DNA of 64,000 bases from Pseudomonadota bacterium. Lineage in GTDB: Bacteria > Pseudomonadota > Gammaproteobacteria > Burkholderiales > Burkholderiaceae_C. The notes beneath the pieces were generated by a model. It was not told the origin of the DNA. It did not search any database and was given only the letters and a program-made list of their open reading frames with translations. Positions 1 to 64,000 of this stretch are shown piece after piece. How positions within the stretch are numbered: position 1 is the stretch's first letter; each line of letters starts with the position of its first letter. The stretch lies in contig JAJZVU010000008.1 in the NCBI GenBank assembly GCA_021845505.1, positions 1 through 64,000 of the forward strand. The letters are read 5' to 3'. Both the position numbers and the translations under genes were made by a program.

Positions 1-20
1 CTGAGGCGAAGGCGCGGCCC

Positions 21-246
21 GGCTCAGCGCCGCTCGCCCGCGCCTGGCGGCGCAGGCTGCTGCGGCTCAGCGCCCGGCGCCCGCGCCTGGCGGCGCAGGC
101 TGCTGCGGCTCAGCGCCCGGCGCCCGCGCCTGGCGGCGCAGGCTGCTGCGGCTCAGCGCCTGGCGCCCGCGCCTGGCGGCGCAGGCTGCTGCGGCTCAGC
201 GCCTGGCGCCCGCGCCTGGCGGCGCAGGCTGCTGCGGCTCAGCGCC
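21..246. repeat. 43-bp tandem repeat array overlapping the 3' end of ffh
   Basis: Five head-to-tail copies of a 43-bp unit start at 21, 64, 107, 150 and 193, and the first 11 bp of a sixth copy (236-246) contain the ffh stop codon at 239-241. Copies 2 and 3 are identical, as are copies 4 and 5; the two pairs differ by one C/T change, and copy 1 is more diverged. Each unit contains a GCCTG-gcggcg-CAGGC inverted repeat, so the minus-strand transcript past ffh could form serial hairpins. No spacers differ between copies, so this is a minisatellite, not a CRISPR. Bases 1-20 show nothing recognisable. Confidence 0.93.
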
Positions 247-1594
247 GGAGCAGCCCGGCGCCACCCATGCGCTGCATCATCTTGAACATCTTGGCGCCTT
301 TCATCTTTTTCATCATGTCGCGCATCTGCTCGAACTGGCCGAGCAGGCGGTTGACCTCCTGCACCGCGACGCCGGAGCCGGCGGCGATGCGCCGCTTGCG
401 CGAAGCCTTGATCAACTCGGGCTTGCGCCTTTCGGTCGGGGTCATCGAGCAGATGATGCCCTGCATGCGCCGCACGTCGCGCGCCGCCTTGTCCATGTCG
501 GCCTGGCCGGCGCGCGCCTGCATCTCGGCCGGCAGCTTGTCGATCATGCCTTGCAACCCGCCCATCTTGTTCATCTGGTTGAGTTGCAGCAGGAAGTCGT
601 TCAAGTCGAACTGCTCGCCCGACTTCACCTTGCGCGCCAGTTGCTGCGCCGCCTCCACGTCGACGCTGCGCTGCGCCTGCTCGACCAGCGCGAGCACATC
701 GCCCATGCCGAGGATGCGCTCGGCCATGCGGCGGGGGTCGAAGGCCTCCAGCCCGTCGATCTTCTCCGACACCCCGGCGAACTTGATCGGCGCGCCGGTG
801 ACATGGTGCACCGACAGCGCCGCCCCGCCACGCGCATCGCCATCGAGCTTGGTCAGCACGATCCCGGTCAGCGGCAGCGCGTCGTGGAAGGCGCGCGCGG
901 TGGCCAACGCATCCTGGCCCTGCATCGAGTCGACGACGAACAGGGTCTCCACGGGATCGAGCGCCTGGTGCAGTTCGCGGATCTCCTGCATCATCTGCTG
1001 GTCGATCGCCAGACGCCCGGCGGTGTCGACCAGCAGCACGTCGAAATGGTGGGCGCGCGCATGGGCGAGGGCGCGCGCGGCGATGTCCAGCGGCTTTTCC
1101 TGCGGCGACGACGGCAGGAATTCGGCTCCCGCCTGCGCGCTGACGCTGCGCAACTGCTCGATGGCCGCCGGCCGGTAGACGTCGGCCGAGACCGTGAGCA
1201 CCTTCTTCTTCTGCCGCTCGATCAGCCACTTGGCCAGCTTGGCGGTGGTGGTCGTCTTGCCCGCGCCCTGCAGGCCGGCCATCAGCACCACCGCCGGCGG
1301 CTGCACCGCCAGGTTCAGCCCGGAGCCCGCGCTGCCCATCAGCGCCGACAATTCGCGATGCACCACCCCGACCAGCGCCTGTCCCGGGGTCAGCGACCCC
1401 ACCACTTCCTGGCCCAGGGCCTTTTCCTTGACGTGCTGGGTGAACTCCCGGACCACCGGCAGCGCGACGTCGGCCTCCAGCAGCGCCAGCCGGATCTCGC
1501 GCAGCATGTCCGCGACATTCGACTCGGTGATGCGGGCCTGCCCCCGCACGGTCTTGACGACCTGCGACAAACGCTGGGTGAGTTGGTTGAGCAT
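239..1594 (-). CDS. ffh: Signal recognition particle GTPase Ffh
   Basis: A 451-residue protein, normal length for Ffh. It binds 4.5S RNA and signal peptides of nascent inner-membrane proteins and delivers ribosomes to FtsY at the membrane. An N domain (about 1-90) is followed by the G domain with the P-loop GLQGAGKT at 107-114 and the DTAGR motif, and then by the methionine-rich M domain (roughly 300-445) that holds the signal-sequence groove and RNA-binding site. The ATG at 1594 opens directly into the conserved N-terminal helix. It is transcribed away from ypjD across a 60-bp divergent gap, the same arrangement as in E. coli. Its last codons lie in the first partial unit of the 43-bp array. 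Confidence 0.98.
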   Translation of the reverse strand: MLNQLTQRLSQVVKTVRGQARITESNVADMLREIRLALLEADVALPVVREFTQHVKEKALGQEVVGSLTPGQALVGVVHRELSALMGSAGSGLNLAVQPPAVVLMAGLQGAGKTTTTAKLAKWLIERQKKKVLTVSADVYRPAAIEQLRSVSAQAGAEFLPSSPQEKPLDIAARALAHARAHHFDVLLVDTAGRLAIDQQMMQEIRELHQALDPVETLFVVDSMQGQDALATARAFHDALPLTGIVLTKLDGDARGGAALSVHHVTGAPIKFAGVSEKIDGLEAFDPRRMAERILGMGDVLALVEQAQRSVDVEAAQQLARKVKSGEQFDLNDFLLQLNQMNKMGGLQGMIDKLPAEMQARAGQADMDKAARDVRRMQGIICSMTPTERRKPELIKASRKRRIAAGSGVAVQEVNRLLGQFEQMRDMMKKMKGAKMFKMMQRMGGAGLLRR

Positions 1595-1654
1595 CGCGAT
1601 CGAGGGTGTGAGCTGCCGAGCCGCCCCGAGAGGGCGCTCGGTTAAACTCCAAAC

Positions 1655-2476
1655 ATGTGGATTTTAGTCAACGCACTGGCCTTCGCACTGTACCTGCTGG
1701 CGGCGTTCATCGGCCGCCCGCGGCTGGCGCCGGCGCAGCGCGCGGCGCAGCCGGCAGGCCGCGGTGACGCGTCGACGCTGGCGATGCTGCTGGCCTGGCT
1801 GGCGCACGCGGCCACCTTCGCGCTGGTGCTCGAGGGGGTGCACAAACCCGATTTCGGCTTCGCTCCCGCGCTGTCGCTGACCTTCTGGCTGGTGGCCGCA
1901 GTGTACTGGGTCGAAAGCCTGTACTACCCGCTGCAGGGCCTGCGTTCGTGGATCTGCCTGCTGGCGGCCGGCTCGCTGCTGCTGACCTGGTTCTACCCCC
2001 CATTCCGCTTCGCTCCGCCGGGAGCCGGATTGGCGTTTTCCCTGCACTGGGCGATGGGAATCGCCGCCTACGGACTGTTCGGCGCTGCCGTGTTGCACGG
2101 GGTGATGCTGTGGTCGGCCGAACGCGCGCTGCAGCAGCGCCGCCCCGGCTTGGCCGGCCTCGGCCCGGCGCTGCCTCTGCTGACCCTGGAAAAACTCACC
2201 TACCGCCTGGCCACGCTGGGCTTCGTGATGCTCAGCGCATCGCTGGTGTTCGCGGTGCTGTTCAGCGACCGGCTGTTCGGCGAGCCCTTCCAGTTCAACC
2301 ACCAGACGGTGTTCGGCGTGGCTTCGTGGCTGCTGTTCGCCGTGCTGCTGCTGGGGCGGCACGTGCTGGGCTGGCGCGGCCGGCGCGCGCTGCGCTGGCT
2401 GTTCTCGGGCTCGGCGCTGCTGCTGCTGAGCTACGTGGGATCGCGCTTCGTGCTCCAGGTCATCCTGCACCGATGA
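1655..2476 (+). CDS. ypjD: CcsA/YpjD-type cytochrome c assembly membrane protein
   Basis: A 273-residue, strongly hydrophobic protein with about eight predicted membrane segments. It has the features of the CcsA/CcmC-like 'cytochrome c assembly protein' family: aromatic residues followed by a conserved LHW (about residues 130-132) and a late FNHQTVF motif. Family members of the YpjD branch sit next to ffh in many proteobacteria. A role in haem handling or membrane protein quality is inferred from the family, not shown here. The stop codon overlaps the ATG of the next small gene (ATGA at 2473-2476), so the two are probably translationally coupled. Confidence 0.85.
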   Translation: MWILVNALAFALYLLAAFIGRPRLAPAQRAAQPAGRGDASTLAMLLAWLAHAATFALVLEGVHKPDFGFAPALSLTFWLVAAVYWVESLYYPLQGLRSWICLLAAGSLLLTWFYPPFRFAPPGAGLAFSLHWAMGIAAYGLFGAAVLHGVMLWSAERALQQRRPGLAGLGPALPLLTLEKLTYRLATLGFVMLSASLVFAVLFSDRLFGEPFQFNHQTVFGVASWLLFAVLLLGRHVLGWRGRRALRWLFSGSALLLLSYVGSRFVLQVILHR

Positions 2477-2703
2477 AATACCTGCTGCTGTTCATCGTGG
2501 TGATCGTCGGGCTGATGCTGCACAAGAAGCGCCGGGCCGCGGAGGAGCAGCTGCCGCAGGACCGCCGCCGCGCGCAGCGCCTGTCGCCGCCGGAGCCGAT
2601 GCATGCCTGCACCCGCTGCGGGGTGCATGTGCCGGCCAGCCGCTGCGTGTGGGATGCGCAGCGGCGGCCTTACTGTTGCGCCGAACATGCCCGGCAGGGC
2701 TGA
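2473..2703 (+). CDS. PP0621-family small protein with a membrane anchor and Cys motif
   Basis: A 76-residue protein. Residues 2-15 form one hydrophobic segment, followed by a basic stretch (HKKRR). The C-terminal half carries the pattern CTRCGVHVP and a later YCC..H, which looks like a small zinc-binding knuckle. This matches the short 'PP0621 family' proteins found upstream of pilS in beta- and gammaproteobacteria; function is unknown. It starts within the ypjD stop (4-nt overlap) and overlaps the proposed pilS start by 17 nt, so ypjD, this gene and pilS form one translational unit. Confidence 0.8.
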   Translation: MKYLLLFIVVIVGLMLHKKRRAAEEQLPQDRRRAQRLSPPEPMHACTRCGVHVPASRCVWDAQRRPYCCAEHARQG

Positions 2704-4372
2704 CGGTGAAGGCGCCACCGACAGCGGCTTCGCCTTCGAACGCCGCCAGCCCGCGGCACGCCCTGCGCTCGTCCAGCGGCTGATCTCCGGCAGCGCCCCG
2801 TCGCGCGAGCGCCTGCGTTCGTTTCGCGTGCTCGGCGCGGCGCGGCTGCTGATGGGCAGCATCCTGCTCGGCTGGTTCGCGATCAACCTGCTCAGCGGCG
2901 GCGCACGCGCCGGCATCGTGGTCTCGGGTCTGTACGTGCTGCTGGTGCTGGTGCAATGGCTGGTCAGCCTGCGCACGGTGCGCGGCTTCGCCTGGCAGGT
3001 GCTGCTGGCGGTGGTGGTCGACGTCGCGACCTTCAGCCTGCTGCAATGGCTGGCCGGCATCGCGGCGCGCCAACTGCTGGTCAGCTACACCCTGCCGGTG
3101 CTGGCGGCCGGCGTCTGGGGCACGCTGCGCCTCACGCTGGCCACCACCGCCGCGGTCGCCCTGCTGCTGCTGCTGCACGCGCTGGCCGGTGCCGGAGGCT
3201 GGCGCAGCGGCCACGAGCTGGAGCTGTTCTCCGCCGGCTTCGTCGGCGCCGCGTACTTCGCGATGGGCCTGCTCGCCTGGCAGTTGTCGCAGCGCCTGGT
3301 GCGCCAGGAGCAGCGCGCGCGCAGCAGCGAAATGCGCGCGTCGCGCCAGCTGGCCCTCAACCGGCACGTGCTGCTCGAGCATCCCGACGGCGTGCTGGTG
3401 CTGGACGCGCGGCTGCGCGTGGAAGCGGCCAACCCCGCGGCGGCCGCGCTGCTGGGCATGCCCGGCACTCCCGACGAACTGGCGCCCGGATCGTGGGACC
3501 TGGCCAAACCCGAGCTGGCCACGCTGGGCGACGCGTTGCGCACGCAGGCGGGCAGCCTGCGCGGCGGCGCCCAGCTGCAGCTCGAGAGCGTCGACGGCGC
3601 GCGCCTGCGCGCGCGGGTGCAGCCGCTGCGCCACCTGCCCGGCGGACCGGCCTACGTGGTGTTCGTGCAGGACATGCGGGAGATCGGCAACCAGATCCAG
3701 CAGGACAAGCTGGCCGCGCTGGGCCGGCTGGTCGCAGCGCTGGCGCATGAGATCCGCAACCCCCTGGGGGCGATCGCCCATGCCAATGAACTGGCCGCCG
3801 AACCCGGCCTCAGCGAGGCCCAGCGCAAGCGCATGTCCGAATTGATCGCACAGAACGTCGACCGCCTCAACCGCATCGTCGAGGACGTGCTCGACCTGGG
3901 GCGCTCGGGAACCCGCGCGCCGATGACCCTGCAGCCCATGCGCCTGCTGCGCGAACTGGCCGCCGAATTCGATTCCGACTGTCCGGGGCGCATCACCCTG
4001 CTGGCCGAAGACCCGCAGGCGACCCTGGAGTTCGACCCCCAGCACCTGCGCCGGGTACTCGTGAACCTGTTGAGCAACGCCCAGCGCTTCGCCAGCCGCG
4101 ATCGCGGGGCGATACGCGTGCAGTTGCGCGGCCAGACCCGGGCGCGCGAGCTGGTCGTGTCCAACGACGGGCCGGTGGTCGCGCCGACCCTGCGCGCGCA
4201 GATTTTCGAACCTTTTTTCACCACCGACAGCCGCGGCACCGGGCTGGGGCTCTATATTTGCCAGGAGTTGTGTTCGCGTTACGGTACGAGGCTGTTCTAC
4301 CGCGTGGTGCCGCAGCAGCCGCCGCACGGGGAATTCGTCATCGGGGTGGTCGCCGCCCCGGTTGCCACCTGA
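2687..4372 (+). CDS. pilS: PilS-like sensor histidine kinase of the type IV pilus regulatory system
   Basis: A 561-residue protein when started at the ATG at 2687; an upstream ATG at 2603 would bury the start deep inside the previous gene. Several N-terminal hydrophobic segments (about residues 50-205) anchor it in the inner membrane. A PAS-like region follows (about 225-330), then a HisKA domain with the phospho-accepting H-box LAHEIRNPLG (His354). The C-terminal HATPase domain has an N box in NLLSNAQR and a G box in GTGLGLYI. In the PilS/PilR family the kinase senses pilin level in the membrane and phosphorylates PilR. The adjacent pilR starts 30 nt downstream. Confidence 0.92.
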   Translation: MPGRADGEGATDSGFAFERRQPAARPALVQRLISGSAPSRERLRSFRVLGAARLLMGSILLGWFAINLLSGGARAGIVVSGLYVLLVLVQWLVSLRTVRGFAWQVLLAVVVDVATFSLLQWLAGIAARQLLVSYTLPVLAAGVWGTLRLTLATTAAVALLLLLHALAGAGGWRSGHELELFSAGFVGAAYFAMGLLAWQLSQRLVRQEQRARSSEMRASRQLALNRHVLLEHPDGVLVLDARLRVEAANPAAAALLGMPGTPDELAPGSWDLAKPELATLGDALRTQAGSLRGGAQLQLESVDGARLRARVQPLRHLPGGPAYVVFVQDMREIGNQIQQDKLAALGRLVAALAHEIRNPLGAIAHANELAAEPGLSEAQRKRMSELIAQNVDRLNRIVEDVLDLGRSGTRAPMTLQPMRLLRELAAEFDSDCPGRITLLAEDPQATLEFDPQHLRRVLVNLLSNAQRFASRDRGAIRVQLRGQTRARELVVSNDGPVVAPTLRAQIFEPFFTTDSRGTGLGLYICQELCSRYGTRLFYRVVPQQPPHGEFVIGVVAAPVAT

Positions 4373-4402
4373 GCCGACCACAGCGCAAGGATCCGCCCGG
4401 CC

Positions 4403-5869
4403 ATGAATTCCCGCTCCCCAGCCACGATGCGCCTGCTGGTCGTCGACGACGAACCCGACTTGCGCGAGCTGTACATGCTGACCCTGTTGCGCGAAGGCTG
4501 GCAGGCCGACGAGGCGGGCAGCGTGACCCAGGCGCTGCAGATGATGGAACGCCATGCCTACGAAGTCGCGATTGTCGACATGCGGCTGCCCGACGGCGAG
4601 GGAACCGACATCCTGGCGTGGGCGCAGAGGCAGCGGCGCGGCGAGCGCATCATCGTGGCCACCGCCTACGGCAGCGCGGCCAGCGCGGTGCAGGCGCTGA
4701 AGATGGGAGCCTTCGACTACCTGACCAAACCGGTCGAGCTCAGCCAGTTGCGCCAGGTCGTGCGCTCGGCGCTCGGCCAGCGCGAGCGCGCGGCGGCGCT
4801 GCCGCCGGCAGCGCTGCAGGCCATGGTCGGGGAGTCGGCGGTGATGCAGGCGGTCAAGCAGACCCTGCGCCGCTGCGCCCGCGGCATGGCTCCGGTGCTC
4901 ATCCAGGGCGAGTCGGGAACCGGCAAGGAACTCGCCGCGCGCGCGCTGCACGAACTGAGCAACCGGGCCGAGGGACCTTTTGTCGCGGTCAACTGCAGCG
5001 CGATCCCCGAGCATCTGCTGGAGGCCGAGTTCTTCGGCTACCGCAAGGGAGCGTTCACCGGAGCCACGAGCGCCCACGATGGGTTTTTCGCGGCGGCGGC
5101 GGGCGGCACGCTGTTCCTCGACGAAATCGGCGAACTGCCGCTGTCGATGCAGGCCAAGTTGTTGCGCGCTGTGCAGGAGCGCAAGATCCGGGCGATCGGC
5201 GAGACGGCCGAGACCACGGTCGACGTTCGCCTGGTCAGCGCGACCCACCGCGACCTGCAGCGCTGCGTGGGCGAGGGGTCGTTCCGCCAGGACCTGTATT
5301 ACCGGCTGAACGTGATCGCGGTGACCATGCCGGCGCTGCGCGAACGCCTGGACGACCTGCCGCTGCTCGCCGAAGCGCTGCTGCGGCGCATCCGCCGCGA
5401 CCAGGAACGCCCGGGCCTGCGGCTGCACGAGGCGGCGCTGGCCAGGCTGCGCGACTTCAGCTTCGCCGGCAACGTACGCGAACTCGAGAACCTGCTGCAC
5501 CGGGCCGCGACGATGGCCGCCAGCGACCTCATCGGCGCCGACGACCTGGAACTCGCTCCCGACGCGCGCGCCGCGGCTGCGCTGGCGGGCGCTTCCCCGG
5601 GCGTCGCGGCGGGCGCGCCCGCGGGCGTCGCGGCGGGCGCTTCCCCGGGCGTCGCGGTGGGCGCCGCGGTGGGCGCCGCCCCGCCCGCCGACGAGCAGAC
5701 GCAGGCCGACCGGCTCGCCGCGTACCTCGACGAGGTGGAGCGCCAGGTGCTGGTGCAGGCACTGCGCGACGCCGAACAGGACCTGCAGGCAGCCGCCCGC
5801 CGCGTCGGCCTGGCGCCGCGCCAACTGCACTGGCGCCTGCGGCGCCTGCACATCGATGCGGGAACGTGA
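4403..5869 (+). CDS. pilR: PilR-like sigma-54-dependent response regulator
   Basis: A 488-residue NtrC-type regulator. The receiver domain (about 9-120) has the acidic pair VVDDE and phospho-acceptor Asp59 in VDMRLPDG. The central AAA+ domain (about 140-380) shows the Walker A GESGTGKE and the sigma-54 contact loop GAFTGA near residue 216. A Fis-type helix-turn-helix (LQAAARRVGLAPRQL) lies at the C-terminus. In characterised relatives PilR activates the pilin gene from a sigma-54 promoter; pilB, pilC and pilD lie about 13 kb downstream in this window. Between the AAA+ domain and the HTH is an unusual Ala/Gly/Pro linker made of 8-residue repeats (395-418 and a degenerate tail). The end overlaps ampD by 14 nt. 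Confidence 0.95.
   Translation: MNSRSPATMRLLVVDDEPDLRELYMLTLLREGWQADEAGSVTQALQMMERHAYEVAIVDMRLPDGEGTDILAWAQRQRRGERIIVATAYGSAASAVQALKMGAFDYLTKPVELSQLRQVVRSALGQRERAAALPPAALQAMVGESAVMQAVKQTLRRCARGMAPVLIQGESGTGKELAARALHELSNRAEGPFVAVNCSAIPEHLLEAEFFGYRKGAFTGATSAHDGFFAAAAGGTLFLDEIGELPLSMQAKLLRAVQERKIRAIGETAETTVDVRLVSATHRDLQRCVGEGSFRQDLYYRLNVIAVTMPALRERLDDLPLLAEALLRRIRRDQERPGLRLHEAALARLRDFSFAGNVRELENLLHRAATMAASDLIGADDLELAPDARAAAALAGASPGVAAGAPAGVAAGASPGVAVGAAVGAAPPADEQTQADRLAAYLDEVERQVLVQALRDAEQDLQAAARRVGLAPRQLHWRLRRLHIDAGT
5585..5656 (+). repeat. Three in-frame 24-bp repeats in the PilR linker
   Basis: Three tandem 24-bp units (5585-5608, 5609-5632, 5633-5656) encode AGASPGVA, AGAPAGVA and AGASPGVA, and a degenerate VGAAVGAA continues the pattern. 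Units 1 and 3 are identical at nucleotide level. The insertion lengthens the flexible tether between the AAA+ motor and the DNA-binding domain without breaking the frame, which suggests recent slippage or unequal crossing-over. Confidence 0.9.
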
Positions 5870-6449
5870 ACCCGCGGCTGCCGGCGCGCTGTTCGACGCC
5901 GGCTGGTACCGCCATGCGCTGCGCCGCGACTCCCCTCATTTCGACTCGCGCCCGCCCCAGGCCGAGGTGGAACTGGTGGTGCTGCACGGCATCTCGCTGC
6001 CGGCCGGGGTGTTCGGCACGCCGCATGTCGACGCGCTGTTCATGGGCCGGCTCGACGCGACCGCGCACGCCGACTTGCCCGACCTGCGGGGGCTGAGGGT
6101 CTCGGCGCATTTCCTGGTGCGTCGCGGCGGCGAACTGCTGCAGTACGTGTCCTGCGAGCAGCGCGCCTGGCACGCCGGGGTGTCGCGTTTCGCCGGGCGC
6201 GAGCGGTGCAACGACTTCAGCGTCGGCATCGAACTCGAAGGCTGCGACACCCTGCCCTACGCGCAGCCGCAATACGACACCCTGGCCGCCCTGCTCGGCG
6301 CGCTGCTCGAGGCCTACCCGGTGCGGGCCATCGCCGGCCACAGCGACATCGCCCCCGGTCGCAAGACCGATCCGGGTCCCTGCTTCGACTGGGAGCAGGT
6401 GCGCCGCGCCAGCGCGCTGGCCGCCCCTGCGCTGCCCCCCTTCGCCTGA
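5856..6449 (+). CDS. ampD: 1,6-anhydro-N-acetylmuramyl-L-alanine amidase AmpD
   Basis: A 197-residue cytoplasmic zinc amidase (Amidase_2 fold) that cleaves the peptide from anhydro-muropeptides during peptidoglycan recycling. In enterobacteria and pseudomonads its loss derepresses ampC-type beta-lactamase. Visible motifs include the early VVLHGIS with the first zinc His, the central SAHFLVRR and VGIELEG, and the C-terminal GHSDIAPGRKTDPG, which supplies the second His and Asp ligands and the catalytic Lys. The ATG at 5856 lies inside the end of pilR (14-nt overlap), a placement conserved in Burkholderiales. No ampR or ampC is present in the window. Confidence 0.95.
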   Translation: MREREPAAAGALFDAGWYRHALRRDSPHFDSRPPQAEVELVVLHGISLPAGVFGTPHVDALFMGRLDATAHADLPDLRGLRVSAHFLVRRGGELLQYVSCEQRAWHAGVSRFAGRERCNDFSVGIELEGCDTLPYAQPQYDTLAALLGALLEAYPVRAIAGHSDIAPGRKTDPGPCFDWEQVRRASALAAPALPPFA

Positions 6450-6602
6450 TCCGGGGTCGACGTGCGCGCGGCGCGACAGGCTCGCCGCGCTGCCAGTGCG
6501 CTGGGCAGGCGGGGCGCACGCCGCGTGCGCGCTCGCCGCGGCGCAACGCCTGCTGTGGAAAACCCTGTGCACATCCGACTGGACAAGGGGAAACCTGTCG
6601 CG

Positions 6603-6618
6603 GCGCTAGCTATAGGGG
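6603..6618. promoter_or_regulatory. NrdR box 1
   Basis: A 16-bp palindrome-like site with core CTAGCTATAG. It fits the NrdR box consensus, roughly acaCwAtATwTwGwgt. NrdR is the ATP/dATP-sensing repressor of ribonucleotide reductase genes. It is spaced 32 bp, about three helical turns, from the second box, which is the usual NrdR pairing. Confidence 0.75.
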
Positions 6619-6619
6619 A

Positions 6620-6648
6620 TTGCGCATGGGTCCGACGCTAGATATAGT
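6620..6648 (+). promoter_or_regulatory. Probable sigma-70 promoter of nrdA
   Basis: A -35 TTGCGC at 6620-6625 and a -10 TATAGT at 6643-6648 are separated by 17 bp. The -10 lies inside NrdR box 2, and NrdR box 1 ends 1 bp before the -35, so bound NrdR would cover the RNA polymerase site. Predicted transcription starts near 6655. Confidence 0.65.
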
Positions 6649-6650
6649 GG
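6635..6650. promoter_or_regulatory. NrdR box 2
   Basis: A 16-bp site with core CTAGATATAG, the better of the two matches to the NrdR consensus. It contains the predicted -10 hexamer of nrdA, which is consistent with repression. Confidence 0.8.
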
Positions 6651-6841
6651 GTGCAAAGCCGCCCGGCGACCCCGCCGACAGCTGCTGCGGCGGCTCCACG
6701 AGGGCCGTGCACGCAGGCGGCGAACCCTCGCGCAGTGCGTGGTCAGCCTGCACGTGGTCAGCCTGCACGGCGGCCCGACCCGAACGCCACGCGCCCACGC
6801 GCGCCGGCGACTGCGCGATCCAGCTTGACAGGAGATCCTGC

Positions 6842-9760
6842 GTGAATCTGAGCACCCCCGACATCCAGGCACAGGGCACGATGCCCGCGCCCCACTCGTC
6901 CCGCGAGGCAGCCGCGGTCCAGGCCTACAGCGACTACAAGGTGATCCGCCGCAACGGCGCGGTGGTCGCCTTCGAGCCGGCCAAGATCCAGGTCGCGCTG
7001 ACCAAGGCCTTCCTGGCCGTGCAGGGCGGTTCCAGCGCCGCCTCGGCCAGCATGCGCGAGCAGGTGGAGCAGCTGACCCAGGGCGTGCTGCGCGCGCTGC
7101 TGCGCAGCCGTCCCGGCGGCGGAACCTTCCATATAGAGGACATCCAGGACCACGCCGAACTGGCATTGATGCGCGCCGGCCACCACGAGGTCGCGCGGGC
7201 CTACGTGCTGTACCGCGAGCGTCGGGCGCAGGAACGCGCGCGCGAGCGCCAGCAGCAGGCCCCGCGTCAGCAGGCGCTGCAGGTCACCGACGACGGCGTG
7301 CGCCGCCCGCTGGACCTGGATGCGCTGCAGCAACTGATCCATTCGGCCTGCGCCGGACTGGGCGAGGACGTGCGCTCCGAGCCGATCCTGGCGGAGACCC
7401 AGCGCAACCTGTACGACGGCGTGCCGATCGACGAGGTGTACAAGGCGGCGATCCTGGCGTCGCGAACCCTGATCGAAAGCGACCCCGGCTACGCCAAGGC
7501 GACCGCCCGGCTGCTGCTGCACACCATCCGCCGCGAAGTCCTGGGCGAGGAAGCCACGCAGCAGCAGATGGCCGGGCGCTACGCGGAACACTTCGTCGAA
7601 TTCGTGCGCAAGGGCATCGCGCTCGAGCTCCTCGACGAACGGCTGGCGCAGTTCGACCTCGCGCGCCTGGGGGCGGCGCTGAGGTCGGAGCGCGACCTGG
7701 AGTTCGACTACCTCGGGCTGCAGACCCTGTACGACCGCTACTTCCTGACCCACCGGGCCGACACCCGCCACAACAAGGACGGCAGGCGCATCGAGCTGCC
7801 CCAGGCCTTCTTCATGCGCGTGGCCATGGGGCTGGCGCTGGGCGAAGTCGACCGCGAGGCGCGCGCGATCGAGTTCTACGAAGTGCTGTCGAGCTTCGAC
7901 TTCATGGCCAGCACGCCCACGCTGTTCAATTCGGGAACCCGCCGCTCGCAGCTCTCGAGCTGCTACCTGACCACGGTGGCCGACGACCTCGACGGCATCT
8001 ACGAGGCGATCAAGGAAAACGCGCTGCTGTCGAAGTTCGCCGGCGGCCTGGGCAACGACTGGACCCAGGTGCGCGCGCTGGGCAGCCACATCAAGGGCAC
8101 CAACGGCCGCTCGCAGGGGGTGGTGCCGTTCCTGAAGGTGGTCAACGACACCGCGGTGGCGGTGAACCAGGGAGGCAAGCGCAAGGGGGCGGTCTGCGCC
8201 TACCTGGAGACGTGGCACCTGGACATCGAGGAATTCCTCGAATTGCGCAAGAACACCGGCGACGACCGCAGGCGCACCCACGACATGAACACCGCGAACT
8301 GGATTCCGGACCTGTTCATGAAGCGGGTCATCGAAGGCGGGAACTGGACCCTGTTCTCGCCTTCCGACGTGCCCGACCTGCACGACCGCTTCGGCCGCGA
8401 CTTCGAACAGGCCTACCTGCGCTACGAGCAGCGCGCGGCCAGCGGCGAGATCAAGCTGCACAAGCAGATCCCGGCCACCCATCTGTGGCGCAAGATGCTG
8501 ACCATGCTGTTCGAGACCGGACATCCCTGGATCACCTTCAAGGACGCCTGCAACGTGCGCAGCCCGCAACAGCACGTCGGGGTCGTGCATTCGAGCAACC
8601 TGTGCACCGAAATCACCCTGAACACCAGCGGCAGCGAGATCGCGGTGTGCAACCTGGGCTCGGTCAACCTGGTCGCCCACCTGAGCCAGGACGCGCAGGG
8701 GCAGTGGAACCTGGACCAGCACAAGCTCAAGCGCACGGTGTCGACCGCGATGCGCATGCTGGACAATGTGATCGACATCAACTACTACGCGGTCGGCAAG
8801 GCCCGCAACTCCAACCTGCGCCACCGGCCGGTCGGGCTGGGGATCATGGGCTTCCAGGACTGCCTGCACCTGGCGCGCATCCCCTATGCGTCGCAGCAGG
8901 CGGTGGACTTCGCCGACCGCTCGATGGAAGCGGTGTGCTACCACGCCTACTGGGCGTCGACCGAACTGGCGGCCGAGCGGGGTCGCTACAGCAGCTACAC
9001 CGGCTCGCTGTGGGATCGCGGCATCCTGCCGCACGACACCCTGCGCCTGCTGGCCGAGCAGCGCGGCGGCCATGTCGAGATCGACTCGGCGACCAGCCTG
9101 GACTGGGACGCGCTGCGCGCCCGGCTGCGCGAACACGGCATGCGCAACTCCAATTGCGTGGCCATCGCGCCGACCGCGACCATTTCCAACATCATCGGGG
9201 TCGATGCCTGCATCGAGCCGACGTTCCAGAACCTGTACGTCAAGTCCAACCTGTCGGGCGAGTTCACCGTGGTCAACCAGTACCTGGTGCGCGACCTGAA
9301 GGCGCGCGGGTTGTGGGACCAGGTGATGGTGGCCGATCTGAAGTACTTCGACGGCAGCGTGCAGCCCATCGACCGCATCCCCGAGGATCTGAAGGCGCTG
9401 TACGCGACGGCCTTCGAGATCGACCCCAAGTGGGTGGTCGAGGCCGCGGCCCGCCGCAGCAAGTGGATCGACCAGGCGCAGTCGCTGAACATCTACATGG
9501 CAGGCGCGTCGGGCAAGAAGCTCGACGAGATCTACAAGCTGGCGTGGCTGCGAGGTCTGAAGACCACCTACTACCTGCGCACCACCAGCGCCACCCACGC
9601 CGAGAAGTCGACCGTGCGCAGCGGCCGGCTGAACGCGGTGCCGCAGGCCGCCACGGCTGCCGCCGCCGCGCAGGCCGGCGATGCGCCACAGCCACCGAGC
9701 GCGGGCAGCGACATCAAGTTCTGCGCCATCGACGATCCGACCTGCGAGGCCTGCCAGTGA
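6842..9760 (+). CDS. nrdA: Class Ia ribonucleoside-diphosphate reductase, alpha (catalytic) subunit
   Basis: A 972-residue protein that reduces ribonucleoside diphosphates to deoxy forms using a radical delivered by NrdB. The GTG start at 6842 is chosen because AGGAG lies 7 nt upstream; an ATG at 6881 is the alternative. There are two ATP-cone regions, one at about 32-125 and a second at about 148-235 that aligns with the single E. coli cone, as in the double-cone NrdA of Pseudomonas aeruginosa. Active-site residues are visible: Cys374 (SQLSSC), the loop NLCTE with Cys588, Cys603 (VCNLGS), the tyrosine pair in TTYYLRTT, and the C-terminal redox pair Cys968/Cys971 (CEACQ). Paired with nrdB downstream. 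Confidence 0.97.
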   Translation: MNLSTPDIQAQGTMPAPHSSREAAAVQAYSDYKVIRRNGAVVAFEPAKIQVALTKAFLAVQGGSSAASASMREQVEQLTQGVLRALLRSRPGGGTFHIEDIQDHAELALMRAGHHEVARAYVLYRERRAQERARERQQQAPRQQALQVTDDGVRRPLDLDALQQLIHSACAGLGEDVRSEPILAETQRNLYDGVPIDEVYKAAILASRTLIESDPGYAKATARLLLHTIRREVLGEEATQQQMAGRYAEHFVEFVRKGIALELLDERLAQFDLARLGAALRSERDLEFDYLGLQTLYDRYFLTHRADTRHNKDGRRIELPQAFFMRVAMGLALGEVDREARAIEFYEVLSSFDFMASTPTLFNSGTRRSQLSSCYLTTVADDLDGIYEAIKENALLSKFAGGLGNDWTQVRALGSHIKGTNGRSQGVVPFLKVVNDTAVAVNQGGKRKGAVCAYLETWHLDIEEFLELRKNTGDDRRRTHDMNTANWIPDLFMKRVIEGGNWTLFSPSDVPDLHDRFGRDFEQAYLRYEQRAASGEIKLHKQIPATHLWRKMLTMLFETGHPWITFKDACNVRSPQQHVGVVHSSNLCTEITLNTSGSEIAVCNLGSVNLVAHLSQDAQGQWNLDQHKLKRTVSTAMRMLDNVIDINYYAVGKARNSNLRHRPVGLGIMGFQDCLHLARIPYASQQAVDFADRSMEAVCYHAYWASTELAAERGRYSSYTGSLWDRGILPHDTLRLLAEQRGGHVEIDSATSLDWDALRARLREHGMRNSNCVAIAPTATISNIIGVDACIEPTFQNLYVKSNLSGEFTVVNQYLVRDLKARGLWDQVMVADLKYFDGSVQPIDRIPEDLKALYATAFEIDPKWVVEAAARRSKWIDQAQSLNIYMAGASGKKLDEIYKLAWLRGLKTTYYLRTTSATHAEKSTVRSGRLNAVPQAATAAAAAQAGDAPQPPSAGSDIKFCAIDDPTCEACQ

Positions 9761-9770
9761 TCGACCCCGC

Positions 9771-9811
9771 GACGCGCGACGCGCGCTCGACCGCGCGACG
9801 CGCGTCGCGTC
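9771..9811. repeat. GC-rich inverted-repeat region between nrdA and nrdB
   Basis: Alternating CGCG/GACGCG tracts form overlapping inverted repeats directly after the nrdA stop, for example CGACGCGCG on the left and CGCGCGTCG on the right. RNA from this stretch would fold strongly. No T-run follows, so it is not a standard terminator. It may protect or attenuate nrdA mRNA ahead of the separate nrdB promoter. Confidence 0.55.
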
Positions 9812-9877
9812 GTTGGATTTTGGCATCAATCCCTTGTGTGCGATCGATCGCTTTGGATCGCCGAGCACACCACCTTG

Positions 9878-9906
9878 TTGATGCTTTGTCATGAACACCT
9901 GATAAT
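9878..9906 (+). promoter_or_regulatory. Candidate internal promoter of nrdB
   Basis: TTGATG at 9878-9883 and GATAAT at 9901-9906 are separated by exactly 17 bp. The start point would fall around 9912-9914, giving a leader of only about 11 nt before the nrdB ATG. The Shine-Dalgarno GAAGG at 9912-9916 would then sit at the very 5' end of the RNA, which is a reason for caution. Confidence 0.5.
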
Positions 9907-9923
9907 TGAACGAAGGCCAATCC

Positions 9924-11180
9924 ATGCTCCATTGGGACGACTCCACCGCAGCCTCCGGCTTGCCCCCCACCGGTCCGCTACCGGATGCGCAGGGCCCTTC
10001 CTTCGCCGACTCGTTCGCCGATTCGCTCCCTGATTCGCTCCCCGCTTCGCACCCCGCTTCGCTCCCCGGTTCCTTCGCCGCCCCGGCGACCACTTCGTCC
10101 TCCGCAGCCGATGAACAGCAGGCTGCGTACAGCCAGCGCGCGGCTTCCAGCGGCCGCGTCAGCGTCGAGGACAAGCGCATCATCAACTGCCGCGCCGACG
10201 TCAACCAGCTCGTGCCCTTCAAGTACAAGTGGGCCTGGGACAAGTACCTGGCCTCCTGCGCCAACCATTGGATGCCCCAGGAGGTCAACATGTCGCGCGA
10301 CATCGCGCTGTGGAAGGATCCGTCGGGCTTGAGCGAGGACGAGCGTCGCATCGTCAAGCGCAACCTCGGGTTCTTCGTCACCGCCGATTCGCTGGCCGCG
10401 AACAACATCGTGCTGGGGACGTATCGCCACATCACCAATCCCGAATGCCGGCAGTTCCTGCTGCGCCAGGCTTTCGAGGAAGCGATCCACACCCACGCCT
10501 ACCAGTACATCGTCGAATCGCTGGGGCTGGACGAAGGCGAGATTTTCAACGCCTACCACGAGATCCCATCGATCCGGGAAAAGGATGAATTCCTCATCCC
10601 CTTCATCGACACGCTGACCGACCCGGGCTTCCGCACCTCGGTGTTCGGCGGCAGCGAGCGCAACGACCAGGAACTGCTGCGCTCGATCATCGTGTTCGCC
10701 TGCCTGATGGAAGGCCTGTTCTTCTATGTCGGGTTCACCCAGATCCTGGCGATGGGGCGGCAGAACAAGATGACCGGTGCCGCCGAGCAGTACCAGTACA
10801 TCCTGCGCGACGAGTCGATGCATTGCAATTTCGGCATCGACCTGGTCAACCAGATCAAGCTCGAGAACCCGCAGCTGTGGACGCGGGAGTTCAAGCAGGA
10901 GCTCGACGCGCTGTTCCGGCGCGCGGTGGACCTGGAGTACGCCTATGCCGAGGACACCATGCCGCGCGGGGTGCTCGGCCTGAACGCCTCGATGTTCAAG
11001 GGCTATCTGCGCTTCATCGCCAACCGGCGCGCGCAGCAGATCGGGCTCGACCCGATGTTCCCGAACGAGGAAAACCCCTTTCCGTGGATGAGCGAAATGA
11101 TCGACCTGAAGAAGGAACGGAACTTCTTCGAGACCCGGGTCATCGAATACCAATCGGGCGGAGCCCTGTCCTGGGAATGA
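9924..11180 (+). CDS. nrdB: Class Ia ribonucleoside-diphosphate reductase, beta (radical) subunit
   Basis: A 418-residue diiron protein that generates the tyrosyl radical for NrdA. The ATG at 9924 has GAAGG 7 nt upstream and is preferred over an in-frame TTG at 9906. Metal and radical residues match the class Ia pattern: Asp155, Glu186, His189 and radical Tyr193 (EEAIHTHAY), then Glu263, Glu297 and His300 (DESMH). Having the tyrosine excludes the tyrosine-less class Ic form. The first 65 residues are an unusual low-complexity Ser/Pro/Ala/Asp tract with repeated SFADS/SLPxS units, absent from E. coli NrdB, which is about 40 residues shorter overall. Confidence 0.97.
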
Positions 11181-11603
11181 AGCCCGCGTTGCCTGCCCCG
11201 ATCCGCGCCGCCCGCCCGGCCGCGCGAGGATCGGCGCGCCCTGGTTCTGCCAGTACACCTCGTTGATGACTCGCGCTCCCTCCCGCCCGCTCACGACCCG
11301 CTTGCCAGGCCGCCGGATGGCCTGCCGCCCGGGCCCCGGCGGGGCCGGCGGGGTGGAGCCGCGATTCGCCTGGACCTCGGCGCATGCGCCGGCGGTGTCC
11401 AGGGACCCAGCATTCGCCGCCGGGGCCGATGGCCCCGGCGCGGATGGCCCTGCTCGCGTCAGCGCTGATGCGAGCGGGGTCTTGCCCATCGGCGCATCTG
11501 CAAATGTCCCGTATCGGAAACCGCCGGGAGGCGGGGCCATGAGGAGCTTTGGATGTGACCGATGAGGTCGGACCTCTAAGACACGTGAACTAGGAGAATC
11601 AAC
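11181..11603. other. Gene-free region with a palindrome, upstream of the histone-like gene
   Basis: These 423 bp between nrdB and the H1-like gene show no credible coding sequence; a 100-codon open frame at 11263-11565 has no start signal or family resemblance. The one clear element is a 24-bp palindrome at 11452-11475 (arms GCTCGCGTCAGC and GCTGATGCGAGC). A Shine-Dalgarno AGGAG at 11592-11596 precedes the histone-like ATG. No convincing -35/-10 pair was found. Confidence 0.6.
11452..11475. repeat. 24-bp palindrome with no loop
   Basis: The left half GCTCGCGTCAGC is complementary to the right half GCTGATGCGAGC except for one G.T pair near each end of the central block. A full dyad without a spacer is typical of a dimeric regulator operator rather than a terminator. 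It lies 128 bp before the H1-like start codon. The cognate protein is unknown. Confidence 0.6.
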
Positions 11604-12062
11604 ATGGCAACTGCAACCAAGAAGACCGCGGCGAAGAAGGCCCCGGCCAAGAAGGCCGCTCCGGCGAAGAAGGCCGCTGCTGCGAAGAAGGCCCCGGCCA
11701 AGAAGGTCGCCGCCAAGAAGGCCCCGGCGAAGAAGGTCGTCGCCAAGAAGGCCGCGCCGGCCAAGAAGGCGGCGGCGAAGAAGGCCCCGGCCAAGAAGGC
11801 GGCGGCGGCGAAGAAGGCCCCGGCGAAGAAGGTCGTCGCCAAGAAGGCGCCGGCGAAGAAGGCCGTCGCCAAGAAGGCCGCGCCGGCCAAGAAGGCGCCG
11901 GCGAAGAAGGCCCCGGCGAAGAAGGCCCCGGCGAAGAAGGCGGCGGCCAAGAAGCCCGCGGCCAAGAAGCCTGCCCCCGCGCCGAAGGAAGCCGCGCCTG
12001 CGGCGAAGACCGCGCTGAGCCCGGCTGCCGCCTGGCCGTTCCCCACCGGGGAGCGCCCCTGA
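11604..12062 (+). CDS. Histone H1-like Lys/Ala/Pro repeat DNA-binding protein
   Basis: A 152-residue protein built almost entirely of KKAPAKKAA-type units from residue 6 to about 130, with a short C-terminal tail ([12 protein letters not shown]). It has no hydrophobic core and a very high positive charge. This is the composition of bacterial H1-like proteins such as Bordetella BpH1 and Pseudomonas AlgP, which bind and condense DNA non-specifically; that role is inferred. The gene is a string of imperfect GCC-AAG-AAG repeats and is probably length-variable between strains. The start has a good ribosome site (AGGAG), and a strong intrinsic terminator follows 58 bp after the stop. Confidence 0.88.
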
Positions 12063-12120
12063 GGGCTGAAGCCGCCCAGCGGCGGGCCGGGCGGTGCCCG
12101 GCCCCGTCCGGGGCGAACCA

Positions 12121-12147
12121 GCCTGGGCCGGTGGCCCAGGCTTTTTT
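12121..12147 (+). terminator. Rho-independent terminator of the histone-like gene
   Basis: A perfect 9-bp stem (GCCTGGGCC 12121-12129 with GGCCCAGGC 12133-12141) has a 3-nt loop and is followed by six T residues at 12142-12147. It ends only 4 nt before the ATG of the DUF167 gene. Confidence 0.93.
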
Positions 12148-12151
12148 GTGC

Positions 12152-12526
12152 ATGGACCCCGCTTCGACCCCGAGCTGGCTGCTGGCGCAGCACGACCGCA
12201 CGGTGCTGCTGGTGGCGCTGCAACCCGGTGCCAGCCGCAGCGGGCTGTCCGGGCTGCACGACGGCGCGCTGCGGCTGCGGGTGAACGCGCCGGCCCTGCA
12301 AGGTCGCGCCAACCAGGCGATGTGCGATTGGCTGGCGCAGCAGCTGCATTGCGCGCGCGGGCGCGTGCGCGTGCTGCGGGGCGAGACCTCGCGGCGCAAG
12401 CAGGTCGAGGTACAGTTGCCGCCGCAGCAGGTGCGAGCGGTGCTCGAAGCGCTGCTCGAGCAGGCTGCAGCGCCTCCCGGGGCAGCCGGCAACGAGCTGC
12501 CCGCTTCCAGGCAGACCCCACGATGA
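12152..12526 (+). CDS. DUF167 (YggU-like) protein
   Basis: A 124-residue protein when started at the ATG at 12152. It carries the DUF167 hallmarks: LQPGASRSG near residues 24-32, then [15 protein letters not shown] and the later [18 protein letters not shown]. Family members are small alpha/beta proteins of unknown function. An in-frame GTG at 12131 lies inside the terminator hairpin and is unlikely. No Shine-Dalgarno is visible before either start. The stop overlaps the dcd ATG by 4 nt (ATGA at 12523-12526), so the two are coupled. Confidence 0.82.
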
Positions 12527-13092
12527 GCATCAAATCCGACCGCTGGATCCGGCGCATGGCGCAGGAGCACGGCATGATCGAGCCCTTCGAGCCCACCCAG
12601 GTGCGCCAGGCCGCAGACGGCCACCGCATTGTCAGCTACGGCACCAGCAGCTACGGCTACGACATCCGCTGCGCGGGCGAATTCAAGGTGTTCACCAACG
12701 TCCACAGCACGGTCGTCGACCCGAAGAATTTCGATCCTCGCAGCTTCGTCGACATCCAGGCCGACGTGTGCATCATCCCGCCCAACAGCTTCGCGCTGGC
12801 GCGCACCGTCGAGTACTTCCGCATCCCGCGCAACGTGCTGACCATCTGCCTGGGCAAGAGCACCTACGCGCGCTGCGGGATCATTGTCAACGTGACCCCC
12901 TTCGAGCCCGAATGGGAGGGCTACGTGACCCTGGAATTCAGCAACACCACCCCGCTGCCGGCGAAGATCTATGCCGGCGAGGGTTGCGCCCAGGTGCTGT
13001 TCTTCGAGAGCGACGAGGTGTGCGAGACCAGCTACCGCGACCGTGGCGGCAAGTACCAGGGGCAGCGCGGGGTCACGCTGCCCAAGACCTGA
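12523..13092 (+). CDS. dcd: dCTP deaminase
   Basis: A 189-residue enzyme that deaminates dCTP to dUTP, the main dUMP supply for thymidylate synthesis in many proteobacteria. Typical features are [13 protein letters not shown] at the start, [11 protein letters not shown], the [10 protein letters not shown] segment, and the catalytic region [20 protein letters not shown] containing the catalytic Glu; the C-terminus is [13 protein letters not shown]. The length equals the E. coli family. It is translationally coupled to the DUF167 gene and lies close to nrdA/nrdB, so this section groups dNTP metabolism. It is convergent with argH. Confidence 0.97.
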
Positions 13093-13108
13093 GCCGGGGC
13101 CGCGGCGC

Positions 13109-14506
13109 TCAGGCGCCGAGTTCGGCGCGCAGGCGACGCACCTGCTCGCGCACCTGCGCGGGAGCGGTGCCGCCGGTCAGGTCGCGCGAGGCCACCGAGC
13201 CCTCCAGCGACAGCGCCTGCGTCACGTCGTCCTGCACCGCCGGGTGGATGCGCTGCAACTGCTCCAGCGACAGCTCCCCCAGGTCGCGACCGCTGCGCGC
13301 GCATTCGCGCACCGCCAGCGCGACGGCCTCGTGGGCGTCGCGGAACGGCAGGCCCTTTTTCACCAGGTAGTCGGCCAGGTCGGTGGCGGTGGCGTGGCCG
13401 CGCAAGGCACTGCGGCGCATCGCCTGCGGGTCGACCTCGATGCCGGCCATCATGTCGGCGAACAGCACCAGGGTGTCGAGCACGGTGTCGGCGGTGTCGA
13501 ACAGCGGCTCCTTGTCTTCCTGGTTGTCCTTGTTGTAGGCCAGCGGCTGGCCCTTCATCAGCACCAGCAGCGCGCTGAGATGGCCGATGGTGCGCGCCGC
13601 CTTGCCGCGCGCAAGCTCGGGGACGTCGGGGTTCTTCTTCTGCGGCATGATGCTCGAGCCGGTGCAATAGCGGTCGGGCAGGCGCACGAAGCCCAGCGCC
13701 TGGCTCATCCACGAAACCAGTTCCTCGCTCAGCCGGGACACATGCACCATCAGCAAGCTGGCGGCGGCGCAGAACTCGATCGCGAAGTCGCGGTCGCTGA
13801 CCGCGTCCAGGGAGTTCTGGCACACCGCCTCGAAGCCGAGTTCGCGCGCCACCATCTGGCGATCCAGCGGGTAGCTGGTGCCGGCCAGCGCCGCCGCTCC
13901 CAGCGGCAGCCGGTTGATGCGCCGCCGGCAGTCGAGCAGGCGCTCGGCATCGCGGCCGAACATCTCGACATAGGCCAGCATGTGGTGCCCGAAGGTCACC
14001 GGCTGCGCGACCTGCAGGTGGGTGAACCCCGGCATGATGGTGTCGGCATGGCGCTCGGCCAGGTCGACCAGCACCAGGCGCAGCCGCCGCAGCGCGTCCT
14101 GGATGCGGTCGACGGCGTCGCGCAGCCACAGCCGGATGTCGGTCGCGACCTGGTCATTGCGGCTGCGACCGGTGTGCAGTCGCTTGCCCGCGTCGCCGAC
14201 CAGCTGGGTCAGCCGCGCCTCGATGTTCAGGTGCACGTCCTCGAGCTCGAGCTTCCACTCGAAGCGCCCCTGTTCGATCTCCTCGCGCACCTGCGCCATG
14301 CCGCGCTCGATGTCCCGCCAGTCGGCGTCGGAGACGATGCCCCGCGCCGCCAGCATGCGGGCGTGGGCGAGCGAGCCCTGGATGTCGAACAGCGCCAGAC
14401 GCTTGTCAAAACCGACCGAGGCCGTGTAGCGTTGCACCAGCGAGTCGACCGGCTCGGAAAACAGCGCCGACCAGGCCTGGCTCTTGCGGTCGAGAGAGGA
14501 AGTCAT
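13109..14506 (-). CDS. argH: Argininosuccinate lyase
   Basis: A 465-residue enzyme of the fumarase/aspartase superfamily that splits argininosuccinate into arginine and fumarate. The superfamily signature [12 protein letters not shown] is present, as are TGRSRNDQV and the upstream GFTHLQ region. The ATG at 14506 is taken because it gives [12 protein letters not shown], typical for the family; a frame extension further upstream is low-quality. The gene is divergent from the sensor kinase gene across 83 bp. No other arginine gene is adjacent, although argJ lies about 12 kb away. Confidence 0.97.
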
Positions 14507-14589
14507 GGAATGGATGGGAGCGGCTCGGGGATGAAGCGCAAAAGGCCCGACGCGGCCCGCGCGGCGGGCCGGTCCAGCTGGAGATTGTA

Positions 14590-15603
14590 TTGATCGCTGC
14601 TCGCCACGCCCGCGCGGGCCCGCTGGCCGACCTGTGCAGTCCGGGGGCGGCACTGCGCGCGTTCGCACTGGCCAACCTGGCGGCGCTGCTGCATGCGCTG
14701 GGCATGGGCGCGGCGCCGAGCGCCTGGCTGCCGGTCCTGCTGCACGACCTGGAGGTGGCGCAGCCGGCGCTCGCGCTGTGGCTGCTCGCGGTCTGCGGCG
14801 GCGCCAGGCTGTGGCGCAGCGCCGGCGCGCAGGCGCTGGCGGCGATTCTGGCCGGCGCGCTGGCGCCCTGGCTGACCCAGGCGCTGCTCGACCGCGTGCT
14901 GGCCGCGGCCGTCCCCGCGCTGCCCGGCTGGCGCGGCGCGATGCTGGGAGCGCTGCTGGCGGCGCTGCTCGTGCAGCACCAGCGCTTGCGAGCGCAGGCG
15001 CAGGACCCGGCGCAGCTGCGGGCGCGCCTGGACGAACTGCAGGCGCGCATACGGCCCCACTTCCTGTACAACGCCCTCAACGCCGCGGCCGCGCTGGTGC
15101 ACGAGCAACCCGAACGCGCCGAACGGGTGCTCGACGACCTGGCCGGACTGTTCCGGGCCAGCGTGGGAAGCACCGGACAGTACAGCACCGTGCGCGCGGA
15201 AATCGAGCTCGCGCGCCGCTACCTGGACATCGAGGAAGTGCGCTTCGGCGCGCGCATGCGGGTGCACTGGCAGGTCGAGGCGGCGTGCCAGGACTTGCGC
15301 ATGCCCGCGCTGACCCTGCAGCCGCTGCTGGAAAACGCCGTGCGGCATGGCGTGGAATCGACCTCGCTGCCCTGCGCCATCGACGTGGCGATGCGCAGGC
15401 GCGGCTCGCACCTGGAGATCGAAGTGACCAACGACTACCAGCCGCGCGGCGACGCCGCGCGCCACAGCGGCACCGGCACCGCGCTGGCCAACATCGGCCA
15501 GCGACTGCGCCTGCTGTACGACCTCGACGCCGAAATGCGCCATGGCCCCAGCGGCGGCGGGCAACCCCGGCGCTGGCGCGTGCGGCTGCGCCTGCCGCTG
15601 TGA
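14590..15603 (+). CDS. LytS/AlgZ-type membrane sensor histidine kinase
   Basis: A 337-residue protein with four or so hydrophobic segments in the first 130 residues, a short coiled linker, and a His_kinase domain. That domain has the family motif [11 protein letters not shown] (phospho-acceptor His157) and an ATP-binding N box LLENAVRHG, with a [11 protein letters not shown] glycine box. This architecture is that of LytS/YehU/AlgZ kinases. The proposed start is a TTG at 14590, so the exact N-terminus is uncertain. The stop overlaps the GTG of the partner regulator (GTGA at 15600-15603), indicating a coupled two-component pair. The signal is unknown. Confidence 0.85.
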
Positions 15604-16382
15604 ACATCCTGCTGGTCGACGACGAGGCGCTGGCCCGGCAGCGGCTGCGCCGCCTGCTGGCCGCGCTGCCCGCGCAATGGCAGGGGCGCATCGACGAGGC
15701 CGCCGATGCCCAGGCGGCGCGCAGGCTGCTGGCGCAACAGCGCTTCGACCTCGTGCTGCTGGACATCCAGATGCCCGGCGACAGCGGGCTGCAGCTGGCG
15801 GCCGCGATCGCCGCCACCGGGCCCGAGGCGCCGGCGGTGGTGTTCGTCACCGCGCATGAGGAACATGCGTTGCAGGCCTTCGAGCACGGCGCCCACGACT
15901 ACCTGACCAAGCCGGTGCGGGCCGAGCGGCTGCAGCAGGCCTTGCAGCGGGTATTGCAGCGGCGCCAGCACCAGGCGGCCCAGCCCGGCGCGATGGCGCC
16001 CGAACTGGTCGTGGTCGAGCGTGGCGCGCTGGTGCGGGTTGCGCTGGACCAGGTGCTGTACTTCCGCTCGCAGGACAAATACACGGTCGTGCGCACCGCC
16101 GCTCGCAGCCACCTGACCGAACAATCGCTGGGCGAACTCGAGCGGCTGTACGCGGGCGGCCTGGTTCGCTGCCACCGCAGCGTGCTGGTGGCGACCCGGG
16201 CCATCGCCAGCCTGGAGCGCACCCCGCCGGCCGAGTGGGCGGCGCTTCCGGCCAGCGAAGCGGCCGAGCAGTCGCAGTGGAGGCTGCGCCTGCGCGAACT
16301 CGACGAATGCCTGCCGGTCAGCCGCCGCCAGCTGCCGCTGCTGCGCGCGCTGCTGCGCGGCGGCGCCCCGGCCGGCGCCTGA
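15600..16382 (+). CDS. LytTR-family response regulator (AlgR-like)
   Basis: A 260-residue regulator. The receiver domain (1-120) has the acidic pair in LLVDDEA, phospho-acceptor Asp55 in LLDIQMPG and Lys in YLTKPV. A LytTR DNA-binding domain follows (about 145-250), with YFRSQDKYTVV and RCHRSVLV. It starts with GTG at 15600, inside the kinase stop codon. AlgR relatives control alginate or twitching in pseudomonads. Here the targets are unknown; pilus genes lie 3 kb downstream but no direct link is visible. Confidence 0.88.
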   Translation: MNILLVDDEALARQRLRRLLAALPAQWQGRIDEAADAQAARRLLAQQRFDLVLLDIQMPGDSGLQLAAAIAATGPEAPAVVFVTAHEEHALQAFEHGAHDYLTKPVRAERLQQALQRVLQRRQHQAAQPGAMAPELVVVERGALVRVALDQVLYFRSQDKYTVVRTAARSHLTEQSLGELERLYAGGLVRCHRSVLVATRAIASLERTPPAEWAALPASEAAEQSQWRLRLRELDECLPVSRRQLPLLRALLRGGAPAGA

Positions 16383-16409
16383 GGGCCGCGCCGGCGCGCT
16401 CGCTGCGGC

Positions 16410-17240
16410 TCAATGCGGCAGCCACAGCGCCAGCAGGCCGAAGGCCACGCAATACACCCCGAAGGGGCGCAGCGCGCGGATCTCATGGCCGCGGAACCAG
16501 CGCATCAGGAACCAGGTCGACAGCCATGCGCACAGTCCCGACAGCAAGCCGGCCAGCAGCACCGCATCGAGCAGCCCGGCAGGCAGGCTGGCGTGCAGCA
16601 GCTTGGGCACCTCGAGCAGTCCGGCGGCGGCGATGATCGGGGTGGCCAGCAGGAACGAAAGCCGCGCCGCGGCCTCGTATTCCAGCCCGACGCCCAGCCC
16701 CGCCACCAGCGTCGCTCCCGAGCGCGAGAAACCGGGGATCAGCGCAAGCGCCTGCGCCGCGCCGACCAGCAGCGCACGCCCGAAGCTCAGCCGCGCCAGA
16801 TCGCCGCTGGCGCGCCGGTTCTTCAGCCGGTCGCCTGCGATCAGCAGCACGCCGTTGAGCACCAGCGCGACCGCGGCGAACGCGAACCCCCCGAACAGGT
16901 CGCGGATGCGGTGCGCCAGCAGCAGGCCGAGCAGCCCGGCCGGAATGCTGCCGGCGACCAGCAGCCACAGCGTGCGCGCCTGTTCGTTTCCGGTTCCGCC
17001 ACGCGCGCGCAGCCAGCCACCGATCAGCGCGATCCAGTCGCGGCGGAAATACAACAGCAGCGCGGTGGCAGTCCCCAGGTGCAGCACGACGACAAAGGGA
17101 AGGAACCATTCGGCCTCGCGGTCGATCGGCCAGTGGGCCAGCGCGGGCACGAGGATGCTGTGGCCGAGGCTGGAAATCGGGAAGAGTTCGGTCACCCCCT
17201 GCAGGGCGGCCATCGCCAGCAGGTACAAGCTCTGATGCAT
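16410..17240 (-). CDS. uppP: Undecaprenyl-diphosphatase
   Basis: A 276-residue multi-pass inner-membrane enzyme that dephosphorylates undecaprenyl diphosphate to recycle the lipid carrier used by MraY and MurG, both of which are encoded in this window. The two BacA/UppP signatures are present: QGVTELFPISSLGH near the N-terminus and PGFSRSGAT in the middle. The ATG at 17240 has GGAG 5 nt upstream. It is convergent with the response regulator gene (27-bp gap) and divergent from the cytochrome genes. Confidence 0.96.
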   Translation of the reverse strand: MHQSLYLLAMAALQGVTELFPISSLGHSILVPALAHWPIDREAEWFLPFVVVLHLGTATALLLYFRRDWIALIGGWLRARGGTGNEQARTLWLLVAGSIPAGLLGLLLAHRIRDLFGGFAFAAVALVLNGVLLIAGDRLKNRRASGDLARLSFGRALLVGAAQALALIPGFSRSGATLVAGLGVGLEYEAAARLSFLLATPIIAAAGLLEVPKLLHASLPAGLLDAVLLAGLLSGLCAWLSTWFLMRWFRGHEIRALRPFGVYCVAFGLLALWLPH

Positions 17241-17581
17241 AAGGACTCCGTGGGGCACGCGGGATGGATCGAGGGACCTGCCGCCGGCGATGGCCGGGCC
17301 GGCGCGGCGCCCAGCGGACATTCTTGCAGCTTTGTCCCGGCCGGCGGCCCGGCTCGGCGACCGCGCGGGCGCGGCGCGATTGCGCGCGCCGGCGTCTGCG
17401 CGCCGTCAAAGTGCGGTGCGATCCCGGGTAACCGGGAGCGTCCGGGCGGTCCCCGGGGTGGCCGGCTCCCTATAATCGCAGTCCTCGACCTCCCCCAGTG
17501 CCGTGGCGGACTCCCCGCAGAGGGCCGGCGCGCGGCTGCGAGGCGCTCCTTCCGTCCATCTCCAACCGAGTCAAGCCCGCG
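17241..17581. other. Divergent intergenic region between uppP and the cytochrome genes
   Basis: These 341 bp carry no credible gene. A perfect -10 hexamer TATAAT lies at 17471-17476 on the plus strand, but the bases 17 bp upstream (GGTCCC) are not a recognisable -35, so an activator may be needed. A short inverted repeat CCCGG-gtaa-CCGGG upstream is a possible operator. The cytochrome mRNA would have a leader of about 100 nt. Confidence 0.55.
17471..17476 (+). promoter_or_regulatory. Candidate -10 box for the cytochrome c genes
   Basis: TATAAT stands out in an otherwise very GC-rich intergenic stretch, 106 bp before the first cytochrome ATG. No -35 match is seen at 16-18 bp, so this is a partial promoter call. 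Confidence 0.45.
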
Positions 17582-17914
17582 ATGAAAAAGCTGATCTTTG
17601 CCGTCACGCTCCTGCTTGCCGCCGGCGCCCAGGCCCAGAACGTCATCGGGAACGCGGCAGCCGGCAAGAACGACGTGTTCATGTGTGAGGGTTGCCACAA
17701 TTCCAGCGGCTACCGCGTCGCCTTTCCGGAGGTGTACAGGGTGCCGATGCTCAACGGCCAGAATGCCGGGTACATCGAGCAGGCGCTGAAGGAATACCGC
17801 AGCGGTGCGCGCAACAACCAGACCATGCGCGCGATCGCCAGCTCGCTGACCGACCAGGAAATCGCCGACATCGCGGCCTTCTACTCCCAGCCCCGGGCGG
17901 GCGGCACCAATTGA
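17582..17914 (+). CDS. Periplasmic c-type cytochrome, first of a pair
   Basis: A 110-residue precursor with a clear Sec signal peptide (MKKLIFAVTLLLAAGAQAQ) and one haem-binding CEGCH motif near residues 35-39. A downstream methionine (NNQTMRAIAS) is a plausible sixth ligand. The C-terminal helix SLTDQEIADIAAFY is typical of class I cytochromes c. With its neighbour it resembles the two halves of a dihaem cytochrome c4, split in two genes. Electron partners are unknown. The next gene begins 11 nt after the stop. Confidence 0.88.
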   Translation: MKKLIFAVTLLLAAGAQAQNVIGNAAAGKNDVFMCEGCHNSSGYRVAFPEVYRVPMLNGQNAGYIEQALKEYRSGARNNQTMRAIASSLTDQEIADIAAFYSQPRAGGTN

Positions 17915-17925
17915 GGAACGTGCTC

Positions 17926-18309
17926 ATGAATACCCTGTTCGCCCGTCTGTCCCTGCTCGGCGTGGCTGCCGCCCTCGCCGGCCTGAGCACCGCGCACGCC
18001 TCCGACCTGAAGAAGGGCGAGGCGCTGGTCCAGCAAGGAGGCTGCATCGCCTGCCACGGCGCGGGCCTGGCCAAGCCGGTGTCGCCGGACTATCCGATCA
18101 TCGCAGGCCAGCCCGAGTCCTATCTGTTCCACGCGATGCAGCAGTACCAGGCCAAGCACCAGACCCCGCTGTATGGACGGTCCAACCCCATCATGGCCGG
18201 CATGGTCGCGCGTTTCGATTCGCGCCAACTGCAGGATATCGCCGCCTATGTGTCCAGCCTGAAGAGCCCGCTGTACGAGCCCGACCTGGCGCGCGACCCG
18301 CGCCCCTGA
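17926..18309 (+). CDS. Periplasmic c-type cytochrome, second of a pair
   Basis: A 127-residue precursor with a signal peptide (cleavage probably after THAS) and a single haem motif CIACH near residues 42-46. The pattern YPIIAGQPESYLFHAMQQY and the C-terminal helix DSRQLQDIAAYVSSL resemble one half of cytochrome c4. A methionine in NPIMAGM may be the axial ligand. The ATG at 17926 is chosen; an in-frame GTG lies 6 nt earlier. It is probably co-transcribed with the first cytochrome, and a rho-independent terminator follows 16 nt after the stop. Confidence 0.88.
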   Translation: MNTLFARLSLLGVAAALAGLSTAHASDLKKGEALVQQGGCIACHGAGLAKPVSPDYPIIAGQPESYLFHAMQQYQAKHQTPLYGRSNPIMAGMVARFDSRQLQDIAAYVSSLKSPLYEPDLARDPRP

Positions 18310-18325
18310 CCGCAAACCGGCGCGA

Positions 18326-18349
18326 GCCGCCCACCCGGGCGGCTTTTTT
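18326..18349 (+). terminator. Rho-independent terminator after the cytochrome pair
   Basis: The stem GCCGCCC (18326-18332) / GGGCGGC (18337-18343) has a 4-nt loop ACCC, followed by six T residues at 18344-18349. Confidence 0.9.
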
Positions 18350-18466
18350 GTCCCCGCGGCGGGCTGGCGCCGGCGCGCCGGGCGTTGCCGCGGCGGCTGC
18401 GGGCTGCGGATAATCGGGTCGGTGCCGGCCGCGAGCCGGAGTGCCCAGCCAACCAGGAGACAGCCG

Positions 18467-18652
18467 ATGCCATCGATACGGGTCGATATGTTCGAAGGGC
18501 GCAGCCCCGAGCAGAAGAAGCAACTGGTCGAGGCGATCACTCGCGCGGTGGTCGACACCCTGCAGTGTTCCCCCGAAGCCGTGGACATCCTGCTCAACGA
18601 GGTCTCGCGCAGCCACTGGGCGACCGCCGGCAAGCTGTGGAGCGAGCGATGA
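18467..18652 (+). CDS. 4-oxalocrotonate tautomerase family enzyme
   Basis: A 61-residue protein beginning MPSIRVDMFEGRS. After removal of Met1 the N-terminal proline would be the general base of 4-OT family tautomerases. The length and the EQKKQLVEAITRAVVDTL helix fit the family. A ribosome site AGGAGA ends 6 nt before the ATG. No catechol meta-cleavage genes surround it, so the natural substrate cannot be assigned. The stop overlaps the next ATG (ATGA at 18649-18652). Confidence 0.9.
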   Translation: MPSIRVDMFEGRSPEQKKQLVEAITRAVVDTLQCSPEAVDILLNEVSRSHWATAGKLWSER

Positions 18653-19161
18653 GCGGGGGGCCGCGCCGGGCGGCGCGCGCCGCGCTCGCCGCCGGGCTGC
18701 TGTGCGGCGCCGCGGCGCCGGCGCTGGCGGCGCAGCCGCTGGCCGTCCCGGTGCAGCGCCTGAGCCTGGAAAGCGCGCTGAAGGCGGCCCAGGCCGCGCT
18801 GGCCAAGTGCCGTGCGCTGGGGCTGCAGGTGGGGGTCACGGTGGTGACCCGCGACGGCCAGCCGCAGGTCATGCTGCGCGATGTGCTGGCCCCCGAACTC
18901 ACGCTGCGGGTGAGTCGGCTCAAGGCCTATACCGCCGCGTCGTTCGATGCCCCCACCTCGCGGCTGCAGGCCCGCGGCCAGGGCGCGCTGGCGCACGTGC
19001 CCGGGCTGCTGTTCGCCGCCGGTGCGGTGCCCATCCATGCCGCCGGCAGCCTGTTCGGCGCCATCGGGGTCAGCGGAGCGCCCGCGGGGTCGACCGACGA
19101 GACCTGCGCCCGTGCCGGGGCCGCGGCGATCGAGAGCGACCTGGAAATGATGCAACCCTGA
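18649..19161 (+). CDS. Secreted GlcG/HbpS-like (DUF336) protein
   Basis: A 170-residue precursor with a signal peptide ending near ALAAQP. The mature part matches the GlcG/HbpS fold: LESALKAAQAALAKCRALG, VVTRDGQPQVMLRD, KAYTAASFDAPTS and a late GGVPI-like AGAVPIHAAGSLFGAIGVSGA. Some members bind haem or cobalamin; others have unknown roles. It is coupled to the tautomerase by a 4-nt overlap. Its closeness to the cytochromes makes a haem- or redox-related role possible, but that is inference. Confidence 0.82.
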   Translation: MSGGPRRAARAALAAGLLCGAAAPALAAQPLAVPVQRLSLESALKAAQAALAKCRALGLQVGVTVVTRDGQPQVMLRDVLAPELTLRVSRLKAYTAASFDAPTSRLQARGQGALAHVPGLLFAAGAVPIHAAGSLFGAIGVSGAPAGSTDETCARAGAAAIESDLEMMQP

Positions 19162-19304
19162 GGGTTTTCGGTGCCCACGGCGTGGCAAGCACGGCTGCCT
19201 TGCATTCCTGAGACATAATATGCCGAGCCCGCGCCCGCCTGGGGCCGCCGGATTTACAAGCCGGCCGCCAGGCAGCATCATTCGAGGGTCTTCCGCAAGG
19301 CGCC

Positions 19305-21050
19305 ATGTCCACCGTCCTCCAAGCCTCGCCCCCCAACAGCCGTTCGCCCGTGCAACTGTCGGGCCTGGCAAATGCCCTGGTGCAGTCCGGGCATCTGGCG
19401 CGCGCCAGCGCCGAGCAAATCCAGAAGCGTGCGCTGGAAAATCGCGGCAGTTTCATCGGTGAACTGATCAACGGCGGCGGCATGGGGGCGTCGGAACTGG
19501 CGCACTGGATCAGCCGCACCTTCGCGCTGCCGCTGCTCGACCTCGACGCCTTCGACCCGGCGCGCATCCCGGCCGGCCTGATCGACTCGCAGATCATCAA
19601 GTCCTACAAGGTGCTGCCCCTGATCAAGCGGGGCAACAAGCTGGTCGTGGCGACCGCCGACCCGGCCGACCACGAGGCCGAGGACAAGATCAAGTTCCAG
19701 TCGCAGTCGGCGGTCGACCTGGTGGTCGTCGAGTACGACAAGCTGCAGCGCTGGATCGACCAGAACACCCAGAGCGCCAGCGCGCAGATCGCCGCGCTCG
19801 CCGGCGACGACTTCGACCTCGCCGACCTCGACGACGGCAGCGGCGACTCGGCGGCCGAGAAGGAACTGGCGGCCGACGTCGACGACGCCCCGGTCGTGCG
19901 CTTCCTGCAGAAGATGCTGGTCGACGCTGTCAACATGCGCGCGTCCGACCTGCATTTCGAACCCTACGAGAGTTTCTACCGGATCCGCTACCGGGTCGAC
20001 GGAGAATTGCGCGAAGTCGCGCAACCGCCGGTCGCCATCAAGGAAAAGCTCGCGTCGCGCATCAAGGTGATTTCCCGCCTGGATATCGCCGAGCGCCGCG
20101 TGCCGCAGGACGGGCGCATGAAACTGCGCTTCGGCCCCGACCGCGCGATCGATTTCCGTGTCAGCACGCTGCCGACGCTGCATGGCGAGAAAATCGTCAT
20201 CCGGATCCTGGATTCGTCGATGGCGAAGATGGGAATCGACAGCCTGGGCTACGAACCGGAGGAAAAGGAGCGGGTACTGCACGCCATCCGCCGGCCCTAC
20301 GGCATGGTGCTGGTCACCGGCCCCACCGGCAGCGGCAAGACGGTGTCGCTGTATTCCTACCTGAACCTGCTCAACCAGCCCGGGGTGAACATCGCCACCG
20401 CCGAGGATCCGGCGGAAATCAACCTGCCGGGAATCAACCAGGTCAATGTCAACGAAAAGGCCGGGCTGAATTTCGCCACCGCGCTGCGCGCGTTCCTGCG
20501 CCAGGATCCGGACATCATCATGGTCGGCGAGATCCGCGACCTGGAGACCGCCGACATCGCGATCAAGGCGGCGCAGACCGGCCACATGGTGTTCTCCACG
20601 CTGCACACCAACGATGCGCCGACCACGCTGACCCGCATGATGAACATGGGGGTGCCGGCGTTCAACATCGCCTCCAGCGTGATCCTGATCACCGCGCAGC
20701 GCCTGGCGCGCAAGCTGTGCACCCAGTGCAAGAGCCCGGCCGACGTGCCTGCCGCGGCGCTGCTCGAGGCCGGCTTCACCGAGTCCGACCTGGACGGAAG
20801 CTGGAAGCCGTTCAAGCCCGGCAAGTGCAGCGCCTGCGGCGGCACCGGCTACAAGGGACGGCTGGGGATCTACCAGGCCATGCCGGTCAGCGAGGCCATC
20901 CAGCGCATCATCCTGAACCACGGCACCGCGCTGGACATCGCGGCGCAGGCGCGCGCCGAGGGCGTGCGCACGCTGCGCGAGTCGGGCCTGGTCAAGGTAC
21001 GCCAGGGCCTGACATCGATCGAGGAAGTACTGGCGGTGACCAATGAATAA
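19305..21050 (+). CDS. pilB: Type IV pilus extension ATPase PilB
   Basis: A 581-residue secretion-type ATPase that powers pilus extension at the cytoplasmic face of the inner membrane. An N-terminal MshEN-like region (1-160) is followed by the ATPase core with Walker A GPTGSGKT, the Asp box, and Walker B IIMVGEIRD. A tetracysteine zinc site is visible as LCTQCK and CSACGGTGYKG near the C-terminus. The upstream 143 bp hold an AT-rich CATAATAT (19214-19221) that could be a -10, without a good -35. pilC begins 66 nt downstream. Confidence 0.96.
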   Translation: MSTVLQASPPNSRSPVQLSGLANALVQSGHLARASAEQIQKRALENRGSFIGELINGGGMGASELAHWISRTFALPLLDLDAFDPARIPAGLIDSQIIKSYKVLPLIKRGNKLVVATADPADHEAEDKIKFQSQSAVDLVVVEYDKLQRWIDQNTQSASAQIAALAGDDFDLADLDDGSGDSAAEKELAADVDDAPVVRFLQKMLVDAVNMRASDLHFEPYESFYRIRYRVDGELREVAQPPVAIKEKLASRIKVISRLDIAERRVPQDGRMKLRFGPDRAIDFRVSTLPTLHGEKIVIRILDSSMAKMGIDSLGYEPEEKERVLHAIRRPYGMVLVTGPTGSGKTVSLYSYLNLLNQPGVNIATAEDPAEINLPGINQVNVNEKAGLNFATALRAFLRQDPDIIMVGEIRDLETADIAIKAAQTGHMVFSTLHTNDAPTTLTRMMNMGVPAFNIASSVILITAQRLARKLCTQCKSPADVPAAALLEAGFTESDLDGSWKPFKPGKCSACGGTGYKGRLGIYQAMPVSEAIQRIILNHGTALDIAAQARAEGVRTLRESGLVKVRQGLTSIEEVLAVTNE

Positions 21051-21116
21051 GCGGCACGGAAGGGGTCGGGCGGCGGGCTGCGCCGAACGGGCAGGCACAG
21101 CGAGGAGGCGGAACCG

Positions 21117-22337
21117 ATGAGCACGGCCACGGTGCGAAGCGCCAAGGAATTCCTGTACGTCTGGGAAGGCAAGGACCGCCAGGGGCGGTTGCAGCGCGGC
21201 GAGATGCGCGCGGGCAGCGAGAACATCGTCAGCGCGTCGCTGCGCCGCCAGGGCATCCTGGTGACCAAGCTGAAGAAGCGCAAGATCGGCGGTACGCGAT
21301 CGATCAAGTCCAAGGACCTGACGACCTTCACCCGGCAGATGTCGACCATGCTGCGCGCCGGGGTGCCGCTGCTGCAGTCCTTCGACATCGTCGCCCGCAG
21401 CCACCCCAACCCGTCGATGGCGCGGCTGGTGGCCGACATCCGCGGCGACGTGGAGACCGGCACCAGCCTGTCGGCGGCGTTCCGCAAGTACCCCAAGTAC
21501 TTCGACCACCTGTACTGCAACCTGGTCGAGGCGGGCGAACAGGCCGGCATGCTGGAGTTGATCCTCGACCGCCTGGCGACCTACCAGGAAAAGACCCTGG
21601 CCATCCGGGGGAAGATCAAGTCGGCGCTGACCTACCCGATCGCGGTGATGATCGTCGCGATGATCGTCGTCACCATCATCATGCTGTTCGTCGTGCCGAC
21701 CTTCAAGGACGTGTTCTCCCAGTTCGGTGCCGAGCTGCCCGGCCCGACGCTGATGGTGATCGCGATGTCGGACTTCTTCGTCCATTACTGGTACATCCTG
21801 GCGGCCGCGCTGGTGCTCGGGGGCTATTTCGGCTTCCAGAGCTGGAAGCGCTCCGAGCGCGTGCAGGAACTGGTCGATCGCGCGCTGCTGCGCCTGCCGG
21901 TGTTCGGCCCGCTGGTGCTCAAGGGCGCGCTGGCGCGCTGGACGCGAACCCTGTCGACCATGTTCGGCGCCGGCGTGCCGCTGGTCGAGGCGCTGGATTC
22001 GGTGGCCGGCGCGGCCGGCAACATCGTCTACCAGCGCGCCACCGAGAAGATCCAGCAGGAAGTCTCCACCGGCTCGAGCCTGACGCTGTCGATGCAGAGC
22101 AGCCGGGTGTTCCCGCCGCTGGTGCTGCAGATGGCGTCGATCGGCGAGGAGTCGGGCTCGCTCGATTCGATGCTGGCCAAGGTGGCGGACATCTACGAGG
22201 CCGAGGTCGACGACATGGTCAAGGCCCTGTCCAGCCTGCTCGAGCCGATCATCATCGTCGTGCTGGGGATCCTGATCGGCGGCCTGGTGATCGCGATGTA
22301 CCTGCCGATCTTCAACCTCGGCAAGGTGGTGGGCTGA
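21117..22337 (+). CDS. pilC: Type IV pilus inner-membrane platform protein PilC
   Basis: A 406-residue GspF/PilC protein. It has the characteristic duplicated T2SSF domains: the first contains TTFTRQMSTMLRAGVPLLQS and the second the matching WTRTLSTMFGAGVPLVEAL. Membrane segments lie near residues 170-195, 220-240 and 375-395. It connects PilB to the growing pilus. GAGGAGG 9 nt upstream supports the ATG at 21117. pilD follows after only 2 nt. Confidence 0.96.
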   Translation: MSTATVRSAKEFLYVWEGKDRQGRLQRGEMRAGSENIVSASLRRQGILVTKLKKRKIGGTRSIKSKDLTTFTRQMSTMLRAGVPLLQSFDIVARSHPNPSMARLVADIRGDVETGTSLSAAFRKYPKYFDHLYCNLVEAGEQAGMLELILDRLATYQEKTLAIRGKIKSALTYPIAVMIVAMIVVTIIMLFVVPTFKDVFSQFGAELPGPTLMVIAMSDFFVHYWYILAAALVLGGYFGFQSWKRSERVQELVDRALLRLPVFGPLVLKGALARWTRTLSTMFGAGVPLVEALDSVAGAAGNIVYQRATEKIQQEVSTGSSLTLSMQSSRVFPPLVLQMASIGEESGSLDSMLAKVADIYEAEVDDMVKALSSLLEPIIIVVLGILIGGLVIAMYLPIFNLGKVVG

Positions 22338-22339
22338 GC

Positions 22340-23203
22340 ATGGGGTGGGCGGCGCCCGCGGTCGGGACCGCCGCGGCGGCGGGCATGGCCGCGGTGTTCG
22401 GCCTGCTGGTCGGCTCCTTCCTCAACGTGCTGATCCTGCGTCTGCCGGTGATGCTCGAGCGCGGCTGGCGCAACGAGGCGCTGGCGATGCTCGATCTGCC
22501 GCCGGAGACCCACGAACCTTTCGACCTGCTGCGGCCGCGCTCGCGCTGCGGTGCCTGCGGCCACCCGATCGGCTGGTGGGAGAACATCCCGGTGCTGAGC
22601 TGGCTGCTGCTGCGCGGGCGCTGCTCGGCCTGCTCGACACGCATCTCGCCACGCTACCCGCTGGTGGAAATCGCCAGCGCCGTGCTGGCCGCGCTGGTGA
22701 TCGCGCAGCACGGAGTCAGCCCGTGGAGCGCGGGGCTGGTGGTGCTGGCCTGGGGCCTGCTCGCGCTGGCGGTGATCGACTTCGACACCACCCTGCTGCC
22801 CGACGGGCTGACCCTGCCGCTGCTGTGGCTGGGCCTGCTGCTGCAGGCCTGGCTGCACCCCGACCGCCTGCCCCAGGCCGTGGCCGGCGCGGCCATCGGC
22901 TATGGCAGCCTGTGGTGCGTGTACCAGGGGTTCCGGCTGCTGACCGGAAAGGAAGGCATGGGCTTCGGCGACTTCAAGCTGTTCGCCGTGCTGGGCGCGT
23001 GGTTCGGGCCGCTGGCCCTGCTTCCGATCATCGTGTTGTCGGCGCTGTGCGGGGCGGTTGTCGGCCTGAGCCTGCAATGGAGCGGGGTGATCGAGCGGGG
23101 CCGGGCCATTCCCTTCGGCCCCTTCCTGGCCTGTGCCGGGGTGCTCAACCTGTTCATCGGCCCGCGGCTGCTGGCCTGGACGCTGGGTGGCGGTGCGGGC
23201 TGA
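22340..23203 (+). CDS. pilD: Prepilin peptidase / N-methyltransferase PilD
   Basis: A 287-residue multi-pass aspartyl protease that cleaves prepilin leaders and methylates the new N-terminus. The cytoplasmic loop carries two CxxC pairs (CGACG and CSACS). The catalytic aspartates are in DFDTTLLPDG and in the GxGD-type motif GFGDFKLFA. Its 3' end overlaps the proposed coaE start. Position in pilB-pilC-pilD-coaE is conserved in beta- and gammaproteobacteria. Confidence 0.96.
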   Translation: MGWAAPAVGTAAAAGMAAVFGLLVGSFLNVLILRLPVMLERGWRNEALAMLDLPPETHEPFDLLRPRSRCGACGHPIGWWENIPVLSWLLLRGRCSACSTRISPRYPLVEIASAVLAALVIAQHGVSPWSAGLVVLAWGLLALAVIDFDTTLLPDGLTLPLLWLGLLLQAWLHPDRLPQAVAGAAIGYGSLWCVYQGFRLLTGKEGMGFGDFKLFAVLGAWFGPLALLPIIVLSALCGAVVGLSLQWSGVIERGRAIPFGPFLACAGVLNLFIGPRLLAWTLGGGAG

Positions 23204-23837
23204 CGCCGGCGACGCGCAGCCGGCGGCGCGGCGGCTGCGCATCGGGCTGACCGGGGGAATCGGCTCCGGCAAGTCGGCGTTCGCGCAGTTGCTGCAGCAA
23301 CTCGGCGCGGCGGTGGTCGACGCCGACGCCATCGCCCACCAGGTCACGGCGGCCGGCGGCGAAGCCATCGAGCCGATACGCCGCGCCTTCGGCGATGCGC
23401 TGATCGACGGCAGCGGCGCGCTCGAGCGCTCGCGCATGCGCGAGCTGGCCTTCGGCGACGCCGCGCAGCGCCTGCGGCTGGAAGCGATCCTGCACCCGCT
23501 GATCGGCGCGCGGCTGCGCGCGGCCGCGCGCGACCTGCCCGGCCCGTACCTGGTGCTGGTGGTGCCGCTGCTCGTCGAGTCGCTGGCGCGCTGGCGGCCC
23601 GCGGTGGACTGCATTGTCGTGGTCGACTGCCCGCCGCAGCAGCAGGTCGAGCGGGTGATGCAGCGCTCCGGCCTGTCCGCCGAACGGGTGCGCAGCATCA
23701 TGCGGGTGCAGGCCAGCCGCGAGCAGCGGCTGGCCGCCGCCGACGAGGTGGTGGACAATTCGGGCAGCCTGGAGGAGTTGCGCGAGCAGGCGCTGCGCCT
23801 GCACGAGCGCTGGCTGCGCTGGCGGCCGGCAATTTGA
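23193..23837 (+). CDS. coaE: Dephospho-CoA kinase
   Basis: A 214-residue P-loop kinase that catalyses the last step of CoA synthesis. Walker A is GLTGGIGSGKS near the N-terminus, followed by VVDADAIAHQV and the C-terminal DxVVDNSGS motif typical of CoaE. The start is ambiguous: GTG at 23193 or GTG at 23187, both within the end of pilD and without a strong ribosome site, which implies translational coupling. zapD begins 104 bp downstream. Confidence 0.93.
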   Translation: MRADAGDAQPAARRLRIGLTGGIGSGKSAFAQLLQQLGAAVVDADAIAHQVTAAGGEAIEPIRRAFGDALIDGSGALERSRMRELAFGDAAQRLRLEAILHPLIGARLRAAARDLPGPYLVLVVPLLVESLARWRPAVDCIVVVDCPPQQQVERVMQRSGLSAERVRSIMRVQASREQRLAAADEVVDNSGSLEELREQALRLHERWLRWRPAI

Positions 23838-23941
23838 AATCCTCCCGCACATCGATGACAATGGCCGCGAACCATGCCGGCATGCTGGCGGTCCGTTGAA
23901 CGGCAGCGACCCGCCAGCCACGCCCTGACCTGCACCGGCCC

Positions 23942-24694
23942 GTGATCCTGTACGAATACCCGCTGAACGAGCGCGTGCGCACCCTGCTCCGGCTGGAATA
24001 CCTGTTCCGCCGCAACGCCTTCCTGGTGCAGAGGGGGCACCCGTTCGACCACCACCACGCGCTGCTGTCGATGTTCGAGATCATGGACGTGACGACGCGC
24101 CAGGATCTCAAGGGTGAACTGCTCAAGGACCTGGAGCGCCAGCGCCAGCAATACCTGGGCTACCGCGGCAACCCGGCGGTGGCCGAGGGTGCGCTCGAGC
24201 AGGTGCTGGCCGAAATCGAGGCGGCGTTCCAGGGGCTCACCCAGCAGATGGGCAAGCCGGGGCAGGCGTTGCTGGAAAACGAGTGGCTGATGTCCATACG
24301 CAGCCGCGCGGGAATCCCCGGCGGGACCTGCGAATTCGACCTGCCGGCCTACTACGCCTGGCAGCACCTGCCGGAGGAGCAGCGGCGCGAGGACCTGATG
24401 CGCTGGATGGACGCCTTCGGCTCGCTGCCGATGGCGGTCGAACTGCTGCTGCGCCTGCTGCGCGACGGCGGCGTCGCCCACAAGAGCGTGGCCCAGTCGG
24501 GGTGCTACCAGCAGAACCTGGGCGGCCGCAGCTACCAGTTGCTGCGCCTGCGGGTCGACGGCACGCTGGGGGTGATCCCGGAGATCACCGGCCATCGCCT
24601 GATGGTTTCGGTGCGCTACATGCGTCCCGACGCCGACTGGAAGCTCAAGCCGGTGACCGGCGACGTGCAGTTCGAACTCGCGCTGTGCGCATGA
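23942..24694 (+). CDS. zapD: Cell division protein ZapD
   Basis: A 250-residue protein of the ZapD (YacF, DUF1342) family, which cross-links FtsZ protofilaments at the septum. Recognisable segments are ILYEYPLNERVRTLLRLE at the N-terminus, FDHHHALLSMFEI, and CEFDLPAYYAWQ with SVRYM and GDVQFELALC at the end. It begins with GTG at 23942. Its partner gene ftsZ is at 32189-33385. The stop overlaps the yacG ATG by 4 nt. Confidence 0.95.
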   Translation: MILYEYPLNERVRTLLRLEYLFRRNAFLVQRGHPFDHHHALLSMFEIMDVTTRQDLKGELLKDLERQRQQYLGYRGNPAVAEGALEQVLAEIEAAFQGLTQQMGKPGQALLENEWLMSIRSRAGIPGGTCEFDLPAYYAWQHLPEEQRREDLMRWMDAFGSLPMAVELLLRLLRDGGVAHKSVAQSGCYQQNLGGRSYQLLRLRVDGTLGVIPEITGHRLMVSVRYMRPDADWKLKPVTGDVQFELALCA

Positions 24695-24921
24695 CCGGGG
24701 CAGCCGACCCGCGCGCGCCGCGCATCGTGCGATGTCCCGCCTGCGGCGAGCCCGCGGCGTTTGCCGCCAGCAACCGGTGGCGACCGTTTTGCAGCGAGCG
24801 CTGCCGCAACGGCGACCTCGGCGCCTGGGCCAGCGAGAGCTACCGGGTCGCGGCGCAGCCCGATCCCGACGAAGCGGCGGACGCCGAACCGCCGGCCGCG
24901 ACCGCCCGGCCCAGGCACTGA
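24691..24921 (+). CDS. yacG: DNA gyrase inhibitor YacG (small zinc protein)
   Basis: A 76-residue protein with four cysteines, CPACG near residues 15-19 and FCSERCR around 34-39, spaced as in the YacG zinc finger. The GDLGAWASESYRV segment is also typical. E. coli YacG inhibits DNA gyrase by binding GyrB; that function is known for the family only. The ATG overlaps the zapD stop (ATGA). It is convergent with the Nudix gene, 7 bp away. Confidence 0.92.
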   Translation: MTGAADPRAPRIVRCPACGEPAAFAASNRWRPFCSERCRNGDLGAWASESYRVAAQPDPDEAADAEPPAATARPRH

Positions 24922-24928
24922 GGTCCCT

Positions 24929-25378
24929 TCACTCGACGTGGGTGGGGCCGCGGTGACCGAACTCGTCGGCCAGCCAGCGCAGCACCGGCAGCGTTCCCGG
25001 CAGCACCGGGCGCACCTGCACCGGCAGGCGCTGCCAGGCCAGTTGCTGGCCCTCGCAGGCTCGCGGCTGGCCGCGCCAGCCGCGTACCTTGCAGAAGCGC
25101 AGGTCGACCAGCGCGTGGGGATAGTCGATGCGGCAGGAATTCCAGAACTCGGCGTGGTCGATGTCGATCGCCAGTTCCTCGTGCAGCTCCCTGCGCAGCG
25201 CCTGCTCCAGGGTTTCGCCGGCCTCGATCTTGCCGCCCGGGAACTCCCAGTAACCGGCGCAGGGCTTGCCGGGCGGGCGGCTGGCCAGCAGGAAGCTGCC
25301 GTCGGGGCGCAACAGCACGCCGACGGCCACCGCGACCGCGCGCCGCTGCGCGCCGGCGTCGTGCGGCGCCTCGGTCAT
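24929..25378 (-). CDS. Nudix hydrolase (MutT-like)
   Basis: A 149-residue protein with a Nudix box GGKIEAGETLEQALRRELHE..: Gly, Glu and the REL-x-EEL core are all present, with Ala in place of the usual final Gly. WEFPGGK precedes it. MutT members of this class clear 8-oxo-dGTP. The position between yacG and the DUF815 gene matches the Burkholderiales mutT-like gene, but the substrate is not proven. The ATG at 25378 overlaps the stop of the ATPase gene by 4 nt. Confidence 0.88.
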   Translation of the reverse strand: MTEAPHDAGAQRRAVAVAVGVLLRPDGSFLLASRPPGKPCAGYWEFPGGKIEAGETLEQALRRELHEELAIDIDHAEFWNSCRIDYPHALVDLRFCKVRGWRGQPRACEGQQLAWQRLPVQVRPVLPGTLPVLRWLADEFGHRGPTHVE

Positions 25379-26289
25379 CGCGACTTGCGGCCGCAGAAAT
25401 CGCGAGCGAACTGCCAGGCGACCCGCCCCGAGCGCGAGCCGCGCTCGAGGGCCCACAGCAGCGCGTCGGAGTGCGCGGCCCGCGCCTGCTGCGCGCTCAG
25501 TCCGTACACCTGCAGCCAGTGCTCGGCGATTCGCAGGTAGTGCTCCTGGTCGAAGGGGTAGAAGCTCAGCCACAGGCCGAAGCGGTCGGACAGCGACACC
25601 TTCTCCTCGGTGCCCTCGCCCGGATGCACCTCGCCGCTGGCGTCGTGGGTGGCCTGCAGGTTTTCCTGCATGAACTCGGGCAGCAGGTGGCGGCGGTTGG
25701 AGGTCGCGTAGACCAGCAGGTTGTCGCTGCTGCCTGCCACCGAGCCGTCGAGCACCGACTTCAGCGCCTTGTAGCCCGGCTCGCCCTGGTCGAACGACAG
25801 GTCGTCGCAGAACACCACGAAGCGCTCGGCGCGGCCGCGCACCAGGTCGACCAGCTCGGGCAGGTCGACCAGGTCGGCCTTGTCCATTTCCACCAGCCGC
25901 AGGCCCTTGCCGGCGAAGGCATGCAGGCAGGCCTTGACCAGCGAGCTCTTGCCGGTGCCGCGCGCGCCGGTCAGCAGCACGTTGTTGGCCTGCCGCCCCG
26001 CGACGAACTGCCGGGTGTTGCGCTCCAGGCGCGATCTCTGCTCGTCGATGCCCTGCAGGTCGGCGAAACGGATGAGCGCCGGGTGCGCGACCGGCTGCAG
26101 CCAGGCCTGGTTGCCGCGGCGGCGCCAGCGGAAAGCCTGTGCGCCCTCCCAGTCGGGCGCCTGGGCCTGCGGGCCGAGCAGCCCCTCCAGGCGCGACAAC
26201 ACCCGTTCCGCCTGGTCGAGCAGCGTCCCCAGGCGCTGCATCGGGTCGGCGCCCGCCGTCTGGCGCTGCGCCGCGCGCGTGGAGGCCAT
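25375..26289 (-). CDS. DUF815 AAA+ family ATPase
   Basis: A 304-residue P-loop ATPase. Walker A is LTGARGTGKSS around residue 110; a Walker B-like VVFCDDLSFDQ and a sensor ATSNRRHLLPE follow, with the family motif EEKVSLSDRFGLWLSF. DUF815 proteins are conserved in proteobacteria but functionally uncharacterised. The ATG at 26289 is used; it sits 2 nt after the argJ stop, and the gene's own stop overlaps the Nudix start, so argJ, this gene and the Nudix gene are probably one transcript. Confidence 0.9.
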   Translation of the reverse strand: MASTRAAQRQTAGADPMQRLGTLLDQAERVLSRLEGLLGPQAQAPDWEGAQAFRWRRRGNQAWLQPVAHPALIRFADLQGIDEQRSRLERNTRQFVAGRQANNVLLTGARGTGKSSLVKACLHAFAGKGLRLVEMDKADLVDLPELVDLVRGRAERFVVFCDDLSFDQGEPGYKALKSVLDGSVAGSSDNLLVYATSNRRHLLPEFMQENLQATHDASGEVHPGEGTEEKVSLSDRFGLWLSFYPFDQEHYLRIAEHWLQVYGLSAQQARAAHSDALLWALERGSRSGRVAWQFARDFCGRKSR

Positions 26290-26291
26290 GC

Positions 26292-27527
26292 TCAGCTCCG
26301 GTAGTCGGCGTTGATCGACACGTAGTCGTGCGACAGGTCGCAGGTCCACAGCGTGGCCGCGCAGGCGCCGCGCCCGAGCACGATGCGCACCCGGATCTCC
26401 GGCTTGGCCATCACCCGCTGCCCGTCCTCCTCGCGGTAGTCGGGGTGGCGCCCTCCGCGCGTGGCCACGTGCACGTCATCGAGGAACAGGTCGACCCCGT
26501 CGACCTGCAGGTCGTCGACTCCGGCGTAGCCGATGGCCGCCAGGATGCGCCCGAGGTTCGGGTCGCTGGCGAAGAATGCGGTCTTCACCAGCGGGGAGTG
26601 GGCCACCGCGTAGCCCACCCGCCGCGCCTCGGCCACGCTGGCCGCCGCCTGCACCTCGATGGTGATGAACTTGGTCGCGCCTTCGCCGTCGCGCACGATC
26701 GACTGCGCCAGGCGCTGCGCCACCCGCAGCAGCGCGTCGCGCAGCAGCCGCGCCTGCGGGCCGGCCGGGTCGTCGATGCGCGCCAGCGCGGCGCGCCCGG
26801 TGGCCGCCAGCACCAGCGAATCGTTGGTCGAGGTGTCGCCGTCGACGGTGACGCAGTTGAACGACGCGTCGGCCACCTCGCGCACCAGCCGCGCCAGCAG
26901 CGCCGGCTCGACCGCGGCATCGGTGGCCACGAAGCCCAGCATGGTCGCCATGTCGGGGCGGATCATCCCGGCCCCCTTGGCGATGCCGGCGACATGCACC
27001 TCGACGCCGTCGATCGTCAGCGCCTCGCTGGCCGCCTTGGGCACGGTGTCGGTGGTCATGATCGCCGCCGCGGCGTCGGCCCAGGCCCGCTCGCGCAGGT
27101 CGGCCAGGGCCTGCGGCAGGCCGGCCTGCAGGCGCTGCAGCGGCAGCGGCTCGAGGATCACCCCGGTGGAAAACGGCAGCACCTCGCGCTCGCCCACGCC
27201 CAGCAGCCCGGCCAGGCTGGCGCAGCTGGCGCGAGCGGCCGCCAGCCCCGGCTGGCCGGTGCCGGCGTTGGCGCAGCCGGTGTTGATCACCAGCGCGCGG
27301 ATCGGCGCGCAGCCGCGCTCGCCCAGGTGCTCGCGGCAGACCTGCACCGGCGCGGCGCAAAAGCGGTTGCGGGTGAACACCCCGGCGACCCAGGTCCCCG
27401 GATCGAAGGCCATCACGGTCAGGTCGCGCCGCCCGGGCTTGCGCATGCCCGCCGCAGCCACCCCGATGCGCACCCCGGCGACCGCGTGCAACGCTGCCGC
27501 GTCGGGGGCCTGAAGATTCACCGCCAT
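26292..27527 (-). CDS. argJ: Bifunctional glutamate N-acetyltransferase / amino-acid acetyltransferase
   Basis: A 411-residue self-cleaving Ntn hydrolase of the cyclic arginine pathway; it transfers acetyl from N-acetylornithine to glutamate. The autoproteolysis site is visible in [14 protein letters not shown], with cleavage between Ala194 and the nucleophile Thr195. [12 protein letters not shown] forms the oxyanion region. The C-terminus [13 protein letters not shown]-like ([13 protein letters not shown]) is conserved. It lies 43 nt downstream of secA on the same strand. Confidence 0.96.
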
Positions 27528-27570
27528 CGCCTTCGCTCCCGTCCAGTGCGCTGCCAGCCGGCCCGGGCCC

Positions 27571-30366
<2,796 letters not shown>

Positions 30367-30616
30367 GGATCAGGAAGTGTGCGGACGCGCAGCGGATGCC
30401 CTGGCCCGCGCAGCAGCGGCGGGTCGCGTCCGCGTTGGCCCGAAACGGCCATTCTAGTCACCCTGGGGCGGCCGCCGCCTGCGTGGACGTCAGCGCGGGT
30501 GCCGGGTGACAATACCGGGCAAATTACCGGGCAAACGCCGGCGTCCTGTCCCGCTCACGGCCGGCATTCCGGTCACCGGCACACGGTGGCCCGTCGTCCG
30601 GCGCCCAGCCACAGCC

Positions 30617-31042
30617 ATGCCTCGAAGCGGTTCTCCGTCGCGCAAGCCAGCCGCCAGCCTGCAGCAGTGGATGCAGCGCGACGCGCGCATGCTCGGGCTG
30701 CGCCAGCAGGCGCTGTCCAGCCTGCGCATGGGCGACGAGCTGGCGCGCGCGCTGCCGTCCGAACTCGCGGCCGCGGTGCTGCCCGGACGCTGGGCCGACG
30801 GCAGCTGGACGCTGCATGCCAGCTCGCCGGCGGTGGCGGCCAAGCTCAAGCTGCACGCCCCGCTGCTGCTGCGCCGGCTGCAACTGGCCGGCTGGCCGCT
30901 GGCGCGCATCCAGGTGCGGGTGATCGCGCCGCGCGACGCGTCTGCGGCTGCGCCGGCGCAGCCGCAGCCGGCCGCAAGTCGCGCGCCCGCCGGAGTGCGC
31001 GAGCGGCTGCGCGAGATGCGCGAGCGCCGCGCCCGCGGCTGA
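30617..31042 (+). CDS. DciA-like (DUF721) protein
   Basis: A 141-residue protein starting MPRSGSPSRKPAASLQQW. The central part has the DUF721/DciA-like pattern: LARALPSELAAAVLPGRWADGSWTLHASSPAVAAKLK. A Pro/Ala and Arg-rich tail follows. DciA proteins recruit or load the replicative helicase in bacteria lacking DnaC; assignment here rests on domain resemblance and the lpxC/secA location shared with other Burkholderiales. An upstream in-frame ATG at 30506 gives a low-complexity extension and is not favoured. Confidence 0.72.
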   Translation: MPRSGSPSRKPAASLQQWMQRDARMLGLRQQALSSLRMGDELARALPSELAAAVLPGRWADGSWTLHASSPAVAAKLKLHAPLLLRRLQLAGWPLARIQVRVIAPRDASAAAPAQPQPAASRAPAGVRERLREMRERRARG

Positions 31043-31068
31043 AGCGGCGGCGGCGCGCCGCCCGGCCT

Positions 31069-31995
31069 TCAGTACAGGCTGCGCAGCGGGGCGCGGAAGC
31101 CGGCCGGGGCGCGGCTGTCGTCGTCGAACGCGACGAGTTCGAAGGCCTCGGGGTCGCTGCCGAGCGCGCGCAGCAGCGCATTGTTCAGCGCGTGGCCGCT
31201 GCGATAGCCGCTGTAGGCGCCGAGGATCGGGTGGCCGATCACATACAGGTCGCCGATGGCGTCGAGCATCTTGTGCTTGACGAATTCGGCGTCGAAGCGG
31301 AGTCCGCCCTGGTTGAGGATGCGCGACTCGTCCATCACGATGGCGTTTTCCAGGCTGCCCCCCTGGGCCAGGCCGATTTCGCGCAGGGCGTCGACATCGC
31401 GCATGAAGCCGAAGGTGCGCGCGCGGGCGATTTCCCGCACATAGGCGGGCATCGAGAACTCGAAGCTGTAGTCCTGCGCGGTGCGGTCGATCGCCGGATG
31501 CCCGAACTCGATCGAAAAGTCCAGGCGGAATCCGTCATAGGGCTCCAGGCGCGCCCATTTCTCGCCGTCGCGCTGCTGCTCGCGCACCTCGACGGCCTTG
31601 CGCACCCGGATGAAGCGCCGCGGCGCCGCCTGCTCCTGCAGCCCGGCCGACTGCAGCAGGTAGACGAAGGACGACGCCGAACCGTCGAGGATGGGGATCT
31701 CCTCGGCGTCGACCTCGACCACCAGGTTGTCGACGCCCAGGCCGCAGCAGGCCGACAGCAGGTGCTCGACGGTGTGGATTTTCGCGCCGCCCACGCCCAG
31801 CGTGGTGGCCATGCGGGTGTCGACCACGGCCTGCGGGCTCAGCGGGATGCTCACCGGCTCGGGCAGGTCGATGCGGCGCATCACGATGCCGCTGTCGGCG
31901 GGCGCCGGCAGCAGGCTGAGTTCCACCCGCTCGCTGCTGTGCAGCCCGACGCCGACGGCACGGGTGGCGGAGCGGATCGATCGTTGGGCAAGCAT
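31069..31995 (-). CDS. lpxC: UDP-3-O-acyl-N-acetylglucosamine deacetylase
   Basis: A 308-residue zinc enzyme for the first committed step of lipid A synthesis. Zinc ligands His78 (HTVEH), His240 and Asp244 ([10 protein letters not shown]) and the catalytic His267 (SGYRSGH) are visible. The ATG at 31995 gives the conserved start [20 protein letters not shown]; an ATG 10 codons earlier is less likely. It is the last gene of the division cluster and is preceded by its own AT-rich promoter region. Confidence 0.97.
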
Positions 31996-32045
31996 CGTCC
32001 GGGTCTTGAATTCTGGAATTCTCAATCGATCAACCTGAAGCGATT

Positions 32046-32051
32046 ATTGTA
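32046..32051 (-). promoter_or_regulatory. Candidate -10 box of lpxC
   Basis: Minus-strand TACAAT lies in a local AT-rich patch (about 32010-32060) in the 193-bp gap between ftsZ and lpxC, about 50 bp before the lpxC ATG. The -35 region is not clear. It suggests lpxC can be expressed apart from ftsZ. Confidence 0.5.
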
Positions 32052-32188
32052 TTTTATTGTTGGCCGGACTGCATCGCGGCAACGCGTGCCCCCGCGCAGG
32101 GGACACCCTGCCGCGCATGGCCACGGGGAAGCCATGCGGGCAGGCGCCGCCGACGGGCGGCGACGGAGGTCGTGCAGGCTGGCGGCGC

Positions 32189-33385
32189 TCAGTCCGCCTG
32201 CTTGCGCAGGAAGGCCGGGATTTCCATTTCCTCCATCCCCCCCTGCATCAGCGCGGACACATGGGCCGACGGCGCGCCGCCGCGCGGGTTGCGCCAGATC
32301 GCCGGGATCTGGCTGGCCTCCATGCTGGCGCCCGACAGCGCGGCGCCCATGCTCAGCGGCGTCGCATCGGTGCCGGTGCGCAGCACGGTCAGGCTGGGCG
32401 CCGCCTTCGACGCGGCCTTGGCGCGCGACAGCCCGGTCGCCAGCACGGTCACGCGCAGCGAATCGCCCATCCCCGGATCGTTCACCGTGCCGAAGATGAT
32501 GTGGGCGTCGGGGGCTGCGTAGGCGCGGATGGCGTTCATCGCCTCGCGCGTCTCGCTGAGCTTGAGCGAATCGTCGGCGGTGATATTGACCAGCACTCCC
32601 TTGGCGCCCGACAGGTCGACGCCGTCCAGCAGCGGGCAGACCACCGCCTGTTCGGCGGCCAGGCGCGCGCGATCGGCCCCGCTGGCCACCGCGGTGCCCA
32701 TCATCGCCTTGCCCGGCTCGCCCATCACCGTCTTCACGTCCTCGAAGTCGGCGTTGATCATGCCCGGCACGTTGATGATCTCGGCGATGCCGCCGGTGGC
32801 GTTCTTCAGCACGTCGTTGGCCTTGGCGAAGGCCTCCTTCTGCGAAATGTCGTCGCCGTAGACCTCGAGCAGCTTCTCGTTGAGCACGACGATCAGCGAG
32901 TCGACGTTCTTCTCGAGTTCCTCCAGCCCGGCCTCGGCGTGCCCCAGGCGCTTGGTCCCCTCGAACTCGAAGGGCTTGGTCACCACGGCGACCGTGAGGA
33001 TCCCCATCTCGCGCGCGATGCGTGCCACCACCGGCGCCGCGCCGGTGCCGGTGCCGCCGCCCATTCCGGCGGTGATGAACAGCATGTGCGCGCCGGCCAG
33101 GGTCTCGCGGATCTGCGCCTGCGCCTGCTCGGCGGCGTCGCGCCCGACCTGCGGCTTGCCGCCCGCGCCCAGGCCGGTGCGGCCGAGCTGGATGAAGCGG
33201 TGCGAGCTCGAACCCTTGAGCGCCTGCGCGTCGGTGTTGGCGGAAATGAATTCCACCCCCTTGACCCCGCTGGCGATCATGTGCTCGACGGCGTTGCCGC
33301 CGCCCCCGCCGACACCGATGACCTTGATGTTGGTCCCGTTGTTGAACGCGCTGTCGCTCGCGTCCTCGATCATGTCAAAACCCAT
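32189..33385 (-). CDS. ftsZ: Cell division GTPase FtsZ
   Basis: A 398-residue tubulin homologue that forms the Z ring. The tubulin signature GGGTGTGAAP is at about 109-118, and the N-terminal glycine loop VGVGGGGGNAV is present. The C-terminal peptide EIPAFLRKQAD is the conserved tail that binds FtsA/ZipA. Two adjacent ATGs exist at 33388 and 33385; the second is spaced 6 nt from GGAGG and gives the family start MGFDMIE. It is separated from ftsA by 85 bp containing a strong palindrome. Confidence 0.98.
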   Translation of the reverse strand: MGFDMIEDASDSAFNNGTNIKVIGVGGGGGNAVEHMIASGVKGVEFISANTDAQALKGSSSHRFIQLGRTGLGAGGKPQVGRDAAEQAQAQIRETLAGAHMLFITAGMGGGTGTGAAPVVARIAREMGILTVAVVTKPFEFEGTKRLGHAEAGLEELEKNVDSLIVVLNEKLLEVYGDDISQKEAFAKANDVLKNATGGIAEIINVPGMINADFEDVKTVMGEPGKAMMGTAVASGADRARLAAEQAVVCPLLDGVDLSGAKGVLVNITADDSLKLSETREAMNAIRAYAAPDAHIIFGTVNDPGMGDSLRVTVLATGLSRAKAASKAAPSLTVLRTGTDATPLSMGAALSGASMEASQIPAIWRNPRGGAPSAHVSALMQGGMEEMEIPAFLRKQAD

Positions 33386-33434
33386 CATGCACCTCCGTCT
33401 GGATCAAAAATGCACCGCTTCGCCTGCCTGAAAT

Positions 33435-33454
33435 GCCCGCCGCGCGCGGCGGGC
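33435..33454. repeat. 20-bp perfect palindrome in the ftsA-ftsZ gap
   Basis: GCCCGCCGCG followed directly by CGCGGCGGGC is a perfect dyad. In the minus-strand transcript it lies 17 nt after the ftsA stop and is not followed by a T-run. It could be a mRNA processing or stability element that raises ftsZ relative to ftsA, or a regulator site. Confidence 0.7.
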
Positions 33455-33470
33455 CCCCGTGAAACCCCTG

Positions 33471-34718
33471 TCAGAAATTGCCCGCGAACCAGTCGCGCAC
33501 GCGGGTGAAGAATCCTCCGGCGCTGCTGGCCTTGGCACTGCCGGCACGCACTCCGCTCTGGCGCTGCGCCAGCGCCCCCAGCAGCAGCCCCATGGCTGTC
33601 GAATTGCGCGGGCTGCGCACCATGTCGGCCAGCGGCCCGCTGTACTGCGGCAACCCCAGTCGCACCGGCTTGAGGAAGATGTCCTCGCCCAGCTCGACCA
33701 TGCCGGGCATCAGCGAGGCGCCGCCGGTGAGCACCACCCCCGAGGACAGCACCTCCTCGTAGCCGGAGTCGCGCACCACCTGCTGCACGAGGGAGAAGAT
33801 CTCCTCCACCCGCGGCTCGATCACCCCGGCCAGCGCCTGGCGCGACAGCATGCGCGGGCCGCGGTCGCCCAGCCCCGGCACCTCCAGCCGCTCGTCGACC
33901 CCGGCCAGCAGTTGCTTGGCCACGCCATGCTCGATCTTGATGTCCTCGGCATCCTTGGTCGGGGTGCGCAGGGCCATCGCGATGTCGCTGGTGATCAGCT
34001 CGCCGGCGATCGGGATGATCGCGGTGTGGCGGATCGCTCCGCCGGTGTAGATGGCCACGTCGGTGACCCCGGCGCCGACGTCCACCAGCACCACGCCGAG
34101 CTCCTTCTCGTCGGCGGTCAGCACGGCATGGCTGGAAGCCAGCGGGTGCAGCAGGAAGGCGTCGACCTCGAGGCCGCAGCGGCGCACGCACTTGAACACG
34201 TTCTCGGCAGCGGTCTGCGCGCCGGTGACGATGTGCACCTTGGTTTCCAGGCGGATCCCGCTCATGCCCACCGGCTGGCGCACCTCCTGGCCGTCGATGA
34301 TGAACTCCTGCGGCTCCACCAGCAGCAGCCGCTGGTCGGCCGGGATGCTCACCGCCTTGGCCGTCTCGATCACCCGCACGACATCGTTGGGCGCGACCTC
34401 GCGGTCCTTGATCGCCACCATGCCCTCGGAGTTCTGGCCGCGGATGTGGCTGCCGGTGATCCCGGTGATGACGCGGGTGATGCGGCAGTCGGCCATCAGC
34501 TCGGCCTCCTTCAGCGCCGCCTGGATCGACTGCACCAGCGCCTCGATGTCCACCACCACGCCGCGGCGCATGCCCGCGGTGCCGGCCTGCCCCATGCCGA
34601 CGATCTTCAGCGTTCCGGCCGCCTGGTCCTGCCCGGGGAGGATCTCCCCGACCATCGCCGACACCTTGGAGGTGCCGATGTCCAGGCCGACCATCAGGTC
34701 CTTGTACTCCTTCGCCAT
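33471..34718 (-). CDS. ftsA: Cell division protein FtsA
   Basis: A 415-residue actin-like ATPase that tethers FtsZ to the membrane. VGLDIGTSKV (phosphate 1), VVLVDVGAGVTDVAIY (phosphate 2) and VVLTGGASLMPG (adenosine) are the actin-fold motifs. The C-terminal amphipathic helix GFFTRVRDWFAGNF is the membrane-targeting sequence. The ATG directly abuts the ftsQ TAA. Confidence 0.98.
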   Translation of the reverse strand: MAKEYKDLMVGLDIGTSKVSAMVGEILPGQDQAAGTLKIVGMGQAGTAGMRRGVVVDIEALVQSIQAALKEAELMADCRITRVITGITGSHIRGQNSEGMVAIKDREVAPNDVVRVIETAKAVSIPADQRLLLVEPQEFIIDGQEVRQPVGMSGIRLETKVHIVTGAQTAAENVFKCVRRCGLEVDAFLLHPLASSHAVLTADEKELGVVLVDVGAGVTDVAIYTGGAIRHTAIIPIAGELITSDIAMALRTPTKDAEDIKIEHGVAKQLLAGVDERLEVPGLGDRGPRMLSRQALAGVIEPRVEEIFSLVQQVVRDSGYEEVLSSGVVLTGGASLMPGMVELGEDIFLKPVRLGLPQYSGPLADMVRSPRNSTAMGLLLGALAQRQSGVRAGSAKASSAGGFFTRVRDWFAGNF

Positions 34719-35564
34719 TTACCGCGCTCCCCTCGATCGTGTCCGTCCGTCTTGTGACTGCCGGCGCCCGGCCTTGCGCGCCGCCTCGTTGCCCGCCGCG
34801 CTCGGCGGCGCCGCCAGGCTGACCGCGAAGCCGTTGGGGTAGCGCAGGTCGGCCGAGGCGATGTCCCGCCCGTAGCGCGCGACCACCTGCGGCTCGAGCA
34901 GCACGAAGCGCCGCAGCCGCGCGGCGAACGCCTGCGCGTCGCCGTCGCTGCCCAGCACCAGGCGCGGACCGCCGGCCACCTGCAACTGCCAGTCGCCCTG
35001 CGCTCCCAGCCCGAGTTCGGCCACCCGCCAGTGCAGCGGCGCCAGCGCCTGCACGACCTGCCGGTACATCGCGGCGACCTGCGGCTGGCTGCCCGACGGT
35101 CCGTACAGCCGCGGCAGCCCGAGGTCCTGCACCTCGCCCAGGTTGGCGTCGAAGGGCTCGCCGCCGACGTTGACCAGGCTGGCCGGCTGGCCCGCCGCGT
35201 CCAGCCACAGCGCCAGCGGCTGCTGCTCGCGCAGTTGCACCAGCAGCGAAAGCGGCCACACCCGCTGCACCACCGCCTTGCGCACCCAGGGAACCTGCTC
35301 GAAGGCCTGCTGCACGCCGACCAGGCTGACGGTGAACCAGTTGCCCTGCACCCGCGGCAGCGCGATGCTGCGCAGCGAGGTCGGGCTGACGTGCTGCAGC
35401 ACCCCCTGCACGCGCACGCTGCGGATCGCCCACCACGGGCGGTGCAGCAGCCAGTCGCCGGCCGACGCCAGCAGTCCGAGCACGAACAGCCAGACCAGCG
35501 CGCGGCTGGTCAGGTTCATCAACCGGATATCCAGCGGCAGCTCGCCGCGCAGGCTGCCGTTCAT
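34719..35564 (-). CDS. ftsQ: Cell division protein FtsQ
   Basis: A 281-residue bitopic protein with a short cytoplasmic tail, one membrane helix at about residues 20-40, a POTRA-like domain ([17 protein letters not shown]) and the FtsQ beta domain. It scaffolds FtsB/FtsL in the divisome. The C-terminus is extended by a basic Arg/Ala tail. The ATG overlaps the ddlB stop (ATGA). Confidence 0.95.
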
Positions 35565-36544
35565 CGCTGCTCCCCGTCGCCCGGCGGCAGGTGGTCCAGC
35601 CTGGCATCCGCCAGCACCAGCAGGCACAGCTGCTCGTAGTCGATGCCGGCCGCGCGCGCCGCCATCGGCACCAGCGAATGGGCGGTCATTCCAGGGCTGG
35701 TGTTCATCTCCAGCAGGAAGGGCCTGCGGTCGCCGGCGCGGATCATCACGTCGGCGCGACCCCAGCCGCGGCAACCCAGCGCGCGGTAGCTGTCGACGAC
35801 CAGACCGGCGATCGCCTGCTCCTCGTCGTCGGGCAACTGCGCCGGGCACAGGTAGCGCGTGGCGTCGCTGTAGTACTTGTGCTCGAAGTCGTAGTTGCCC
35901 CCCGGCGCCTGGATGCGCACCAGCGGCAGCGCCCGCGCCCGCGCGCCCTCGCCCAGCACCGCGCAGGTCACCTCGTCGCCGACGATGAACTCCTCGGCCA
36001 GCACCTGGCGGTCGTAGCGTGCCGCCTCGGCATACGCGGCCTCGACCTGCTGCTCGGTGTCGGCGCGCCCGAGGCCGAGGGTGGAGCCTTCGTGGCTGGC
36101 CTTGAACACCAGCGGCAGGCCGAGCTCGGACACCGCCTGGCGCGCCTGCTGCAGGCTGGCGACCAGCCGCCAGCGCGGCGTGGGCAGGCCCTCGCAGCGC
36201 CACACCCGCTTGGTCATGTGCTTGTCGATGGCCAGCGCCGAGGCCAGCACCCCGGGCCCGGTGTAGGGCAGGCCGAGCAGCTCGAGCGCTCCCTGCACCG
36301 TGCCGTCCTCGCCGTAGCGCCCGTGCAGCGCGATGAACACCCGCTGCGCGCCGAGATCGAGCAGCCGCTGCAGCGGCTGCTCGGCGGGGTCGAAGGCGAA
36401 GGCGTCGACCCCGCGCGAGCGCAGCGCCTGCAGCACGCCGTGGCCCGACATCAGCGAGACCTCGCGCTCGGCCGACCTGCCGCCCAGCAGCACGGCCACG
36501 CGGCCCAGCGCGCGCGCGTCGACGAGGGCTGGCGCCAGACTCAT
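35561..36544 (-). CDS. ddlB: D-alanine--D-alanine ligase
   Basis: A 327-residue ATP-grasp enzyme making the D-Ala-D-Ala dipeptide used by Mur[17 protein letters not shown] at the N-terminus, [14 protein letters not shown], and the C-terminal metal site [16 protein letters not shown] are characteristic. Linked by 4-nt overlaps to murC upstream and ftsQ downstream. Confidence 0.97.
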
Positions 36545-37986
36545 TGCGCGGCCCTCCGCCGGCGCGGCGCCGCGGCAGCCGCGCTCGCCGGCCGCAGGCG
36601 CTCGGCGATGCGCGCGGCCACGCCGCCGATCGAGCCGGCGCCCATGCACAGCACGACATCGCCGTCGCGCGCGAAGTCGGCGATGGCCTGCGGCAGCGCC
36701 TGCACGTCCTCGACGAACAGCGGCTCGGTGCGGCCGGCCAGCCGCAGCGCGCGCGCCAGACTGCGCGAGTCGGCGGCCACCAGCTGGGGCTCGCCGGCGG
36801 CGTAGACCTCGGTCAGCAGCAGCGCGTCGACACTGCCGAGCACCCGCACGAAATCCTCGAACAGGTCGCGCGTGCGGGTATAGCGATGGGGCTGGAATGC
36901 CAGCACGATGCGCCGGCCGGGGTAGGCGCCGCGCGCGGCCTCGAGGGTCGCGGCCATTTCCACCGGGTGGTGGCCGTAGTCGTCGATCAGGGTGAAATGC
37001 CCGCCGCCGGCGGCGGGCATGTCGCCCCAGCGCTGGAACCTGCGGCCGACGCCGCGGAACTCGGCCAGCGCGGTGCACACCGAGGCGTCGTCGACCCCGA
37101 GCTCGGCCGCCACGGCGATCGCGGCCAGCGCGTTGCGCACGTTGTGCAGTCCCGGCAGGTTCAGCCGCACCTGCAGCGGCGGCAGCACCACCCCGTTGCG
37201 CCGCAGCGCGGTGAATTCCATGCCGGTGCCGGCGGCGCGCACGTCCACCGCGCGCACCTGGGCCTGCTCGTCCAGGCCGTAGGGAGTGACCGGCTTGGAC
37301 ACCAGCGGCAGGATGGCGCGCACCCCGGGGTCGTCGACGCACAGGATCGCCGCGCCGTAGAAGGGCAGCCGGCTGATGAACTCGACGAAGGTCTGGCGCA
37401 GCCGGGCCATGTCGTGGCCGTAGGTGTCCATGTGGTCGGCGTCGATGTTGGTGACCACGGCCATCACCGGCAGCAGGTTCAGGAACGACGCGTCCGATTC
37501 GTCGGCCTCGACCACGATGTACTCGCCGCCGCCTAGCTTGGCGTGGGTGCCCGCGCTGTTCAGCCGCCCGCCGATGACGAACGTGGGATCGAGCCCGGCC
37601 TGCGCCAGCACGCTGGCCACCAGGCTGGTGGTGGTGGTCTTGCCGTGCGTGCCGGCGATCGCGATGCCGCGGCGCAGCCGCATCAGCTCGGCCAGCATCA
37701 CCGCGCGCGGCACCACCGGGATGTGGCGGGCGCGCGCCGCCCGCACCTCGGGGTTGTCGGAGGCGACCGCGGTGGACACCACCACCGCGTCGGCACCGGC
37801 CACATGCGCCGCGTCATGCCCGATGGCCACCTGCACGCCGATGGAGCGCAGGTGCTGCACCACCGCGCTGTCGCTGAGGTCGCTGCCGCTGATGGCATAG
37901 CCCAGGTTGAGCAGCACCTCGGCGATGCCGCTCATTCCGGCACCCGCGATGCCGACGAAATGGATGTGGTGGATGGCGTGTTTCAT
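36541..37986 (-). CDS. murC: UDP-N-acetylmuramate--L-alanine ligase
   Basis: A 481-residue Mur ligase that adds L-Ala to UDP-MurNAc. The nucleotide-binding N-terminus is [15 protein letters not shown]; the ATP P-loop is GTHGKTTTT at about 112-119; later DDYGHHPVE is family-typical. A basic Ala/Arg tail (PRRRRAAQ) ends the protein. ATGA overlaps join it to murG and ddlB. Confidence 0.97.
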
Positions 37987-39065
37987 CTCGGGGTACACAG
38001 GGTCTGGCAGATCGCGACCATGCGCTCCACCGCGTCGCTGCGCGAGAGGTTGCGCGCCTTGCAGGCCATCTGCTGCAAGGCGTCGCGCCGCAGCGCCAGC
38101 AGGCGCTCGGCCAGGCGCTGCGGGTCGAGCTCGGCCTGCTGCGCGAGCAGCGCGGCGCCGGCATCGGCGAGGTAGCGGGCATTGGCCGTCTGGTGATCGT
38201 CGACGGCGTGCGGGAAGGGCACGAACAGCGCGGCCACTCCGGCGCAGGCGACCTCGCTGACCGTCGAGGCTCCGGCCCGGCAGACGACGAGATCCGCGCG
38301 GGCATAGGCCTCGGCCATGTCGTCGATGAACTCGCGGCAGTCGGCTTCGACGCCGGCCTCGGCGTAGGCCTGGCGCAGCGCCTGCAGCTGGCCGCGGCCG
38401 CTCTGGTGCACCACCTGCGGCCGCCGCGCCGGCTCGATCAGCGCCAGCGCGCGCGGCAGCATGTCGTTGAGGGCCTGCGCTCCCAGGCTGCCGCCGACGA
38501 CCAGCAACTGCAGCCGGCCGGCGCGCGCGGCGTAGCGCTGGCGCGGCTCGGCGAGCTCGCGAATGGCCCGCCGCACCGGGTTGCCCACCCACTCGGCCCC
38601 GGGCAGCGCGCCGGGAAACGCGCACAGCACGCGCGACGCGATCCGCGCCAGCAGCCGGTTGCTCAGTCCGGCCACGGCATTTTGCTCATGCAGTACCAGG
38701 CTGGCGCCGAACAGCCGGGCGAGCAGGCCGCCGGGCACGCTGATGTAGCCGCCCATGCCGAGCACGACGCGCGGGCGTTCGCTGCGCAGCGCGCGCGCCG
38801 CCTGCGCCAGCGCGCGCAGCAGGCGCGGCGGCAGGCGCAGCCAGCGCGCGATGCCCTTGCCGCGCACGCCGCCGAAATCCACCCATTGCATGCGATAGCC
38901 CTGCTGCGGCACCAGGCGCTCCTCCATGCCGCCGGGCGCGCCCATCCAGGCCACGTCCCAGCCCGCGCCGCGCAGCCCTTCGCCGACCGCCAGGCCGGGG
39001 AAGATATGTCCGCCGGTCCCGCCGGCCATGATCAGCGCGCGGCAAGCGTGCTCGGCGCGGCTCAT
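37983..39065 (-). CDS. murG: UDP-GlcNAc:lipid I transferase MurG
   Basis: A 360-residue peripheral glycosyltransferase that converts lipid I to lipid II. The N-terminal G-loop [13 protein letters not shown] (Gly15-His20), the second G-loop [12 protein letters not shown] and the C-terminal [11 protein letters not shown] are present. The ATG at 39065 overlaps the ftsW stop. Confidence 0.97.
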
Positions 39066-40291
39066 GCGTGCCCCCCGCGCATCAGCACCCGGTTCTCGAA
39101 GTCCACGCGCAGCAGCAGCGCCAGCGCGATCAGCGAGACCAGGGTCGCCGAGCCGCCGTAGCTGAGCAGCGGCAGCGTCAGCCCCTTGGTGGGCAGCAGG
39201 CCCAGGTTGACCCCGATGTTGATGAAGGCCTGGCCGCCGATCAGCACCCCGACCGCCTGCGCCACCAGCGCCGAGAACACCCGGTCGGCGGCCAGCGCCT
39301 GGCGGCCGATGTCGAAGGCCCGCTTGGTCAGCCAGGCGAACACCACGATGAGCAGCAGCACGCCGGCGAAACCGAGTTCCTCGCCGATGATGGCCAGCAG
39401 GAAGTCGGTCTGCGGCTCGGGCAGGTAGTGCAGCTTCTCGACGCTGCCGCCCAGCCCGACGCCGAGCCAGTGGCCGCGCCCGACGGCGATCAGCGCGTGC
39501 GCCAGCTGGTAGCCACTGCCCTGGTCGTTGCCCTGGGACCACGGGTTGAGATAGGCGAAGATGCGGTCGCGCCTCCAGGGCGACAACACGATCATCAGGA
39601 CGAAGGCCGCGATCACCACGACGCTCAGCGCGGCGAACATGCGTCCGTTGACCCCTCCGAGGTACAGGATCACCATCGCCACCGAGGCGATGACCAGGAA
39701 CGCCCCCATGTCCGGCTCGGCCAGCAGCAGCAGGCCGATGAAGGCCAGCGCCGCGGCCATCGGCGCGAAGGCCTTGGCGAAGCTCTGCTTGACCTGCTGC
39801 TTGCGCACCATGAAGTCGGCCGCGTACAGCACCGTGGTCAGCTTGACCAGTTCGGAGGGCTGGAAGTTCAGCACCCCCAGCGGAATCCAGCGCCGCGAGC
39901 CGTTGACCCCCTTGCCGACAAAGGGCAGCAGCACCAGCACCAGACCGCCCAGCGAGAGCAGGAACAGGTACGGAGCCCAGCGCTGCCAGAAACTCATCGG
40001 GAACTGGAAGGCGACCCAGCCCGACAGCAGCCCGAGCACGATGGCCACCAGGTCGCGCCAGAAGAAGTGGAACTGGCTCCAGTGGGCGAAGTGCGGGTCC
40101 TCGGGAATCGCGATGGTCGCCGAGTACACCATGACCAGTCCGAACGCCAGCAGCAGCACGATCACCCACAGCAGGTTCTGGTCGTAGTCCAGCATGCGCG
40201 AGGCGGTCGGGCCGACATAGCGCACGCGCACCGGCATCGGCATCGCAGCGCCCTCGGCGGGCGCCGCGCGCAGGCGTTGCAGCCACTTCAT
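39062..40291 (-). CDS. ftsW: Lipid II polymerase / SEDS protein FtsW
   Basis: A 409-residue protein with about ten membrane segments. SEDS signatures are visible: [31 protein letters not shown] and the C-terminal [19 protein letters not shown]. It polymerises septal glycan together with FtsI. The cytoplasmic N-terminus is about 40 residues. Coupled to murD and murG by 4-nt overlaps. Confidence 0.97.
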
Positions 40292-41814
40292 GGCCTGCCC
40301 TCCAGAACCACCCCGCGCTCGGCCGCGACCTCGGCCAGCGACTGCGCGAACACCTCGGCGCGCTGGCCATAGTCGCGGAACATGTCCAGGCTGGCGCAAG
40401 CCGGCGACAGCAGCACGACCTCGCCGCTGCGGGCGAGCCCGGCGGCGGCGCGCACCGCCGCCGGCAGGTCGGGCAGCAAGCGGCAGTCGCACACCCCCTG
40501 CAGCGCCTGCAGCAGCCGCGGCGCGTCGCGCCCGATCAGCAGTGCCTGGCGCAGACGTCCGGCGGCGGCGGCGGCCAGCGGGCCGAAGTCCTGCCCCTTG
40601 CCGTCGCCGCCGGCGATCAGCACCACCTGGCGGTCCAGGCCCTGCAACGCGGCCACGGTGGCGCCCACGTTGGTTCCCTTGCTGTCCTCGATCCACTCCA
40701 CGCCATCGAGCACCCCCAGGCTTTGCATGCGATGCGGCTCGCCGCGGTAGTCCCGCAGCGCGTGCAGCATCGGCGCCAGCGCGGCGCCGGTCGACGCCGC
40801 CAGCGCCAGCGCGGCCAGCGCGTTGGCCTGGTTGTGGCGCCCGCGCAGCCGCAACGCGTCGGCGGGCATCAGGCGCTGCAGCGCGGGCGGCGGCTCGTCG
40901 CCGCCGGCGCGCGGGCGACGCGCGGACCTGCGCTGCGGCGCGGCTTCGGCGTGCATGCGCGCCAGCCAGTCCATGCCGTGCTCGCGCACCACGCCCCATT
41001 GGCCGTCGGCGCGCGGGGCGTCGAGCCCGAAGCTGTGCACGGCGCGGCCTTCGCGGCGCATCCGCATCACCAGCGGATCGTCGCGGTTGAGCACCATCAG
41101 GCCCGGACGATCCGGCAGGTTCCACGGCTGCGGCCCGAAGATGCGCGCCTTGTCGGCTGCATAGGCCTGCATGTCGTGGTGCCAGTCGAGATGGTCCTGG
41201 CTCAGGTTGAGCACCGTCGCCGAGCTGGCGACGAAATCGTCGATCCCGTGCAGCTGGAAGCTCGACAGCTCGAGCACCCACGCCTGCGGCAGGCGCTGCT
41301 GCTGCAGCCGCTGCGCCAGCACGTCGAGCATCGCCGGCCCGATGTTTCCCGCCTCGACCGCGTCGACCCCGGCCGCCTGCAGCAGCAGCGTGGCCAGCCG
41401 GGTCACCGTGGTCTTGCCGTTGGTCCCGGTGACGGCCAGCACCGCCGGCGCGTAGCCCTGCGCCTGCTGCAGTTCGCGCAGCGCCCGCTGGAACAGCCAG
41501 AGCTCGCCGCGCACCTCGATTCCCCGCGCCCGCGCGGCGCGCAGCAACTCGCCGAAATGGGCGTCGTCGGGGGCGATTCCCGGGCTCACGCAGACCAGGT
41601 CGACGCCGTCGAGCAACTCGCTTCCCGCGGCTCCCAGGCTGGGTTGCAGCGCGGGCAGCTGCTCGCGCAGCGCCTGCAGCGCGGGCGGCCGCTGGCGGCT
41701 GTCGGCGGCGCGCACGCGCGCGCCCTGCAGCGCGCACCAGCGCAGCATCGCGGCGCCCGAGATTCCGAGGCCGAGAACGAGGATGGTCTTGTCGCGCAGC
41801 ATGCCCGGCCTCAT
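40288..41814 (-). CDS. murD: UDP-N-acetylmuramoylalanine--D-glutamate ligase
   Basis: A 508-residue Mur ligase that adds D-Glu. The N-terminal [13 protein letters not shown] fold and the ATP loop [10 protein letters not shown] (about 129-136) are clear, with LSQDHLDWH in the centre. It is longer than E. coli MurD (438 residues), partly through a central insert of about 35 residues rich in Arg/Pro (around [20 protein letters not shown]). Overlaps mraY and ftsW by 4 nt each. Confidence 0.96.
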
Positions 41815-42989
41815 CGCAGCTTCAGGCTGGCCAGGCCGGCCAGGCACAGCATCATGCTGACGATCCAGAAGCGGATCACCACCTGCGACTCCTTCACGCC
41901 GAGCTGCTCGAAGTGATGGTGCAGCGGGGCCATCTTGAAGATGCGCCGACCCTGGCCGTACTTGCGCTTGGTGTACTTGAAATAGCCGACCTGGATCATC
42001 ACCGACACGGTCTCGGCGACGAACACGCCGCCCATGATGAACAGCACGATCTCCTGGCGCACGATGACCGCGATGGTCCCCAGCGCCGCGCCCAGCGCCA
42101 GCGCGCCGACGTCGCCCATGAACACCTGCGCCGGATAGGCGTTGAACCACAGGAAGGCCAGGCCGGCGCCGACCATCGAGCCGATGAAGATCAGAAGCTC
42201 GCCGCTGCCCGCGATGTAGGGAAACAGCAGGTAGCGGGAGAACACGGCATTGCCGCTGACGTAGGCGAAGACGCCCAGCGAGCCGCCGACCATCACCGTG
42301 GGCATGATCGCCAGTCCGTCCGCGCCGTCGGTCAGGTTCACCGCGTTGCTCGAGCCGACGATGACCAGGTAGGTCAGGACGATGAAGCCGGCGATGCCCA
42401 GCGGATAGCTCACGGTCTTGAAGAACGGCACGATCAGGTCGGCCGCGGGCGGCAACGGCATGGTCAGGCCGCTGCGCAGCCAGGCCACGAACAGGTGCCA
42501 GACCTGGGCGTTGCCCTGGCCGGACACGGCAAAGGCCAGGTAGAAGGCCGCGACGACGCCGATCAGCGACTGCCAGAAGTACTTCTCGCGCGACCGCATG
42601 CCCTGCGGGTCGCGGTGCACCACCTTGCGGTAGTCGTCGACCCAGCCGATGGCGCCGAAGCCCAGCGTGACGAGCAGGACGATCCAGACAAAGCGGTTGG
42701 ACAGGTCCATCCACAGCAAGGTCGACGCGGTGATGGCCAGCAGGATCAGCACGCCGCCCATGGTCGGCGTGCCGGTCTTGATCAGGTGGGTCTGCGGGCC
42801 GTCGCTGCGCACGGCCTGCCCGACCTTCATCGCGGTCAGCTTGCGGATCAGCGCGGGGCCGGCGGCCAGCCCGATGAACAGCGCGGTCAGGGTGCTCATC
42901 ACCGCACGAAAGGTGATGTAGTTGAACACCCGGAAGAAGCGCAGGTCGGGCGAGCTTTGCATCAGCCACAGCGCGAGGCTATGCAGCAT
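41811..42989 (-). CDS. mraY: Phospho-N-acetylmuramoyl-pentapeptide transferase
   Basis: A 392-residue, ten-helix membrane enzyme that makes lipid I from UDP-MurNAc-pentapeptide and undecaprenyl phosphate. [10 protein letters not shown], the double aspartate [20 protein letters not shown] and the cytoplasmic PLHHHFE motif are present. The ATG at 42989 lies inside the end of the murE/murF gene (11-nt overlap). Length is slightly above E. coli MraY (360). Confidence 0.97.
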
Positions 42990-45945
42990 GTCCGCCCTCC
43001 TCGACCCCGCCCGCCGACTGCGCCGCGCAGCGCCTGCGCAGCGCGTCGACCACGCGCTCCATGCGCATGAAGCGCGAGCCCTTGACCAGCACGACGTCGG
43101 CGGCCGCGGCGGCCGCGGCCAGCGCATCGACATCGAGGCCCTCGAAACGATCGGCATGCCGGGCGTCCAGGCCCGCGGCGCGCGCCGCGTCGGCCGCGTG
43201 GCGGCAGGCCGCGCCGAGGGTCCACAGCCCGAGCAGGCCCGCCGCCGCGGCGGCGCGGCCCGCCTCCGCATGCAGCGACGGCCCCTGCTCGCCGACCTCT
43301 CCCATGTCGCCCAGCACCAGCAGGCGGCGGCCCGGCAGCGCGGCCAGCAGATCGATGGCCGCGCGCACCGAATCGGGGTTGGCGTTGTAGGTGTCGTCGA
43401 TCAGCAGCCACTCGCTGCCGTCGGCGCGCCTGAACAGGCTGCGCTGCATGCGCGAGTGCACCGGGCGGAAGGCCTCGAGTCCCTCGACCACCGCCTCCAG
43501 CGGCGCGCCGGCGGCCAGCGCCGCGGCGGCCGCGGCCAGCGCGTTGTGGGCGTTGTGGCGTCCCAGCACATGCAGCCTCAGCCGAGCCTGCGCGCCGGCC
43601 GCGCGCAGCGCCAGCTCGATCCCGGCGCCGCCGGCGGACGGCTGGCCCAGCAGCCAGCCCTCGACCTCGGCCGCCGGCTGCTGCGCCGCCCCCGCGTGCT
43701 CGCGCAGCGCAAAGCGCTGCAGCCGCCGCGGCGCGGCCATGCGCGCCCACAGCGCGGCGTATGCATCGGTGGCGGGAAACACCGCGACGCCGCTTTCGGG
43801 CAGCGCCAGCAGCACCTGGGCGTTCTCCCGCGCCACCGCGTCGACGCTGCCCATGAACTCCAGGTGCTCGCGCTGCGCATTGTTGATCAGCGCCACGTCG
43901 GGCTCGGCGATCGCCGCCAGGCGGGCGATCTCCCCCGGGTGGTTCATGCCCATCTCGACCACCGCCGCCTGGTGCCGGGGGCGCAGCCGCAGCAGGGTCA
44001 GCGGCACGCCGACGTCGTTGTTGAAGTTGCCGGCGGTGGCCAGGCTGGCGTCGGCGCCCTGCCAGGCCTGCAGGATGCAGCCCAGCATCTGGGTCACCGT
44101 CGTCTTGCCGTTGCTGCCCGTCACGGCGATCAGCGGCATCGCCGGCTGCTGCCGGCGCCACGCCCGCGCCAGCGCGCCCAGCGCGACGCGGCTGTCGCCG
44201 ACCTCGACCCCCGGCAGGCCGCTGGCCTGCACGTCCCGCTCGGCCAGCACGGCCGCGGCCCCGGCCGCCGCCGCCTGCGGCAGGAAGGCGTGGCCGTCGT
44301 AGCGCTCGCCGCGCAGCGCGACGAAGAGTTCGCCGGGGCCGAGGCGCCGGCTGTCGGTTCCGATGCCCGCCAGCGCGAGCGCGCCGTCGCCGTGCAGCCG
44401 GCCGTCGCTCCAGGCGGCGACCTCGCGCAGGCTCATCCAGCCGGCGCCGCGCGCGGCCAGCGCGGCGCGGGCATGGAACAGGTCGCTGAAGGCCCGGCTG
44501 CGCCCGCGCGCCTGCTGCGTGGCCTCGTGCCCCTTGCCGGCCAGCAGCACGACGTCGCGCGGCTGCGCATGCGCCACGGTCTGCGCGATCGCCTGCTCGC
44601 GCTCGGCCAGCACCAGCATGCGCGAGGGCGCAGCCGCCCCGGCCAGCAACTGCCCGAGGATGTCCTGCGGCGCCTCGCTGCGCGGGTTGTCGCTGGTCAG
44701 CACCACGCGGTCGGCGCCGGCCTCGGCCGCAGCCGCCATCGGCGCGCGCTTGCCCTGGTCGCGATCGCCGCCGGCGCCGAACATGCACCACAGCTGGCCG
44801 CCCCGCTGCTGCGCCACCTCGCGCAGCGCCTGCAGCGCCTGCGCCAGCGCGTCGGGGGTGTGCGCGTAGTCGACCACCACCAGCGGCGCGCCCGCGCCGC
44901 CCAGCGGCTGCATGCGCCCGGGCGGCGCGGAGATGGCCGGCAGCGCGTCCAGCACCTGCCGGAAACCCAGGCCGCAGCACTCGAGCAGTCCGCACACCAG
45001 CAGCACGTTGGATGCGTTGAAGGCTCCCAGCAGCGCCAGTTCGACGCTGCCTCGCTGCTCGCCGCGCCGCAGCCCGAGCCGCAGGCCCTTGGCGTCGTGC
45101 CGCACGTCCTCGGCCCGCCAGTCCGCCGCCGGGGCTGCGCCGCCCGCGCGCGACACCCGCAGGGTGTCCAGCCCGCGCTGGCGGCAGTGGGCAGCGAGCT
45201 CGGCGCCCATCGGGTCGTCGACGTTGAGCACCGCGCCGCGCAGCTGCGGCCAGTCGAACAGCCGGCGCTTGGCCGCCGCATAGGCGGCCATGCTGCCGTG
45301 GTAGTCCAGGTGGTCGCGGCTCAGGTTGCTGAACGCCGCGGCCTGGATGCGCAGCCCGGACAGGCGCTGCTCCTCGAGGCCTATCGACGAAGCCTCGATC
45401 GCGCAGTGGCGCACGCCGCGCGCCAGCATGCGCGCGAGCTCGGCGTGCAGCCGCAGCGGATCGGGGGTGGTCAGCCCGGTGGAGCGCAGCTCGGGCGGCA
45501 CGCCGGCGCCCAGCGTTCCGATCACCCCGCAGGGCCTGCCGCTGGCGCGCAGCGCCTGCGCCAGCCACCAGGCGGTGGAGGTCTTGCCGTTGGTGCCGGT
45601 CACCGCCAGCACGCTCATGTGGCGCGACGGGTGGCCGAGCCAGGCGTCGGCGATCTCGCCCGCCAGCGCCTTGAGGCCGCGCAGCCGCAGCACCTGCCGC
45701 GGCCACTCGACGCTGTCGGCGCCCTCGTGCTCGATCAGCACGGCGCCGGCGCCGCGCGCCAGCGCGTCGGCGACGTGGCGCCGCGGGTCGTTGCCGGCTC
45801 CCGGCCAGGCGACGAACACGTCGCCCTCGCGCAGCGTGCGCGAGTCGGCGAGCAGCGCGGCCTGCGGCGCCACCAGCGCGCGCAGCGCATGCAGCGCGGC
45901 GCCGGCCGAGGTCAGCGGCGACGCCGGCGCGGAGCCTACGCTCAT
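42979..45945 (-). CDS. Fused MurE-MurF: UDP-MurNAc-tripeptide synthetase and D-Ala-D-Ala adding enzyme
   Basis: A single 988-residue frame contains two full Mur ligases. Residues 1-500 are MurE: the ATP loop VTGTNGKTS around 115-122, SRDHLDYHG, and the meso-diaminopimelate recognition motif DNPRSEAP at 419-426. Residues 504-988 are MurF, starting [14 protein letters not shown], with its own ATP loop VTGSNGKTT around 608-616 and [10 protein letters not shown]. The joint ([15 protein letters not shown]) has no linker, so MurF keeps its natural methionine. Two consecutive steps of UDP-MurNAc-pentapeptide assembly are thus tethered. Such fusions are annotated in other Burkholderiales. Overlaps ftsI by 4 nt. 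Confidence 0.96.
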
Positions 45946-47702
45946 GCCGCGCCTCCCGGCTGCTGCCGGCCCGCGGGGGGCACGTCGGGCTGCACCGGCA
46001 GGTCGGGCGGCACGCCCAGGATGCGCAACGCCTGGCCGATGACCTCGGAGAACACGGGCGCCGCGATCTGGCCGCCGAAGTGGTGGGCGGCGTCGGGCTG
46101 GTCCACCGACACCGCCATCACCAGCCGCGGGTGGTTGAGCGGCGCCAGGCCGACGAACTGCGCGCGGAACAGGTGCTTGTCATAGGCCTTGCCGCGCCAC
46201 AGGTAGGCGGTGCCGGTCTTGCCGCCGACGCGGTAGCCCGGCACGCGCGCGGTCGGAGCGGTGCCGTTGCGCGAGGTCACCAGCGCGAGCATCGAACGGA
46301 TGTCCGCGGCGACGCGGCGGGAGATCACCCGCACCGCGGGGGTCGGCTGGGGGCTGTCGAGCAGGGTCGCCGGGCGGATGCGGCCATCGTCGGCGAACAG
46401 CAGGTAGGCATGGGCGAGCTGGAAGGTCGACAGCGCGAGGCCGTAGCCGAAGCCCTGGGTCACCGCGTCGATCGGGCGCCAGTTCTTCCACGGCCGCAGG
46501 CGGCCGCTGGCGGCCCCGGGGAAGGGCAGCTGCGGGCGCTGCCCGAGGCCGACCGCGGTGTACATGTCCCATTGCTCCTGGGGCTTCATCCGCATCACGA
46601 TCTGCCCGGTGGCGACGTTGCTCGAGTATTCGATGACCTGCGGCAGGCCGATCAGGCCGTTGTTGGAGTCGTCGCAGATGTTGTTCCCGTACATCATCAT
46701 GCACCCGGGGGCGGTCTGGAAGGTGCTGTGCATGGTGATGACCCCGTCCTGCAGAGCGGCGGCGATGGTCAGCGGCTTGATCACCGAGCCGGGCTCGAAG
46801 ATGTCGGTCAGCGCGTAGTTGCGCATGTCCGCCGCGACGTAGGTGCTGCGGTTGTTGGGGTTGAAGCTCGGATAGTCGGCCATCGCCAGCACCTGGCCGT
46901 TGCTGGCGTCGATGACCACCGCGCTGGCGTTCTTCGCGTGGCTGGTCTTCACCGCCTGGCGCAGCGCCTGGTAGGTCAGGTCCTGGATCTTGCTGTCGAT
47001 CGACAGCTGGATGTCCTGGCCGTTGACCGGGGGCGTTCCGCCCTCGACGTCCTCGATGACGTTGCCCAGGCGGTCGCGCATGACCCTGCGCGTGCCGGGG
47101 TGGCCGGCGAGCTGGTGCTGGAAGGCCAGCTCCAGGCCGCCGCGCCCCTGGTTCTCGATGTTGGTGAAGCCCAGCAGCTGCGCCGCCGCCGGGCCCTCCG
47201 GGTAGTAGCGCCGGTAGCTGGGGGACATGTAGACCCCCTTGATGTGCAGCGCCTGCACCTTGCGCGCCAGCCCGATGCCCACCTGGCGCCTGACATAGAC
47301 GAACTGCAGCGGCAGCGCGAGGCGCTGCTGCAGCGTGCGCGGGTCCAGGCCCAGCAGTCCGGCCAGCTGCTCGACCTGCTGCGCGCTGGCCTGCAGCGTG
47401 CGCGGGTCGGCCCAGATGGTCTGCACCGGGATGCTCGAGGCCAGGATGTTGCCGTTGCGGTCGAGGATGCGCCCGCGCATCGCCGGCAGCTCCAGCGTGC
47501 GCACGAAGCGCAGCTCCCCCTGGTGCTGGTAGAAGCTGGTCGTGATGCCCTGCACCCACAGCGCGCGCAGCGCCAGCGCGGCGAAAGCCCCGTAGAGCAG
47601 CCAGCGGATCAACCAGGCGCGCCCCGGCGGCAGCCGCAGGCGCAGCAGGTGGCTGTTGCGGCGCTGCACCGGGATGGCGAACGGACGCGATGCGAGTCTC
47701 AT
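45942..47702 (-). CDS. ftsI: Septal peptidoglycan transpeptidase FtsI (PBP3)
   Basis: A 586-residue class B penicillin-binding protein. One membrane helix lies at about 30-50. The transpeptidase motifs are SVIK (Ser306-Lys309), SSN (360-362) and KTGT (495-498). The N-terminal pedestal contains RGRILDRNGNILA. It cross-links septal peptidoglycan with FtsW. It begins 10 nt after ftsL and ends inside the murE/murF start. Confidence 0.97.
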   Translation of the reverse strand: MRLASRPFAIPVQRRNSHLLRLRLPPGRAWLIRWLLYGAFAALALRALWVQGITTSFYQHQGELRFVRTLELPAMRGRILDRNGNILASSIPVQTIWADPRTLQASAQQVEQLAGLLGLDPRTLQQRLALPLQFVYVRRQVGIGLARKVQALHIKGVYMSPSYRRYYPEGPAAAQLLGFTNIENQGRGGLELAFQHQLAGHPGTRRVMRDRLGNVIEDVEGGTPPVNGQDIQLSIDSKIQDLTYQALRQAVKTSHAKNASAVVIDASNGQVLAMADYPSFNPNNRSTYVAADMRNYALTDIFEPGSVIKPLTIAAALQDGVITMHSTFQTAPGCMMMYGNNICDDSNNGLIGLPQVIEYSSNVATGQIVMRMKPQEQWDMYTAVGLGQRPQLPFPGAASGRLRPWKNWRPIDAVTQGFGYGLALSTFQLAHAYLLFADDGRIRPATLLDSPQPTPAVRVISRRVAADIRSMLALVTSRNGTAPTARVPGYRVGGKTGTAYLWRGKAYDKHLFRAQFVGLAPLNHPRLVMAVSVDQPDAAHHFGGQIAAPVFSEVIGQALRILGVPPDLPVQPDVPPAGRQQPGGAA

Positions 47703-47712
47703 GGCGCGGCGC

Positions 47713-48012
47713 TCAGTCGGTGGGAATGCTCGAGCGCAGCCCGGGCCATTGCGCGGCGCTGACGTAATCGCTGCTCGCGGGGGTGATCGGGACCATGCCC
47801 AGGCGCCCCCGCGCCACCGACTCGATGCGCACCGGCACGGACAGTGCGCGCACTTCCACCTGCAGGCGGTCGCGGTCCAGCGCCAGCTGGGCCCCCCGCT
47901 GCTGCGCAGCGTCGAGCGCCGCGAAGGCGCGCCGCGCCTCGTACTGCGCCCGCACCAGGCTCATCGCGAAGCCCATGGTCACCGCCAGCAGCAGCAGGTT
48001 CAGGCGGATCAT
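47713..48012 (-). CDS. ftsL: Cell division protein FtsL
   Basis: A 99-residue bitopic protein. Residues 3-20 form the membrane helix, followed by a heptad-rich coiled coil ([30 protein letters not shown]) and a short C-terminal part. It complexes with FtsB and FtsQ. The sequence is divergent as usual for FtsL, so identification rests on size, topology and position between rsmH and ftsI. Confidence 0.9.
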
Positions 48013-48998
48013 GCGCCCTCCCCGCCGGCGTGCGGCGGCGCGAGCCGCTCGGCCACGCGCATCACCGCCGAGCGGCTGCGCGGATTCTCGCGCGCCTCGG
48101 CGGCGTCCGGGCGCACCCGCGCGAGCAGCCGCAGGCCGGCGACGAAGGTCGCAGGGGGCAGTGGAAGGCGGCGCTGCTGCGGGGTCAGGGCCGGCGGCCG
48201 CGCATGGCCCTGCATGAACTGCTTGACCATGCGATCTTCGAGGGAGTGAAAGCTGATGACCACCAGTCGGCCTCCCACGGCCAGGCGCCGCATCACCTGC
48301 GCAAGCGCCGCCTCAAGCTCGGCGAGCTCGGCATTGACATGAATCCGAAGAGCCTGAAAGGTGCGGGTCGCGGGATCCTGCCCCGGCTCGCGGCTGCGCA
48401 CCGCTTGCGCAACGAGGGCGGCAAGTTCTGCGGTGCGGGTGATGGGGCGACCGCGTTCGCGGCCAGCCACAATCGCCTTTGCAATCGCGAAAGCCGCCCG
48501 TTCGTCCCCGTAGTCGCGCAGCACCCTGGTGATTTCATCGACGTCGGCCTCCAGCAGGAATTGCGCCGCGGTGAAGCCGCGCGTGGTGTCCATGCGCATG
48601 TCCAGCAGCGCGTCGCCGCGAAAGCTGAAGCCGCGCGTCGGGTCGTCGAGCTGCGGCGACGACACGCCGAGGTCGAGCAGAAGACCCTGCACGCTGTCGA
48701 TTCCCAGCTCGTCCAGCACCTGGCCCCATCGAGAAAAGGCCGCCTGCCGCAACTGCAGCCGCGGCTCCTGGCGCGCCAGTTGCGCGCCGGCCTCGATCGC
48801 CTGGGGGTCGCGGTCCAGCGCCACCACCCGCGCGCCGGAACCCAGCCGGGACAGCAGTTCGCGCGCATGTCCGCCACGGCCGAAGGTGCCGTCGACATAC
48901 ACGCCCTGCGGGTCGACGACCAGCCAATCGACGGCCTGCCGCAGCAACACCGTGCGGTGCTGCAGCGGCGCCGCAGCGGAGGAGGGAACGTGGGACAT
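48009..48998 (-). CDS. rsmH: 16S rRNA (cytosine-1402-N4)-methyltransferase
   Basis: A 329-residue SAM-dependent enzyme (MraW) that methylates C1402 in the decoding site. [13 protein letters not shown] and the SAM loop [13 protein letters not shown] at about 37-49 are typical, with the later [14 protein letters not shown] and [14 protein letters not shown]. It starts 12 nt after mraZ and overlaps ftsL by 4 nt. Confidence 0.97.
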
Positions 48999-49010
48999 CG
49001 GGCAGCACCT

Positions 49011-49439
49011 TCACACCACGATGTCACGCACGGCGTCGGGCATGCCGGCGTCGATCACCGCCGCCTCGCGCGCGCGGTGGGTGGCGCGATCCCACACCTC
49101 GAAGTGCGAGCCCATGCCGATCAGATCGATGTCGCGCCCGATGCTGGCCGCTTCACGCAATTCGGGCGGGATCAGCACCCGGCCGCTGGCATCGATCTCG
49201 GTTTCGGTCGCATGCCCCAGGTAGATGCGCTTCCAGCCCTGCGCCGACATCGGCAGCGCGGCGATCTTGGAGCGGAAATCCTGCCACTGCGGGTCGCCGA
49301 ACATCAGCAGGCAGCCCTCCGGGCTCTTGGTCAGGGTCAGTCGCCCGGCGGCCTGCGCCAACAGCACGTCGCGATGGCGCGCCGGCACGGTCATGCGACC
49401 CTTGCCGTCCAGCGTCAACGCCGAAATGCCGATGAACAC
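49011..49439 (-). CDS. mraZ: Transcriptional regulator MraZ
   Basis: A 142-residue AbrB-like protein with two tandem SpoVT/AbrB folds: LDGKGRMTVPARHRD near the N-terminus and IDASGRVLIPPELRE in the second half. MraZ represses the division cluster including its own promoter in E. coli. The GTG at 49439 is chosen: it gives VFIGISALTLDGKGR, matching the family start, with GGAGG 5 nt upstream. The frame continues upstream to an ATG at 49502, but that would read through the operator repeats. Confidence 0.96.
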   Translation of the reverse strand: MFIGISALTLDGKGRMTVPARHRDVLLAQAAGRLTLTKSPEGCLLMFGDPQWQDFRSKIAALPMSAQGWKRIYLGHATETEIDASGRVLIPPELREAASIGRDIDLIGMGSHFEVWDRATHRAREAAVIDAGMPDAVRDIVV

Positions 49440-49472
49440 GCCCGCCTCCGCTCCGCCTGGTGCAACGGCTCG

Positions 49473-49512
49473 AACGCTGCACTTTGACCCACTTTTCTGC
49501 ACCTGGCGCCAC
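49473..49512 (-). promoter_or_regulatory. Four phased GTG decamers, probable MraZ operator
   Basis: On the minus strand four consecutive 10-bp blocks each begin with GTG: GTGGCGCCAG (49512-49503), GTGCAGAAAA, GTGGGTCAAA and GTGCAGCGTT (ending 49473). The middle part reads AAAGTG-N4-AAAGTG. Known MraZ sites are short GTG/TGGG-type direct repeats with one-turn spacing upstream of mraZ, so this matches in sequence type, spacing and position. The first repeat overlaps the -10 box, suiting autorepression. Confidence 0.8.
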
Positions 49513-49539
49513 TGTATGGGGCAAACCGGGCCCAGTCAA
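49511..49539 (-). promoter_or_regulatory. Promoter of the division/cell-wall cluster (Pmra)
   Basis: On the minus strand TTGACT (49539-49534) and TACAGT (49516-49511) are separated by exactly 17 bp. Transcription would start near 49504, giving a leader of about 65 nt to the mraZ GTG. This is the best -35/-10 pair in the window. All cluster genes to ftsZ lie downstream without an obvious terminator. Confidence 0.82.
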
Positions 49540-49780
49540 TACCGGGCTGCAAATTTCTCTTACCAAACAATGACTTAGCGAGGATCCGGGCACTGTTTTT
49601 CCAAACAGCTCGAAAGTAAAAAACCTACTCTAAATAAGGACTTGAAGCCCATGGTGCAAGTAATGGTTTGACCCGGGACCCGCCGAGGGACATGGCCCAG
49701 GCGGGGCGGCGGCAGGCCGCGGGAGGCCGTCGGACGCGGGTTGCGCCCGGAGATATGGACCGGCACTACGACAGGAAAAA
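49540..49780. other. Unassigned AT-richer region between Pmra and rnpB
   Basis: About 240 bp with no credible gene. Bases 49545-49670 are conspicuously AT-richer than the rest of the window. A short hairpin CTGTTT-ttcc-AAACAG sits at 49593-49608. The segment 49769-49780 contains the T-run (minus strand) that follows the RNase P RNA. The AT-rich portion might hold an UP element for the mra promoter or a small RNA; neither is shown. Confidence 0.5.
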
Positions 49781-50115
49781 GGCGAAGCAAGTCTGTAGGC
49801 CGGATTCTGTGCACCGGTTTCCCGGCGTGACGATCATTCCTCTGGGCCGGGCGTTGCCGCCACGGCTCGATGCCACCTACCCGCAGGCTCGCGCGGGCCG
49901 CGCTCCCGGCGCCTTGCGGCGCCATCGCCTGCCTATTTGGTGTTGCTCCGGGTGGAGGTTGCCGCGTTTCACCTCGGCGCGGCATGGCCGCGCTTGCTCG
50001 TCTCTGTGGCCCTGTTCGTCGCGTCGCCGCGCACGGTCGTTAGCCGTCACCCTGCCCTGCGGAGTCCGGACCTTCCTCACCGCTTGCGCGGCGCGATCGT
50101 CCGACCTGCTTCGCC
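49781..50115 (-). ncRNA. rnpB: RNase P RNA (bacterial class A)
   Basis: About 335 nt on the minus strand. The conserved core is recognisable: GAGGAAGGTCCGGACTCC (CR-I) near the 5' end, GGGCAGGGTGACGGCTAAC, the CACCCGGAGCAACACCAAATAGG region, and near the 3' end AGAGGAATGATCGTC and CAGAATCCGGCC (CR-IV/V). The ends GGCGAAGCAGGTC and GACTTGCTTCGCC pair to form helix P1 with one G-U. TTTTT follows directly (minus strand), so P1 plus the T-run probably terminates transcription. It is the ribozyme that matures tRNA 5' ends. Exact ends are inferred from P1. Confidence 0.95.
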
Positions 50116-50122
50116 AAGCGGC

Positions 50123-50128
50123 ATTATG
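50123..50128 (-). promoter_or_regulatory. -10 box of rnpB, containing the pyrC stop codon
   Basis: Minus-strand CATAAT ends 7 nt before the predicted 5' end of RNase P RNA at 50115. Its TAA (50126-50124) is the stop codon of pyrC. No good -35 is seen at 17 bp. The promoter must lie within the 3' end of pyrC, because pyrC and rnpB are only 8 bp apart. Confidence 0.65.
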
Positions 50129-51215
50129 CCGGTTGTTGCGGCGCAGCACCGGCAACCGCGCGCCAGTCCAGCCGCCGGCCCGCGTCCAGCGGCACGATGC
50201 CGTCGTCCACGTAGTCCAGCCGCTGCGGCACGGTCCACTGCTGGCGCCGCAGTTCGATGCGGTCGCGGTTGCGCGGCAGGCCGTAGAAATCGGCGCCGTG
50301 GTGGCTGGCGAAGCCCTCCAGCCGATGCAGGCAGCCCGCCTGCTCGAAGGCCTGGGCGTACAGCTCCAGCGCATGCGCGGCGTTGAAGCAGCCGGCGCAG
50401 CCGCAGTCGGCCTCCTTGGCGGCGCGCGCATGGGGCGCCGAGTCGGTGCCCAGGAAGAACCGCGGGTCGCCGCTGCAGGCGGCCTCCAGCACCCGTCGGC
50501 GGTGGCTTTCGCGCTTGAGCACCGGCAGGCAGTAATAGTGGGGACGCAGGCCGCCCCGGAACAGCGCGTTGCGGTCGTGCAGCAGGTGCTGCGGGGTGAT
50601 CGTCGCGCCCAGCAGCGGCGCGCCGCGCGAGTCCCGCGCGGTCTGGGACAGCACGAAATCCACCGCATGCGAAGTGGTGATGTGCTCCAGCACGATCTTC
50701 AGCGCGGGAAAGTCGCGGCGGAGCGCGACCAGGTGGCGCTCGATGAACACCGCCTCGCGGTCGAACACGTCGACCTCGGGATCGGTGACCTCGCCATGCA
50801 CCAGCAGCGGCATGCCCTCGCGCTGCATCGCGTCGAGCACGCCGTGCACATGGCGCAGTTCGGTGACTCCGCTGTCGGAATGGGTCGTCGCGCCTGCCGG
50901 GTAGAGCTTGACCCCGAACACCGCGCCGCTGGCCTTGGCGCGGGCGATTTCCTGCGGCGCGGTGCGGTCGGTCAGGTACAGGGTCATCAACGGCTGGAAG
51001 TCCGACCCCGCGGGGCGCGCGGCCAGCACCCGCTGCCGGTACGCCAGCGCCAGCGCGGTATCGACCACCGGCGGCTTGAGGTTGGGCATGACGATCGCGC
51101 GGGCGAACTGCGCCGCGCTCCACCCCACGGTATAGGCGAGGGCGTCGCCGTCGCGCAGGTGCAGGTGCCAGTCGTCGGGACGGGTGAGGATCAGGCGGGG
51201 CGGAGCGCTGGACAT
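50124..51215 (-). CDS. pyrC: Dihydroorotase (class II)
   Basis: A 363-residue zinc amidohydrolase of pyrimidine synthesis. The HxH pair (DDWHLHLRDG), the carbamylated lysine region GVKLYPAGATTHSDSGV, LVHGEVTDPEVDVFDRE and the late GTDSAPH aspartate are all visible. The ATG at 51215 gives a normal length; upstream in-frame sequence is low-complexity. It lies between the ABC exporter gene and rnpB, all on the minus strand. Confidence 0.97.
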   Translation of the reverse strand: MSSAPPRLILTRPDDWHLHLRDGDALAYTVGWSAAQFARAIVMPNLKPPVVDTALALAYRQRVLAARPAGSDFQPLMTLYLTDRTAPQEIARAKASGAVFGVKLYPAGATTHSDSGVTELRHVHGVLDAMQREGMPLLVHGEVTDPEVDVFDREAVFIERHLVALRRDFPALKIVLEHITTSHAVDFVLSQTARDSRGAPLLGATITPQHLLHDRNALFRGGLRPHYYCLPVLKRESHRRRVLEAACSGDPRFFLGTDSAPHARAAKEADCGCAGCFNAAHALELYAQAFEQAGCLHRLEGFASHHGADFYGLPRNRDRIELRRQQWTVPQRLDYVDDGIVPLDAGRRLDWRAVAGAAPQQPA

Positions 51216-51290
51216 CGAATCGGGGAATGGCGCCGCGCCGACGCGGCCTGCAGCGGATGGTAGCCCGGGCGGACGCGCGCCGGCGCGGCG

Positions 51291-51335
51291 CCCTCGAGCC
51301 TCCTCGAGCCTCCTCAAACCACCTCAAGCCACCTC
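51291..51335. repeat. Short decamer repeats at the exporter 3' end
   Basis: Four and a half imperfect 10-bp units (xCCTCGAGCC / xCCTCAAxCC) run from 51291 to about 51335. They cover the stop codon of the ABC exporter (51324-51326) and extend into the gap before pyrC. Probably slippage-derived. Confidence 0.7.
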
Positions 51336-53174
51336 GCGCAGCCGCTGCGGCTGGGCATCGTCGACCTCGCGCTGCTGCTGCAACTCCCACATGCGGGCGT
51401 ACAGGCCGCCGGCCGCGAGCAGTTCGGCGTGGCTTCCGCGCTCCTGCACCCGTCCGTCGGCGAGCACCAGGATCTGGTCGGCATCGACCACGGTGGACAG
51501 CCGGTGGGCGATGATCAGGGTCGTGCGGTCGCGGGTGGCGATGCGGATCTGGGCCTGGATCGCCCGCTCGTTGGCCGAATCGAGCTGCGACGTGGCCTCG
51601 TCGAACACCAGCACCGCCGGCTCCTTGAGCAGCGCGCGGGCGATCGCCACCCGCTGCTTCTCCCCGCCCGACAGCTTCAGCCCGCGCTCGCCGACCTGGG
51701 TCTGGTAGCCCTGCGGCTGGCGCACGATGAAGTCGTGGATCTGCGCCGCGCGAGCGACCCTCTCGATGTCCTGCTGGCTGGCCCCCGGCCTGGCGTAGCC
51801 GATGTTGTAGGCGATGGTCTCGTTGAACAGCACCGTGTCCTGCGGCACCATCCCGAGGGCCGCCCGCAGGCTGGCCTGGGTCACCCCGGCGATGTCCTGG
51901 CCGTCGATCAGGATGCGTCCTTGCTGCGGATCGTAGAAGCGCAGCAGCAGCCGGGACAGCGTGGACTTGCCGGCCCCCGAGGGCCCGACCACCGCCAGCG
52001 TGCTGCCTGCCGGGATCTCGAAGCTCACGCCCTTGAGCACCTCGTGCGCGTCGTGGTAGGCGAAGTGCACGTCCTCGAAACGCACCGTCGCTCCGTCCAG
52101 CCGCAGCGGCGCCGCGGCGGGCGCGTCGGCGACCTCGCGGTCCTGGTGCAACACCCCGAACATGCGCTCGATGTCGGTCAGCGCCTGGCGCAGTTCACGG
52201 TACACCACGCCGAGAAAGCCCAGCGGGGCGTAGAGCTGGATCATGAAGGCGTTGACCAGCACCAGGTCGCCCAGGCTCATCGTCCCCGCGACCACGCCGA
52301 CGGTGGCGCGCCACACCAGCAGCGTGACCGCCGCCGAGATGATCAGGTTCTGCCCCAGGTTGAGCAGCGACAGCGAGTTCTGCGACAGCACCGCCGCGTG
52401 CATCCAGCGCTTCAGGCTGGAGTCGTAGCGCTGCGCCTCGTAGGCCTCGTTGCCGAAGATCTTCACGGTCTCGTAGTTCAGCAGCGCGTCGACCGCGTGC
52501 TGGTTGGCACGCGAATCCTGTTCGTTCATCGCCCGCCGCAGCCCCGTGCGCCACTCGGTGACCCAGATGGTGAAGGACACGTACAGCACCAGCGCGACCA
52601 GCGCCACCGCGGCGAACCACCAGTCGTAGCGCACCACCAGGATGCCGATCACCAGCGCCATCTCGACCAGGGTCGGCAGGATGCTGTAGAGGGTGTAGGA
52701 AACCAGGCTGGCGATGCTGCGGGTGCCGCGCTCGATGTCCCGCGACATGCCGCCGGTCTGGCGTTGCAGGTGGTAGCGCAGCGACAGCGAGAACAGGTGC
52801 TGGAACACCTGCAGCGCGATGCGCCGCACCGCCCCCTGGGTGACGCGGGAGAACACCACCTCGCGCAGTTCGGTGAACAGCGACACCGAGAAGCGCAGCG
52901 CTCCGTATGCCGCCAGCAGCGCCACCGGCACGACCAGCGCCGCGCGCGGGTCGCCGGGCCCGAGCTGCAGGTCGTCGACGATGTGCTTGAGCACGATCGG
53001 CACCCCGACGTTGGCCAGCTTGGCCGTCACCAGCATCAGCAGCGCCAGCACGACGCGCAGCCGGTATTCCCACAGGTACGGGGCGAGCTGGCGCAGCGCC
53101 GCCCAGCGCGCGCCGGAGGGCGCGGCCGCGCGGGCATCGAAGGGCGCCGGCGATGAATGGTCTCGCATGGACAT
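51324..53174 (-). CDS. Atm1/HMT-type ABC transporter, fused membrane and ATPase domains
   Basis: A 616-residue half-transporter. The six-helix membrane domain spans about 30-330 (RQTGGMSRDIERGTRSI and NYETVKIFGNE are typical of the Atm1 branch). The ATPase domain follows with Walker A GPSGAGKST, signature LSGGEKQRVAIARALL and Walker B VLVFDEATSQLD. Bacterial Atm1 relatives export glutathione-type metal or persulfide conjugates; the substrate here is not evident. It is divergent from the thioesterase gene across 123 bp. ATG at 53174, with another ATG two codons later. Confidence 0.93.
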   Translation of the reverse strand: MSMRDHSSPAPFDARAAAPSGARWAALRQLAPYLWEYRLRVVLALLMLVTAKLANVGVPIVLKHIVDDLQLGPGDPRAALVVPVALLAAYGALRFSVSLFTELREVVFSRVTQGAVRRIALQVFQHLFSLSLRYHLQRQTGGMSRDIERGTRSIASLVSYTLYSILPTLVEMALVIGILVVRYDWWFAAVALVALVLYVSFTIWVTEWRTGLRRAMNEQDSRANQHAVDALLNYETVKIFGNEAYEAQRYDSSLKRWMHAAVLSQNSLSLLNLGQNLIISAAVTLLVWRATVGVVAGTMSLGDLVLVNAFMIQLYAPLGFLGVVYRELRQALTDIERMFGVLHQDREVADAPAAAPLRLDGATVRFEDVHFAYHDAHEVLKGVSFEIPAGSTLAVVGPSGAGKSTLSRLLLRFYDPQQGRILIDGQDIAGVTQASLRAALGMVPQDTVLFNETIAYNIGYARPGASQQDIERVARAAQIHDFIVRQPQGYQTQVGERGLKLSGGEKQRVAIARALLKEPAVLVFDEATSQLDSANERAIQAQIRIATRDRTTLIIAHRLSTVVDADQILVLADGRVQERGSHAELLAAGGLYARMWELQQQREVDDAQPQRLREVA

Positions 53175-53297
53175 GCAGCCGGCCTCGCGGCCGCCTGGAG
53201 CACAGTGTGCGGCGCGATGCCGCGGAATGTTGCATTATTGAGCCTGGGCCGGGTTTATGCACCGCGGCCCGCCGGACCACTTCCCGTCAGCGACACC

Positions 53298-53684
53298 ATG
53301 CAAAGCCTGCCCACCGATCCGGAACCGATCCTGCGCATCCAGCCGATGCCCTCCGACGTCAACATGCACGGGGACATCTTCGGCGGCTGGATCATGGCCC
53401 AGGTGGACATCGCCGGCGGCATCGCCGCGGCCAGGCGCGCCAGGGGCCGCGTCGCCACGGTGGCGGTCAACCAGTTCGTGTTCAAGCACCCGGTGCTGGT
53501 CGGCGACCTGCTGTCGCTGTACGCCAAGGTGGCGCGGGTCGGCCGCACCTCGATCACCATCGACGTCGAGGTCTACGCCGAGCGCGGCATCCCCGACACC
53601 CAGGTGTTCCGGGTCACCGAAGCCACGCTGACCTATGTCGCGGTCGGCGAGGACCGCCGGCCGCGGCCGGTGAACGCCGGCTAG
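53298..53684 (+). CDS. Acyl-CoA thioesterase, YciA-like hotdog protein
   Basis: A 128-residue single hotdog-fold protein. The family motif MHGDIFGGWIMAQVDIAGGIAA is split by the usual catalytic Asp, and NQFVFKHPVLVGDLLSLYAKV follows. YciA-type enzymes hydrolyse a range of acyl-CoAs in the cytoplasm. The ATG at 53298 gives the natural size; upstream in-frame sequence is unsupported. A stem-loop follows 16 nt after the stop. Confidence 0.92.
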   Translation: MQSLPTDPEPILRIQPMPSDVNMHGDIFGGWIMAQVDIAGGIAAARRARGRVATVAVNQFVFKHPVLVGDLLSLYAKVARVGRTSITIDVEVYAERGIPDTQVFRVTEATLTYVAVGEDRRPRPVNAG

Positions 53685-53700
53685 CCGGGCCGCGCACCGG

Positions 53701-53730
53701 CGGCGACCCCGCCCGAAGGCGGGATCGCCG
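53701..53730. terminator. Stem-loop between convergent thioesterase and rplY genes
   Basis: CGGCGA and CCCGCC (53701-53713) pair with GGCGGG and TCGCCG (53718-53730) around a CGAA loop with one mismatch. There is no T-run on either side, so it may be a bidirectional mRNA end or a repeat-element remnant. Its core CGCCCGAAGGCGGG also occurs in both 80-bp units near mutY. Confidence 0.55.
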
Positions 53731-53750
53731 GGCGCCGCGTGCGCGGGGAC

Positions 53751-54377
53751 TCAGGCCGCCGGGGTCGCCGGCGCAGCTCCCGCCTCGCCGGAGCCTTCCT
53801 CGCCTGCCGCGGCCTCGCCGCCCTTGCTCAGCACGGTGGCCACCGCCGGGTTCTCGGCGCCGTGGGTGACCACGGTCAGGCCCGCAGGCAGCTTCAGGTC
53901 GCTGACGTGCAGTGACTGCCCCTTGTGCAGGGTGCTGAGGTCGACCTCGATGAACTCCGGCAGATCGCCGGGCAGGCACGAAACCTCCAGTTCGCTGACC
54001 ACGTGGCTGATCATCGCTCCCTCGAGCTTGACCGCCGGCGATTCCTCGGCTCCCTTGAAGTGCAGCGGGATCTTCATCGCGATCTTGCGATCCGCGGCCA
54101 CCCGCATGAAGTCCACGTGCAGCACCTGCGCGCGGAACGGGTGGGCCTGGTAGGCCTTGAGCAGCACCTTGGTCTGCTGCTCTCCCACCGACAGGTCGAG
54201 CACCGACGAGTGGAACTGCTCCTTCTTCAACGCATGGTAGAGGGCGTTGTGATCGAGCTCGATGAGCTGCGGCGGCTGCTCGCCACCATAGACGATGCCG
54301 GGAACCTTGCCGGCGCGGCGCATGCGGCGGCTCGCACCGGTACCTTGCGCCTGACGTTCGAACGCGACGACTTTCAT
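53751..54377 (-). CDS. rplY: 50S ribosomal protein L25, CTC (TL5) form
   Basis: A 208-residue 5S rRNA-binding protein. The N-terminal L25 domain ([23 protein letters not shown] onward in two segments) is followed by the TL5 beta domain (about 95-185) and an acidic Ala/Glu/Gly tail ([16 protein letters not shown]). E. coli has only the short form. It lies 115 bp after prs, the usual neighbour, and is probably co-transcribed with it. Confidence 0.96.
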
Positions 54378-54492
54378 GTCGACTCCTGCAATGGGGCCCG
54401 CGGGCCCCGGGGTGAAGGCGCCATGCTCGCGACCAGCGCGGCGCCCGGGATGCCGCGCCCGACACGGGCGCGGCGCACGAAGGGAGCTTGAA

Positions 54493-55464
54493 TCAGAACA
54501 GGGTTTCCTGTTCGTTGAACAACTGCAGCACCGAACCGCCCTGGGCGATGCGCATCATGGTCTGCGCCACCAGCGGCGCGGCCGACAGCTGGCGCACCTT
54601 CGAGCTGCCCAGCGCCGCCTCGCGCAGCGGGATGGTGTTGGTCACCACCACGTCGTCCAGCGCGCTGGCGTTGATGCGCTCGATCGCCGGGCCGGAGAAC
54701 ACCGGGTGGGTGCAGTAGGCGACGACGCGGCGCGCGCCGCGCTCCTTCAGCGCCTCGGCCGCCTTGGTCAGCGTGCCGGCGGTGTCGACCATGTCGTCCA
54801 TGATGATGCAATTGCGCCCGTCGATGTCGCCGATCACGTTCATCACCTCGGACACGTTCGGCTTGGGACGGCGCTTGTCGATGATCGCCAGGTCGCATTC
54901 CATCAACTTGGCCAGCGCGCGCGCGCGCACCACGCCGCCGATGTCGGGCGAGACCACGATCAGGTCGGAGTAGTTCTTCGAGCGCAGGTCGCCGAGCAGG
55001 ATCGGCGAGGCGTAGATGTTGTCCACCGGGATGTCGAAGAAACCCTGGATCTGGTCGGCGTGCAGGTCCATGGTCACGACGCGGGCGATCCCCACCGCCT
55101 GCAGCATGTTGGCGACCACCTTGGCGGTGATGGGCACGCGCGTCGAACGCGGCCGGCGGTCCTGCCGCGCGTAGCCGAAATACGGGATCACCGCGGTGAT
55201 GCGCTCGGCCGACGCGCGCTTGAGCGCATCGGCCATCACCAGCAGTTCCATCAGGTTGTCGTTGGTCGGCGCGCAGGTCGACTGCAGGATGAACACCTCG
55301 CGCGCGCGAACGTTCTGCTGGATCTCGACCGTCACCTCGCCGTCGGAAAAACGGCCGACGAAGGCCTGGCCGAGTCCGATGCCCAGTTGCTCCACCACCT
55401 GCTGCGCCAGCGCCGGGTTGGCGTTTCCCGTGAATACGACAAAATCAGCCGTGGAGGAAGTCAT
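54493..55464 (-). CDS. prs: Ribose-phosphate pyrophosphokinase
   Basis: A 323-residue PRPP synthetase. [12 protein letters not shown], the flexible-loop [38 protein letters not shown] and the PRPP-binding [12 protein letters not shown] are all present. PRPP feeds nucleotide, His and Trp synthesis. It lies 75 bp downstream of tRNA-Gln on the same strand. Confidence 0.98.
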
Positions 55465-55539
55465 GGTGGAACCGCTCTGGCGCCTGCCTCAGGCAGCGGC
55501 AGTCCCGCCGCTGCGACACTTGCAGGCCCTCAAGTGGGG

Positions 55540-55613
55540 CTGGGGAGGAAGGATTCGAACCCTCGTATGCCGGAATCAAAATCCGGTGCCTTAACCAACT
55601 TGGCGACTCCCCA
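55540..55613 (-). tRNA. tRNA-Gln (anticodon TTG)
   Basis: A 74-nt cloverleaf on the minus strand. The acceptor stem TGGGGAG/CTCCCCA (7 bp) has discriminator G; the anticodon stem CCGGA/TCCGG encloses TTTTGAT with anticodon TTG; the T arm contains GTTCGAATC. The 3' CCA is not encoded (GCCC follows). A -10-like TAGAAT lies about 80 bp upstream (55694-55699, minus strand). Placement between ispE and prs is conserved in betaproteobacteria. Confidence 0.97.
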
Positions 55614-55740
55614 ACATCTCGACCGGGCCCGTCCGGCCTTGGCCGGCCCGGCGGACCCTCGAGGCGCGGCGGCACCCGCCGCCCGCCTGCTGCATTCTAC
55701 GCAATCGCGCGGCGCCTTCAGCCGTGCGCACGCGCTCCGA

Positions 55741-56751
55741 TCAATCCTCGGCCCAATGCTGCAGCGGATGCCGCGGCAGGGTCGAGCACACCCTGGCCGA
55801 CCAGCCGGCCGGCACGCTCGCGGCAAGCGAGTCGGCCGAGCCCTGCTCCCCCCCTGGCCATGGCGCGAACATCGCCGAGCCCGAGCCGCTCATGCGCGCC
55901 GGGCCATCGCCCCGGCTCGCCAGCCAGCGCTGCAGTTCCTGCATGCGCGGCAGCAGCTCGACCGCAGCGGCCTGCAGGTCGTTGCCGCCGAACGCCAGCA
56001 ATTCGCGCATGCGCGACGCGGCTTGCGGTCGGTCGCTGTCGCGTTCGACCTCGGCGCGTTCGACCTCGGCACGTTCCACCTCGGCGCGTTCGCCTGCACC
56101 GCCCTCGGCCGCAAGCCCCCTTTTGAGGTGCTCGCAAAAGCCCTCCATTGTGCAAGCCGGCGTATCGCGTGTCAAGAGCGGGCTGGCGAACACCTGGGCC
56201 GTCGAAAGCCCCGCGCCCGGCCATGCGACCACCGCCCGCCAGCGCGGCAGCTCCACCGCCCGCAACCGCTCGCCGATGCCTTCGGCGAAGGCGTTGCGCC
56301 CGAACACGAACACCGGCACGTCGGCGCCCAGCCGGGCAGCCAGCGCCTGCAGCTCGCCACGGCGCAAGCGCAGCCCCCACAGACGGTTGAGCGCCAGCAG
56401 CACGCTGGCCGCGTCGGAACTGCCGCCGCCCAGCCCGGCCTGCGCCGGCACGCGCTTGCGCAGCCGCATGCGCACCCCCAGGCGGCTGCCGGCGTGGCGC
56501 TGCAGCAGGCGCGCAGAGCGCACGCACAGGTCCTCCTCGGGCAGCCCGTCGCCGCCCTCGCGCTCGATGCGGCCGTCGTCGAGCAGTTCGAAATCCAGCA
56601 GGTCGCACCAATCGATGAACTGGAACACCGTCTGCAGCCGGTGCATGCCGTCGTCGCGCCGGCCCAGCACGTGCACGAACCAGTTCAGCTTGGCCGGAGC
56701 CGGCACGCCGTACAGCGCGCGCGCCGGCGCGCCCGACACACGGCTGCTCAT
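55741..56751 (-). CDS. ispE: 4-diphosphocytidyl-2-C-methyl-D-erythritol kinase
   Basis: A 336-residue GHMP kinase of the non-mevalonate isoprenoid pathway, longer than the usual 280-290. APAKLNWFVHV at the N-terminus, the glycine loop AGLGGGSSDAA (about 105-114), DVPVFVFG with catalytic Asp144, and the C-terminal MSGSGSAMFA are complete. The extra length is mostly a loop at about 215-243 that includes AEVER three times in tandem (223-237). The ATG overlaps the lolB stop by 4 nt. Confidence 0.95.
   Translation of the reverse strand: MSSRVSGAPARALYGVPAPAKLNWFVHVLGRRDDGMHRLQTVFQFIDWCDLLDFELLDDGRIEREGGDGLPEEDLCVRSARLLQRHAGSRLGVRMRLRKRVPAQAGLGGGSSDAASVLLALNRLWGLRLRRGELQALAARLGADVPVFVFGRNAFAEGIGERLRAVELPRWRAVVAWPGAGLSTAQVFASPLLTRDTPACTMEGFCEHLKRGLAAEGGAGERAEVERAEVERAEVERDSDRPQAASRMRELLAFGGNDLQAAAVELLPRMQELQRWLASRGDGPARMSGSGSAMFAPWPGGEQGSADSLAASVPAGWSARVCSTLPRHPLQHWAED
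56041..56085 (-). repeat. Three in-frame 15-bp repeats in ispE encoding AEVER
   Basis: Three tandem 15-bp units (56041-56055, 56056-56070, 56071-56085) each encode AEVER on the minus strand. Two are identical and the third differs at two positions. The insertion is charged and lies in a loop between the GHMP motifs, so it probably tolerates length change. Confidence 0.92.
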
Positions 56752-57332
56752 CGCCCGCGCCCGGCGCTCGGGCAGTCGGCGCCGACCTGGCGCAGCCGGT
56801 CGATGACCAGGCTGAGCGCCTCCGAGCCGCCGGCGGACTCGCGGCGCAGACGCAGGATGTGCGGCGCGCCGTCGCGCATCTGCATGCGCACCTGCCAGCC
56901 CAGCTGCTCGAAGCCGCCGCCTGCGAGTTCGCGCGACGGCCAGCCCGTGGCAGCACGGCCGCGCACCCAGTCCTGCAGCGCCGCGCGCGGCAGCCGCAAG
57001 CCCACGCTGGCCTCGGTCATGTCCTCGAAGGTCGGGTAGACGCGCCGGCGATGGCCGTCGTCGACACTCGCCGACGCGCCGTCCCAGCGCGCCCGCGCCA
57101 GCATCTGGCCGAGCGGCGAGCCGATCTCCAGCCAGCCGGAGTCGCCGTCCAGCCGCAACTCGAAGGAGCCGTACAGGTTGCGCGCGCCCGCGCCCTGCTC
57201 GACCACCGCCAGCCGCCCGGAGTAGTCGAGCGCGCAGCCCGGCGGCGGTTGCACGCGCGGCGGCGCCGCGCAGCCGCCGAGCAGCGCGAGCAGGGCCGCC
57301 GCGACGAGGCCGCGCCAGACGCCCGCGCTCAA
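56748..57332 (-). CDS. lolB: Outer-membrane lipoprotein insertion protein LolB
   Basis: A 194-residue lipoprotein. The signal peptide ends in the lipobox LLGGC (Cys near residue 24). The mature part has LDYSGRLAVVEQGAGARNLYGSFE and WLEIGSPLGQMLARA, the LolB fold. LolB accepts lipoproteins from LolA at the outer membrane. The proposed start is TTG at 57332, which overlaps the upstream stop as TTGA (57329-57332); no ATG or GTG precedes the signal peptide in frame. It is coupled to ispE by ATGA. Confidence 0.88.
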   Translation of the reverse strand: MSAGVWRGLVAAALLALLGGCAAPPRVQPPPGCALDYSGRLAVVEQGAGARNLYGSFELRLDGDSGWLEIGSPLGQMLARARWDGASASVDDGHRRRVYPTFEDMTEASVGLRLPRAALQDWVRGRAATGWPSRELAGGGFEQLGWQVRMQMRDGAPHILRLRRESAGGSEALSLVIDRLRQVGADCPSAGRGR

Positions 57333-59149
57333 AACTTCGCACCCAGTCGCCGCATCGCGCGCAGCACCCCCGGGTCCTTCGGCGCGGCCTGCCAGGCCTG
57401 CCGCAGCAACGCCAGCGCCCGCGCATGATGGCCGCGGCGCCACAGCACCTGCGCCAGGTGCGCGGCGATCTGCGGATCGCGGCGCGCCGCGTAGGCCTGC
57501 TGCAGGCTCGCCTGGGCGCGGCGCAGGTGGCCGAGCCGATAGTCGGCCCAGCCCAGGCTGTCCAGCACGAAGGGATTGCCCGGACTCAGGCGCAAGGCCC
57601 GCACGATGAGTTGCCGCGCCTTCGGCAACTCGCGCCCGTGGTCGGCCAGGGTATAGCCCAGCGCGTTGAGCGCCGGCTGGTAATCGGGGTGCGCCTGGAC
57701 GATGCGCCGCAGGATGGCCTCCATGCGCGCGGTGCGCCCGGCCCCGCCCGCGGCCATCGCGGTCTCGTAGGCGTAGCCGGCATCGCCGCCCCAGGCGGCC
57801 ATGCCCGACTCCAGCGCGTGCAGCGCGCGCGCCGGCTGGTGCATGGCCTGCAGCAGGTCGGCCAGCGCCAGCAGCCGGCGCTGGCGCTGCGCGCGGTCGC
57901 CGCGCGGCAGGCGCTGCACCAGTTGCACCGCCTGCTGCGCGCGCCCCTGCGCGGCCAGCACCTTGGCCTGTTGCAGCACCACCGCCGGATCCTCGGCATG
58001 CGCGCCGATGGCCTGCAGCCACTGCTGGGCGCGCTCGCTGTCGCCGGCGTGCAGCGCCGCCGCCGACAGCGCCAGGTACACCGAGCGCAGGTCATCGGCC
58101 GAGGGCGCCGGCTGCACCGGCGCGGCCGGCGCCGAAGCGCTCGCGGGCGCGCGCAGCAACTCGCGCTGCGGGCTGCCGGCAGGCAGGCTGAGCGCCAGGT
58201 AGCGTTCGAAGTCGTGTTGCGCCTGCAGCGGCAGCGCGAGCTGCTGGTGCAGCGAACCCATGATCAGCCACACCTGGGGGAAATCCGGGCGGTGCGAAGC
58301 CAGCACCTGGCATTGCGCCAGCGCGATGCTGTCGCGCTGCTGCTGGGTGGCCGCGTCGACCCAGATCATGCGCAGCGAATCGTCGTCGGGCCGCGCCGCG
58401 AAGTAGCCTTGCAGCAGGCGATCGGCGCGCTGCGGATCCAGTGTGTAGTGCTGCAGCAGCATCATCGCCGCCGGACGCAGTCCCGGGTCGGCCTGCAGCG
58501 CGCGCGCCGCGCGCGCCACCCCCGCGTCGACCTGCCCGGCCAGCACCTGCAGATGCGCCAGCACGACCTGGGTCTGGGGCAGCGCCGCGTAGGGCGCCAG
58601 GCTGCGACGCGCCAGCGCCAGCGCGCGCGCCGGGTCGTGCATGCCCTCGAACACGCCGCCCAGCGCGAGGATGGCCTCCGGCCGCCGCGGCTGCGGGGTC
58701 ATCGCCAGCAGGCGCGAAGTGGCAGCCGCCGCCTCCTTGTCGTGGCCGCCCATGCCCAGCAGCAGTTGCACCCGCCAGGCTTGCGCGCGCACCGACGCGG
58801 GCTGCATTTCATGCCAGGCGTCGGCCGCCTGCAGCGCCAGCTGCAACTGCCTGGCGTCGAGCGCCACCTGGATCGCCCGCTCGAACAGATCGGCCGAATC
58901 CATGTCGCGCGCCGCGCGCAACAACTCGGCGTAGGCCTGCGCCGGATGGCCGGTGCGAGCGGCGATCTCGCCGGTCAGCGTGGAATAGAACCAGCGCGCC
59001 TGCTCCTCGGCATCGTCGCGGGCCCGCTGAGCGGGCGCGCTGCCGGCCGCCGCCGACGCGGCGGGCACGTCCGCCGATGCGGGGGGCAGCGCCCCGGGGG
59101 TGGCAAGGGCGGCCAACAGCGACGCGGCTGCGAGGACGACGTGGCGCAT
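57329..59149 (-). CDS. Secreted TPR-repeat protein
   Basis: A 606-residue precursor with a signal peptide (MRHVVLAAASLLAALATPGA). The remainder is tetratricopeptide-like helical repeats; clear ones include YQPALNALGYTLADHGRELPKARQLIVRAL and the following LDSLGWADYRLGHLRRAQASLQQAY. A low-complexity Ala/Pro spacer sits near 340-360. Such a gene upstream of lolB and ispE is common in betaproteobacteria. It may act in periplasmic or outer-membrane complex assembly, but no specific role can be read from the sequence. Confidence 0.85.
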   Translation of the reverse strand: MRHVVLAAASLLAALATPGALPPASADVPAASAAAGSAPAQRARDDAEEQARWFYSTLTGEIAARTGHPAQAYAELLRAARDMDSADLFERAIQVALDARQLQLALQAADAWHEMQPASVRAQAWRVQLLLGMGGHDKEAAAATSRLLAMTPQPRRPEAILALGGVFEGMHDPARALALARRSLAPYAALPQTQVVLAHLQVLAGQVDAGVARAARALQADPGLRPAAMMLLQHYTLDPQRADRLLQGYFAARPDDDSLRMIWVDAATQQQRDSIALAQCQVLASHRPDFPQVWLIMGSLHQQLALPLQAQHDFERYLALSLPAGSPQRELLRAPASASAPAAPVQPAPSADDLRSVYLALSAAALHAGDSERAQQWLQAIGAHAEDPAVVLQQAKVLAAQGRAQQAVQLVQRLPRGDRAQRQRRLLALADLLQAMHQPARALHALESGMAAWGGDAGYAYETAMAAGGAGRTARMEAILRRIVQAHPDYQPALNALGYTLADHGRELPKARQLIVRALRLSPGNPFVLDSLGWADYRLGHLRRAQASLQQAYAARRDPQIAAHLAQVLWRRGHHARALALLRQAWQAAPKDPGVLRAMRRLGAKF

Positions 59150-59239
59150 GGATGAATCCGGACCTGGTCTGCAGGCTCTCCAGTGTAGTGCCGCTGCCGG
59201 CGGCGGCCGACCCGGCGAGGCCTGCGGCACAATGCGCGC

Positions 59240-60055
59240 ATGCCCGAACTGCCCGAAGTCGAGGTCACGCGCCGCGCGCTGCTCGAGCCCCTGGTGGGCA
59301 GCCGCGTGGTCGGCGCCGCCACCGGCAAGGCGCTGCGCTGGCCCTTGCAGTGCGAGCCGGCCAGCCTGGCCGGGCAGCGCGTCGAAGGTCTCGACCGCCG
59401 CGGCAAGTACCTGCTGCTGGGACTGCAGCGCGGGCTGCTGATCATCCACCTGGGCATGTCCGGGTCGCTGCGCTGGCATGCGGGCGCCGCGCCTGCGCCC
59501 TGCGGCCCGCACGAGCATTTCCGGCTGCTCACCGATCGCGGCGAACTGCGGCTGCACGACCCGCGGCGCTTCGGAGCGGTGATCTGGCATGCCGGCGACG
59601 CGGCCGCGCATCCGCTGCTGCGCGATCTCGGGCCGGAGCCGCTGCAGCCCGGCTTCGACGGCCTGGCGCTGTGGCGCGCAATCCACAGCCGGCGCGCGGC
59701 GATCAAGCTGCTGCTGCTCGACCAGTCGGTGGTCGCCGGGGTGGGCAACATCTACGCCTGCGAGGCGCTGTTCGCCGCGGCGATCGACCCGCGCACCGCG
59801 GGGCAGCGGCTGTCGCGCCCACGCTGCGAACGCCTGGCGCAGGCGCTGCGCTCGACGCTGGAGCAGGCGGTCCGCGCCGGCGGCAGCACCCTGCGCGACT
59901 TCTGCTCCAGCGACGGCACGCCGGGGCATTTCCAATTGCAGGCGCGGGTCTACGGCCGCGCCGGGCAGCCGTGCAGCCAATGCGCAACACCGCTGCGCCA
60001 CCTGCAGCAAGGCCAGCGCAGCAGCTATTTCTGCCCGCGCTGCCAGCGCCGCTGA
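59240..60055 (+). CDS. mutM: Formamidopyrimidine-DNA glycosylase
   Basis: A 271-residue base-excision repair enzyme removing 8-oxoguanine. The N-terminus MPELPEVEVTRR supplies Pro2 (nucleophile) and Glu3. VVAGVGNIYACEALF is the helix-two-turn-helix region. The C-terminal zinc finger is CSQCATP and CPRCQRR. It is divergent from the TPR gene across 90 bp. mutY, the partner enzyme of the same oxidative-damage system, lies 2.2 kb downstream. Confidence 0.97.
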   Translation: MPELPEVEVTRRALLEPLVGSRVVGAATGKALRWPLQCEPASLAGQRVEGLDRRGKYLLLGLQRGLLIIHLGMSGSLRWHAGAAPAPCGPHEHFRLLTDRGELRLHDPRRFGAVIWHAGDAAAHPLLRDLGPEPLQPGFDGLALWRAIHSRRAAIKLLLLDQSVVAGVGNIYACEALFAAAIDPRTAGQRLSRPRCERLAQALRSTLEQAVRAGGSTLRDFCSSDGTPGHFQLQARVYGRAGQPCSQCATPLRHLQQGQRSSYFCPRCQRR

Positions 60056-60157
60056 CTCGGCGCAGCGCCGGCGCGCAGTATTCGCGCGGCCCGGAAAGGA
60101 TTACCCTGTGTATATTGCCAGCGCTTCGGCCGTCCTGCCCGCACGGCCGCCCTGCCG

Positions 60158-62104
60158 ATGAACGACCGCAACCGCCCCATCGCCCCGCCACCGCCCTGGA
60201 CACGCTTCGGCGCCTGGCGCGACCAGCGCCTGGCCCGCCTGGCGGCGCTGGCCGGCTGGCTGGCCGACAGCACCCTCGATCCCTCGCTGTGGCAGGAGGC
60301 GCTGGCCGAACTCGAGCGCCGGCTGCAACGCGACCAGGTGCAGCTGGCCTTTGTCGCCGAACTCTCGCGCGGCAAGTCCGAGCTGATCAACGCGCTGCTG
60401 TTCGGCGCCAGCGGCCAGCGCGTGCTGCCCGCGGGGGTCGGGCGCACGACCATGTGCCCGCTGGAAATCGCCTACGACCCGGCGCAGCCCTGCGCGCTGC
60501 GGCTGCTGCCGATCGACACCCGCGCCGAGTCGCGGCTGCTCAGCGACTGGAAGGCGCGGCCCCACGAATGGCAGCAGCACGCCTTCGCGCCCGACGACAC
60601 GGTGGCGATGAGCCGCGCGTTGCAGCGGCTGTGCGACACCCAGCGCGTGCCGCTGGCGCGGGCGCGCGAACTCGGCTTCTACCTGGAAGAGGAACAGCCG
60701 CCGGCGATCGTGGCCGCCGACGGCCTGGTGGAGATTCCGTGCTGGCGCCACGGCCTGCTGAACATCGAGCATCCGCTGCTCGCGCAAGGGGTCAGCGTGC
60801 TCGACACCCCGGGGCTCAACGCCCTGGGCGCCGAACCCGAGCTGACGCTGTCGCTGATCCCGTCGGCCGCAGCGGTGGTGTTCCTGCTGGCCGCCGACGC
60901 CGGGGTCACGCGCAGCGACCTGCAGCTGTGGAGCGAGCACATCGGCGCGGCGGGGCGCGAGCGCAGCTTCGTCGTGCTGAACAAGATCGACACCCTGTGG
61001 GACCCGCTGCGCAGCGGCGACGAGGTGCAGTCGCAGATCCGCAGGCAATGCGAATCGGTGGCCAAGGTGCTGCAGGTCGCGCCGTCGCGGGTGTTCGCCC
61101 TCAGCGCCCACAAGGGGCTGCTCGCGCGCATCCATGGCGACGAGACCCTGCTGCAGCGCTCGGGGCTGCCGCAGCTGGAGACCGCGCTCGGCGACTGCGC
61201 CGACCGCGAACGCCGCGACTGGCTGGAGGGCAGCTGGCGCGCCACGCTGCTCGACACCCGCCAGCGGCTGGAGCGCGACATCGACTCGCGGGTGCGCCAG
61301 GCCGACGAACAGCGGATGGAGCTGCAGAACCTGCGCGGCAAGAGCAAGCACGCGGTGGCGGCGCTGCTGCAGCGGGTGAACGCCGAGCGCCACGACATCG
61401 ACGCCGCGCTCGGCATGGTGCAGGCGGTGCAGTCGGTCAATTCCCGGCAGATGGCCCGGGTGGCCGAGCTGCTCGACGCCGGCACGGCCCTCAAGCGCCT
61501 GGAAAGCCTGCGCCTGCAGCTGCGCTCGGCGCTGCTCAAGACCGGCCTGCGCGCTGCGCTGGCCGATGCCTGCGACGAACTCGGGCTGAGCATCAACCGC
61601 GCCGAGGCGGTGCTCGAGGAGAACCACTCGATGCTGGCCGGCGCGTGTTCCCGGCTCAACCAGGAATTCGCGTTCTCGGTGCCCGGCCCGAAGGAGCTGC
61701 GGCTCGACGGAGCGCGCCTGGACCTCGAGTCGATGCGCGCCGACTACCTGCGCTTCGCCGGCGCGGTGCAGTGGCTGCGGCTGCAAAGCCGCGCCTATGT
61801 CGACCGCGTGCTGCTGTCGGCCCAGCAGCGCCTGCGGGACATCCAGGATCGCGCGGTCGCCGACTCCCAGCACTGGAACCGCGCGGTGCTGGCCAGCATG
61901 CAGGCGCAGGCGCGCGAGCGCAAGCGCTCGCTGCACCGCCGGCTGAGCAACCTGCAGCAGGTGGCTCAGGCCGACGGCGAGCTCAGCCAGCGCATCGACC
62001 AGTTGAGCGAGCGTGCCGACCAGTTGCGCGACCTGCGCCAGCAACTGGCCAACCGGTTCGACCTGGCCCTTCCCGGAGTCGAGGCGCTGCCGGCCGCGGC
62101 ATGA
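60158..62104 (+). CDS. Dynamin-like large GTPase
   Basis: A 648-residue protein. The P-loop AELSRGKS (67-74) has Ala where Gly is usual; switch I TT lies at 97-98, G3 is DTPG (216-219) and G4 is NKID (275-278). The C-terminal half is long and helical (about 360-640) with coiled-coil stretches. This is the domain layout of bacterial dynamin-family proteins, which remodel or bridge membranes; the cellular role here is unknown. No transmembrane segment is obvious. The stop TGA overlaps the ATG of the first 27-codon mini-ORF (ATGA at 62101-62104). Position between mutM and mutY suggests one operon. Confidence 0.85.
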   Translation: MNDRNRPIAPPPPWTRFGAWRDQRLARLAALAGWLADSTLDPSLWQEALAELERRLQRDQVQLAFVAELSRGKSELINALLFGASGQRVLPAGVGRTTMCPLEIAYDPAQPCALRLLPIDTRAESRLLSDWKARPHEWQQHAFAPDDTVAMSRALQRLCDTQRVPLARARELGFYLEEEQPPAIVAADGLVEIPCWRHGLLNIEHPLLAQGVSVLDTPGLNALGAEPELTLSLIPSAAAVVFLLAADAGVTRSDLQLWSEHIGAAGRERSFVVLNKIDTLWDPLRSGDEVQSQIRRQCESVAKVLQVAPSRVFALSAHKGLLARIHGDETLLQRSGLPQLETALGDCADRERRDWLEGSWRATLLDTRQRLERDIDSRVRQADEQRMELQNLRGKSKHAVAALLQRVNAERHDIDAALGMVQAVQSVNSRQMARVAELLDAGTALKRLESLRLQLRSALLKTGLRAALADACDELGLSINRAEAVLEENHSMLAGACSRLNQEFAFSVPGPKELRLDGARLDLESMRADYLRFAGAVQWLRLQSRAYVDRVLLSAQQRLRDIQDRAVADSQHWNRAVLASMQAQARERKRSLHRRLSNLQQVAQADGELSQRIDQLSERADQLRDLRQQLANRFDLALPGVEALPAAA

Positions 62105-62184
62105 ACCCGCAGCACGGCCGCCCGAAGGCGGGTTCACCCCCCTCGGGGGGGCCGGCGCGCAGCGCCGAAGGGGGGCGCCGATGA
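62101..62184 (+). CDS. 27-residue mini-ORF, unit 1 of the relay
   Basis: Encodes MNPQHGRPKAGSPPSGG followed by PARSAEGGRR. The ATG overlaps the GTPase stop and the TGA overlaps the next ATG (ATGA at 62181-62184). The peptide is Gly/Pro/Ser-rich without recognisable fold. Whether the peptide matters or only the act of translation (coupling) is open. No family is assigned. Confidence 0.45.
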   Translation: MNPQHGRPKAGSPPSGGPARSAEGGRR

Positions 62185-62260
62185 ACCCGCCGCACGGCCG
62201 CCCGAAGGCGGGTTCACCCCCCTCGGGGGGGCAGGCGCGCAGCGCCGAAGGGGGGCTCAC
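62101..62260 (+). repeat. Two tandem 80-bp units between the GTPase gene and mutY
   Basis: Two units, 62101-62180 and 62181-62260, differ at only a few positions, and the first 12 bp of a third coincide with the mutY start (62261). Each unit carries hairpin-prone blocks (CCGCCcgaaGGCGG, CCCCCCtcGGGGGG and GCGCGCAGCGC), a purine run AAGGGGGG that can act as a Shine-Dalgarno, and a complete mini-ORF. The period of 80 equals the 84-nt ORF minus the 4-nt ATGA overlap. Confidence 0.93.
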
Positions 62261-62264
62261 ATGA
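62181..62264 (+). CDS. 27-residue mini-ORF, unit 2 of the relay
   Basis: Encodes MNPPHGRPKAGSPPSGG followed by QARSAEGGLT. It differs from unit 1 at four residues. The TGA overlaps the mutY ATG (ATGA at 62261-62264), and AAGGGGGG lies 7 nt before that ATG. Translation of this unit would place a terminating ribosome on the mutY start. Confidence 0.45.
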   Translation: MNPPHGRPKAGSPPSGGQARSAEGGLT

Positions 62265-63334
62265 ACCCGCCGTCGGGCGGGATCGACCCGGCCAGCTTCG
62301 CGCCGCGGCTTGTCGCCTGGCAGCGCGCCTGCGGGCGCCACGACCTGCCGTGGCAGCGCAGCCGCGACCCGTACCGCGTCTGGGTCTCGGAGATCATGCT
62401 GCAGCAGACCCGGGTGGACACGGTGCTGCGCTACTTCGAGCCCTTCGTGCGCCGTTTCCCCGGGGTGCGCGAACTGGCCGCCGCCGATCTCGACCAGGTG
62501 CTGGCGCAGTGGAGCGGCCTGGGCTACTACCGCCGCGCCCGCAACCTGCACGCCGGCGCGCGCCAGGTCTGCGAAATCCACGGCGGCGAGCTGCCGCGCT
62601 CGCGCGCCGAACTCGAGACCATCCGCGGCATCGGCCGCTCGACCGCCGCGGCGATCGCGGTGTTCTGCTTCGACCGCCCCGAGGCCATCCTCGACGCCAA
62701 TGTGCAGCGGGTGCTCGGTCGCGCCTTCGGGCTGCCGCGGCCGGCCACCGCGGCGGCCCGCCGCGACATGTGGCGGCTGGCCGAGCAACTGCTGCCGCGG
62801 CAGGACCTGGCGGCCTACACCCAGGGCCTGATGGACCTCGGCGCCACGGTGTGCAAGCCCGCCCAGCCCGAGTGCCTGGTGTGCCCGTTTGCCGCCGACT
62901 GCCCGCGCGAGCTGGCGCCGCCAGCCGCGTCGCCGGCGCGCCGCCGGGCGCCGCGCCGCAGCCTCACCCGGGTGCTGCTGTGGGCGCGCAGCGGGCCGGC
63001 GCAGGCGCCGCGCATCTGGCTGCAGCGCCGCGCCGGCCACGGCATCTGGCCCGGACTGTGGTGCCTGCCCGAGCACGACGACCAGGCCGGGGCGCTGGCG
63101 CTGGCGGGCGAGCTCGGCGAGCTGCTGCGGCAGCGGGAACTGCCGGCGGTGGTGCATCAGCTGACCCACCTCGAACTGCGGCTGCACCCGCTGCAGGTGG
63201 TGCTGCGTCCACGTCACCGGGTGACCGACGGCGCGCTCGACGGCGGCTGGTTCGCGCTCGACGAGGCCTTGCGCCTGGGCCTGCCGGCACCGGTGCGCAA
63301 GCTGCTGACGGCCGCCCGGGCGGCCGGCGACTGA
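62261..63334 (+). CDS. mutY: Adenine DNA glycosylase MutY
   Basis: A 357-residue enzyme that removes adenine mispaired with 8-oxoguanine. Catalytic Glu is in WVSEIMLQQTRV; the helix-hairpin-helix is LETIRGIGRSTAAAI; the catalytic Asp is in ILDANVQRVLGR (DANV rather than the common DGNV). The 4Fe-4S cluster loop CKPAQPECLVCPFAADC is complete, and a C-terminal Nudix-like recognition domain follows. Its first residues MNPPSGG derive from the repeat boundary. Confidence 0.96.
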   Translation: MNPPSGGIDPASFAPRLVAWQRACGRHDLPWQRSRDPYRVWVSEIMLQQTRVDTVLRYFEPFVRRFPGVRELAAADLDQVLAQWSGLGYYRRARNLHAGARQVCEIHGGELPRSRAELETIRGIGRSTAAAIAVFCFDRPEAILDANVQRVLGRAFGLPRPATAAARRDMWRLAEQLLPRQDLAAYTQGLMDLGATVCKPAQPECLVCPFAADCPRELAPPAASPARRRAPRRSLTRVLLWARSGPAQAPRIWLQRRAGHGIWPGLWCLPEHDDQAGALALAGELGELLRQRELPAVVHQLTHLELRLHPLQVVLRPRHRVTDGALDGGWFALDEALRLGLPAPVRKLLTAARAAGD

Positions 63335-63354
63335 AGCGCCGGTCGCTCGCCGGC

Positions 63355-64000
63355 TCAGGCGCCGCCGCTGCTGGCGGCGTCGAGTTCGCGGTGGCGCACC
63401 AGCACGTTGTACTGCCCAGCGAAATGCCGGCCCAGCTCGTCGGCCAGGAACACCGACCGATGCTGGCCGCCGGTGCAGCCGATCGCCACCACGACGTAGT
63501 TGCGCTGGTCCTCGGCCATCGCCGGCAGCCAGCTCTGCAGGAAGCCGCGGATGTCCCCGAGCATGCGCATCACCGCCGGCTGGGAGCGCAGGAACTCGGC
63601 CACCGGGGCGTCCAGGCCGCTGAGCGGGCGCAGCTGGCGGTCGTAGTGGGGGTTGGGCAGCATGCGCACGTCGAACACGAAGTCGGCGTCCAGCGCGACC
63701 CCGTGCTTGAACGCGAAGGATTCGAACAGCAGCGAGATGCGCGAAGCCTCCAGGTGCACGGCCTGGCGCACCCAGGCCCGCAGCTGCGCCGGACGCAGGC
63801 CGCTGGTGTCGATATGCAGCCCCAGCCCGGCCACCGGGGCGAGCAGCTCGCGCTCGAGTTCGATGGCCTCGATCAGCGCCGGCGCCGACGCGGCGGACTC
63901 CCCCGGGGCGCGCCGGCCCAGCTCGCCGCGGCGCGCGGTCAACGGGTGGGCGCGGCGCGTCTCGGAAAACCTCTGTACCAGGGTCTCGGTGCTGCAATCC
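63355..64000 (-). CDS. rapZ: RNase adapter / nucleotide-binding protein RapZ (C-terminal part)
   Basis: About 215 residues; the N-terminal Walker A region lies beyond the window edge. The visible part has LHIDTSGLRPAQLRAWV, SLLFESFAFKHGVALDAD, FVFDVRMLPNPHYD and the C-terminal signature GCTGGQHRSVFLADELG, all diagnostic of RapZ/YvcJ. E. coli RapZ presents the GlmZ small RNA to RNase E. It is convergent with mutY, 20 bp apart. It is incomplete because the sequence ends, not because the gene is broken. Confidence 0.95.
   Translation of the reverse strand, partial: DCSTETLVQRFSETRRAHPLTARRGELGRRAPGESAASAPALIEAIELERELLAPVAGLGLHIDTSGLRPAQLRAWVRQAVHLEASRISLLFESFAFKHGVALDADFVFDVRMLPNPHYDRQLRPLSGLDAPVAEFLRSQPAVMRMLGDIRGFLQSWLPAMAEDQRNYVVVAIGCTGGQHRSVFLADELGRHFAGQYNVLVRHRELDAASSGGA

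Follow-up and report, generated by a model that had tools for sequence, protein, structure and literature searches.

In the stretch of DNA analysed here, 64,000 nucleotides long and hereafter called the window, two short tandem units stand between the gene of a dynamin-like GTPase and mutY. The locus raises the question of what these units are and of what becomes of the link between the genes that flank them. Comparison with related genomes identifies the units as a small repeat that is dispersed in Burkholderiales and is present at this site in two tandem copies. The best explanation of the locus as a whole, which we regard as probable, is an inserted and duplicated dispersed repeat whose mini-ORFs relay ribosomes to mutY, and the idea of translational coupling is well supported by the comparison of sequences.

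The two units upstream of mutY

The features of the locus are collected in Table 1. Units 1 and 2 lie in tandem with an identity of 94%, and Tandem Repeats Finder describes them with a period of 80, 2.2 copies and a score of 311. An initial annotation of the sequence had proposed two tandem 80-bp units with 84-nt ORFs and ATGA at three junctions. This is confirmed, as the 4-nt ATGA overlap is found at GTPase/unit 1, unit 1/unit 2 and unit 2/mutY (3/3), and its arithmetic was right, 80 being 2 mod 3. It had also assigned a Shine-Dalgarno (SD)-like run to the start of each unit; the run is present, but it is located at the 3' end of the unit and serves the next ATG, and ahead of the first mini-ORF the element supplies no SD-like run for that start. 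The run before mutY (62248-62255) has a computed duplex energy of -10.6 kcal/mol. In genome G130, the position of the right-hand arm copy before mutY reads GTGATCCCGCGT. The folding of the units into hairpins, likewise part of the initial annotation, stood for unit 2 on the + strand (z -2.56 against shuffles) but not for unit 1 (z -0.74). Similar peptides of other Burkholderiales had been mentioned there; the unit peptides of the window are without any family match in Pfam and NCBIfam. Rfam gave no match at E<=1 across positions 61900-62500.

Table 1. Features of the junction between the GTPase gene and mutY, in window positions.
Feature	Position	Strand	Basis and remarks
Upstream gene, dynamin-like GTPase	60158..62104	+	ORF; Dynamin_N E 1.1e-12; stop TGA 62102-62104 overlaps ATG 62101
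Unit 1, 80 nt	62101..62180	+	
Mini-ORF 1, 27 codons + TGA (84 nt)	62101..62184	+	Sequence, chain analysis; start overlaps GTPase stop, stop overlaps mini-ORF 2 start
Hairpin H of unit 1	62102..62136	+	Covariation; arms 62102-62110 / 62128-62136; loop with CACGGCCGCCCGAAG; arm includes stop/start codons
C/G region of unit 1	62137..62175	+	Sequence, consensus fold; C-run 62137-62142, G-run 62145-62151, GCGCGCAGCGC, second G-run
SD-like AAGGGGGG in unit 1	62168..62175	+	5 nt upstream of ATG 62181
Unit 2, 80 nt	62181..62260	+	
Mini-ORF 2 (84 nt)	62181..62264	+	Stop overlaps mutY start
Hairpin H of unit 2	62182..62216	+	Fold, covariation; arms 62182-62191 / 62207-62216
SD-like AAGGGGGG in unit 2	62248..62255	+	5 nt upstream of mutY ATG 62261
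Right-hand arm copy ATGAACCCGCCG	62261..62272	+	Makes the mutY start
Downstream gene mutY (A/G-specific adenine glycosylase)	62261..63334	+	ORF; HhH-GPD, NUDIX_4

A dispersed family of repeats

Members of the family share a general form, in which an arm (R)TGANCGC.. is followed by the loop GCACGGCCGCYCCGAAG, the complementary arm and a C-run plus G-run, and then by GCGCGCAGCGC, a G-run and a few nucleotides before the next RTG. The unit length is mostly 74-80 nt. A BLAST search with unit 2 in the 3.70-Mb genome to which the window belongs yields 10 places at E<1e-10, two of which are the window's own; these strong matches comprise the window plus arrays on contigs C28, C5 and C37. At least 42 more places match weakly and are partly due to chance (40 of 116 candidates scored).

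A strict loop pattern that leaves the arms free matches 8 of the genus's 28 genomes; in the family it matches 22 of 399, spread over 15 of 141 genera. The reversed pattern, used as a built-in control, has zero matches in the genus, family and order scans. A covariance model built from 48 units was run on 20 selected genomes, 18 of them pattern-positive, and matched all 20, with 1 to 67 matches each, no more than 150 candidates being scored in any one genome. The strict pattern undercounts, because the pattern-negative genomes G136 and G128 have 22 and 1 of these matches. The model was built on ATGA-armed units, so that its matches are biased to ATGA arms; they number more than those listed, and the loci discussed below include listed matches only. 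In a 399-genome sample of the order, a related pattern is found in G000, the genome of the window, and in 4 genomes of one other family.

Regarding mobile replicons, copies are present as weak matches in Variovorax plasmid records. As judged by eye, one of them (L466) keeps a mini-ORF that runs from GCATGA to GTGA, and another (L467) is an in-frame fusion. One plasmid query also returned three Streptomyces clavuligerus records, with a weak 77.8% over 76% of the unit. A phage vehicle was set aside, the phage collection containing no match to the element. A search for the Y1 transposase (PF01797) found it in none of the genus's 8 pattern-positive genomes and in 10 of the other 20, some genomes being drafts with 81-82% completeness; it is absent too from G136 and G128, which are model-positive and the only two of those 20 that were searched with the model. 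A RAYT/REP origin was likewise set aside, as PF01797 is missing from the pattern-positive genomes of the genus.

Insertion sites

The placement of a copy can be followed most closely between gatC and gatA, which were identified by Pfam (GatC, Amidase). Among 26 loci of the genus, 19 have the bare GAATGA overlap and no element, and 5 could not be read by the script (G032, G125, G123, G144 and G130). One unit is present in G141 and five in G136, with ATGA copies on each side; these numbers exclude one chance loop match inside gatC, and they bear out the variation in copy number at orthologous sites that the initial annotation had anticipated. Relative to the empty site, the filled one has gained the unit and a second copy of ATGA, or of ATGAGC at most. 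Two marks of a MITE are therefore seen, at one locus only: relatives have empty sites, and the target is duplicated (4, at most 6 nt). Dispersal of the family and one clean insertion are thus shown, but the description of the unit as self-propagating is not supported as worded, the one mover sought, the Y1 transposase PF01797, being absent from the pattern-positive genomes of the genus.

At the mutY site, units occur only in G000 and G130 among 27 loci. The GTPase gene adjoins mutY in many relatives, and adjacency combined with ATGA at the GTPase stop is found in 12 of 29 other family loci (L037, L039 and L055 were misread). The number of units also differs between some other orthologous arrays, the flanks of which were compared by eye.

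Gene context of the copies

The context set was supplied as 122 loci, of which 120 are distinct (L391 has no recognisable loop and one is a duplicate); it omits L301, at a contig end, and repeat listings of identical arrays. Several arrays lie at contig ends, the genomes being drafts, and some loci are orthologous to one another and hence not independent. Gene calls came from a codon model for which the window served as training set; the main context and chain tests applied no score cut-off. Both flanks were called at 96 loci, at 80 of which both genes run the same way as the unit (+,+), the remaining 16 being convergent (10), with both genes opposite to the unit (4) or divergent (2). One flank scores below 0.1 in 13 of the 96, and where the codon score is >=0.1 on both sides (83 loci) there are 72 co-directional, 7 convergent, 3 opposite and 1 divergent arrangements. 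ATGA-armed copies sit within conserved gene pairs, gatC-gatA among them, and one lies directly before trpA. The upstream stop is a TGA in or adjoining the first arm in 57 of the 75 loci that are testable for mini-ORF chains, and it is situated 22 to 124 nt ahead of the loop in the other 18.

Ten family loci without an ATGA arm and with both flanks called comprise 5 convergent, 4 opposite and 1 co-directional case, and in the own genome a subfamily with the loop GGCCGCCCCAAG lies in convergent gaps at 5 of the 7 places where both flanks were called. Since copies without ATGA arms are often convergent, the stop/start register belongs to the ATGA-armed type. The initial annotation had expected copies elsewhere to lie between co-directional genes with RTGA at either end, which is mostly so for ATGA-armed copies, and to avoid convergent gaps, which holds for that type but not for the whole superfamily.

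Mini-ORF chains and conservation of the reading frame

Of the (+,+) loci, 75 of 80 could be used for tracing translation, the other five (L201, L298, L364, L395 and L414) having no upstream stop near the array. The ORF was traced from the codon overlapping the upstream stop, and a restart was allowed only at an NTGA overlap. Under this rule, an unbroken chain leads to the downstream gene in 62 of the 75 loci, always arriving at ATGA or GTGA; the chains begin with CTG in two cases and with GTG in seven. The non-relay loci consist of 9 in-frame fusions, 2 that are out of frame and 2 that stop without a restart. When 0-2 bases were added at random to every unit (1000 runs), relays numbered 24.1 on average (sd 4.0, max 36), versus the 62 observed. 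Shared descent of unit length inflates such locus counts; counting 45 distinct length signatures, which reduces this inflation and does not remove it, gives 33 relays against a null of 14.1 (sd 2.9, max 23). The mini-ORF arrangement predicted for other copies was thus found in most of them, but the statement that gain or loss of a unit always preserves coupling went too far, as this is true only of units that are 2 mod 3 and carry RTGA, and 4 of the 75 loci fail.

The phase of the individual units follows the same line. Last units have lengths of 2 mod 3 in 57 of 63 loci (74, 77, 80, 83, 86, 89, 104 and 113 nt, with 77 nt alone in 35), and the six others measure 78, 79 and 93 nt. The 43 internal spacings at (+,+) loci are 2 mod 3 in 18 cases, 0 mod 3 in 25 and 1 mod 3 in none. 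The next unit has RTGA after 18/18 spacings of 2 mod 3 and lacks it after 21/25 spacings of 0 mod 3 (Fisher 1.4e-8, a value that treats the units as independent, which they are not). Across units of 75, 78 and 81 nt, which make up the 25/43, the ORF runs on in frame, and where RTGA is lost it can still finish on the last RTGA, for instance in an array of 4 x 75 + 77 nt in G136. Merged units form ORFs of up to 381 nt or join the N-termini of genes. Single spacings of 76 and 85 also turn up once every locus is counted, including those at contig ends or in other contexts. The total distance from the first NTGA to the gene start is 2, 0 and 1 mod 3 in 44, 12 and 11 of 67 loci (the 8 of 75 without an RTG start in range being omitted), or in 20, 10 and 8 distinct distances; it is invalid as a test of phase, because chains of two or more units switch phase repeatedly. 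The frame pattern is of the kind that reading-frame selection would leave behind.

A similar solution seems to be present in another family of the order, where a related element is reversed; at 4 of 10 loci (L447, L448, L455 and L457), one or three 81-nt mini-ORFs lead on to the gene that follows. These mini-ORFs end with TGACATG, TGATGA or TGAGATGA, with no strong SD by eye. At the other 6 loci, the script found no mini-ORF path to the next gene.

Hairpin H and the downstream start

Hairpin H is supported better by covariation over 48 aligned units than by folding of the window. Changes on both sides are seen in 6 of 10 pairs of the stem, which 12 of 500 shuffles also reach, and 43 cells are changed on both sides, versus 8.5 in shuffles (0/500); the signal is lost when the partner is slid. 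The arms, one of which holds the stop and start codons, vary across loci and are mostly alike inside one array.

Ahead of the downstream start, the duplex energy of the SD-like run averages -9.9 kcal/mol over 63 loci, compared to -2.6 kcal/mol for 2000 17-mers drawn at random from the window, of which 0.75% match the median strength of the loci; the energies refer solely to the start after the last unit, and the control represents random 17-mers and not native host starts. The motif AGGAGGG is common in units of G120, G136 and G141. RTGA is found at the downstream start in 61 of 63 loci, partly by construction, since starts before A were favoured in the choice. Holding the mini-ORF open raises the computed accessibility of the SD from 0.25 to 0.35 (n=66), and with so small an effect an unmasking of the SD by the ribosome on the mini-ORF is unsupported.

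Proposed mechanism and competing explanations

At the locus of the window, the element would have entered an ancestral 4-nt ATGA overlap in which the GTPase stop met the start of mutY, so that the mutY copy would have arisen like the gatC-gatA copy. The insertion would have left ATGA at both ends, and the unit would then have been duplicated in tandem. Ribosomes ending the upstream gene could begin again at the overlapping ATG, read the mini-ORF through the hairpins and reinitiate on the gene that follows, and an insertion that would otherwise weaken or abolish termination-reinitiation might thereby be tolerated. The frame would be kept by selection against loss of coupling or against an out-of-frame overlap, and the peptide itself would presumably not matter. 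In its general form, to which we give moderate confidence, this reading describes a mobile translational-coupling cassette: a dispersed, tandemly amplifying repeat that would enter 4-nt stop/start overlaps, duplicate the overlap and bridge the gap with a mini-cistron, hairpins and an SD of its own, and that would thereby spread among operons and leave their genes coupled, under selection for frame phase and not for peptide. Comparison of the copies shows their dispersal, orientation, stop/start register and frame conservation, and the clean insertion site at gatC-gatA; it also shows copy-number differences between orthologues, compensatory changes in the H stem and the SD-like run before the downstream start. 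Confidence in both readings is slightly reduced by the 18/75 upstream stops that fall beyond the first arm and by the 13/96 loci with weak codon scores. The initial annotation is, as a whole, partly supported.

Several considerations bear on whether a relay is needed at all. In synthetic operons, which are cited in a passage of PMC10666635, coupling persists over 73 nt and hundreds of nt, and the relay may be dispensable; independent initiation on the SD of the element would likewise keep mutY expressed. The latter leads to the possible, although rather doubtful, explanation of a portable ribosome-binding site, whose SD and start would drive the next gene independently, the mini-ORF being tolerated and the frame serving to avoid an out-of-frame overlap. 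It would account for the SD-like run ahead of the downstream start (mean -9.9 kcal/mol), for AGGAGGG in many units of G120, G136 and G141 and for the fact that in-frame fusions are permitted too (9/75). Independent starts would, however, make an NTGA hand-over chain unnecessary, yet 62/75 loci have one, and in the other family the reversed element gives mini-ORF relays in 4/10 loci with no strong SD by eye. The reading frame also weighs on the unlikely alternative of a selfish, MITE-like repeat of fixed length, in which the ATGA duplication and a founder of 2 mod 3 would have come together by chance and the relay would be an unselected, untranslated by-product. Duplication alone does yield ATGA at both ends, and the 77 nt shared by many copies (35/63 last units) may reflect such a founder, but this explanation has difficulty with eight different last-unit lengths that are all 2 mod 3 (57/63), with internal spacings that are 0 or 2 mod 3 and 1 mod 3 in 0/43, and with 45 length signatures that give 33 relays where 14 are expected.

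Two further explanations were weighed. A hairpin acting on transcription or mRNA stability after stop codons, as a terminator or a REP-like structure, would render the phase incidental. The covarying stem and the frequency of relatives without ATGA arms in convergent gaps favour this, and the arrays in such gaps show that the superfamily does not require coding; the ATGA-armed copies, on the other hand, sit inside conserved gene pairs (gatC-gatA) and directly before trpA, no T-run was seen by eye and the conserved phase is left unexplained, all of which makes such a role improbable for them. A role of the mini-ORF product as a functional small protein or leader peptide is very improbable: similar peptides of 26-27 residues do recur, but they change in length and sequence along with the hairpin, merged units yield ORFs as long as 381 nt or become part of N-termini, and the peptides of the window match no Pfam or NCBIfam family. 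The inserted and duplicated repeat with a ribosome relay thus continues to be the preferred reading.

Implications and comparison with known systems

Dozens of gene junctions carry the repeat, and most retain a frame that is able to take a ribosome across, so that two genes may remain linked despite inserted DNA between them. If the proposed reading is true, repeats can invade operons without polarity, and the copies provide a natural comparative test of the strength of selection on coupling. They would also give rise to small ORFs and to N-terminal extensions, which gene callers may place wrongly, and possibly offer a ready-made part for bicistronic constructs. In searches of an open-access library of papers, no description was found of a repeat supplying stop, mini-cistron, SD and start in phase.

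The element is filed among the small dispersed palindromic repeats, as a variant of its own. With REP/BIME sequences (GTAG and CGTC superfamilies), as outlined in a section of PMC3733652, it shares the nature of short dispersed palindromes found mostly in co-directional or convergent gaps, and GTAG REPs often give the flanking ORF a TAG stop codon (Di Nocera 2013, PMC3733652, in the part cited). It is not classed as a REP because a search of the genus's 8 pattern-positive genomes yielded no Y1 transposase. REPs are palindromes of 20-40 nt with a terminal GTAG or CGTC tag; the unit consensus lacks such an end, although some units of G120, G127 and G136 end ..GTCGTCC before RTGA. This element, unlike REPs, provides stop, mini-ORF, SD and start together with a conserved frame. 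Small MITEs such as ERIC/RU-1, NEMIS and RUP are, in the portions of the literature cited, non-autonomous, hairpin-forming and about 100-200 nt long, and some are open and fused in frame to genes, with target duplication (Delihas 2007, PMC2229807, PMC2759123). Here, by contrast, the duplicated target is the stop/start overlap itself and tandem arrays are formed. The inverted repeats seen in the units are internal, and the search for an autonomous partner covered PF01797. Rickettsia palindromic elements, also treated in part of PMC2229807, resemble the element in that palindromic repeats are inserted in frame and tolerated by translation, whereas the present element is intergenic and could keep coupling, in-frame fusion being the minority (9/75 versus 62 relays).

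The nearest functional parallel lies in gene pairs that use termination-reinitiation, where, according to passages of Huber 2019 (PMC6728339) and Huber 2023 (PMC10666635), an ATGA overlap and an SD act as the coupling signal, the SD often mattering for termination-reinitiation (Huber 2019, same passage). A 4-nt stop/start overlap is found at 3/3 junctions of the window, and 62/75 loci have NTGA hand-overs. Unlike in the pairs described in those passages, a dispersed repeat here duplicates the overlap, and a mini-cistron forms the bridge. In native gene pairs, an intergenic distance of ~20 nt nearly abolishes coupling (Huber 2023, PMC10666635, in the part cited), and a repeat of 74-80 nt in the overlap should therefore break it. 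Coupling should suffer when a repeat lands in a 4-nt overlap, but it need not if a mini-cistron overlaps its neighbours on each side.

Relay-like junctions and a related element outside the genome

In five relatives, the junction between the dynamin-like GTPase gene and mutY carries an open reading frame (ORF) without the hairpin loop by which the ~80-nt units are recognised. These ORFs are possibly decayed units in which the relay, that is, the overlap of each stop with the next start, has been retained, or else native sequence. In another family of the order, a related element lies in reversed orientation at four loci (L447, L448, L455 and L457), with 81-nt mini-ORFs that end in TGACATG, TGATGA or TGAGATGA ahead of the next gene.

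GTPase-mutY junction ORFs running from GCATGA to RTGA in the mutY frame, with no recognisable loop
Locus	Genome	Length (nt)
L240	G136	78
L242	G139	45
L243	G131	72
L244	G132	72
L251	G143	72

Repeats within the genome of the window

A subfamily with loop GGCCGCCCCAAG is found on contigs C77, C63, C65, C46, C79, C2, C9, C48 and C6, as solitary copies or as arrays with a period of 81-95 nt (161 in one case), and five of the seven places with both flanks called are convergent. Contigs break inside arrays at the end of C16, both ends of C65 and the start of C46, so unit numbers in drafts may be underestimates.

At L229 (C37:11852-11993), a pair of units continues in frame into the N-terminal part of the downstream gene. 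At L195, a convergent pair, the stop of the reverse gene appears, by eye, to be the TCA that ends a second complete hairpin H; the palindrome would therefore supply a stop to both genes.

The window holds two other tandem repeats, one of 43 bp (5.3 copies, 20-246) and one of 15/30 nt (11617-11969), whose translation is lysine/alanine-rich, like that of histone H1-like proteins.
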